From Eubacterium sp. (GTDB lineage Bacteria; Bacillota; Clostridia; Lachnospirales; Lachnospiraceae), in assembly GCA_017541035.1 (NCBI GenBank), contig JAFXZW010000010.1, forward strand, positions 1-37,820: 37,820 nucleotides of DNA. Direction: 5' to 3'. A model generated the notes under the pieces. It made no database searches. It saw only the letters and a program-made list of their open reading frames with translations, and was not told where the DNA came from. The position numbers and the translations under genes were made by a program. Below are positions 1-37,820 of the stretch, piece by piece; position 1 is the first letter of the stretch, and every line of letters starts with the position of its first letter.

Positions 1-3000
1 AACAACCTGATCACGAAGACCGTTCATCAGAAGTGTCTGATGTGTTTCCGCCAGTCCCAGTTCCCAGGGAAGACCTGCATTGTGGATGGAACTTAAGGGT
101 GCCGCACCTGTTCCTCCGTCATAGCCGGATACCAGAATCACCTGTGCACCGGCCTTTGCCACACCTGCAGCAACGGTTCCGACACCGGCTTCAGACACCA
201 GCTTCACGGAAATCCGTGCATTTTTGTTTGCATTCTTTAAATCATAGATCAGTTCCGCCAGATCCTCGATGGAATAAATATCATGGTGCGGCGGAGGTGA
301 AATGAGCGATACACCCGGTGTGGAGTGACGGGTCTTTGCAATCCAGGGATAAACCTTCTTGCCCGGAAGATGTCCGCCCTCACCCGGCTTTGCGCCCTGC
401 GCCATTTTGATCTGAATCTCCTTCGCGCTGATCAGATACTTGCTGGTCACACCGAAGCGGCCGCTGGCCACCTGTTTGATGGCTGAACTCTTATCCTCTG
501 CCGTACCGGCGGAAGCCAGTCTCTCATCACTCTCGCCGCCTTCACCGCTGTTTGACTTTCCATGCAGACGGTTCATGGCGATGGCGAGACAGGTATGTGC
601 TTCCTCGGAAATGGATCCGTAGGACATGGCGCCTGTCTTGAAACGGCGGACGATATCATCCTCGCTCTCCACTTCATCCAGAGGAATTCCCTCCTCGGGA
701 TAATTGAAATCCAGAAGACTCCGGAGATATCCGGTCTCCTCTGCGTCTACCATTTCCGTATACTGTTTGAATCGATTGTAATCTCCTTCTCTGGTGGAAG
801 CCTGAAGCATGTGGATCGTCCGCGGGTTATAGCGGTGCTGCTCACCCTGTGCGCGGGATTTATGCCGTCCCAGCGCTGTAAGAGAAAGATCCGAAGCAAG
901 TCCCAGCGGATCAAACGCCTTGCTGTGCTGTGCATCTGCCGCTGCCGCGATATCGGAAAGCGTGATCCCGCCTACCCGGCTGACTGTACCGGTAAAATAC
1001 CGTTCGATCACAGACGGTGCGATACCGATGGCTTCAAAGATCTTGCTGCCCTGATAGGACTGGATCGTGGAAATACCCATCTTGGATGCAATTTTTACGA
1101 TACCGGCCCGAACAGCCTTGTCATAGTCATCTACTGCCGCATAGTAGTCCTTCTCAAGAAGTCCGTCCTCCACCAGCTCGGCGATCGTGGCATGAGCCAG
1201 ATAGGGATTGACGGCAGAAGCACCGAAGCCGAGAAGCGTTGCAAAATGATGTACCTCCCGCGGTTCTCCGGATTCCAGTATGAGGGACATGGCAGTACAT
1301 TTTCTTGTGACTACCAGATGACGGTGTACGGCAGCCACCGCCAGAAGCGACGGAAGTGCCACATGGTTCTCATCCACACCGCGATCAGACAGGATCAGGA
1401 TATTGGCTCCCTCACGATAAGAACGGTCCACCTCAACAAAAAGGTGATCGATCACACGCTCGATGGGCGTGCTCTTATAATACAGTGTGGAAACCTTCGC
1501 AACCTTGAAGCCTTCCTTCTTCATGTGTTCGATCTTCAGAAGATCCAGATCCGTAAGGATCGGGTTGTGGATCTTAAGAACATGGCAGTTCTCCGGCTGT
1601 TCGGAAAGAAGATTTCCGTTCTTTCCAAGGTAAACGCTGCGGCTGGTTACGATCTTCTCCCGCTCCGCATCAATAGGCGGATTCGTTACCTGTGCAAAAA
1701 GCTGTTTGAAGTAATAGAACAGCGGCTGGTATTCCTTCGACAGAGCTGCGATGGGCGTATCCACACCCATGGCTCCGATCTGTTCGATACCACGCTCTGC
1801 CATACTGCGGATGCCGTCATGATAATCTTCATAGGTATATCCGAAGGCCTTCTGCAGCCGCGTCCGCTCTTCCCGTGTGTAGGACGTTACCTTTGCATTC
1901 GGAATCTTGATATCATGCAGCTCCAGAAGATTCGCATCCAGCCATTCTCCGTAAGGTTCCTTCTTTGCGTATTTTTCCTTGATCTCCGCGTCTGTATAGA
2001 TCCGCCCTTCCTTCGTATCCACCAGCAGCATCTTGCCCGGATGCAGACGTTCCTTCTGTAAAATGTGCTTCTCATCCAGCGGCAGCACGCCCACCTCGGA
2101 CGAAAGGATCAGACGGCCGTCATCCATAACAACATAACGTGAAGGACGCAGACCGTTCCGGTCCAGGATCGCCCCCATCTGGTCGCCATCGGAAAAGAGG
2201 ATGGAAGCCGGTCCGTCCCAGGGCTCCATCATGGTTGCGTAATACTGATAGAAATCTCTCTCCTCCTGCGTCAGGGTATCATTATGTGCCCAGGGTTCGG
2301 GAATGCAGATCATGGCTGCCAGCGGCAGATCCATTCCGCTCATCATCAGGAATTCCAATGTATTATCCAGCATTGCGGAGTCCGATCCGCTGGAAGATAT
2401 AGCCGGCAGGATCTTTGTCATATCCTCGGAAGACAACTGTTTCGTGGACATGGTCTCCTCACGGGCCAGCATCTTGTCTGCATTTCCTTTGATGGTATTG
2501 ATCTCACCGTTATGTACCATAAGACGATTCGGATGTGCCCGGTTCCAGCTGGGATTGGTGTTTGTTGAGAAACGGCTGTGTACCATGGCGATGGCCGAGG
2601 TATAATCGGGATCCTCCAGGTCCGTAAAGAAGGTACGGAGCTGTCCGACGAGGAACATACCCTTGTAAACGATGGTCCGGCAGGACAGGGACGGTACATA
2701 GGTATCCACGCTGCTCTGTTCGAACTCTCTGCGAATCACATACAGTCTGCGGTCCATATCCAGATCGCTCATCTCCACGGTCCTTCCGGTCAGAAATGCC
2801 TGAAGGATCACCGGCATACAGTCCCTTGCCTTCTGTCCCAAAACCTCAGGAGATGTGGCGACCTCACGCCATGCAAGAACAGACAACCCTTCTTTTTCCG
2901 CTATGGTTTCAAACATTTTCTTAGCGCGGCGTACCGGAAGATCTCCCTGGGGAAAGAAAAACATTCCGACACCATACTGCCGTTCACCCGGCAGTGTGAC

Positions 3001-3255
3001 TCCCTGCTCCGCCAGCTTTTTCACAAAGAACGCGTGGGGGATCTGCGTCAGGATTCCGACACCGTCACCTGTTTCTCCGGTTGCATCCTTCCCCGCCCGA
3101 TGCTCAAGACGCTCCACGATCTTCAGAGCATCATCCACCAGTCTATGGCTCTTCTCACCCTTTACATGGATGATTGCACCGATCCCGCAGTTATCATGCT
3201 CGAAAGCCTCGTTGTAAAGCCCGTTCTTCTGTAAAAAGTCCACTGCATTCTTCAT
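1..3255 (-). CDS. gltB: Glutamate synthase large subunit, 3' end beyond window
   Basis: GOGAT large subunit: transfers the glutamine amide to 2-oxoglutarate to give two glutamates, closing the GS-GOGAT cycle. The frame is open for 1085 codons to the left edge; family members have about 1500. The ATG at 3255 follows GGAGG. The catalytic Cys of the class II amidotransferase is Cys23 (HDNCGIGA), implying a 22-residue propeptide that is removed, as is usual. The central part carries the conserved GETGDGVG stretch near the N-terminus. The last visible residues are SGYDGGTG, then [14 protein letters not shown] in the FMN domain. The 3Fe-4S cysteines and C-terminal beta-helix domain lie outside the window, as would any gltD. 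It lies downstream of glnN but has its own promoter and structured leader. Identification is firm; completeness cannot be judged. Confidence 0.97.
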
Positions 3256-3270
3256 CTGAGTTACCTCCTG

Positions 3271-3297
3271 ATCGAGGATGAAAACATTCCTCTCGAT
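3271..3297 (-). promoter_or_regulatory. Hairpin just upstream of the gltB ribosome site
   Basis: On the minus strand ATCGAGAGGA pairs with TCCTCGAT across a short loop, with one bulged A. It ends a few bases before the AGGAGG of gltB, so it could affect ribosome access or act as the last leader structure. The function is inferred. Confidence 0.4.
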
Positions 3298-3349
3298 AGT
3301 CGTGTTGGGCACCTTATGGGAAGCACGATGGTACCCTTATCGCGCAAAT

Positions 3350-3395
3350 GCGAAAAGGCGCTTCGAGTACATTACCCGAAACGCCTTTGCTTCGC
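3350..3395 (-). promoter_or_regulatory. gltB leader hairpin
   Basis: Long stem in the gltB 5' UTR. On the minus strand GCGAAGCAAAGGCGTTTCG pairs with CGAAGCGCCTTTTCGC around an 11-nt loop. No clean U run follows. The AAAGGCG...CGCCTTT core resembles the hairpin at 7652-7680 upstream of amt, which suggests shared nitrogen control at the RNA level. ANTAR-type antitermination is a candidate mechanism by analogy, not shown here. Confidence 0.5.
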
Positions 3396-3427
3396 CAGAT
3401 CCAACATATTTTGCTCTGATGCTATAT

Positions 3428-3455
3428 AGTATAGCACTTTATTTTCAAAAGTCAA
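3428..3455 (-). promoter_or_regulatory. gltB promoter
   Basis: TTGACT (3450-3455), a 16-nt spacer, then TATACT (3428-3433) with an extended TGC upstream of the -10. This gives a leader of about 165 nt before the gltB ATG. Confidence 0.7.
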
Positions 3456-3528
3456 TGGCTATTTCACTAATTTTTATTAAGTTTTTAATAGAAAATCTTT
3501 CGAAACAAAACGCTATACTGTTTTATTT

Positions 3529-5628
3529 CTAAACACACATGAGGATTTTTCCGTAGCTGGGAACCGGCCAGTATTTTCCGGTGGTCAGCATCTCGGCTGC
3601 ATCCACATATCCGCGAAGGGTGCTCATGCGCGGAAGAACCTCATCACGGATCAGTTCAGATGTCCTGATCACGTCATCGATCTCCTTCAGCTTTGCCAGT
3701 TCCTCCTCCAGATCCGTTACCGCATCCATAATACTGTCTGTCAGATCTGTCAGCTTCTCAATGGTAGAGATCTCATATTTGCATTTCACATTTTCACTGA
3801 TATTCTTAATGGACTCCACCGCGCGGGCCAGAGTGTAAAGATACTCCTCGATAGCGGGCAGGTAATCCTTGCGGACCATATCCACCATGGTAAGGCCTTC
3901 GATATTGACCGTCTTGTTATAATTCTCCAGCATGATCTCACAACGGCTCTTCAGCTCTGCTTCCGTAAATATCTTATGCTCCGTGAGCATCTTCACATTC
4001 TTCTCATCCAGCAGCTTCGGCATGGCATCCGGGGTTGTCTTCAGGTTCAGAAGACCGCGTACCTCTGTTGCTTCCTTAACCCATTCATCTCCGTATCCGT
4101 TTCCGTCGAAAAGGATTCTCTGATGATCGGTGATCACGCGTTTGATCAGGTTATGAAGAGTGCTTTCGAAATCAGCCGCTCCTTCCAGCTCATCCGCATA
4201 CTGACGAAGACTTTCGGCTACGGAAGCATTCAGCATAATATTTGCGCAGGCAATACTGTTTGAAGAACCGAGGGAACGGAATTCAAACTTATTTCCGGTG
4301 AAGGCAAAAGGCGACGTACGATTCCGGTCTGTTGTATCCCGGGAGAATCGGGGGAGGGCATGCACGCCCAGCTTCATGGTGACTTTCTCCACTCCCTCGT
4401 AGGGGGTATCATTTTTGATGGCATTCAGAATGCCGGTCAGTTCCTCGCCGAGGAATACGGAAATGATGGCCGGAGGCGCTTCGTTGGCACCCAGACGATG
4501 ATCATTTCCCGCCGTAGCAACAGACAGACGGAGCAGATCCTGATAATCATCCACTGCCTGGATCACGGCGCAGAGGAACAGAAGGAACTGTGCATTCTCA
4601 TAAGGTGTCTCACCCGGGGACAGAAGGTTCACGCCGGTATCTGTAGCGATGGACCAGTTATTGTGCTTGCCGGATCCGTTGACACCTGCAAAGGGCTTCT
4701 CATGGAGCAGGCAGACAAGGCCATGGCGCTTGGCCACTTTCTGCATGATCTCCATGGTCAGCTGATTATGATCGGTTGCAATATTGGTTGTGCTGTAGAT
4801 CGGAGCCAGCTCATGCTGCGCAGGAGCCACTTCATTATGCTCTGTCTTTGCAAGGATACCCAGCTTCCAGAGCTCCTGATTCAGATCCTCCATATAAGCT
4901 GTGATCCGCGGCTTGATCACACCAAAGTAATGATCATCCATTTCCTGTCCCTTCGGAGGACGTGCACCGAAAAGAGTCCGTCCTGTGTACATCAGATCAG
5001 GACGCTTATCAAACATCTTCTGATCGATCAGGAAATACTCCTGCTCCGGTCCTACACTGGTGGATACATGCTTCACATCATCATTTCCAAACAGCTTCAG
5101 CACGCGCATAGCCTGACGGTTCAAGGCCTGCATGGAACGAAGCAGAGGTGTTTTTTTATCCAGAGCTTCTCCCGAATACGAACAGAACGCAGTAGGAATG
5201 CACAGTGTATGATCCTTGATAAAAGCATAGGATGTGGGATCCCAGGCTGTATAGCCCCTTGCCTCAAATGTAGCCCTGAGTCCGCCGGAGGGGAAAGACG
5301 ATGCATCCGGTTCACCCTTGATCAGCTCCTTGCCGGAGAACTCCATCAAAACACCCCCGTCGCCCGTCGGCTCGATAAAGCTGTCATGCTTCTCTGCCGT
5401 AACGCCGGTAAGTGGCTGAAACCAGTGTGTGAAATGAGTCGCCCCCTTTTCTATGGCCCATTTCTTCATTTCCTCAGCCACAGCCTCAGCGACCTTTTCA
5501 TCCAGACGCACATTTTCATCAATCGTCTTCTTCAGAGAGGAATACACTCCCTCCGAAAGGCGCGCGCGCATCTCACGTTCATCAAACACCAGTGAACCAA
5601 AGATCTCGGGCACATTTGTCTTTTCCAT
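3529..5628 (-). CDS. glnN: Glutamine synthetase type III
   Basis: ATP-dependent amidation of glutamate to glutamine in the cytoplasm. At 699 residues it has the usual length of the GSIII (GlnN) family, much longer than GSI. Diagnostic stretches are [17 protein letters not shown] in the middle, [10 protein letters not shown] before it, and [17 protein letters not shown] towards the C-terminal half. The ATG at 5628 follows AAGGAGGAG. The gene is 68 nt downstream of the amt-PII gene, with a palindromic element in the gap, and upstream of gltB. The three genes form the complete ammonium uptake and assimilation route. The family is unambiguous. Confidence 0.97.
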
Positions 5629-5656
5629 TTTTCTTCTCCTCCTTTTTTGGTTCTAT

Positions 5657-5689
5657 GGGGACGGTTCTGGGCGTTCCAGAACCGTCCCC
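5657..5689. repeat. GGGGACGG-type palindromic element
   Basis: Perfect 14-bp inverted repeat: GGGGACGGTTCTGG, loop GCGTT, then the exact complement. It sits between amt-PII and glnN. The left half GGGGACGGTTCTGGG recurs at 37684-37698, so this looks like a dispersed REP-like element rather than a bespoke terminator. A T-rich run on the minus-strand side (CTTTTTT near 5641-5648, read as A's) does not make a canonical terminator for amt. Confidence 0.65.
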
Positions 5690-5696
5690 AATCGTC

Positions 5697-7457
5697 TCAC
5701 TCTACATCCTGAAGAGCATCATAGTTTTCTTCGCCGGTACGGATCTTGACTACACGGCTGACCGGATATACAAAAATCTTACCGTCACCGATCTTGCCGG
5801 TGTAAAGGGTCTTCTTTGCGGTTTCGATGACGCTGTCAACCGGGATACCGCTTACGACTACCTCCAGTTTGATCTTCGGTAGTAAGGTCATATCCATCTC
5901 AACTCCTCGATACATCTCCCCTGCACCCTTCTGGATACCGCAGCCGCTTACCTGTGTTACCGTTATTCCGGTTACCCCCAGCTGATTGAGGGCTCTCTTG
6001 ATCTTGTCATACCGCGAAAGCTTTGTAATGATAACCACTTTATTGATACCCGTATCCTGGATCACACCCGACATGGCAGCCGTTACATTCTCAACCGGAA
6101 CTGCCGCATTCCGTTTTGCCTCGCTGGCCTTGTCGTAATCGGACTCACCCAGGTTTGTATTCTCATTTTCACTCATCATAGCGCTGGACATATCCACGAT
6201 ACTGAAGCCTGAGTATGCGGATACAAGACCATGTTCTGTCAGATCCAGGCCTTCCAGCTCCTCTTCTTCGGAGACACGAAGTCCGAATATCTTTTTAATG
6301 ACCAGGAATACGATGATCATGCAAACAGCTGCCCATGCTGCAACTGCAACAAAGCCAATCAACTGCTTTCCAAGAAGCTCAAAGCCACCACCATAGAAGA
6401 GTCCCTGAAGTTCTGTATTTCCGGGAGCCGTAGTCGTTGCGAAAAGGCCGACTGCGATGGTTCCCCAGATACCGTTCAACATGTGAACCGCACATGCACC
6501 AACGGGATCATCGATATGAAGCTTGTAATCCAGAAGCCATACGCCGAAGATTACCAGAACACCGGCCACCGCACCGATCACGCTTGCTCCCAGTGCATCG
6601 GTTACATCACAGGGAGCCGTGATCGCCACCAGCCCTGCCAGAGATGCATTGAGACACATTGAAACATCCGGCTTACCGTAACGAATCCATGTGAAGATCA
6701 TGCAGACAACCGTTGCTACCGACGGTGCAATGGTCGTTGTTACAAATACACTTGCCAGCTGATCCGTTGATGTACATGCCGCACCGTTGAAGCCGTACCA
6801 GCCAAGCCAAAGAATGAAAACCCCCAGTGCACCGATCACAAGATTGTGACCCGGAAATGCGTTGACTTTGATGACCTTGCCATTTTCATCCCGTTCGAAC
6901 TTACCGATACGGGGGCCTACCATCTTAGCACCTACAAATGCTGCAATTCCGCCCACCATATGGATCGCGCAGGAGCCTGCGAAATCATGGAAGCCCATCT
7001 GTGCCAGCCAGCCGCCGCCCCAGATCCAGTGTGCTTCGATGGGATAGATCAATGCGGAAATGATGGCTGAGTATACACAGTAGCTGAGGAACTTGGTCCG
7101 CTCTGCCATGGCACCGGATACGATGGTTGCCGTGGTTGCGCAGAAAACAAGGTTGAAAATGAAGTTGGACCAGTCGAAATTCTCATACTGTGTGAAAATA
7201 TCGAAGCCCGGCTTTCCGATCAGGCCTACCAGATCCTCACCAAGTAAGAGACCGAATCCGATCAGGATAAATACTACACAACCGATACAGAAATCCATCA
7301 GATTCTTCATCAGGATATTCCCGGCATTCTTGGCTCTTGCAAATCCGGATTCCACCATGGCAAATCCGGCCTGCATCCAGAACACCAGCGCAGCTCCGAT
7401 CAGGAACCATACTGCGAAGAGTTCTCCGTTCACGTTGCTCATAATTTCGTCTAACAT
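5697..7457 (-). CDS. Ammonium transporter fused to a PII signalling domain
   Basis: Amt/Mep channel with a C-terminal GlnB/GlnK domain in one chain of about 586 residues. The Amt part shows FAMVESGFARAKNAGN near the N-terminus, and the twin pore histidines in DFAGSCAIHM and AVHMLNGIWGT. After an acidic linker, the last ~115 residues match PII: KRALNQLGVTGITVTQVSG, the T-loop, then TGKIGDGKIFVYPV and IRTGEENYDAL. The T-loop reads YRGVEM, so Tyr51, the site uridylylated in enteric PII, is absent; control is presumably by ATP/ADP and 2-oxoglutarate binding. The ATG at 7457 after GAGGGAAG fits the family N-terminus. An in-frame ATG at 7487 also has an upstream AAGGA and would add 10 residues. It heads the amt-glnN-gltB block. 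Confidence 0.95.
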   Translation of the reverse strand: MLDEIMSNVNGELFAVWFLIGAALVFWMQAGFAMVESGFARAKNAGNILMKNLMDFCIGCVVFILIGFGLLLGEDLVGLIGKPGFDIFTQYENFDWSNFIFNLVFCATTATIVSGAMAERTKFLSYCVYSAIISALIYPIEAHWIWGGGWLAQMGFHDFAGSCAIHMVGGIAAFVGAKMVGPRIGKFERDENGKVIKVNAFPGHNLVIGALGVFILWLGWYGFNGAACTSTDQLASVFVTTTIAPSVATVVCMIFTWIRYGKPDVSMCLNASLAGLVAITAPCDVTDALGASVIGAVAGVLVIFGVWLLDYKLHIDDPVGACAVHMLNGIWGTIAVGLFATTTAPGNTELQGLFYGGGFELLGKQLIGFVAVAAWAAVCMIIVFLVIKKIFGLRVSEEEELEGLDLTEHGLVSAYSGFSIVDMSSAMMSENENTNLGESDYDKASEAKRNAAVPVENVTAAMSGVIQDTGINKVVIITKLSRYDKIKRALNQLGVTGITVTQVSGCGIQKGAGEMYRGVEMDMTLLPKIKLEVVVSGIPVDSVIETAKKTLYTGKIGDGKIFVYPVSRVVKIRTGEENYDALQDVE

Positions 7458-7651
7458 AGATCTTCCCTCTCTTTCCGGCGATGCCATTCATATCCTTACG
7501 CTTCACAGACCGGATTGAGAGGTGCGGCGCCGGCGAACGCTCCGTAGCCCCGGATCTGCGAAACGCCATTGCATCGCTAATTCGATATATCCCGTTCTGA
7601 CTTCCGGCGGCTGTAAGGCTGCCGGGAAACACCTTCCGGGAATAAAAGAAA

Positions 7652-7680
7652 GGCGCCTTAGAGTTTTTCTCTAAGACGCC
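7652..7680 (-). terminator. Attenuator-like hairpin in the amt leader
   Basis: Minus-strand GGCGTCTTAGAG, loop AAAAA, then CTCTAAGGCGCC, followed by TTTCTTTT. It begins about 13 nt after the predicted start of transcription and about 200 nt before the amt ATG. It can therefore work as a leader attenuator rather than as the end of an upstream gene. The base of the stem resembles that of the gltB leader hairpin. Confidence 0.65.
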
Positions 7681-7699
7681 CTTGCCTTTTATGTAGCGA

Positions 7700-7728
7700 A
7701 TTATAAAACTGAATTTTTTATTTGTCAA
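7700..7728 (-). promoter_or_regulatory. amt promoter (consensus sigma-A)
   Basis: TTGACA (7723-7728), a 17-nt spacer, TATAAT (7700-7705). This is a full consensus match within the AT-rich stretch after the AAA+ gene. The expected transcript starts near 7693 and has a leader of about 235 nt. The rest of the 309-nt gap holds the attenuator; no other gene is seen. Confidence 0.85.
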
Positions 7729-7766
7729 TCACTTTTTTTATTTTTTTCAATACTCTTTTTCAGCAG

Positions 7767-9767
7767 TCAATCAGTCACATCCTCAACCTTAAAAGTCATG
7801 ACATCCGTACGATCCGGTCTTCCTTCTCCGGCCAGACGGTTTGCCTGCCGTTCGATGCATCGCTCGAAGAAGTTCCGTACCTCGCGGGCATTGGCAAAAT
7901 GCTCATCCTTTTTTTCCACCATTTCATGAAAATGTTCCTTCAGTGCTTCCTTTGTCTCCTCTGTCAGCTGGAAATCCTGGTCCTTGCACTTGTTGACAAA
8001 AATGGTATAAAGCTCATCCTCCGAGTAGTCATCAAACTCAATGAATTTGCTGAAGCGGGAACGAAGACCCGGATTTGAATTCAGAAACTCTTCCATGGGC
8101 TCCGAATAACCGGCTACGATCACGACAAAACGATCTCTGTCATCCTCCATACGCTTCAGGAGTGTATCTACCGCTTCCTGTCCGTAGTCCCCATTGCTCT
8201 TCTGATTGGTCAGAGTATATGCCTCGTCAATGAATAGGACGCCGCCGATGGCACTGTCGATCACCTCCTGCGTCTTCTGTGCTGTCTGACCCATATAACC
8301 TTCTACCAGACCGGCGCGGTCCACCTCAACCAGCTGGCCCTGACTGACAACGCCCAGTGCTTTATAAATCTTTGCCAGAAGACGGGCAACCGTGGTCTTA
8401 CCGGTTCCCGGATTTCCGGAGAATACAAGATGAAGTGACATACCTGTCTGGGACAGCCCCATTTTCTCACGGAGCTTCCGAATGCGGATCACATTGATCA
8501 GATTCTTCAGGTTTTCCTTTACACCGGAAAGGCCTGTCAGATGATCCAATTCATTCATCAGTTCCTTCAGTTCCCGATCCTGTTCCGGACTCAGGTCGCT
8601 TCCCAGCCCCGGTACTTCGACTTTTTCCGATGCGGAATCAGCTTTGGAACGTATCATTTCTCCGGAATCATAACCCCTTGAAATGGAAAGGCCGCCTTCA
8701 CTCTCATCCGGTCTTTCATAATCCTTTGCGGTTGGCATGTCGATTCCTTTTGAAGAAGGCATATCAATTTCCTTTAAAGGTATATCAATCCCTTTCGAAG
8801 GCATATTGATCTCCCTGGGCTCCTTATCCTTCATCTCTTCGTCATTAAAAATCCTGGCAGGAAGTCCGAAGCTCGGATCCCCCATCTGGCCCTTGCGATA
8901 GGGATCCATGGTATGATACAGTCCCTTTTCCTTCAGGTACTCATTCATCATGCGGATATAATCCACGAGACGGCGGATCTCTGTCTGACTGACACCGCCG
9001 AAAGCAATAAAGACAAGTCCCAGATCCCGGAAGGTATTCACAAGGAACCGGGACATGGACATGGCTGAATCCTTTGGACGAACAACACCGGACAGATCAT
9101 CCTTCACATAATAGATCAGCGAAGCCGGTATCTTTTTCAGGATATCCTCATCCATGCTGTACTGGTTTCTGTGCTGGAAGAACTTCTGCGTAGTCATGTT
9201 CATTTCCAGCAGTTTATTCGTCAGATCGACCTGCTTTACCGGGTCCGCGCTGTTTTGATCATACAGATAGCCGAGAAATGTAAGATAATCTCCGCGCAGC
9301 TGATCAGCCAGACGGATCGTATTTGCGGATGAGTAGACACTGTTCTTCTGATCATTGATCTCATTGGCATAGGCGATCGACTCACGAACATTCCGCGTCA
9401 GGCCATTGTCCTGAATATTCAGCCCACCGGGCATACCCTGATTCGGATTTCCTGCCTGTCCGTTTTGCTGATATTGCCCTTGATATTGTCCCTGATAGCC
9501 CTGCTGATACTGTCCCGCATACCCTTGCTGGTACTGTCCGGGATAGCCTTGCTGGTACTGTCCGGGATAGCCTTGCTGCCCCGGATATGCCTGTCCCGGA
9601 TAGCCCATCGGGTTATTATTTACCAGATTTGGATTCGTACTTCCATACTGACGGTACATCGATGAAGCAAACGCGTCTTCTCTCTGTCTGGAAGCACGGG
9701 AGTAATCATCATATCCCATAAGGATGTCGAACACATCCCCCAATAAGCTTCTTCTCCACCTTGTCAT
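7767..9767 (-). CDS. CbbX/SpoVK/EccA-type AAA+ ATPase with Gln/Gly/Tyr repeat tract
   Basis: 666 residues. Residues 55-102 are tandem GYPGQYQQ-like repeats. Residues ~120-300 form a mixed helical region of unknown family. Residues ~310-400 are charged and carry repeated KGID(M/I)P motifs. The AAA+ domain covers ~404-666, with Walker A GNPGTGKT (~451-458), pore-loop-like EGYMGQT, Walker [10 protein letters not shown] and a SNPGLRSRF Arg-finger region. The AAA+ domain belongs to the closed-ring remodelling group that includes CbbX, SpoVK and type VII EccA. No rubisco or ESX genes are nearby. It starts at 9767 with GGAGG and lies 41 nt after luxS, so they are probably cotranscribed. The substrate is unknown. 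Confidence 0.85.
9462..9605 (-). repeat. In-frame 24-nt tandem repeat coding GYPGQYQQ
   Basis: Four to five imperfect 24-nt units inside the AAA+ gene, encoding [31 protein letters not shown] and GQYQQ. Such units can change in number by slippage while keeping frame. The low-complexity Gln/Tyr/Gly composition is like that of self-associating prion-like tracts. Confidence 0.85.
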
Positions 9768-9808
9768 TGAAATACCTCCAACAGTTTTCCCTGTTCTTCA
9801 GACAGATC

Positions 9809-10336
9809 CTATGAATCAAAAAACTGTCGTCCGTCTTCTGTCACAAGTCTTTCCGTCCTGGGATATTCAAAGGTTTCCCGTCTTTCGGCGTTCTTTGCCA
9901 GATAATCGGCAAAGCGAGCCGCATACCATTTTGCCATGCCAAGATTATGCATAAGATAATTACCGCAGTTCTCCGCCGTTGCTCCGGGAACCTCCTCCGA
10001 ATCCTTCACCGCATCAAAAGCACTTCTGACCAGTTCAAAAATCTCCCTGGAAGGACGGTTGCCTTTAAGGATCAGGTAAAAACCGGTCAGGCATCCCATC
10101 GGCCCCCAGTATATGATCTCATCCTTCCACTCCGGATCATTCCGGAGAAATGTCGCTATGATATGTTCCAGCGAATGCATGGCGGCAACATCGATTGCCG
10201 GTTCAGTGTTCGGTTTTGTGACTCTGACATCGTAAGTCGTCACCTTTTCGCTGCCAAGCTGATCCACTCTGCTGACAAATATTCCGGGGACAATCTTTGT
10301 ATGGTCAACAGAAAAGCTGGGTATCAGATCCATCAT
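9809..10336 (-). CDS. luxS: S-ribosylhomocysteine lyase
   Basis: Cleaves S-ribosylhomocysteine to homocysteine and DPD, the AI-2 precursor, in the activated methyl cycle. At 175 residues it is of normal length. The metal ligands are His54 and His58 in HSLEH plus Cys124 in ENCGNY; Glu57 and Cys82 (MGCLTGF) are the catalytic residues. The start at 10336 (second ATG at 10333) follows GGAGGAG. The next gene downstream is the AAA+ ATPase, 41 nt away. No mtnN/pfs or AI-2 transport gene is in the window. Very secure. Confidence 0.98.
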   Translation of the reverse strand: MMDLIPSFSVDHTKIVPGIFVSRVDQLGSEKVTTYDVRVTKPNTEPAIDVAAMHSLEHIIATFLRNDPEWKDEIIYWGPMGCLTGFYLILKGNRPSREIFELVRSAFDAVKDSEEVPGATAENCGNYLMHNLGMAKWYAARFADYLAKNAERRETFEYPRTERLVTEDGRQFFDS

Positions 10337-10489
10337 CTTACTCCTCCTTCAAAAAACCTCTCACAGGGATCAGCTCCCTGCTTTGAGAATATCTGATATA
10401 TTGTACCATGCTTTTCATGATTTTGGTAGACGATTTGGTGTATAATATTAGAGAATCCATTTTTCTTATTTCCCGGAAAGGAGTATCTC
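10337..10489. promoter_or_regulatory. Divergent luxS / amrS promoter region
   Basis: Plus strand: TATAAT at 10441-10446, then AAGGAG before the amrS-like gene. Minus strand: TACAAT (10400-10405) with an extended TGG for luxS. Neither has a good -35 box. A small CAGGGA/TCCCTG hairpin precedes the luxS ribosome site. Confidence 0.5.
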
Positions 10490-11416
10490 ATGGCCCAATG
10501 CAACGTATGTTTCAGACATTGTGAGATCAAGGAACATCAGACCGGCTTCTGCAAAGCCAGGATCTGTATTGACGGAAATGTGGTGCCCGCTAATTACGGC
10601 TGGTTTACAGCCTGCCATCTGGACCCCATAGAAAAAAAGCCTCTGGCACGATTCTTCCCCGGCAGCAAAATTCTTTCCGTGGGAAGCTACGGGTGCAACC
10701 TCCGCTGTCCCTTCTGCCAGAATTCCGAGATCAGCTGGGGAAATGAAACGATCGAAATGTCACGCATTGTCGCAGAGCATTTGAAACTGCAGCCCAAATG
10801 CGGCGAAGGAGACAAACTCCCTCACCCGGACTTATACACATACACCTCTCCGGAGAAGCTGGTCAGTTACGCAGAAGAATGCAGACACATGGGTTCCATC
10901 GGCATTGCCTATACCTTTAACGAGCCCCTGATCGGATATGAATATGTGCTGGATACTGCAAGGCTTGCCCATGCAAAGGGTATGAAGAACGTTCTTGTTT
11001 CCAACGGAACGGCAGAGATCGCCGTACTGGAAAAAATCCTCCCGTACATAGATGCCATGAATATCGATCTGAAAGGCTTTACAGATCACTATTATCAGAC
11101 TGTTCTTGGCGGTAACCGAAAAATGGTGATGGATTTTATCGACCGCGCCGTGAAGGACTGCCACGTGGAGCTTACCACGCTGATCGTTCCGGGCGAAAAT
11201 GATTCAGAAGAGGAAATGCAGGCGCTGTCTGCATGGATTTCTCAGTTACAGGATGGGCAGGGCCGGACGATCGGGAAGAAGATCCCTCTCCATGTCTCCC
11301 GCTTCTTTCCGCGCTTTTGCATGACCGACCGTCCGGCCACTGCCGTAGATAAGGTCTACCGGCTGGCAGAGGTGGCCAGGCAGAAGCTGGACTATGTCTA
11401 CACCGGAAACTGTTAA
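10490..11416 (+). CDS. amrS: AmrS-like radical SAM protein
   Basis: 308 residues. The radical SAM cluster motif is Cys69, Cys73 and Cys76 in GCNLRCPFCQN. Extra N-terminal cysteines (4, 7, 11 and 21, CNVCFRHC) fit the AmmeMemoRadiSam radical SAM protein and, more broadly, pyruvate formate-lyase-activase relatives. IAYTFNEPL, VSNGT and MNIDLKGF match the family core. In other genomes AmrS is linked to Memo (AmrB) and AMMECR1 (AmrA); neither is visible here, so the partner genes are elsewhere or absent. The ATG at 10490 follows GGAAAGGAG. The reaction is not certain from sequence. Confidence 0.85.
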   Translation: MAQCNVCFRHCEIKEHQTGFCKARICIDGNVVPANYGWFTACHLDPIEKKPLARFFPGSKILSVGSYGCNLRCPFCQNSEISWGNETIEMSRIVAEHLKLQPKCGEGDKLPHPDLYTYTSPEKLVSYAEECRHMGSIGIAYTFNEPLIGYEYVLDTARLAHAKGMKNVLVSNGTAEIAVLEKILPYIDAMNIDLKGFTDHYYQTVLGGNRKMVMDFIDRAVKDCHVELTTLIVPGENDSEEEMQALSAWISQLQDGQGRTIGKKIPLHVSRFFPRFCMTDRPATAVDKVYRLAEVARQKLDYVYTGNC

Positions 11417-11525
11417 TCCAGAATCATCAAATCGAAGAATCCTTCCACGACTCCGGTTGCTTCGCATTCCGGGCATCAGAGATGCTTCGCCGTTTGAAAA
11501 AAGAGATCAATCAAAACCCACTCTT

Positions 11526-13067
11526 TCAGACACCTGTCTCTACCGTAGCCGTGGCTGTCTGATCCCGAAAACGCACATCGTGCTCCACCAACAGCATGGT
11601 CGGCTTAAAATCACGGATCAGCTTCTCGATCTGCATACGCGAGAAAACATCGATGAAGTTCAGCGGTTCATCCCAGATATATAAATGTGCCGGAGTGATA
11701 AGGCTTGCAGCGATCAGCACCTTTTTCTTCTGGCCTTCCGAAAAATCCTGCATCTGCTTGGTGAACTGTTCCCGTCCGAAATCCAGACGCCGCAGGACTG
11801 CCAGAAGAAGGCTCTCGTCAAGCCCCCTGTCTCTGCAGAATTCCCGCAATGTTCCCGCAAGAAAAGAAGTATCCTGATTAACATAAGAGATAATCAGACC
11901 CGCAGCTACCTCCAGTGTGCCTGATACGATCAACCCGGTATCGGTTTTCCCGCCGTTCTTTCTCTCTGCTTCCTGAAGGATTGCCGAAAGAATACTGGAC
12001 TTTCCGCAGCCGTTCGGTCCACTCAATACAACTCTGTCACCTCTCCTCACCTGAAAGCATAAGCCATGGAACAGTTCCCGTTCCGCGCCCTCATAACGAA
12101 GCGAAAGATCAGACACATGAATCAGAACCTCCTTGTGAAAGGAAAGCGGATTCAGCTTCAGATCCACCACCCTTTCCACATCCTGCAATAATCCCTCCTT
12201 TTCCTCGATCTCACGGTCGATCCTTTTTTCATAGGACTTTACCCTGGCCTGCATTTTCTTTGTCTTTGCTCCGATATAGGAGCGGGTGGAAATGTTCCTT
12301 TCCGGCTCTTTGAGCGGATCAAAACCGATCTTCGTACTTTCATTTTTATCCGCCCAGCGTGAGCTGCGATCCACAGCCGCCTTCAGTTTTCCGATTTCCT
12401 TCTTGTGTTTCTCATTTTCTGCCTCAGCAAAGGCATCGTTTTTCTCTTTGTTCTCCCACCAGGAAGAGAAGTTCCCTGTCTGAACCTCTACGGTCTTTCG
12501 GTTCAGTACCAGAACATGGTCACAAACACCATCCAGGAGATCCCGGTCATGAGACACCAGAATAAAACCTTTTTTCTTCGACAGATATTTCTTTACAATC
12601 TCTCTTGCTGTCTGATCCAGATGGTTGGTTGGTTCATCGATCAGGAGGAATTCATTTTCTCCTGCAAAAAGAACAGCCAGCATTACACGTGTTCTTTCGC
12701 CAAAGCTGAGTGTTCCGAAGGGGCGATACAAACACTCCGCATCCATCCCGATCTGATCCATCTGTATCAATATCTGCCAGGGCTCCACATCCGGTTTCCA
12801 CGTCTCTGTCAGTTCATCCGCCGTCTTTTCAAGATCCTTTTCAGAAACCGGGTACGGAAAATAATCAAATCCCGTACTTGTTGTTATACTTCCTTCCGCT
12901 TCACATTCTCCATGAAGCAGACGCAGCAGGGTGGTCTTTCCCTTTCCGTTCCGCCCGATCAGCCCCAGCTTCCAATCGGTATCAATATTAAAATTCACAC
13001 TTTCCAGAACCGTATCTGCCGTTCCTTCGTATGAAAATGTAAGATCGCTTACTTTGATCTGTGCCAT
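11526..13067 (-). CDS. ABC-F ATPase of the Lsa type (ribosome protection)
   Basis: Soluble twin-ATPase protein of 513 residues with no membrane segments. The first domain has GRNGKGKT, LSFGERTR and DEPTNHLD. The second has GPNGCGKS, FSEGQKKK and the unusual WDEPLNFIDVFSRMQIE, which is typical of Lsa/Vga-like ABC-F proteins. The interdomain linker (~190-310) is charged and helical, as expected for the arm that reaches the ribosomal P site. Lsa-group proteins protect the ribosome from lincosamides, streptogramin A and pleuromutilins; whether this one does is inferred. The ATG at 13067 follows GGCGGTGA. A long leader with a terminator upstream suggests drug-inducible attenuation. Confidence 0.88.
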   Translation of the reverse strand: MAQIKVSDLTFSYEGTADTVLESVNFNIDTDWKLGLIGRNGKGKTTLLRLLHGECEAEGSITTSTGFDYFPYPVSEKDLEKTADELTETWKPDVEPWQILIQMDQIGMDAECLYRPFGTLSFGERTRVMLAVLFAGENEFLLIDEPTNHLDQTAREIVKKYLSKKKGFILVSHDRDLLDGVCDHVLVLNRKTVEVQTGNFSSWWENKEKNDAFAEAENEKHKKEIGKLKAAVDRSSRWADKNESTKIGFDPLKEPERNISTRSYIGAKTKKMQARVKSYEKRIDREIEEKEGLLQDVERVVDLKLNPLSFHKEVLIHVSDLSLRYEGAERELFHGLCFQVRRGDRVVLSGPNGCGKSSILSAILQEAERKNGGKTDTGLIVSGTLEVAAGLIISYVNQDTSFLAGTLREFCRDRGLDESLLLAVLRRLDFGREQFTKQMQDFSEGQKKKVLIAASLITPAHLYIWDEPLNFIDVFSRMQIEKLIRDFKPTMLLVEHDVRFRDQTATATVETGV

Positions 13068-13242
13068 AATCTATCACCGCCTTTCCCGTATTCCTGTTCA
13101 CTTTGGAAAAGGAAATACTCTTTCTGATTTTATGCATGCCATCAAAAACGATATGTTCCTTTTTCTTCCTTCCCATCGAATACCTCCTCCCATGTTCGAC
13201 ACCGTATCACGAAGTCGGACAGAAAAAACTCACACGCAAAAG

Positions 13243-13274
13243 AAAAAAATCCGCCTTCATGCCGAAAGCGGATT
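13243..13274 (-). terminator. Intrinsic terminator in the ABC-F leader
   Basis: Minus-strand AATCCGCTTTC, loop GGCAT, GAAGGCGGATT, then a run of seven Ts. The 11-bp stem contains one T-G pair. It lies about 225 nt after the promoter and about 175 nt before the gene. Confidence 0.85.
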
Positions 13275-13444
13275 GAACGATTCATTATGATCATCTGACT
13301 ATCCTGATCAACAGGAAATATACCGAAAGGGCAATATTCCGGTGAGATGACTCCACATGAATACGATAATCCGATCCGGCATACAAAGGAACACCCACGA
13401 TAAACGCTCCCGGGCTCTTCCTACATTATCTCTGCCTGATCAAA

Positions 13445-13459
13445 CTATCGAATTCTCAT
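13445..13459 (-). CDS. Candidate leader micro-ORF (Met-Arg-Ile-Arg)
   Basis: ATG-AGA-ATT-CGA-TAG, about 40 nt after the predicted transcription start, with TAGGTG seven nt upstream. Very short uORFs ahead of a terminator are typical of drug-sensing leaders. An ORF this short can arise by chance, so the support is position only. Confidence 0.35.
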   Translation of the reverse strand: MRIR

Positions 13460-13504
13460 TGGTTCACCTACACACTCCGTGTGCCTTTCTTCAAACTGTT
13501 TCAC

Positions 13505-13534
13505 ATCCTAACACAAATGACAGGCAAAAGTCAA
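13505..13534 (-). promoter_or_regulatory. ABC-F promoter
   Basis: TTGACT (13529-13534), an 18-nt spacer, TAGGAT (13505-13510), beginning ten nt after the stop of the TSCPD gene. Transcription would start near 13497. Confidence 0.65.
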
Positions 13535-13543
13535 CAGAAAAAA

Positions 13544-13870
13544 TCAAGCCAGTGCACGATCAATTGCCTTAGCCAGCTGATCCGCGCAGGATGTGCCCCG
13601 GTTCTGACAATCATTACCGCGTAGAATATCTGCGATTTCCGCGGCCGGTTTGCCCTCCACAAGTTTTCCGATGGCTTTCAGATTCCCGTTGCAACCACGA
13701 ATGTATTTCAGATTATGAATACGATCCTCGCTATCCAGATCAAAATCGATCTGCTGGGAGCAGACGCCCTGCGGAGTAAAGGTAATGTGTCTCATTTCCG
13801 TCTCAACCTTAATCTCAGGATAGGCAAGATTTTCAGAATTGAATGATACATGAATTTTATTTCCGTCCAT
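13544..13870 (-). CDS. TSCPD domain protein (TIGR03905-like)
   Basis: 108 residues. The core from Met26 (MRHITFTPQGVCSQQIDFDLD, continuing to GCNGNLKAIGKLVEG and NRGTSCADQLA) matches the small TIGR03905 TSCPD family, named for a conserved Thr-Ser-Cys-Pro-Asp motif. Here it reads TSCAD, a Pro to Ala change. Family members are often about 80 residues, so the first 25 are extra. AGGAGG seven nt before the ATG at 13870 still favours that start over Met26, which has no clear ribosome site. The domain also occurs in some ribonucleotide reductases; the function of stand-alone copies is unknown. Confidence 0.85.
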   Translation of the reverse strand: MDGNKIHVSFNSENLAYPEIKVETEMRHITFTPQGVCSQQIDFDLDSEDRIHNLKYIRGCNGNLKAIGKLVEGKPAAEIADILRGNDCQNRGTSCADQLAKAIDRALA

Positions 13871-13930
13871 TTATGTTCCTCCTGTTTTATAATCATGATG
13901 CGGAGTTATGATATCCTTACTTACTAAAGC

Positions 13931-13970
13931 TGCTGGGGTCAAAAGGTATTTTGCCTTGATGATTCCCAGC
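13931..13970. repeat. Partial palindrome sharing GGGTCAAAAGGT
   Basis: Outer arms TGCTGGG and CCCAGCA enclose a segment with GGGTCAAAAGGT (13936-13947). The same 12-mer occurs in the long palindrome at 23841-23911. Probably a decayed copy of the same element, between gltS and the TSCPD gene. Confidence 0.45.
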
Positions 13971-14004
13971 ACGCACACTACATGTGCAATGTGCTGCGAG
14001 AACA

Positions 14005-15192
14005 CTAAATCATGTTGATGAACAAAGTGATCCCAAGGCTATTGATAAAATCCGCAAACATACCTCCCACGATCGGTATCAGTATATAAGCCTTCACTGA
14101 TGTTCCGAATTTGTCTGTAACAGCCTGCATATTTGCCATGGCGTTAGGTGTGGCACCCATTCCGAAGCCACAGACGCCCGCCGTTAATACCGCTGCATCA
14201 TAATCCCTTCCCATCACATAGAATACAATAAAACGTGCAAAAAGGTACATTAAAACTGTCTGAACTGCCAGAAGTATGATCATGGGCAAAGCCAGATCCG
14301 CTAACTTCCATAGCTTTAGTGTGATCATTGCTATCCCAAGGAAAAGAGATAATGCAATACCGCCAAGGTCATTGATCTCTCCCATATGGATCGTAATCTT
14401 TTTCGAGCGATCGCATACATTCCGTATGATCGCCGCAACGATCAATGCTCCGATGTAAACCGGGAAAGTCATACCCATCCTGGAAAGCAGCCAGGATACC
14501 CCCGTTCCCAGTCCCATGGCTATGGCCAGCTGATAAGTTGCTCCGGCATACATGCTGACATCGCGTTTATGGCTCTTCTCTTCTTCGATCAGAGTGGACA
14601 GATCTTCCTTCTTCTCCTTTTCCAGAAGATTGTATTTCCGGATCAGACGCTGGGCAAGCGGTCCACCCATCAGCGACCCTGCAACCAGGCCGAAGGTCGC
14701 GGCTGCAGTACACACCGTTGTCGCTCCCTGAAGCCCGAAATCCTCAAGGATCGGGCCGAAAGCTCCCGCCGTTCCATGCCCGCCGATCATCGGAATGGAC
14801 CCCGTAGACAGACCAACCTTGGGATCAACCCCGATCATACCTGAGACAAGAAGGGAAGTACCGTTCTGCAGAAATACCAATACTCCGACAAGGAGAACGA
14901 GCAGCAAAAGATCGAGGCCGCCCTTTTTCAGGACTTTAACATTCGCCTGAAAACCGACAGACGTAAAGAATAACACCATGCAGATATTCTTTATCGTATC
15001 ATCGTAATCAATTTCCATACCGGTTGCGACATAAATGATTGTCATTGTAACCGCGTAAATCAGTCCTCCGACCACCGGTGCCGGAATACAAAATCTCTGG
15101 AGGATATTCAGTTTCTTTTTCAGCCATGCTCCGAACAGCAATACCACCGTAGCGATTCCAAGAGTCTGGTACATATCAAATGAGATATTCAT
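14005..15192 (-). CDS. gltS: GltS-type sodium/glutamate symporter
   Basis: 395 residues, the usual family length, with about ten hydrophobic segments in two inverted halves. Family stretches include IPAPVVGGLIYA near residues 36-47, GSIPMIGGHGTAGAFGP and CGFGMGATPNAMANMQAV. GltS imports L-glutamate with Na+; substrate assignment here rests on family. Its ATG overlaps the TGA of the TAXI gene by four bases (ATGA), with GGAGGG upstream, so translation is probably coupled. It is the last gene of the APC-GGDEF / TAXI / gltS operon. Confidence 0.92.
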   Translation of the reverse strand: MNISFDMYQTLGIATVVLLFGAWLKKKLNILQRFCIPAPVVGGLIYAVTMTIIYVATGMEIDYDDTIKNICMVLFFTSVGFQANVKVLKKGGLDLLLLVLLVGVLVFLQNGTSLLVSGMIGVDPKVGLSTGSIPMIGGHGTAGAFGPILEDFGLQGATTVCTAAATFGLVAGSLMGGPLAQRLIRKYNLLEKEKKEDLSTLIEEEKSHKRDVSMYAGATYQLAIAMGLGTGVSWLLSRMGMTFPVYIGALIVAAIIRNVCDRSKKITIHMGEINDLGGIALSLFLGIAMITLKLWKLADLALPMIILLAVQTVLMYLFARFIVFYVMGRDYDAAVLTAGVCGFGMGATPNAMANMQAVTDKFGTSVKAYILIPIVGGMFADFINSLGITLFINMI

Positions 15193-16211
15193 CTTGTACC
15201 CTCCTCTTCATCCTGACTGCCAAAGACAGATCCGTTTTTTCCGGACTCCTCCGCGGATACTTCAATGCCCTTTTCCTTCAGGTACTCTGCAGCTCCTTTA
15301 TGAAAAGGAATCGGTACATCTTCAGCTGCTGTTTCCGGTGCCAGATCCGTACCCGTTATGAGATTTCGATTCAGCTCATCAGCATGTTCAAAGATCTTTC
15401 CGGTCAGTTTCTTAACCTCTGCCTCATCCATACCATTTGCAACTACCAAAATGGCACGGACACCAATTGTCTGAATCTCTTCAGACAGCCCGGTATAGGT
15501 ATCTGCCGGGATCGTACATTTTCGGAATCCCAAATTGCATAACGCCAGAAAAGCGCGGATTTCTTCTTCCTTCAGTGACAGAAGTCTTATCTCACAATCC
15601 TCCGCCAGCTTCCCAATCAGTGGAGTCGGAGCACCGGCCATATAAAAGAAAGCATCGATGGTGCCTTCCTTCAAAGCCCCGGCAGCCTCCGAGGCGGAGA
15701 AATATTTCCGGGTGACTTCGCTTTTCATTATGCCGCATGCATTTAAAAGAGTCTCCGCATCCCATCGAACACCGGATTCCTCTTCACCGAGAGATACCGT
15801 TTTCCCCTTAAGCTCCTCCATACAGGTAATGCCCGAATCCTTTCGGACTACGATCTGAAGAGACTCCGTGTAGAGACCGGCTACAGCGCTGTAAGCGCGG
15901 TCAGACCACGCGGTGGCTTCCGCAAAAATACCTGTTCCCTCCTCCGCCTGCTGAAGAGTATCACTCTGTACAATTGCCGCATCAAGGAATCCCTTCTGCA
16001 GTAACCGGAGATTGGCACCGGAGCCCATAGTTACCTTTAGATTGAAGGCAAAATCATTTTTCAGTAATTCTGACAGCCGTTTTGAATAATCGTAATACAT
16101 TCCACCGGCATCACCTGTTCCTATACGTATTGTTTTCAAGCCATTCCCACATGCCGTCAGAACGCACACAAGGAACATGGTTATCAAAACAATGATCTTC
16201 CTTTTTCTCAC
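15189..16211 (-). CDS. TAXI family substrate-binding lipoprotein
   Basis: 340 residues with a lipoprotein signal: basic MRKRK, a hydrophobic core, and lipobox LTAC with the acylated Cys21. After that come RIGTGDAGGMYY, LLQKGFLDAAIVQSD and TPLIGKL, all typical of TAXI solute-binding proteins (TRAP-associated extracytoplasmic immunogenic). TAXI proteins normally deliver substrate to a fused DctQM-type TRAP permease; no TRAP permease gene lies in this window. Instead it is 11 nt after the APC-GGDEF gene and overlaps gltS, so its client may be GltS or the APC protein. The start is GTG at 16211, six nt after an AGGGGGG ribosome site. Family firm, ligand unknown. Confidence 0.9.
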   Translation of the reverse strand: MRKRKIIVLITMFLVCVLTACGNGLKTIRIGTGDAGGMYYDYSKRLSELLKNDFAFNLKVTMGSGANLRLLQKGFLDAAIVQSDTLQQAEEGTGIFAEATAWSDRAYSAVAGLYTESLQIVVRKDSGITCMEELKGKTVSLGEEESGVRWDAETLLNACGIMKSEVTRKYFSASEAAGALKEGTIDAFFYMAGAPTPLIGKLAEDCEIRLLSLKEEEIRAFLALCNLGFRKCTIPADTYTGLSEEIQTIGVRAILVVANGMDEAEVKKLTGKIFEHADELNRNLITGTDLAPETAAEDVPIPFHKGAAEYLKEKGIEVSAEESGKNGSVFGSQDEEEGTR

Positions 16212-16222
16212 ACCATTCCCCC

Positions 16223-18454
16223 CTACTCTCTGGTTACTGCCCCCATGCTCTTCAGTTGTTGCTTCCGCTCGTACATTAGTCCGTCCGCTCTCTTAAAAAC
16301 TTCGTGGAAGGATTCGTCTTTCCCCGGGTCGTAAATCGCTGTTCCGAGGGAGATCACCGCATTGTTACTGCCGATATTTCCTTCGATCTTTTCGTTGATT
16401 GCCGAAAGGATCTCATTTCTCTCATTGAAGTCATGTCCCTGAAGGATAACGACGAATTCATCTCCTCCGACACGGAAGACGGGACTGTGTTTGAAATACT
16501 CGCAGAGCATCATGCAGGCTGAACGGATGTACTCATCTCCGGCCTTATGACCCAGAGTATCATTAATTCTTTTCAAACCATTCACATCCCCGACAATGAC
16601 GCCGAACTCTCCCATATCTCCGTCCGTAATATGTGTCTCCATACTACCTTCATACACTGCGAAGGCGTGCTTACTCTTAACGCCTGTCAGCGGATCCTTA
16701 AATGCGGCATCCCGCGCCTGATCCCGTTCCTCAGCTGTCTTTTTCTCCCATTTATTCATGGATCGGTAATTCACGAACAAAACGGTAAGGGATAAAACGA
16801 ACAGGCCGGCAACCACCATAACACTGTTTGTATTTGCATCATGAAGCTTTGCCTTCTCATTTTCAAGAAAAGCTTCTCTGCTCATAGCCTGCATTTCACT
16901 GTCTGCCGTTCCTTCCATATAGCTTTCTATCTCATCCATAACCTTATCTTCCCTGCTGTCATTTATCCTTGACGCCAGGGTCAACGTTACCAACACGATA
17001 AAAACCAGGAGCGCGATCCAGACAATGATGGCTTTACCGAACTTCCTCGCATGGTCTTTACGGATGATACTGTTAAAGAAGAATATTCCAAGGATAGACC
17101 AGCCCGCTAGAAGCGCATAAGTCTCCGTTTCAATTGTATGATCGGAGAAAACCCCGGGAAGAAGAAGGACGGCCATGAAAAGAACAAGAATAGCGACACA
17201 GATGGCACTTAAAATATAGTCCTTCCTGCACTTCTCCTGCTTAGCGACTTTAAAAACCGCAACCGAAACAAAACCATAAATGATCGTAGCCCCTATGGTG
17301 GTTGTATCCACGATCCAACTGATGGTTGTTCTTCCAAGGAAGGGAATTGGGAGAGACATTAATACGATCAGCAGGATGGTATTGGCCGGAATCTGCTTAT
17401 TATTGAGCTTTGCAAAACGTCCGGGCAGGATTCCATCCTGGGCCACAGCATAGCAAAGGCGACTGGTCGCACGCAGCATACCGATCAGACTGGTCAGCAC
17501 AAGCGCCAAAAGAGACGCCATCAGGATATAAATACCGGCATCACCCATATAATAGCTGGCCGCATAGAATGCCGGGATACCTTCGATTCCATCAAAGCTG
17601 TCCAGGTGAGTGATATAGTCCAGCCAGCTGCTGCAGCTCTTCGGATAAGCCGAAACACTAAGAAGGATCGTAAAAATATAGAGTGCCGTCGTAATGATCA
17701 GTGAGATTACCAGAATGCGGAACAGTTTATTTTGCTTGAAATGACATTCCTCAGCGGAGTGGGATACACTTTCAAATCCGATAAAAGCCCATGGCGAAAT
17801 AAAAGCGATGCGGAATATCTGCTGAAAAGCATTCTTATCCGGGACAAAGGCCGGTTCCATCGACATTCCGGAATTTCCGTGTCCTGCCATAGCTGTCACA
17901 AAGCAGATCGTAATCCCAATGATAAATATCCCCACAAGAATAACCATGCACCGTGCCGTTGCTTTCTTGCTCTTTATACAAAGAACGGCAACCAGAATAA
18001 TAACGATAAGCGTAACAAGAGCTTCACCCAGATACACTTCATAACCGAAAATAGAATAGAGATATCCGAAGCTCAATGCCCGATTCAGGAAATATCTTGC
18101 GAAAAGAGGAATACTCGTGGCATTTGCCCAGAAAATGGAAATATAGATAAGAAACAGAAACCATGCTACCAAAAAAGCCCGGTCATAGCCGAAAACACAT
18201 TTCACATAGTTATACAGCCCTCCCACACCGGAGTAACGGTTTGCAAGAAAGCTGTAATGGCTGGCGACCATCAGCATCATGACGAAGCCGATCAGAAGCC
18301 CCAGGACAGAACCCATCAATCCGCCCGTTACAAGGTATGTTCCTCCGGTAACAACCAGAGATCCCCACCCGATGGCTGAGCCCACAGACAGTGCTACCAC
18401 CGCAGTTGGCGTTAGATATGGTTTCAAACCAATCTGCTTCGTATCCGTAGACAT
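16223..18454 (-). CDS. APC amino-acid permease fused to a GGDEF diguanylate cyclase
   Basis: 743 residues. Residues ~10-520 are an APC-superfamily transporter (about 12 membrane segments plus extra C-terminal ones), with SVGSAIGWGSLV in the first helix and FISPWAFIGFESVSHSAEE further on. A short charged loop (~525-560) and one more membrane helix lead to a GGDEF domain: DPLTGVKSKHAF near 586, VGDVNGLKRINDTLGHKAGDEYI, and intact RVGGDEF at 663-667. The metal and GTP-binding residues look present, so cyclase activity is plausible. No RxxD inhibitory site lies before GGDEF. The ATG at 18454 follows AAGGAGGA; the frame stays open to 18688, but that part is palindromic repeat. It heads an operon with the TAXI gene and gltS. 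The likely role is transport-coupled or transceptor-type c-di-GMP signalling, which is inferred. Confidence 0.88.
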   Translation of the reverse strand: MSTDTKQIGLKPYLTPTAVVALSVGSAIGWGSLVVTGGTYLVTGGLMGSVLGLLIGFVMMLMVASHYSFLANRYSGVGGLYNYVKCVFGYDRAFLVAWFLFLIYISIFWANATSIPLFARYFLNRALSFGYLYSIFGYEVYLGEALVTLIVIILVAVLCIKSKKATARCMVILVGIFIIGITICFVTAMAGHGNSGMSMEPAFVPDKNAFQQIFRIAFISPWAFIGFESVSHSAEECHFKQNKLFRILVISLIITTALYIFTILLSVSAYPKSCSSWLDYITHLDSFDGIEGIPAFYAASYYMGDAGIYILMASLLALVLTSLIGMLRATSRLCYAVAQDGILPGRFAKLNNKQIPANTILLIVLMSLPIPFLGRTTISWIVDTTTIGATIIYGFVSVAVFKVAKQEKCRKDYILSAICVAILVLFMAVLLLPGVFSDHTIETETYALLAGWSILGIFFFNSIIRKDHARKFGKAIIVWIALLVFIVLVTLTLASRINDSREDKVMDEIESYMEGTADSEMQAMSREAFLENEKAKLHDANTNSVMVVAGLFVLSLTVLFVNYRSMNKWEKKTAEERDQARDAAFKDPLTGVKSKHAFAVYEGSMETHITDGDMGEFGVIVGDVNGLKRINDTLGHKAGDEYIRSACMMLCEYFKHSPVFRVGGDEFVVILQGHDFNERNEILSAINEKIEGNIGSNNAVISLGTAIYDPGKDESFHEVFKRADGLMYERKQQLKSMGAVTRE

Positions 18455-18495
18455 GGATATTCGGTCCTCCTTTTCGTCAGTATTATATATAGCGC

Positions 18496-18704
18496 ATCGC
18501 GTCCCCTGCGCTTTGCGCAGGGCCATACACCTGCACTTCGTGCTATGCCATACACCTGCACTTCGTGCAGGTGTATGACTTATGTACCACGCTTTTGTTT
18601 CACAAAATCGTGCCCGGATGCCTTCGGCATCCGCGGCGCTGCTTCGCATCGCGTCCCCTGCGCTTCGCGCAGGGTCATACACCTGCACTTCGTGCAGGTG
18701 TATG
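18496..18704. repeat. Cluster of five perfect palindromes with TTC/TTT loops
   Basis: Hairpins at 18504-18522 (CCCTGCGC stem), 18549-18577 (CATACACCTGCAC stem, 13 bp), 18615-18633 (CGGATGCC stem), 18656-18674 (CCCTGCGC stem) and 18676-18704 (the 13-bp stem again). Stems are perfect with three-base loops. The block GCATCGCGTCCCCTGCGC followed by the CATACACCTGCAC hairpin is a direct repeat about 150 bp apart, with an extra half copy at 18526-18544. The cluster fills the predicted leader of the APC-GGDEF operon. Confidence 0.9.
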
Positions 18705-18708
18705 ACTT

Positions 18709-18738
18709 ATTTTACCATACTTTTTCTTTTTCTGTCAT
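18709..18738 (-). promoter_or_regulatory. Candidate promoter of the APC-GGDEF / TAXI / gltS operon
   Basis: ATGACA (18733-18738), an 18-nt spacer, TAAAAT (18709-18714) with extended TGG. Transcription would begin at about 18702, so the roughly 250-nt 5' UTR would contain the palindrome cluster. A TATAAT nearer the gene (about 18484-18489) lacks a -35 box and is an alternative. Confidence 0.5.
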
Positions 18739-18780
18739 TTATTTCCTTGCGTATAACCGTTTCTTTTTCAAGAAATCATC

Positions 18781-18809
18781 TTGTTTTTATTTTCCCCTTC
18801 CGATACAAT
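18781..18809 (+). promoter_or_regulatory. Promoter of the zinc-ribbon gene
   Basis: TTGTTT (18781-18786), a 17-nt spacer, TACAAT (18804-18809). The gene starts 62 nt downstream. Confidence 0.6.
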
Positions 18810-18870
18810 GGAACTTAGCGAGCCATGACGGACGGAAATATCGAAAAAAATGTTTGCAAGGAGGTTTTCC

Positions 18871-19575
18871 ATGGAGAATATCAACCGCTGCCCGAACTGT
18901 GGAGGAACACTTGAGCTATCTAAAAACAGAAGGAGTATGATCTGCCCATTCTGTGATTCGGAGTTTCTTCTGAATAACCCATCGACTCCATCTGAAGCCG
19001 GTTCTCCATCCGGTCGCCCCATTCTGGATGACAGGCGCTACAACCTGCTCTGGGATTATGAGTATCTGTCGAATTACAATAAAGATGTGTCTGCCAGTCT
19101 TCTTTCCCTTATCCACTGTACGGATGAGCTGGTAAGCTCCACTGCGATCATGGATTACATCCGCAGCCGCCTGCTGCCGAATGATAGTGAACTGGCCGGT
19201 GACGGAGTTAACGAGTCTCTTCTTACTGATCTGAAGAATCGTCTTTCCCGTGATTTTCTTCCGGACGAGAAGATCATGGTCTATGGGAATACCGCTGTTT
19301 TCTCAAAAGGAAAAGAGGGTATGGTCGTTACAAATAAAAGAACCCTCTTTGTATCAAAGAAAAAAGTATTCTCTCTTATGCACAAGGATATTCATTCAGT
19401 AAAGGTGGCGATCGGTCTGAAGCTCCCCTCCTATTACCTGAACGGAAAACTTGATTTCTACCTGATGACGATGGGCAGTCATTTCAAGCTTCAGGGCGCC
19501 ATGCTGGCCCTTGCCCTTGCCTATGCCTGGGAAATGGATCCAAACAGAGAACGGATCGATTTCATTTCTGAGTAG
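18871..19575 (+). CDS. Zinc-ribbon protein with a PH-like C-terminal region
   Basis: 234 residues, no membrane segment. The N-terminal zinc ribbon uses Cys7/Cys10 and Cys25/Cys28 (CPNCGG...CPFCDS). A spacer rich in Ser and Pro (~33-45) and a helical middle follow. The region ~135-215 (EKIMVYGNTAVFSKGKEG, then VVTNKRTLFVSKK) resembles bacterial PH-like domains that contain a short strand-rich repeat; this is a weak resemblance. The start at 18871 is chosen because AAGGAGG lies just upstream; an in-frame ATG at 18850 has none. It converges on the DUF3137 gene and shares its terminator. Function unknown. Confidence 0.75.
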   Translation: MENINRCPNCGGTLELSKNRRSMICPFCDSEFLLNNPSTPSEAGSPSGRPILDDRRYNLLWDYEYLSNYNKDVSASLLSLIHCTDELVSSTAIMDYIRSRLLPNDSELAGDGVNESLLTDLKNRLSRDFLPDEKIMVYGNTAVFSKGKEGMVVTNKRTLFVSKKKVFSLMHKDIHSVKVAIGLKLPSYYLNGKLDFYLMTMGSHFKLQGAMLALALAYAWEMDPNRERIDFISE

Positions 19576-19593
19576 TTGAACCGCATTACAGAA

Positions 19594-19637
19594 ATCATAA
19601 AAATGCTTGCAGTCCCGCCTGCAAGCATTTTTATGAT
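19594..19637. terminator. Bidirectional terminator between convergent genes
   Basis: A 19-bp perfect stem (ATCATAAAAATGCTTGCAG and its complement) with loop TCCCGC. A/T-rich arms give T runs on both strands. It serves the zinc-ribbon gene and the DUF3137 gene. Confidence 0.9.
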
Positions 19638-19654
19638 ATATGTTGTGATATTCA

Positions 19655-20572
19655 TTAATATTTTGTCTGCATGAAGATCTTCCGGTCAATTCTCATCCCT
19701 TCAACGAATGATGTGACCGCGTTGATCTCCCTCTGAATTTCGAGAAAATCCTTATCCGATACTTTATGTAACACAGGCGGTTCGAGCGAATCTTTATTTG
19801 ATTTGATCGCCACATGGATCAGATTATCCACAAAACCGACCATGATCTTGCCGTCACTTTCCGCAGCAAGCTTCATGAGTCCCCGCATCAGTACCGGTGT
19901 CAGGAGATAGAAGGCTTCCGATTCATTTTGACACAGGCACTTGAATTGTCTGTTAAATTCCACGTCCTCTGTCTCAAATGCATGCCTTCGATCTGCCTTT
20001 TTCGTAAATATCCCCGAGCGTTTATTTGCATATCCGAACCCCTTCTGGATAATCTGCAGATCCGCTTCAAAATACTTATTTGATTCGAAGATCATCCAGC
20101 GTCCGTTGAAAAGAGTCGTTGTGGAGGTATTTCCGTCCGAATCCGTCGATTCATTCTGGATCAGCAGATCAGCCCGTCGAAATTCCACGTTATTATAGGT
20201 GCCTGTGATCAGGTCCTCGCTGTGGTAAATATTCCCCATCATAATAAGGCCGGTTCCTCTGATCAGGGAGCTTGGAAAACCCTGATCAGGCTGATACTGC
20301 GCAGTCGGAATGGCCGTATGAATCATGGCTGTCACGTAGTTGGATTTGTAATAGGCACGGTACTCCCTTTCTTTTTTTCTGATAAAGATCAGATATACTC
20401 CAAAGTCAATGGCAATCGCAAGAAAGACAAAAACGGCAAATAGTACTATCGCTTCAACGCCAAGAATGAAAAAAGCTCCTGTCAAGACTACAATCGGTAT
20501 GATGATCAAAAGAATCCTTCGCCACAAAACTCTCTTGCGCATGCGTTCTATCAGTAAAAGCTGTTCATTCAT
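19655..20572 (-). CDS. DUF3137 membrane protein
   Basis: 305 residues. Two or three hydrophobic segments lie in residues ~17-68, followed by a soluble region. The soluble part has GMGNIY-like and HSEDLITGTYNNVEFRRADL stretches, a polar loop rich in Ser/Thr/Asp (ESTDSDGNTSTTT), and FNGRWMIFESNK, all matching DUF3137 proteins. Members occur in many bacteria, often near LemA, but no function is established; no LemA gene is here. The ATG at 20572 has only a weak GTGAGA ribosome site, so the exact start is less sure. Confidence 0.78.
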   Translation of the reverse strand: MNEQLLLIERMRKRVLWRRILLIIIPIVVLTGAFFILGVEAIVLFAVFVFLAIAIDFGVYLIFIRKKEREYRAYYKSNYVTAMIHTAIPTAQYQPDQGFPSSLIRGTGLIMMGNIYHSEDLITGTYNNVEFRRADLLIQNESTDSDGNTSTTTLFNGRWMIFESNKYFEADLQIIQKGFGYANKRSGIFTKKADRRHAFETEDVEFNRQFKCLCQNESEAFYLLTPVLMRGLMKLAAESDGKIMVGFVDNLIHVAIKSNKDSLEPPVLHKVSDKDFLEIQREINAVTSFVEGMRIDRKIFMQTKY

Positions 20573-20671
20573 ATCGATTTTATCTCACTTTCCTTCCCTG
20601 TGCCTTTTCTGAACCCACGGAAAATCCTATAACTGTTCTGCAAGTATAGTATACACAAAAAGCCCACATAA

Positions 20672-20680
20672 TGCTATAAT
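20672..20680 (+). promoter_or_regulatory. Extended -10 promoter for the first VOC gene
   Basis: TGCTATAAT, an extended -10 with a perfect hexamer; no convincing -35. The gene starts 46 nt further on after AAGGAG. Confidence 0.5.
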
Positions 20681-20725
20681 GAGTTGGGAACACATCCACT
20701 ATAACAGCAAAGGAGAATGACTGAT

Positions 20726-21127
20726 ATGAAAATTACAACATTTAACCCGCAGATTATGACAAAGAATGCTGATCCTGTCGTTAAATTATTTGAAGAACTG
20801 GGCTTTGAGAAGAGTCATGACCAGTTAGAGATCGGTGAACTGAAAGTGGAAGGCATACGTATGAAGGATGCGAACGGTTTCCATGTGGATGTATCGGTTG
20901 CCAATGTTTCCAATTCCATTACCGAACAGGCTCTTCCGCATGATATGGTTGCGATTCGCATGAATGTGGACGATTTTGACGAAGCCTACGGTCTTCTTAA
21001 GAAACACGGTTTTACGAATGTGTACGGGGAGGAAACGGTCAAGGCAAAGACTTCCAAATCCGCTGTGCTTATCTCACCCTCCGGATTCGCTATCAATCTG
21101 ATCCAGCATATTAAGAAACAAGCATAG
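20726..21127 (+). CDS. VOC/glyoxalase-fold protein (copy 1)
   Basis: 133 residues. The start is placed at the second ATG (MKITTFNPQI). AAGGAG lies ten nt before it but only one nt before the ATG at 20717, and the paralogue at 22416-22793 begins with the same MKIT(T/S)FNP. The fold is suggested by the βαβββ pattern with FEELGFEKSH, VDVSVANV, AIRMNVDDFDEAYGLLKKHGF and LISPSGFAINL. Substrate unknown; VOC proteins include glyoxalases, dioxygenases and drug-binding proteins. Its stop codon is immediately followed by a phosphatase gene remnant, which suggests a recombination junction. Confidence 0.78.
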   Translation: MKITTFNPQIMTKNADPVVKLFEELGFEKSHDQLEIGELKVEGIRMKDANGFHVDVSVANVSNSITEQALPHDMVAIRMNVDDFDEAYGLLKKHGFTNVYGEETVKAKTSKSAVLISPSGFAINLIQHIKKQA

Positions 21128-21371
21128 AGAAAGAGACAGAATATTCCTGTACGCAGACGGCGTGACAGAGGCAAAACGCTCTGACGGCGAGCGCTTCGGC
21201 AACGACCGCCTGATCAGCGCCCTGAATGAGGACAGGGACATTGGAGACGAATCCCTGATTCTCCGCGTGAAAGCCGCGGTGGAACATTTCGCAGGCGATG
21301 AACCCCAGTTTGATGATATGACCATGGTAAGCATTACCTATCTCGGAAACGGTGCATCCCTTTCGGATTAA
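21128..21371 (+). pseudogene. C-terminal remnant of a SpoIIE/RsbU-type PP2C phosphatase
   Basis: The frame reads DRIFLYADGVTEAKRSDGER, then NDRLISALNE, and ends FAGDEPQFDDMTMVSITYLG before TAA at 21369. LYADGVTEA and the metal-binding FDDMT are hallmarks of the last ~80 residues of SpoIIE-type serine phosphatases. The rest of the catalytic domain is missing; the upstream side abuts the stop of the VOC gene. There is no ribosome site or sensible start, so it is a dead fragment. Confidence 0.8.
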
Positions 21372-21417
21372 TGACACACTTTCGAAAGAGATGCACCGTG
21401 AAGTCTTCGGCAGCAGC

Positions 21418-22197
21418 TTAGTTGCAGCGATCCGACTGTCTTATCCGGGAAACATTTCTGTTCATTACTTTTCTTCCATAGTGTACATAAGCGAAATCTT
21501 TAACCACATTCCAGGTCTGCTTATGATCTTTAAAGAAATCATCCGGACTGTAAAATACTCCATAGTCTTCTACTACGGAAGTATTCTGAACAAAAAGATC
21601 CTCACCCTTCCAGTTCAGATCGAGATTTTTTATATCCTTTACGGATATGGCATATTCTTTAAACTCTCCCTTTTTATCCGGGTAACGTTTCTTTACGCCA
21701 CGCACATATGCCTCATCTGTTATTACGCCTTCCAGCGCGATCCATTTATTCCTATAGAGAACCTCAACCCAAGTGTGAGCGATTCTTTCCGGAGCAAGTT
21801 TTGAAATAATACCGGATGTAGCGCCTCTCTGAAAATTCTTACTCACTTCCGAGCCATGTAATCTGCATGGTACCCCTACCGCTCTGAGAAGAGCCATGAG
21901 CAATGTGCCTTTGGTATTACATTGTCCGTAACCATCCTTTAACACTTCCTCTGCTGTGAGCAGATCGGAACGGTTGTAACCGAACCGTATTTCATTTCTT
22001 ACAAAATCATATACCGCGCCGATCTTCTCATACTCATCAAGTTCTTTCCATCCGCGTGATCTCACAAGCTTCTCTATACTGTCCGCCCTGTAATTCAGCA
22101 TCCGGGTTTCTTTCAAATATTTTTCTTCCTGATCTGTCATCTCTTTCTTTCCGAAGGATGCAACAAATGTCACATCACATCTTTCCTTCCTTTCCAT
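21418..22197 (-). CDS. Transglutaminase-like superfamily protein
   Basis: 259 residues from the ATG at 22197. Catalytic-like Cys in DGYGQCNTKGTLLMALLRAVG, His in IAHTWVEVLY and the third residue in IALEGVITD fit the bacterial transglutaminase-like (protease-like) fold. No signal peptide. Odd feature: the same frame stays open and protein-like for about 33 more codons upstream (to near 22296, including YFREYYYSDIRLFFADHGFE) but has no ATG, GTG or TTG there. The ATG at 22197 has no good ribosome site. The 5' end may carry a frameshift; see findings. A strong promoter lies at 22325-22353. Substrate unknown. Confidence 0.75.
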   Translation of the reverse strand: MERKERCDVTFVASFGKKEMTDQEEKYLKETRMLNYRADSIEKLVRSRGWKELDEYEKIGAVYDFVRNEIRFGYNRSDLLTAEEVLKDGYGQCNTKGTLLMALLRAVGVPCRLHGSEVSKNFQRGATSGIISKLAPERIAHTWVEVLYRNKWIALEGVITDEAYVRGVKKRYPDKKGEFKEYAISVKDIKNLDLNWKGEDLFVQNTSVVEDYGVFYSPDDFFKDHKQTWNVVKDFAYVHYGRKVMNRNVSRIRQSDRCN

Positions 22198-22324
22198 CTC
22201 AAATCCATGATCCGCAAAAAACAGCCTTATGTCACTGTAGTAATACTCCCTGAAATACTTTACTCGGACTTTTACCAGCCATAACTTACGCCCTTTTCAT
22301 ATCGTTATATGTTCATCTGTTCAT

Positions 22325-22353
22325 ATATTAAAATATTGTATCCTTTTTGTCAA
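22325..22353 (-). promoter_or_regulatory. Promoter of the transglutaminase-like gene
   Basis: TTGACA (22348-22353), a 17-nt spacer, TAATAT (22325-22330). Just downstream is a direct repeat ATGAACA-g-ATGAACA (minus strand) that could be an operator. Confidence 0.75.
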
Positions 22354-22364
22354 TACAAAAATCA

Positions 22365-22398
22365 TAAAAAAAACCCGGGCAGCAAAAGCCACCCGAGT
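22365..22398 (-). terminator. Terminator of the second VOC gene
   Basis: Minus-strand ACTCGGGTGGC, loop TTTT, GCTGCCCGGGT, then a run of Ts. The stem includes G-T pairs. Confidence 0.8.
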
Positions 22399-22415
22399 TT
22401 CGTGTTTCCAAATAA

Positions 22416-22793
22416 TTAATCCCTCTCCCTGAAATGCTGTGAAATTGCCATAATGTATCCGGTTGGAGATACCAGCATGGTATATTGAGATGATCCGGTA
22501 TCGACCGTTTTACTTGCTCTTTCATGTCTGGGCTTTCTGAATCCGTGTGCCAGCAAAAATTCGATCGTCTCATCGAAATCATCTACATTCATTCGAATCA
22601 TGGTATATTCGCCATCACCCCCTGCCACATCTACATAAAAGCCGTCCGGACTCTTCATGCGAACATCGGTAACATTCGTTTCACCGATTCCTTCTTTCGT
22701 GTGGCGTCTTACGAAACCCAGTTCTTCGAAAACCTGAATCGCTGCCTCCGGGTCCCTGGTGATGATGAGTGGGTTAAAAGATGTGATTTTCAT
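22416..22793 (-). CDS. VOC/glyoxalase-fold protein (copy 2)
   Basis: 125 residues starting MKITSFNPLI at 22793, where AAGGAGG sits eight nt upstream; the frame is open further to 22841 without support. By eye about 40 percent identical to the VOC protein at 20726-21127 (FEELGF, GF(H/Y)VDV, IRMNVDDFDE, HGF, VSP(S/T)G). Single VOC module; substrate unknown. The two copies face each other about 1.3 kb apart, which suggests an old duplication later interrupted by other genes. Confidence 0.78.
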   Translation of the reverse strand: MKITSFNPLIITRDPEAAIQVFEELGFVRRHTKEGIGETNVTDVRMKSPDGFYVDVAGGDGEYTMIRMNVDDFDETIEFLLAHGFRKPRHERASKTVDTGSSQYTMLVSPTGYIMAISQHFRERD

Positions 22794-22873
22794 AAGTGTC
22801 CTCCTTGTATGCTTATTTATTTCATGGCCCATCAGCGCCAATGAATACTCCGTTTGCCCCCGTCAGCGAAGGA

Positions 22874-23512
22874 CTAAGGCCTATTCCTCCAGTACAGAAT
22901 TTCCGAATAAATGAACGGTATAGCGACTGTGACTGCCAACAGGATCACCAGCAGAATCAAATTACATTCCATGACTGTCAGGATCATACAGATAATCCCT
23001 GCAACGATATAAAGTACACCGGCGAATCTGTGGGTTTTATCCCAAATCTCCTGATTAGCAAGTGTATGTGGTGTACGGATGCCGAAGAAGGTATTCCTCC
23101 GCATTTTCGGAGCGTAGTTTCCATACAGGAAAAGTATCACCGTTTCCAGGATTCCGACGACCGTCAGGACGCTCTTCAGACTTCCCAAAGCATACATCAT
23201 CATCAGAATTTGCAGCACATATAACAGAAGCGGCATGATAAACCGTATCACCTTTTCTGTCCTGCTTAACTCCTTTTCCTTCTGAAGAAGATTGGTTGTC
23301 GCACAAAGTATCAGCTGTATCAGGGCTACGAGAACCGGCAATCCAAAAACTGCAACCCATCGGGAAGCATACTGATCCGGATCTCCATTCAGCGAAAAAT
23401 GTACCGCAATCTCGTTCGGCAGGCGACTGTAAACCATGAGACCCGGCAGGACTGCCACCAGACACAGGAATACGGAGATCAGGTCCACCTTATTCAGCAG
23501 TTTCCTCTTCAT
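22874..23512 (-). CDS. sdpI: SdpI-family membrane protein
   Basis: 212 residues with about six hydrophobic segments. The DUF1648 motif near residues 32-50 (LPNEIAVHFSLNGDPDQYASRW) and the SdpI motif KMRRNTFFGIRTPHTLANQEIWDKTHRFAG are both clear. In Bacillus, SdpI gives immunity to the SDP toxin and signals to SdpR. No sdpABC toxin genes are here, so this is a stand-alone RI pair as found in many Firmicutes. The gene overlaps the end of sdpR by 23 nt, implying coupled translation. The target is unknown. Confidence 0.88.
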   Translation of the reverse strand: MKRKLLNKVDLISVFLCLVAVLPGLMVYSRLPNEIAVHFSLNGDPDQYASRWVAVFGLPVLVALIQLILCATTNLLQKEKELSRTEKVIRFIMPLLLYVLQILMMMYALGSLKSVLTVVGILETVILFLYGNYAPKMRRNTFFGIRTPHTLANQEIWDKTHRFAGVLYIVAGIICMILTVMECNLILLVILLAVTVAIPFIYSEILYWRNRP

Positions 23513-23792
23513 GCTGAGCTGCCCCCCTTTTTTTATCTGCGAACTGGGAGAACCACACCATTATTTCTTCGAATACCGATGTATTCAACGTATAGTAGAT
23601 ATAATTCTTCTCCTTCGTCTCATAGATCAGGTCTGCCTGCTTCAGCTGTTTCAGGTGATAGGAAACCGTTGCCGCAGTCATATCAAATTTCGATGAAATC
23701 TCGCCCGCCGACATCCTTCCGTCTCTAAGCATAGTCAGTATCTCCCGCCGAACCGGATCCGACAGGGCCTTGAAGGTTTCAGGAAAACCCAT
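23490..23792 (-). CDS. sdpR: ArsR/SdpR-family autorepressor
   Basis: 100 residues, winged helix: FKALSDPVRREILTMLRDGRMSAGEIS followed by the recognition helix MTAATVSYHLKQLKQADLI and wing EKNYIYYTL. It lacks the usual ArsR metal-binding cysteines, like SdpR. The start is put at the ATG 23792 (MGFPETFK), eight nt after GGAG; the ATG at 23798 is too close to that site. Expected to repress its own sdpRI operon, relieved by SdpI; this is by analogy to Bacillus. Confidence 0.87.
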   Translation of the reverse strand: MGFPETFKALSDPVRREILTMLRDGRMSAGEISSKFDMTAATVSYHLKQLKQADLIYETKEKNYIYYTLNTSVFEEIMVWFSQFADKKRGAAQHEEETAE

Positions 23793-23840
23793 AAACATCT
23801 CTCCTTCATGTTCATTCCAAAGCTGTTCCGCAATTCTATG

Positions 23841-23911
23841 ATGATAGGGTCAAAAGGTCCGTGCGATGCGCTTGCGCAATCGCACGAGACCTTATTTGAC
23901 CCCAGCATCAT
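23841..23911. repeat. 71-bp palindromic element
   Basis: Arms ATGAT-AGGGTCAAA-AGGTC-GTGCGAT-GCGC and the near complement, with a two-base tip, form one long imperfect hairpin between sdpR and the PLDc_N gene. It shares GGGTCAAAAGGT with the decayed element at 13931-13970. It has no T run, so it is not a standard terminator; it looks like a small mobile palindrome (MITE/REP-like). Confidence 0.7.
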
Positions 23912-23982
23912 TCTATTATACTACATTTTCTTCGTTTTGCTATCAATAAGAAAAAGATTACGGACACACCTGCAAAAATGCG

Positions 23983-24183
23983 TTATTCATCCTCTCCCCT
24001 GCCGAATACAAAATACAGAATAGGCCCGACAAAGCCAAAAAGGACAGCGATCAAAAGCCAGATCGTCCTGCTCCCGGTCCTGTAATGCGGATGCTTCAGG
24101 ATATGCACTACTGCAACGATCATCAGTGTGATCTCCACAATTGCCAGCGGAATGATAAACGGTAAATACTCACTAAAATCCAT
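23983..24183 (-). CDS. PLDc_N-type small membrane protein (YxlE-like)
   Basis: 66 residues, two membrane helices (about 8-30 and 42-60). HPHYRTGSRTIWLLIAVLFGFVGPILYFVFGR is the pattern of the phospholipase D nuclease N-terminal (PLDc_N) family. Stand-alone members such as Bacillus YxlE act with anti-sigma factors or ABC exporters, but no such partner is adjacent. The ATG at 24183 follows AAGGAGG. A strong promoter overlapped by a palindromic operator indicates tight control. Confidence 0.8.
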   Translation of the reverse strand: MDFSEYLPFIIPLAIVEITLMIVAVVHILKHPHYRTGSRTIWLLIAVLFGFVGPILYFVFGRGEDE

Positions 24184-24204
24184 AATAAAGCCTCCTTTGA
24201 TGTT

Positions 24205-24260
24205 TATCTAATTAGACGATCATCTAAATAGTATTTATCATAGAGAGGTTTTATTGTCAA
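24205..24260 (-). promoter_or_regulatory. Promoter and palindromic operator of the PLDc_N gene
   Basis: TTGACA (24255-24260), a 17-nt spacer, TAAATA (24232-24237). Directly downstream, at the start site, is the near-palindrome ATTTAGATGATCGTCTAAT (24211-24229). A repressor binding there would block transcription. The nearby SdpR protein is one candidate; unproven. Confidence 0.65.
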
Positions 24261-24365
24261 TATCTATTTTGATTTTTTTCTAAATGTTTTGCGTCTTTAT
24301 CGTGCCACGGAAGGATTCTCCTTGACAAAGATATTTCGGAGAGATTTTCATTTCAAGATTGGAAG

Positions 24366-25196
24366 TCACGCCAGCATCCGAATACCGCTTACCACATTAC
24401 ACTCCGGTTTCAGGCCACCCACTGTTGAAACAAGCTTTTCGGCAACCTTACGCATGTCATCGGTCATGGTTACAAATAACAGCTCGCTTTCCTCAAGCTT
24501 CCTGCGGATAATTGCTTCCTTCAGGGCACGCAGTACCTCCACAAGGCGGTTGGGGTCCTTCGTAAAGTTAGCCAGATACAGTACCGTGATCTGGTCCAGG
24601 TTATGCTCACAGAGTATGCAGGACGCTGGACGGTCATTCTTATCATCCCAGGAAATAAAGGATAATTCATCCGACACCGCCATATCCGCTATGATCTTCG
24701 GATCCATATCCTGCTTGTCTATCTCGTCCATCAGAAGCTCCGCTTCATGCTTGTTGAGTCCTGCGCTTGAAATAATGCGGCTTTTCCTTGTTCCCTGCAC
24801 CAGTTTATTAAAATTGTCCGAGTTGAGAAATGCTCCCGCAGGAACATGGTATGCCATGCCATCACGGAAGATCCGGAAACCCAGCGAAAGCGCAAAACCA
24901 TGGAGTTCTTCCGACTTTTCAGGATAATTGATATGCAAAGCCGAAGCACTGGTGTATCTGGCCAATCTTAAGAATTCCTCAACCAGCGCCGTTCCGATCC
25001 CACACCTTCGGAATTTCTCCGACACATAAATATAATCCAGCATCAGCGCGTCTTCCAGATAATTAAACAGCACCACCCCTGCTGCCTCATCCTCTTCAAC
25101 CGCGCCTAAGGCAAATGAATAATCCGAAAGATTCGCTCCAAAAAGCAGCGGCTGAAAGGCCTCCTGATTATCTTTAACGATTTTTGTAAATTCCAT
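24366..25196 (-). CDS. GNAT acetyltransferase with a C-terminal second domain
   Basis: 276 residues. The N-terminal GNAT domain has LDYIYVSEKFRRCGIGTALVEEFL, with RRCGIGTA as the acetyl-CoA pyrophosphate loop (~62-69). The C-terminal ~130 residues (SFISWDDKNDRPASCIL, ITVLYLANFTKDPNRLVEVL) look like a second, degenerate GNAT half lacking the loop. AGGAG precedes the ATG at 25196. The gene is 17 nt after the 614-residue orphan gene, so they are probably one operon. The acceptor substrate is unknown. Confidence 0.8.
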   Translation of the reverse strand: MEFTKIVKDNQEAFQPLLFGANLSDYSFALGAVEEDEAAGVVLFNYLEDALMLDYIYVSEKFRRCGIGTALVEEFLRLARYTSASALHINYPEKSEELHGFALSLGFRIFRDGMAYHVPAGAFLNSDNFNKLVQGTRKSRIISSAGLNKHEAELLMDEIDKQDMDPKIIADMAVSDELSFISWDDKNDRPASCILCEHNLDQITVLYLANFTKDPNRLVEVLRALKEAIIRRKLEESELLFVTMTDDMRKVAEKLVSTVGGLKPECNVVSGIRMLA

Positions 25197-25213
25197 TCTC
25201 TATTCTCCTCGTA

Positions 25214-27058
25214 TTATTCCTTATCAGCATTCCATATCTTTTCAAAATCCTGAACATTTATCTTGCCTGCCTCAGGATCATCTACCGGCTTTATTTCCGG
25301 CTTCTTTACCTTCTCAGGCTTCTCCTCCTTCTTTTCCTCTTTCATGTTATTAAATCGAAGCTGTCTCAGATGGTTCTGTTCCGTCTGCCAGTTCTTCAAT
25401 GCCACTTCCATTTGGTTTATGTTGTTAACGAGCTCATTAATGGCATCCTGGTACTCTTCTCCTGTAAGAATATGCCGGATCTCATCCTGAATATCCAGTG
25501 ACTGCTTATAAGTAACTTCCTTTTCCAGTTTCATAAGCGCTGCCACCCTGGCTCTTGTATTTTCAAGCTTCTGCTGACCGGCCAGAATCTTCCCATACAA
25601 TTCCGCATCGACTACCCTCCATAGGATAACGAAGTCTTCCCTTAATGTCCCTTTTTCCAGCATGGGGGTTCTCTCATTGAGATTCCTGTGAAGTGTCACA
25701 ATTCTGCTTTTCAGAGCATCCAGTTTGTTCTCCTTTGCCAGGTACTCTGTAGGTGCTGTCAGATAGGGAAGATAAGTGCAGGCAGTATTCCTGTCTATGG
25801 TCTTCGGAGTATTATTTTCAGCCATAAACTTTTCTTTTTCCTTCTGAGAAATCTCTTTTCCGGGTGTCAGGAAATCACCGGCCTTCTTTCCTTTTGCAAA
25901 GCCCTTCATAGATCTCTGATCCAGGATAAGCTGCAAATACATTTTGGCCGCGTTATCCTCTGTTCTGCCAATTCTTAATTTCAGATCATCATTGGAAAGG
26001 TCATCCAGATCCTTTCCCGCCAGAAGGACATAATAAGGGGATTGTAAAAGCATTGCCCGATTGTTGTAGTCAAGAAGGATATCCTGAAGAACCCTCGCCT
26101 TTCTATGCAGAAGATCCATATTATCAGTTATACTTTCGGGAAGATCCATCCCCTCATTTTTGTTCGCATAGTCAACCATACGAAGCATGGTATAGGCATG
26201 AGAATATGCCTTCAGCTCCGCATATCTCTGAGTAAAGCTGTTATCTCCTTCATCCTTTGCGAATTCCGCATCGGAATTATAATTAAACTTATTCAGATCC
26301 AGCTCTGCAAATTTTTCCAGCACCTTTACGAATGTTTCATTTCTGGTTTTCGGATCTGCCATTTTCTGCATCTGAACACTTGCCAGATAATCCGGTGTTT
26401 CATCTATCATCTCTTTCATTGTGGCGCGTTCGCGATAAATATCCTGGGCATGAAGAAAAGCAATATCCTTCATCATGGGAGCAACCAGATCCACATTGTT
26501 TTCATCACCGATATTTTCAAGATATTCCTTATCCTGCATAAGGACAGCAGTCGCATTACTCTCCATAACCAGTGACATTGCCGCTTCTCTCTGCAGATTG
26601 CATTTCTTCATGGTATTGATCATATGCGCCTGCATAATGGCCTTATTTTTGAATTTCTTCCCTCGCTTTGTTCTCTGATTCCAGCTGAGACTCTTTAATC
26701 CAAAGGTTTCGGCCGCCTTTGTATGCGCGTCGTCAATCTTCGCCTTTTTCGGAATACACGGTTTTTTCAGCCATGAAGTACTCTGTACCATCTCATCCGA
26801 GAATCGCTGCATCGTTTCTTCCGTGGCACCTTTTTGCCGATTTGCACTTTTTTCAAAAATCTCATGTCGGACTTTTGATCTTTCAACCCGTTTCTCATAT
26901 TCGGAACGCTCTGTGTCGGTTTCGAATCCATTCCAGACAAAACCGGATACATAGTCGATACCTTCACCACGATAACGATCCGTTTGCCTATTTATCATCA
27001 GTGCATTTTCAAACTGTTCCTTTTGCTCCCTGGTAAGTGATTCTTTTCCGTAACCCAT
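25214..27058 (-). CDS. Large hydrophilic protein of unknown function
   Basis: 614 residues. Not recognised. No signal peptide or membrane segment, very rich in Lys, Glu, Asp, Met and Asn, mostly predicted helical; the region ~470-560 (repeated Leu/Lys/Glu spacing) may be coiled coil, and the C-terminus has an acidic/basic tail (KEEKKEEKPEKVKKPEIKP). No catalytic motif is evident. The ATG at 27058 follows AAGG; a TATAAT lies about 50 nt upstream. It precedes a GNAT gene and follows the large permease gene, all on the same strand. It could be a lineage-specific scaffold or effector; that is speculation. Confidence 0.8.
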   Translation of the reverse strand: MGYGKESLTREQKEQFENALMINRQTDRYRGEGIDYVSGFVWNGFETDTERSEYEKRVERSKVRHEIFEKSANRQKGATEETMQRFSDEMVQSTSWLKKPCIPKKAKIDDAHTKAAETFGLKSLSWNQRTKRGKKFKNKAIMQAHMINTMKKCNLQREAAMSLVMESNATAVLMQDKEYLENIGDENNVDLVAPMMKDIAFLHAQDIYRERATMKEMIDETPDYLASVQMQKMADPKTRNETFVKVLEKFAELDLNKFNYNSDAEFAKDEGDNSFTQRYAELKAYSHAYTMLRMVDYANKNEGMDLPESITDNMDLLHRKARVLQDILLDYNNRAMLLQSPYYVLLAGKDLDDLSNDDLKLRIGRTEDNAAKMYLQLILDQRSMKGFAKGKKAGDFLTPGKEISQKEKEKFMAENNTPKTIDRNTACTYLPYLTAPTEYLAKENKLDALKSRIVTLHRNLNERTPMLEKGTLREDFVILWRVVDAELYGKILAGQQKLENTRARVAALMKLEKEVTYKQSLDIQDEIRHILTGEEYQDAINELVNNINQMEVALKNWQTEQNHLRQLRFNNMKEEKKEEKPEKVKKPEIKPVDDPEAGKINVQDFEKIWNADKE

Positions 27059-27104
27059 TATTCAACCTTCTTTCATCGTCACTGAACAAAAAACCAACAG
27101 ATTC

Positions 27105-27110
27105 ATTATA
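27105..27110 (-). promoter_or_regulatory. -10 box upstream of the 614-residue gene
   Basis: TATAAT on the minus strand in the 100-nt gap after the permease gene; the -35 region (TTGTGG, spacer 20) is poor. Confidence 0.4.
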
Positions 27111-27158
27111 CCCTATAAGAATCCATTTTTCCACAATTCACTCCCGCGAGATTCCATA

Positions 27159-30100
27159 TCATTCCTTATCCTTTACACTCTCCACGATATCCCAGCGTTT
27201 CAGAGATCTCATGGAAGCGATATGGCCGCTGATGATATATCCCAGAACCAGTCCTGCCGTTAACAGATAGATATACGGTGCATTAACAAAAGGATAGCTC
27301 CGATTGTCCGTACCCATTTTCTCTAAAACAATCTTTGTCACCATCACTCCTGCCGGAACCCCGATCACACAGGAAAATGTAAAATACAGGGCTGACTGGA
27401 AGAAAAGCCGGAACGACAGTTCGGAGCGCTGGAATCCCAGCGTCCGCAGGATACACAGATCCTTCTTCTGCTCCAGAAGATTCGTCTGAAGCGTATTGGT
27501 CACTATCACCAGCCCGATCATTACGGCGAAAGCAATGATGATGATAACGCATGCAGTGAATCCCTTGAAATTATCTATCCAGCGCGCGTAATTCTTCTCT
27601 GTAAAAGAAGCGTAGATATATCCGTCCTCCTCGGACAGAGCCTTTATCAAAAGAGTCTCCTTATCAGCATCCGTATTCAGGATCATCGCGCATACATTCG
27701 GTTCTCCGAGGCTGTCTGCCGCCTCTGTGGAAATGTACTGAATCCACCCTTCGTATTGCTCGGAAATGTCTGTCACCTGAAAGGATACCCCGTCGACCAT
27801 GACCTCATCCCCGACTTTCACTCCAAGCTCATCTGCCATGTGCTTCTCCAGGATCAGGCCCTTCTCCTTAAGATGAATCTCTTTCTCCGCAGAATCATAG
27901 ATCCGAATCTTTCTCGTGTCTTTCGGGATCGCCTGAATCACGGCATCCGACGAAGCAGTCCGGGACCGGATATTCTTCCTGTAATATCTTACAGCTTCCG
28001 GATCTTTCACATACCCCGAGTCTTTCAGGCGATCCATCATTTCCCGGGAGGGTTCACCGGTAAAAAAAACCTCACAATCATACCTGAGCCTGTCCTCGTA
28101 ATAACTGGTCAGCACCTTATCCTTTGACGCCCCGAAGGACAGGGCTATAAAGATCAGCATGACCGATGCGGAGAGACAGAATACTGAAAAAAAGAAGCGG
28201 GATTTATTTCGTAACAACGAGAAAAGACAGTACTTGAAAAATGAATTTCCGTTTTTCATGAATCCGTCCGCGTGGAATGTCTTTCCGGGTGCCGGACGGG
28301 TCATGGCTTCCGCCGGTGCTATACGACTGACAAAGCGCATACTGAGCAACGTAGCCATAAGACCAACCAGTATGGTGATCGTTACAGCGGCAAAAAACCA
28401 TTTCCAGTTGAACAGGTAATTCATAAAATACAGATCAAAAAAATCCTGAAAATAAACGCCAATGAATCTGGTCACGCCCACCCCGAGCAGGCACCCCAGC
28501 AGGATCGCACCGAGTGAAATGACCAGACTGACCTTACAAAATTGCAGAACGATCGTTCCTTTGGAATAACCCAACGCACGGAAGATCCCTATCTCCCGAC
28601 GACATCTGCGCACCAGAAGATTCATAAAAAGGAACACCACGACCAGGGCCACGCCAAAGAAAAGCATCGGCACATAAAGCGTCATCACTTCGATGGGATC
28701 GACATTGATATCCACCTTGTGCTTGAGCGGCGAAGTCTGATATGTATAGCTTTCTTTAATCTCAAGATCCTTAAGGGCTTCCTCCGCCTTCTGCTGTAGG
28801 GCTTCCGGATCCGATCCCTCCGATATACGGATCAGAAACTGATTACACAGATGATCACTATCCTTCAGGATATCCAGTTTCTCTTCTGCATCCCTCAGTT
28901 CTTCCTCTCCCTGCAGGAGCTCCTTCTGAACAGACGCCCACCCGGTATCCAGTTCATCCCTTGCTTCCTTTAAAGCGCTTTCGGCATCCGAGAATTCTTT
29001 CTTTCCGTCACTTATCCCCTGTTCGATCTCAGCGAGTCCCTTTTCAATATCAAGAAAATACTGGCCTGCTTTTTTTCTTCCCTCCGTGATCTGCTTTTCA
29101 CCCTCACTGATCTTACTTCTGCTAGATTCGATTTCGGCGTCCGCCTCACGGATCTTCTGCTCTCCCGCCTGAATCTCCGCCTCATGGACCGCCAGTTCCT
29201 TATAACCTGCCTGTATGGCCTGTAATCCTTCGTCCAGCTGAGACTGAACTCCGGAATATTCCGCAAGCTTTTTATCAGCTTCCTTTATCTGGCCTTCCAT
29301 CTCATCAACATAGGCGCTTGCAGCATCAATCACCTCTGCCGCCGTTTTGCTGCCACGGACAAATTTATCCAGGATCAGACGGTTCATGGATACGACCTTC
29401 TCTCTGAATCCCTGGATCACAGCCGGTACACTCAGACGGTCGATCACGCCTGCCACATGGTTTTTCAGAACCTTCATCGCAGAAACATACCATTCCATGG
29501 ACTCAAGTATGGGATTCCCCCTGAACTTTCCGACCCTGTCCTTCAGCTTCTTCAGCATGGAGATCACATAATCCGTATCCGAAAGAATACTGTCAATATC
29601 ATTCACAATGGCTGAACCCAGTTCGTAGGAATTATCCGGCAGCTTTATATTCTCCGAGATCACACGGACCAGGCCGTTATTCTTTACCCTCCGGATAAAG
29701 CCCTTCCATTCCGCAACCTTCTTTTTCTTTTCATCAAGCTCCGCTTTCGCTTCACGGAGCTTTGTATTCAGCTCACTAACCTTTTTATCCAGCTCTTTTT
29801 TTGCCTGGTCAAGCTCCGCCCTTTTTTTGCTTACCTCTGCTTTTGCGGATGTAAGCTTCTCCCTTTCCTGTTCGAGTCTTTTCTCTCCCTCCGCCAGTTC
29901 GGCCTTCTTAGACGGAAGCTGCTTCTCCAGTTCATCCCATTCCTGCATTTTCTGCTGCAGTTCACTTCGGTTTTTCTCCAGCTCTGTCCTCTGTTCTTCC
30001 GCCTCCGCTATACCCTTTTCCAACTCCTGTTCTTTTTCGGCGAGCTCCTTTTCGGCTTTGGCTATCTCCTTAAGGGCCTTTTCATGCTCTGAAACCGCTT

Positions 30101-30761
30101 TCTCCTTTGCCTCTGTATATTCCCGGTTTTTTTCCTCCCACTCTTCCCTTGCTTTGGTATAACCTGCCTTTTCATTTTCAAGAACAGACATCGGAACATA
30201 CATGTAACCGATGTCTGCAGACGAAGCCTTCATCTGTCCGATACGGGGGGAAACGATCGTCTCCGGTCTGGAAATGATGCCGTAAACCGTGCATTTCCGC
30301 ACTTCCTTTCCCATAGCGACTTCCATCACATCGCCTGCATGGATCCCCCTGCTCTCGCAAAAGGCATGTTCCAGAAGGATCGGATAATCCACCTCAGTGT
30401 CAAGCTTCTCCCAGTAATAAAACTTCTGGAAATCATTTTCATCATAGGTCATTGCCTCGGTGGAAATGTACCTGCCCTCCCTGTCGATCAGGACAAGGTT
30501 ACCGGCCAGCCTGGTATCCACCGCGTCCACGCCTTCCAATGTGCGTACCCGGTCGGCCATATCTCTTGTGGTCAGCTTTGTTTCGATCACGATGTCCGGA
30601 TACTGCATATCCCCGATGAAATCATTAACGGATTCTCTCAAAGACAAAAAGCCGTTGGCCATTCCGGTCATGATACCGCATCCCAACGAGGAAACCAACA
30701 GCATGGAAACCATCAGTCTGATGTATTTTTTTGTGATAATACGTAACAGGCTGTTTTTCAT
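27159..30761 (-). CDS. FtsX-type ABC permease with large coiled-coil insertion
   Basis: 1200 residues. One N-terminal membrane helix (~17-40) is followed by a MacB-like extracellular region, then a very long Glu/Lys/Gln-rich coiled coil (about 195-360 and 490-690). Then comes an FtsX domain (VTLYVPMLFFGVALVVVFLFM region, ~710-830), a further helix, a second extracellular region and a C-terminal FtsX domain. This two-FtsX architecture of about 1100-1200 residues is common in clostridial permeases paired with a MacB/LolD-type ATPase, here the next gene upstream (gap 75 nt). The ATG at 30761 follows GTGGAG. The substrate (peptide, lipid or envelope signal) is unknown. Confidence 0.88.
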   Translation of the reverse strand: MKNSLLRIITKKYIRLMVSMLLVSSLGCGIMTGMANGFLSLRESVNDFIGDMQYPDIVIETKLTTRDMADRVRTLEGVDAVDTRLAGNLVLIDREGRYISTEAMTYDENDFQKFYYWEKLDTEVDYPILLEHAFCESRGIHAGDVMEVAMGKEVRKCTVYGIISRPETIVSPRIGQMKASSADIGYMYVPMSVLENEKAGYTKAREEWEEKNREYTEAKEKAVSEHEKALKEIAKAEKELAEKEQELEKGIAEAEEQRTELEKNRSELQQKMQEWDELEKQLPSKKAELAEGEKRLEQEREKLTSAKAEVSKKRAELDQAKKELDKKVSELNTKLREAKAELDEKKKKVAEWKGFIRRVKNNGLVRVISENIKLPDNSYELGSAIVNDIDSILSDTDYVISMLKKLKDRVGKFRGNPILESMEWYVSAMKVLKNHVAGVIDRLSVPAVIQGFREKVVSMNRLILDKFVRGSKTAAEVIDAASAYVDEMEGQIKEADKKLAEYSGVQSQLDEGLQAIQAGYKELAVHEAEIQAGEQKIREADAEIESSRSKISEGEKQITEGRKKAGQYFLDIEKGLAEIEQGISDGKKEFSDAESALKEARDELDTGWASVQKELLQGEEELRDAEEKLDILKDSDHLCNQFLIRISEGSDPEALQQKAEEALKDLEIKESYTYQTSPLKHKVDINVDPIEVMTLYVPMLFFGVALVVVFLFMNLLVRRCRREIGIFRALGYSKGTIVLQFCKVSLVISLGAILLGCLLGVGVTRFIGVYFQDFFDLYFMNYLFNWKWFFAAVTITILVGLMATLLSMRFVSRIAPAEAMTRPAPGKTFHADGFMKNGNSFFKYCLFSLLRNKSRFFFSVFCLSASVMLIFIALSFGASKDKVLTSYYEDRLRYDCEVFFTGEPSREMMDRLKDSGYVKDPEAVRYYRKNIRSRTASSDAVIQAIPKDTRKIRIYDSAEKEIHLKEKGLILEKHMADELGVKVGDEVMVDGVSFQVTDISEQYEGWIQYISTEAADSLGEPNVCAMILNTDADKETLLIKALSEEDGYIYASFTEKNYARWIDNFKGFTACVIIIIAFAVMIGLVIVTNTLQTNLLEQKKDLCILRTLGFQRSELSFRLFFQSALYFTFSCVIGVPAGVMVTKIVLEKMGTDNRSYPFVNAPYIYLLTAGLVLGYIISGHIASMRSLKRWDIVESVKDKE

Positions 30762-30776
30762 TTTACTCCACTTTCC

Positions 30777-30834
30777 GCAGTCCGCATTTTCTGCGACGCA
30801 ATCCCTATCTTCTGCGACGCAGTCCGCATCCTTC
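30777..30834. repeat. 21-nt tandem repeat between ATPase and permease genes
   Basis: About 2.7 units of TTCTGCGACGCA(A/G)TCC plus five variable bases, in the 75-nt gap. No hairpin that would end transcription. Confidence 0.6.
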
Positions 30835-30836
30835 TG

Positions 30837-31547
30837 TTACCACTCGATCGTCTCCGCCGACACCGGCGCTTCATTCACAGTCTCATGAATGATCCTGCCG
30901 TCCTTCATGGTAACGATACGATCCGCCATCATGGAAATCTCTTTTGTATGAGTGACTATGATAACGGTTTTATGATGAATCCTCGAAAGCTCCTGCAGCT
31001 GAACAAGGATCTGCTTTCCCGTCTCATAATCCAGTGCTCCCGTGGGTTCATCACACAACAGAATATCAGCATTTCCCGCAAGTGCCCTGGCTATGGCCAC
31101 TCTCTGCTGCTGTCCTCCGGACAACTGTGAGGGGTACATATCCTTTTTTTCGGAAATGCCCAGAACCTCCAGCATCTTATCCACGATATCCGGATTGCTT
31201 TTCTGATCCGCCGTAAGCTTTACATTTTCCCGAACCGTAAGCTCTCCGATCAGATTAAAGGACTGGAATACAAAACCCACATGATTTCTTCGATACAGAG
31301 TCAGGTCTCTGTCTCTGTATTTTGCTATATCCGCGCCACGGAAAAGGACTTTCCCTGTGCTCGGTACATCCATTCCTCCAAGCATGTTGAGAAGCGTGGA
31401 TTTTCCGCTGCCGCTGCTTCCGAGGATCACAAGAAGTTCCCGGGAATATACCTTCAGGTCGATCCCATCCAGGGCCTTTACGGCATTTTCTCCTGCACCG
31501 TATATTTTATGGAGATCCTTTACCTCCAAAATGATCTCTCGTTCCAA
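30837..31547 (-). CDS. ABC transporter ATPase (MacB/LolD type), UUG start
   Basis: 236 residues. Walker A GSSGSGKS, Q-loop FVFQSFNLIGELTV, signature LSGGQQQR, Walker B ILLCDEPTGALD, H-loop VTHTKEI. The usual partner of FtsX-type permeases, here the next gene. The frame is open to 31622, but the start is read as TTG at 31547, five nt after AAGGAGG. The family begins LEVKDLHKIYG close to this point, and the longer frame would overlap the upstream gene by 65 nt. The upstream stop codon (31558-31560) lies at the edge of this ribosome site. Confidence 0.92.
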   Translation of the reverse strand: MEREIILEVKDLHKIYGAGENAVKALDGIDLKVYSRELLVILGSSGSGKSTLLNMLGGMDVPSTGKVLFRGADIAKYRDRDLTLYRRNHVGFVFQSFNLIGELTVRENVKLTADQKSNPDIVDKMLEVLGISEKKDMYPSQLSGGQQQRVAIARALAGNADILLCDEPTGALDYETGKQILVQLQELSRIHHKTVIIVTHTKEISMMADRIVTMKDGRIIHETVNEAPVSAETIEW

Positions 31548-31557
31548 GGGCTCCTCC

Positions 31558-32352
31558 TTATGTAGCTTCGTTAATGATTTCCGGATCCGTCTTCTCCTGT
31601 CGTTTCCTTTTCCTTCGGTCAAAAAGATACCAGATGCCCCAGAGGATATGGAACAAAATGATCATGAGCACCGAATATACCACGATACGTAACCCATAGG
31701 AATCAGGCAGAAAAGAAATATCCTGTTTCAGATACAGATAATTCGCATCATCGTACTTCATGTTTAAAAGGGTCGCAGGAATCGTCAGTAAAAGCATCGC
31801 GGCATAGGATATCCAGATAAACCGGTAGCTTGGCTTTTTCTCATGCACGATCATGGCATACACGACAGAAAAAATCGGAAGCAGATGCTCTCCCCAGAAA
31901 TGATAGTAGTTGAAATATCCCGGACCGCAATTCGAAATAACCGTCTGAGGAAATAATACGGCTATTCCGGCACCGATCAAAGTAATATAGAAGTTAAGCC
32001 CGAACAGGGTGTCACTTAAGGATGTGATCATGAAGATGGCACAGTATGCTCCCCACTCACAGAGCTGGATTGGAAGCTTTGTCATCAACGCCTTCCCATC
32101 ATTTCCATTTCCCACATATAAAACCCGCCAGTAGTAGGACATCTCAATGATCATCATGACAAAGGCAAGGACAAAACGGAAAGTCTTTTCTCCTTTCCAC
32201 GCCCTCAGCTTATCCTTCTTCAAAACCGTAAAAACCACCGCTGCGGCAAAAAGCAATACGGGTATAAAAAAATGAAGTCCGTATGCGTGATAATCCCCTT
32301 CTTCTCCATAACCGAAAAAGCCGTCACTGTAAAATTCATATTTAAAATCCAT
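31558..32352 (-). CDS. TIGR02206 family integral membrane protein (YwaF-like)
   Basis: About 264 residues with seven or more membrane segments. KLPIQLCEWGAYCAI and YFNYYHFWGEHLLPIFSVVYAM match the TIGR02206 family, whose function is not established. Three in-frame starts are possible: GTG 32364, ATG 32361 and ATG 32352. AGGAGG lies 11 nt before the last and two nt or less before the others, so 32352 is preferred with moderate confidence. First gene of an operon with the ABC ATPase and the large permease. Confidence 0.82.
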   Translation of the reverse strand: MDFKYEFYSDGFFGYGEEGDYHAYGLHFFIPVLLFAAAVVFTVLKKDKLRAWKGEKTFRFVLAFVMMIIEMSYYWRVLYVGNGNDGKALMTKLPIQLCEWGAYCAIFMITSLSDTLFGLNFYITLIGAGIAVLFPQTVISNCGPGYFNYYHFWGEHLLPIFSVVYAMIVHEKKPSYRFIWISYAAMLLLTIPATLLNMKYDDANYLYLKQDISFLPDSYGLRIVVYSVLMIILFHILWGIWYLFDRRKRKRQEKTDPEIINEAT

Positions 32353-32572
32353 CAGGCCCATCACCTCCTTCTTTACTATTTTACCAAAAAAGGATAAGAA
32401 TGACCATCCGAAATGATTCCACGTTACCTCAACCTTCCCGAAGCTGTCTCTTAACGCTACATTGACCTTGTCGCTTCGTCATTTCAGCCAAAATGTTATT
32501 TTCAGCCGATAATAAATCATGGAATTTGTCACAGAAATGTCATACTGAGGATCCGTATCATCGGAACACCTG

Positions 32573-32601
32573 TTGTTATTCTTTAAAATTTGTGATACGA
32601 T
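32573..32601 (+). promoter_or_regulatory. Promoter in the gap before the antiporter gene
   Basis: TTGTTA (32573-32578), a 17-nt spacer, TACGAT (32596-32601). It is in the 320-nt divergent gap 32365-32684; apart from it and an AAGGAG before the next gene, nothing else is evident there. Confidence 0.5.
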
Positions 32602-32684
32602 TTTTTCCAATGAATGTTTGGACAAACTCCCAAAGGTTGTTAAGCAGCCTCAAACAATAAGAAAAACAAGGAGACACCTGCATC

Positions 32685-34517
32685 ATGGCAGACACTAAGA
32701 AGAAGCCGAATGTAAAAGCCCTTTTTCCCATCGCCCTTTTCCTGATCCTTTATCTCGGAAACGGCATATACTTCCAGTATATCCATCCGAAAGAAGGGGT
32801 AATGGGATTCTATGTGGTTTCGGTGGTTCTGGCATTTTCCATCGCACTTTTTTTCGCATTTTTGCAGAACCGGTCACTTACCTTTGACGAGAAGATCCAC
32901 GTATGTGCCAGGGGAATCGGTGACGACAATATCGTTGTCATGCTGTTTATCTTTATCCTGGCCGGCGCCTTCAGCGGTATCGCGGGGGCGGCAGGAGGAG
33001 CCGACAGTACGGCAAATTTTCTTCTCAGTATCATCCCCGGACGATTTGCGGTCCCGGGCATTTTTCTCATTTCCTGTCTGATCTCCATGTCCATGGGAAC
33101 AAGCGTGGGAACCATCACGGTGCTTGTGCCGATCGCAGTTGCACTGGCTGAAAATGGCGGGCTTCCCAAGACCCTTCTGATTGGTGTCGTGGTGGGCGGT
33201 GCGATGTTCGGAGATAATCTTTCCTTCATTTCCGATACAACAATCGCTGCGACGAAGACACAGGGCGTGGACATGAAGGACAAATTCCGTACGAATATCC
33301 GGGTGGCTCTGCCGGCGGCGGCCATAACCCTTGTTATCCTGATCATCTATGCCATCGTCAGCGAAGGTAGAATCACCGGTGAATTCCACTATAATATCTG
33401 GCAGACCCTGCCTTATTTCGTCGTGCTGATCCTGTCCGTGCTGGGGCTCAATGTCTTTCTGGTTCTCTTCTCCGGTTATTTTCTTTTTATGCTGGTGGGC
33501 TTTTTCACCGGTACCCTGTCCTATTCCTCGGCCCTGGCCTCCACGGGCAGCGGAATCTCCGGTATGTTTGAGACCATGCTCGTAACCATCCTTGTGGCGT
33601 CTATTGCGGCGCTGATGAAAGAGAACGGCGGCTTTGCCTATATTCTTTCCCTGATCCGACGAAAGGCAGGATCAAAGCGGGGCGGAATGTTCGGGATTGC
33701 CTTCCTTACGTCATTTATGGATATCGCAACGGCCAACAATACGGTGGCTATCGTCATCGCAGCCCCCATTGCCAAAGATATCAGCCGGGAATACGGCGTA
33801 GAGCCGCGAAAAGTTGCCTCTCTTCTGGACACCTGCTCCTGCATTACCCAGGGGATCATCCCCTACGGCGCACAGCTTCTTGTGGCAGCGAATCTGGCCG
33901 GTCTGGCCAGCTTCAGTCTGATCCCATTCCTCATCTATCCTTTTATTCTCATCCTGTTTGTGGTGATCTCCATCGCAAGGGAGAAAAATGAACGGGTACA
34001 ACTGTTTGATAAGATCCCTACCCTGAAGGGAAAGCGGGTGACACTGAAAAAAGTCACGCTGGATGATGCTGCAGGGCTTCGCGAGCTCACGGAAAATGAT
34101 CAGGTGTATCGCTATCTTCCCACATTTCTTTTTGAAAAGAAGTATGAGGATCCCTCTTATGTGATCAGTCACCTCTACGACCTCAAAGACTCCTTGATCC
34201 TGGGTATCTATGTAGAGGGGCAATTCGCGGGACTGGCAGAATTCTATGGCTATCGAGGCGATCTCAACAAGGTCAGCGTCGGTTACCGCCTTCTGGAACG
34301 GTACTGGGGGCAGGGAATCGCCACAGAAGCACTGTCACTGATGGTCCGCTATCTTAGCGGGGAGATGAATCTCGAGATCATCACCGCCAGTACCATGGTG
34401 GAAAATCAGGCCTCAGCTGCGGTTCTGAAAAAGAACGGATTTACTCTTGTTACTCATGCCGCCGAAGAGGATTGGGGGTTTGAAAAACCTGTTTCTGCTG
34501 ACAAGTGGATACGATAG
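32685..34517 (+). CDS. NhaC-type antiporter fused to a GNAT acetyltransferase
   Basis: 610 residues. Residues 1 to ~430 are an NhaC-family Na+/H+ antiporter with about 11 membrane segments: GTSVGTITVLVPIAVAL and GAMFGDNLSFISDTTIAAT are the conserved family motifs, with SFMDIATANNTVAIV in the second half. From ~446 (LKGKRVTLKKVTLDDA) to the end is a complete RimJ/RimL-type GNAT domain, with RYWGQGIATEAL as the acetyl-CoA loop and MVENQASAAVLKKNGF. The single open frame shows no break at the junction. AAGGAG is 11 nt before the ATG. The ion specificity and acetylation target are unknown; a cytosolic C-terminal location fits the topology. Confidence 0.9.
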   Translation: MADTKKKPNVKALFPIALFLILYLGNGIYFQYIHPKEGVMGFYVVSVVLAFSIALFFAFLQNRSLTFDEKIHVCARGIGDDNIVVMLFIFILAGAFSGIAGAAGGADSTANFLLSIIPGRFAVPGIFLISCLISMSMGTSVGTITVLVPIAVALAENGGLPKTLLIGVVVGGAMFGDNLSFISDTTIAATKTQGVDMKDKFRTNIRVALPAAAITLVILIIYAIVSEGRITGEFHYNIWQTLPYFVVLILSVLGLNVFLVLFSGYFLFMLVGFFTGTLSYSSALASTGSGISGMFETMLVTILVASIAALMKENGGFAYILSLIRRKAGSKRGGMFGIAFLTSFMDIATANNTVAIVIAAPIAKDISREYGVEPRKVASLLDTCSCITQGIIPYGAQLLVAANLAGLASFSLIPFLIYPFILILFVVISIAREKNERVQLFDKIPTLKGKRVTLKKVTLDDAAGLRELTENDQVYRYLPTFLFEKKYEDPSYVISHLYDLKDSLILGIYVEGQFAGLAEFYGYRGDLNKVSVGYRLLERYWGQGIATEALSLMVRYLSGEMNLEIITASTMVENQASAAVLKKNGFTLVTHAAEEDWGFEKPVSADKWIR

Positions 34518-34558
34518 AGATTCTTTTCTCCCCCTCCGTATGTCCATCGGATCAATAA

Positions 34559-34834
34559 TCATTCTCCGATCCCGAGGGTCTTTCCCGCGATCTGGATCGT
34601 ATCCTTCAACAGAATGATCCCATCAAACTTATTCAGATTTGGCAAAGAGAAAATACTGCTCTCTCCCTCTTCCCGTTCCACTGTATTCTGGTATTTCCGG
34701 TACATGGAAAAGATGCAGACATCAAACCCCTTCTCAAAGGAACAACGAAGAAATCCTTTTATGAATCTGCTCTGATAATCCTCATCCGCATGTCCGACAA
34801 AGGTAAAATGAGGTGATTGGACATTCCCGTTCAA
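34559..34834 (-). pseudogene. Truncated LacI-type sensor domain remnant
   Basis: 91 codons from a TTG. FVGHADEDYQSRFIKGFLRCSFEKGFDVCIFS and NLNKFDGIILLKDTIQI match the first third of LacI-type periplasmic-binding-like sensor domains, often found in Lachnospiraceae fused to GGDEF or regulatory domains. It stops at TGA 34559 where an intact domain would continue for about 200 residues. No proper start or ribosome site: a nearby ATG is in a different frame. A decayed fragment beside the antiporter gene. Confidence 0.65.
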
Positions 34835-34864
34835 TCCGGCTGAAATTCTGCCATGATATATAGA

Positions 34865-34893
34865 CTGATATTTCCATCGTTCTATGATATAAT
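34865..34893 (+). promoter_or_regulatory. Promoter of the P-loop kinase-like gene
   Basis: CTGATA (34865-34870), a 17-nt spacer, TATAAT (34888-34893). Confidence 0.55.
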
Positions 34894-34982
34894 GATGCTG
34901 AGGTCACCGGGAATATACTCTGTTTCCGGATCATGAATGGAGTTTATAAAAAATAGATCAGAAAGAATTGAAGAGGTGAGAC

Positions 34983-36065
34983 ATGGAGCTGTATAAGAAT
35001 TTGAATCAGGCGCTTGAAGATCCGTCCCTTGCCATCATTACCGATCGCATTACCACGCTCAGGGAGCTGAACGGATGCTATATCAGATACAAAGTTCTTC
35101 CGAAGAAGATGAAACGTTTCTCTGATTATTATTCAAATGAATTTCTTGGTTATTCCGTACCCGAAATGTATTTTCTCATAAAAGACAAGCTGAATGCGGA
35201 CAGCTATACCTTTAATGAGCATCAGCTGCCGAATGAAAAATACATGGTTTCGGAGCCGGATCTCTACTACAATGAGGAAAGCTTCAATACCGGAGCTACA
35301 AATATCTGTTTTATCCTCGGCCATTCGGGAAGCGGGAAATCCATGATGGCGCGAACCCTTGAGGGGGATGATATCGATCATATCGAGCTGGACGATCTGC
35401 TTCTTACAAAGGATCATTTCACTCCGGATGAGTTGAAGGACTATTCCGATATGCTCTGCAGTTTTTTCCGGAACGAGGGAGCAAAGTATTATATCGGAAT
35501 TGCTGAAAGAGACAGTATTCCCAAGGAAGAATACGAGGATAAGATTTTTATTGATTTTGTCCGGTTCGCCCTGGACTATGCCAGGCAGCATAAGGAGAAG
35601 AAATATATTATCGAAGGCATCTGGATCTATCTGTATTTCAATGATCCGTCTCAGTTTGCGGATTATGCTGTCTTCATCAAGGGAACCTCTTTCCTGAAGT
35701 CCAAGATCCGGGTGATGAAGCGTGAGATGCAGAGAGACAAGGAAACCCTGAAGGACAGAAAGCTGATGTTCGGAAGAGAAGCAAGGAATTATCTTCTGGA
35801 TGAGGATAAGATCAATGTCTTCCGTGCCTTCTTTGCGAAACAGCCCGGCATCATTGTAAGAAATGAAACAACCGAAACAGACAGAAAAGAGGAATCCGTC
35901 AGAAATGAATTAAACAACATCAACAGATGTTTTGTAAATGCCGATGAGGACGGGATCAGGGATATCCTTGAAAAGACGGAAGCTGATTCCGAGCTCTCCA
36001 ACCTGAATAAATTCCGGATCATCAGAGAATGTCAATCTGCAATATTTGACCTCCGGATCATTTGA
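34983..36065 (+). CDS. P-loop NTPase / kinase-like protein of unknown target
   Basis: 360 residues. An N-terminal ~105-residue region of unknown fold precedes a P-loop domain with Walker A GHSGSGKS (113-120), DIDHIELDDLLL as the likely Asp after strand 2, and IIEGIWIYLYF in the place of Walker B or the substrate loop. The arrangement is that of small kinases and zeta-toxin-like phosphotransferases, but no zeta or nucleoside-kinase signature is clear. The C-terminal ~60 residues are charged and helical. GAGGTGAG precedes the ATG at 34983. Single-gene unit between its own promoter and a terminator that overlaps its last codons. No antitoxin-like partner gene is adjacent. Confidence 0.75.
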   Translation: MELYKNLNQALEDPSLAIITDRITTLRELNGCYIRYKVLPKKMKRFSDYYSNEFLGYSVPEMYFLIKDKLNADSYTFNEHQLPNEKYMVSEPDLYYNEESFNTGATNICFILGHSGSGKSMMARTLEGDDIDHIELDDLLLTKDHFTPDELKDYSDMLCSFFRNEGAKYYIGIAERDSIPKEEYEDKIFIDFVRFALDYARQHKEKKYIIEGIWIYLYFNDPSQFADYAVFIKGTSFLKSKIRVMKREMQRDKETLKDRKLMFGREARNYLLDEDKINVFRAFFAKQPGIIVRNETTETDRKEESVRNELNNINRCFVNADEDGIRDILEKTEADSELSNLNKFRIIRECQSAIFDLRII

Positions 36066-36403
36066 AAAAATGATCCGGAGGCCATTTTTTGTTTCAGAGC
36101 ACAGGATGATTGGGCTGATGGGCATGATTTCGAACCTGAGAAATCCTCTTCATTCAATTGCTTGCAGCCTGCTGCCGTCAATTCTTTTCCATACCTGGAT
36201 CGGCACCAGCCATATTTGTAACTGTCGGTAACATACTTTTGTTCCACGGCATTTTTTATCTCATCAGCTATGGCTTTCTCTTTCGGATCAACCTGGACGT
36301 TATTTTTCTCCTGTTCTTCCACAGGTCTCAGCATTCCATAAACAGAGCTTGCGGACGCAAAGAACATGTACTCTTCTCTTTCCGGTCTGTATTTTCTTGG
36401 CAT
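36032..36403 (-). CDS. Small hypothetical ORF with promoter-like upstream region
   Basis: 123 codons from ATG 36403, which has AAGGAG nine nt upstream and an extended -10 (TGCTATACT) about 110 nt further up. The N-terminal ~65 residues (MPRKYRPEREEYMFFASASS, then VDPKEKAIADEIKNAVEQKYV) look protein-like. The C-terminal half is Cys/Ser-rich and runs through the plus-strand terminator into the neighbouring gene, so it may be a frameshifted or truncated gene. Not a recognised family. Confidence 0.35.
   Translation of the reverse strand: MPRKYRPEREEYMFFASASSVYGMLRPVEEQEKNNVQVDPKEKAIADEIKNAVEQKYVTDSYKYGWCRSRYGKELTAAGCKQLNEEDFSGSKSCPSAQSSCALKQKMASGSFFQMIRRSNIAD
36050..36090 (+). terminator. Terminator of the P-loop kinase-like gene
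   Basis: A 14-bp perfect stem CCTCCGGATCATTT / AAATGATCCGGAGG with loop GAAA and a run of six Ts. The left arm includes the last four codons and the stop of the gene. Confidence 0.92.
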
Positions 36404-36600
36404 GGCTCGTATCTCCTTTCTTATTCCGCTTATATCCTTTGGTGTAGCTACGGCTCACAAAGCCGACCATATGCTGCCGACATGTAACCTGATCAATCCT
36501 TTATTGCCAGTATAGCACAGGAGACGTAACAAAAGCGCAACAAATACTCCCACAAACTTTTTTATGTTATAATAAGTCATATCCCCCGCTTCACACAGGG

Positions 36601-36762
36601 GTGCGCACTGTCGGATACCAAAGGCATCCGGATTGCCTGGACCTGATGGAAATCATTTCGGACAGTGATTTCATATATGATATCTGCCACGTGGATGGGA
36701 AGCTGCAATATATGCTTCCGACAGACCAGACGCAAGTCAACTGCGAGTGTTACAACCAATAG
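36601..36762 (+). CDS. Doubtful 53-residue ORF, possibly a gene fragment
   Basis: The frame VRTVGYQRHPDCLDLMEIIS to YNQ-stop reads like protein (ISDSDFIYDICHVDGKLQY). It follows an extended -10 TGTTATAAT at about 36563-36571. The GTG start has no properly spaced ribosome site and the frame is open further upstream, so it may be the tail of a decayed gene. No family recognised. Confidence 0.25.
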   Translation: MRTVGYQRHPDCLDLMEIISDSDFIYDICHVDGKLQYMLPTDQTQVNCECYNQ

Positions 36763-36809
36763 CGAGTTCACCTGCTTTATTTAGGGAAAAAGAAGGAGAA
36801 AGATGCCAT

Positions 36810-37652
36810 ATGAAAGTCACATATTTCGGAACAACAACCTTGCTTTTTGATGATGGAAAGGATCAGATTCTTTTCGACTGTCATTTCACACGGCCTTCGC
36901 TTCCGGATTATATCCGGAACAAGCCGACAATGTCTGATCAGAAAATGGTGGACCGAATGTTTCACCTGCATAAGATAGAGCGCCTATCGGCCATTTTTAT
37001 ATCTCACTCACACCATGATCATGTAATGGATGCGCCTTATGCAGCGAAAAAGTCGGGTGCGGTGATCTACGGCAGCAGTTCCGTGCTGAATGTGGGCAGA
37101 GGTCAGGATGTACCGGAGGCACAGCTTAAGGAATATTCCGACGGAAGCGAATACACCATCGGTGATTTTCGGATCCGGATCATTAAATCTCTGCATTCCA
37201 AGCCCACCATCCTGAATAACGATCTCGGTGAGACCATTGATGCTCCCCTGAAACAGCCGGCAGGTCTTCGGGAATATAAAGAAGGTGGATCCTATGATTT
37301 CTATATTGAGCATCCGGAGAAAAAGGTACTCATCCGCCCAAGCTTTAACTATATCGAACACCAGCTTGACGGTATCCGGGCAGATGTCCTCTTCCTCGGA
37401 GTAGCCGGTCTTGGCAAAGCAGATCAGGAGACGGAAAAGGCCTTCTTCCGGGAAACAGTAGCAAAGGTAAAACCCGGACTGGTGATTCCCGTTCACTGGG
37501 ATAATTTCTTTTCCCCCTTAAGTAAGCCTGCGAAAGGAATGCCTGCCGTGATTGAAAAAACGGAAAACGTATTTTTCCGCGCAGCAAAATACTGCGAATC
37601 CAAAGGAATCGATTTTATCGTACAGATCCCACGGACTTCGATCCACATCTGA
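36810..37652 (+). CDS. MBL-fold metallo-hydrolase (UlaG-like group)
   Basis: 280 residues. Motif 1 SHSHHDH gives the metal ligands His66, His68, Asp70 and His71. Further likely ligands are His in KSLHSKP and in VIPVHWDNF near the C-terminus. The layout (YFGTTTLLFDDG at the N-terminus, PVHWDN late) resembles the UlaG/YtnP-like lactonase or phosphodiesterase branch, but the substrate cannot be told from sequence. The ATG at 36810 is 11 nt after AAGGAG and begins MKVTYFGTTT as the family does. No signal peptide, so cytoplasmic. Confidence 0.88.
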   Translation: MKVTYFGTTTLLFDDGKDQILFDCHFTRPSLPDYIRNKPTMSDQKMVDRMFHLHKIERLSAIFISHSHHDHVMDAPYAAKKSGAVIYGSSSVLNVGRGQDVPEAQLKEYSDGSEYTIGDFRIRIIKSLHSKPTILNNDLGETIDAPLKQPAGLREYKEGGSYDFYIEHPEKKVLIRPSFNYIEHQLDGIRADVLFLGVAGLGKADQETEKAFFRETVAKVKPGLVIPVHWDNFFSPLSKPAKGMPAVIEKTENVFFRAAKYCESKGIDFIVQIPRTSIHI

Positions 37653-37705
37653 CGAAACGACCGGGGAAAAGACCGAAACGACCGGGGACGGTTCTGGGAT
37701 GCCCC
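37653..37705. repeat. Direct repeat and GGGGACGG element
   Basis: CGAAACGACCGGGGA occurs twice, at 37653-37667 and 37674-37688, starting at the stop codon of the hydrolase gene. It runs into GGGGACGGTTCTGGG (37684-37698), the half-site also found at 5657. The mirror half is incomplete (TGGG-ATG-CCCCA only). The remaining ~115 bases to the window end hold nothing I recognise. Confidence 0.6.
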
Positions 37706-37820
37706 AATGTCATTAAGTTAGTAATCATGTTCATTCATAATAATAGCAGAATAAAGGGGTTGTGAACAGTTTGTTTTAGTTCCAGCCCCCAAAGCGTACG
37801 ATTTGCTTTCCTTTAGACAC

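What the first reader, a model, noticed from the sequence alone, without database searches (positions are those of the whole stretch)
14005..18454. Operon of APC-GGDEF fusion, TAXI lipoprotein and GltS: a candidate amino-acid uptake and c-di-GMP signalling unit
Three genes on one strand with an 11-nt gap and a 4-nt overlap encode an amino-acid permease carrying a diguanylate cyclase, an orphan TAXI binding lipoprotein and a glutamate symporter. Each family is known, but together they suggest a single device. The lipoprotein captures an amino acid outside, one or both carriers import or sense it, and the cyclase turns occupancy into c-di-GMP. Glutamate as ligand is inferred from GltS.
Basis: partly seen in the sequence, partly recalled or inferred. 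Interest (0 to 1): 0.82.

Follow-up and report, generated by a model that had tools for sequence, protein, structure and literature searches.

The report
Permease-built sensor beside a glutamate importer
A bacterium with relatives in ruminant guts carries, next to a known type of glutamate importer, a signalling enzyme whose sensor part is a whole amino-acid permease; relatives of that permease head drive several different signalling outputs, while the pairing with the importer was seen in this genome only.

Summary
The three genes are real and laid out as described. The "single device" reading is not supported. TAXI-GltS is a published transporter class (PMC12344293). All six mutated glutamate-site residues of VcGluP are present in this TAXI. 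APC-GGDEF has its own history: none of 24 other loci was found beside TAXI-GltS (downstream DNA short in some), and in a one-contig genome the two lie about 1 Mb apart. It belongs to a clade (100/100) in which one permease head carries GGDEF, GGDEF-REC-GGDEF-EAL, or a hybrid histidine kinase. In 16 of 16 same-genus kinase loci tested an Hpt gene lies just upstream; in this genome REC-GGDEF-EAL is there too. Outputs swapped on a pocket with invariant residues suggest that the APC head is a sensor, like CbrA or Ks-Amt5. Six paper searches for such fusions listed no description. Ligand binding and cyclase control by the APC head are inferred.

The parts
16223..18454 (-). APC permease-diguanylate cyclase fusion: 12-TM APC head (about residues 16-463), TM13 (about 473-497), outside loop (about 498-543), TM14 (about 544-562), then a connecting stretch and GGDEF (585-734)
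   Evidence: Pfam; hydropathy; family alignment; trees
15189..16211 (-). TAXI solute-binding lipoprotein, predicted L-glutamate binder
   Evidence: Pfam/NCBIfam; PDB matches 8s4j and 1us4; site residues Y39 S64 Q82 E116 Y190 M191; conservation
14005..15192 (-). GltS sodium/glutamate symporter
   Evidence: beside TAXI in 14 of 14 same-genus genomes with GltS
13544..13870 (-). TSCPD (TIGR03905) protein, conserved third gene of the TAXI-GltS cassette
   Evidence: directly beyond GltS in 11 of 14 same-genus TAXI-GltS loci

Best explanation
Two modules lie side by side. (1) TAXI-GltS(-TSCPD) is a glutamate importer of the published TAXI-GltS class: the lipid-anchored TAXI protein captures L-glutamate and hands it to GltS, which carries it in. 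(2) The APC-GGDEF protein is a permease-derived sensor (transceptor). An amino acid bound in the APC pocket shifts its conformation; helices 13-14 and the following stretch pass this to the GGDEF domain, which makes c-di-GMP. In this species the sensor gene sits in front of the importer genes with operon spacing, so they are probably made together, but the sensor does not need the importer: elsewhere the two live apart. Shown: gene layout, families, TAXI site residues, cassette conservation, one clade of signal-fused APC heads with swapped outputs, clade-specific invariant residues. Inferred: ligand binding by the APC head, its effect on the cyclase, co-transcription, glutamate hand-over.
For: TAXI-GltS adjacent in 14 of 14 same-genus genomes with GltS, TSCPD next in 11 of 14. 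All six VcGluP site residues present in this TAXI; Y39, S64, Q82, E116 in 14 of 14 loci. 45 signal-fused APC heads form one clade, 100/100, apart from 14 unfused or dehydrogenase-fused APCs. The same head carries GGDEF, GGDEF-REC-GGDEF-EAL, or HisKA-HATPase-REC. D91, W109, A110 (44 of 44 filled rows) and W222, E228, T386 (45 of 45) are invariant in the fused heads and absent from all 14 others. A 13th and 14th helix follow the head in all three proteins examined, one of each architecture; of 22 kinase-type rows, 15 align to P0001 up to residue 580-584 and 7 stop at 489-500. An Hpt gene lies just upstream in 16 of 16 same-genus kinase loci tested; in this genome that locus also holds REC-GGDEF-EAL. 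GGDEF (663-667) and D623, N625, D632 are invariant in 17 of 17 aligned rows.
Against: No structure or assay. The APC head keeps the canonical TM1 and TM6 substrate regions, so it may still transport. The missing equivalent of GkApcT Lys191 is missing in unfused relatives too and so does not argue for receptor function. Uncorrected co-occurrence of APC-GGDEF with TAXI-GltS (5 of 8, p 0.012) leaves a functional tie possible. The trio might exist in genomes not held; three of the four other short-form loci of the scan have contigs that end 169-601 nt downstream. In CbrA, the model for the analogy, the ligand did not change kinase activity in one study (PMC7096432).
Confidence: 0.72

Rival explanations
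1. One reading: TAXI captures glutamate, GltS and/or the APC domain import or sense it, and the cyclase reports occupancy; all three work as one complex.
For: Operon spacing of 11 nt and a 4-nt overlap; TAXI site fits glutamate; uncorrected co-occurrence p 0.012.
Against: 0 of 24 other APC-GGDEF loci beside TAXI-GltS; none of 12 other TAXI-GltS loci with 1.3 kb or more of upstream DNA has APC-GGDEF in front; about 1 Mb apart in the one-contig genome G002; published TAXI-GltS is described without a third partner (PMC12344293); correction for relatedness leaves no evidence.
Confidence: 0.1
2. APC-GGDEF is a working transporter with a cyclase hung on it: transport and cyclase are not coupled, as histidine did not measurably change CbrA kinase activity in P. 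putida.
For: TM1 and TM6 substrate regions retained; CbrA transports histidine while its kinase activities were not affected by it (PMC7096432, passages read).
Against: Output modules swapped on a conserved head with TM13-TM14 and invariant residues suggest selection for coupling.
Confidence: 0.2
3. The adjacency is accidental: the sensor gene arrived by transfer and landed in front of the importer, with no regulatory meaning. (This can be true together with the best explanation.)
For: Closest APC head is L112 at 73%, from a sheep MAG, while the nearest genome by recA path, G058, has an APC-GGDEF of 47-48%; G017, in the same recA clade, has TAXI-GltS-TSCPD without APC-GGDEF in front.
Against: A purine-rich ribosome-binding stretch for TAXI follows the APC-GGDEF stop codon directly (letters), which fits a working operon; base composition of the gene is like its neighbours.
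Confidence: 0.35

Closest known systems
TAXI-GltS transporter class (BP0402/BP0403; Jaques et al. 2025, PMC12344293; abstract, sections 17 and 18 and passages read)
   Same: TAXI binding protein beside gltS with overlap, glutamate as ligand; the paper also reports conventional-size TAXI beside gltS, and fusions of which the majority are in Lachnospiraceae
   Different: Here TAXI is conventional in size and precedes GltS; a TSCPD gene follows; an APC-GGDEF gene stands in front, in this genome only as far as seen
VcGluP, TAXI binding protein of Vibrio cholerae (8s4j; PMC11574862, passages read)
   Same: All six mutated glutamate-site residues are present in the window TAXI
   Different: VcGluP serves a TRAP membrane component, not GltS
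CbrA, SLC5-STAC-PAS-histidine kinase transceptor (PMC13022988 and PMC7096432, passages read)
   Same: LeuT-fold amino-acid transporter domain fused to a signalling output
   Different: Different transporter family, STAC linker instead of TM13-TM14, kinase output, Pseudomonas
Ks-Amt5 ammonium sensor kinase (PMC5764959, passages read)
   Same: Transporter domain turned into a receptor; the paper says it binds but does not translocate ammonium, and ammonium regulates the fused kinase
   Different: Amt fold, trimeric, kinase output; the word GGDEF does not occur in the main text
GkApcT, proton-coupled amino-acid transporter (5oqt; PMC5803215, passages read)
   Same: APC family, TM1/TM6 substrate regions alignable
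   Different: No signalling domain; Lys191 and Glu115 not kept here, the TM6 Asp is Glu, Phe231 is Trp

Membership tests
TAXI-GltS transporter class | TAXI binding protein above family cut-off | tested here: met
   TIGR02122 251.7 bits against 84.35
TAXI-GltS transporter class | Adjacent gltS, overlapping or near, conserved | tested here: met
   4-nt overlap here; TAXI beside GltS in 14 of 14 same-genus genomes with GltS
TAXI-GltS transporter class | Glutamate-site Tyr and Gln kept | tested here: met
   Y39 and Q82; 14 of 14 loci
TAXI-GltS transporter class | Binding protein-dependent glutamate uptake | not testable with these tools
   needs transport assay
Diguanylate cyclase | Intact GGDEF motif and active-site region | tested here: met
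   GGDEF 663-667, DVN 623-625, ND 631-632 in alignment A1; no RxxD at the usual inhibitory-site place (residues 654-657 read FKHS; place of the motif recalled)
Diguanylate cyclase | c-di-GMP synthesis | not testable with these tools
   needs assay
APC amino-acid permease | APC family match with TM1 GxG and TM6 substrate regions | tested here: met
   AA_permease_2 119.1 bits against 27; GkApcT alignment
APC amino-acid permease | Transport activity | not testable with these tools
   needs assay
SLC5/STAC sensor kinases (CbrA, CrbS) | SLC5 domain | tested here: not met
   Pfam gives AA_permease_2 and AA_permease, no other transporter family
SLC5/STAC sensor kinases (CbrA, CrbS) | STAC linker | tested here: inconclusive
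   no STAC family among the Pfam matches, but I did not check that the library holds a STAC model; TM13-loop-TM14 stands in its place

The most novel reading that the evidence does not exclude
A family of bacterial amino-acid receptors, not described in the papers I could search, built from whole APC permeases in Bacillota related to ruminant-gut species: one sensor head (12 TM plus TM13-TM14) has been joined to a diguanylate cyclase, to a cyclase-receiver-phosphodiesterase chain, and to a hybrid histidine kinase with a partner Hpt. Six of 61 same-genus genomes, this one included, hold both a kinase and a cyclase form, so one amino-acid signal would reach c-di-GMP directly and through a phosphorelay.
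Probability: 0.5. Interest if true: 0.72.

Novelty: new variant of a known kind. Interest (0 to 1): 0.52.

Why it matters
Few transporter-kinase fusions (CbrA, Ks-Amt5) are characterised, and how a transporter cycle becomes a signal is open. A family in which nature has already swapped the output on one APC head gives matched constructs: the same sensor with a cyclase and with a kinase. It would also give bacteria such as this one, with 34 GGDEF matches in its genome, an amino-acid input into c-di-GMP. For the importer, the genus survey adds a conserved third gene (TSCPD) to TAXI-GltS.

Tried and rejected
Single device of three proteins: rejected as the main reading for lack of conserved adjacency and lack of a tree-corrected association.

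Loss of the GkApcT Lys191 and Glu115 equivalents as proof of a non-transporting receptor: rejected, because the 14 unfused or dehydrogenase-fused relatives lack them too.

Foreign base composition of APC-GGDEF as a sign of recent arrival: not seen (GC 0.466, GC3 0.519 against a mean GC3 of 0.527 for 22 window genes). Promoter and terminator scans gave no more sites than shuffled sequence (9 against 8.7; 5 against 4.9), though one 10-of-12 promoter-like site lies upstream of APC-GGDEF (18738-18709). The hairpin repeats upstream are not a genome-wide element (two places).

Structure and complex prediction were not possible. GltS has no sequence match among solved structures at E 0.01.

Six were aimed at APC-GGDEF or APC-kinase fusions: 20 of 267 papers listed; 25 of 146; 20 of 37; 9 of 9; 12 of 218; none found. 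None of the listed titles or abstract starts describes such a fusion; the lists are capped, and most subscription journals are not held. One search was for TAXI-GltS, 59 for GkApcT, 83 for Amt5-type sensors, 84 for TSCPD.

Rows left out before counts: the tree leaves out two partial matches (L055 of G043, L056 of G026), frameshifted L125, partial L128-L130, and loci that repeat a gene already in (L143-L148, L151, L152, L156-L159). The kinase-type genes of G046, G051, G058 and G060 were not fetched, nor a second, contig-cut one of G042, and that of G020 is cut by a contig end, so the Hpt test covers one locus in each of 16 of the 21 genomes with a kinase-type match. Neighbour lists use a crude ORF caller that missed the TAXI of L131 and called some spurious ORFs; TAXI, GltS and TSCPD places were therefore taken from tblastn. 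At order level 29 of 295 genomes match the APC region at 1e-25; outside the genus I opened eight long-frame loci: four signal-fused (L168-L171), four dehydrogenase-fused by eye (L172-L175).
Full report
OBSERVATION. Family assignments are above curated cut-offs for AA_permease_2, GGDEF, NMT1_3, Glt_symporter, TRAP_TAXI and gltS. Two things were missed: a TSCPD gene (13544-13870, same strand) belongs to the cassette, and the reading frame of APC-GGDEF is open upstream to 18688, although the ATG at 18454 gives a protein of the same length (743 aa) as the relative L114 from its ATG (744 aa).

THE IMPORTER. TAXI-GltS is not new: Jaques et al. 2025 (PMC12344293; abstract, sections 17 and 18 and passages read) describe it as a class of binding-protein-dependent transporter, with conventional-size TAXI genes beside gltS in several organisms and fusions of which the majority are in Lachnospiraceae; they say the functional coupling needs to be verified by experiment. 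In the 61 same-genus genomes held (own included), GltS is found in 14 at E 1e-60, and each has a TAXI gene directly upstream, of 40-71% identity in the 13 others. Five more same-genus genomes have a TAXI match of 34-37% and two a weak one (E 2.8e-5 and 2.5e-4), without GltS. The TSCPD gene follows GltS in 11 of the 14 loci; none is found near two (L140, L141), and the contig of the third (L101) ends 707 bases beyond GltS. The window TAXI matches VcGluP 8s4j at 3.7e-35. The six residues that Davies et al. mutated (Y45, S75, Q93, E125, Y200, M201; PMC11574862, passages read) are all present: Y39, S64, Q82, E116, Y190, M191. The first four are kept in 14 of 14 loci, while the places of Y200 and M201 vary. 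In that paper Y45A and Q93A were the severe mutants. Glutamate as ligand is thus well supported without GltS.

THE SENSOR. P0001 has 12 APC helices, a 13th (about 473-497), a loop of about 46 residues and a 14th (about 544-562) before the GGDEF domain (hydropathy only). GGDEF at 663-667 and the DVN and ND residues are invariant in 17 aligned rows. Relatives fall into three architectures: short APC-GGDEF (window, L111, L112, L114, L116, and L168 from another family of the order); long APC-GGDEF-REC-GGDEF-EAL, frames of about 1330-1490 residues; and APC-HisKA-HATPase-REC, frames of about 940-1130 residues. Pfam confirmed the domains of one long form and two kinase forms; the others were classed by motif. 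The second GGDEF of the long form lacks the motif in the five same-genus proteins that I read by eye (L033-L037). In L114 the pieces are separate: REC-GGDEF-EAL, an Hpt gene and APC-GGDEF in a row. All 16 same-genus kinase loci tested (of 21 genomes with a kinase-type match) have an Hpt match within about 300 bases upstream, one of them cut short by the contig end; three kinase loci outside the genus gave no Hpt match. In the window's own genome the kinase locus (L149) reads HK-REC, REC-GGDEF-EAL, Hpt, APC-HK-REC on one strand. Two long-form loci, L119 and L126, have an Hpt match at or just beyond the gene's end.

On a tree of 59 APC domains the 45 signal-fused heads (25 GGDEF, 19 kinase, 1 cut by a contig end) form one clade, 100/100, and the 25 GGDEF heads one clade within it, 100/100 (the quick tree agrees). 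The tool warns of long branches, among them the outgroup and the three kinase rows from outside the genus. Six residues (D91, W109, A110, W222, E228, T386) are invariant in all filled fused rows and absent from all 14 others; P294 is near-invariant (44 of 45). W222 and E228 align with GkApcT Phe231 and Asp237; that paper puts Phe231 at the substrate and Asp237 below it (PMC5803215 passages). I read this as a shared ligand pocket with changeable outputs, hence a sensor head. A counter-result: the GkApcT residues Lys191 and Glu115 are missing, but they are missing in unfused relatives as well, so loss of transport is not shown.

ARE THE TWO ONE DEVICE? In the same genus 8 of 61 genomes have APC-GGDEF and 14 have TAXI-GltS; 5 have both. 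Two genomes with partial APC matches (G043, G026) are not counted. Only the window's genome has them adjacent. In G002, a single contig, they lie at 2.578 and 1.560 Mb; in G017, G035 and G058 on different contigs; G051, G046 and G060 have no GltS. Of the 20 loci from the genome-contig scan none shows TAXI or GltS at 1e-10; 17 have the APC match, and 13 of these have at least 1.5 kb beyond the gene, two about 0.6 kb and two under 0.2 kb (from the coordinates). Some of the 17 may be the same species as unnamed same-genus genomes, so the 24 are not surely 24 species. Twelve of the 13 other TAXI-GltS loci have 1.3 kb or more of upstream DNA and none has APC-GGDEF in front; G057 has a kinase-type APC about 7 kb away. 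Fisher tests without correction give p 0.012 for APC-GGDEF and 0.004 for any fused APC against TAXI-GltS (0.010 with the two partial matches), but on a recA tree of 57 of the 61 genomes (four gave no usable recA) only 4-5 independent pairs differ in TAXI-GltS and nothing can be concluded. So the triad is, on what is held, special to this species. Its 11-nt spacing and the purine-rich letters right after the stop codon still make joint expression likely here.

HOW IT MOST LIKELY WORKS. TAXI binds glutamate outside and passes it to GltS (class published, step inferred here). The APC head binds an amino acid; its shift moves TM13-TM14 and sets the GGDEF dimer (inferred, by analogy with CbrA, PMC13022988 and PMC7096432, and Ks-Amt5, PMC5764959; passages of each read). 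For CbrA of P. putida the ligand did not change the kinase activities, which is a warning for the analogy; Ks-Amt5 shows ligand control. The neighbourhood also holds glutamine synthetase III and an ammonium transporter with a P-II domain, so nitrogen is a plausible theme, not a proof.

NOVELTY. TAXI-GltS: known. APC-GGDEF and APC-kinase: not described in the titles and abstract starts listed by six searches, in a library that lacks most subscription journals. Transporter-derived sensors as a kind are known, so I call this a new variant of a known kind.

Noticed in passing
window 5697-7487 (-) and 3529-5628 (-): Ammonium transporter fused to a P-II domain, directly beside a type III glutamine synthetase: another transporter-regulator fusion in the same window.
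   Followed up: no
window 32685-34517 (+): One frame matching Na+/H+ antiporter and a GNAT acetyltransferase domain.
   Followed up: no
window 11526-13067 (-): ABC-F protein over the ribosomal-protection-like family cut-off (NF000355), under the cut-off of the Lsa resistance family.
   Followed up: no
window 18493-18706: Two exact copies of a 31-base palindromic hairpin (18549-18579, 18676-18706) and a 51-base direct repeat (18493-18543, 18645-18695, 96%) just upstream of APC-GGDEF; no other place in the genome matches the hairpin at up to 3 mismatches.
   Followed up: partly
L149:6068-12521 (-), own genome contig 99: Second APC sensor of this genome: HK-REC, REC-GGDEF-EAL, Hpt and APC-HK-REC in a row.
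   Followed up: yes
L152:9951-13451 (+): Gene right after an APC-kinase gene with family-3 solute-binding, PAS and GGDEF domains: a further amino-acid-to-c-di-GMP candidate.
   Followed up: no
L172, L173, L174, L175: APC permeases whose frame continues into what looks by eye like an iron-dependent alcohol dehydrogenase; a branch apart from the sensors.
   Followed up: partly
L076, L081 (G018, G047): TAXI matches of 34-36% with open frames of about 995 residues (one stop noted inside each) in genomes without GltS.
   Followed up: no
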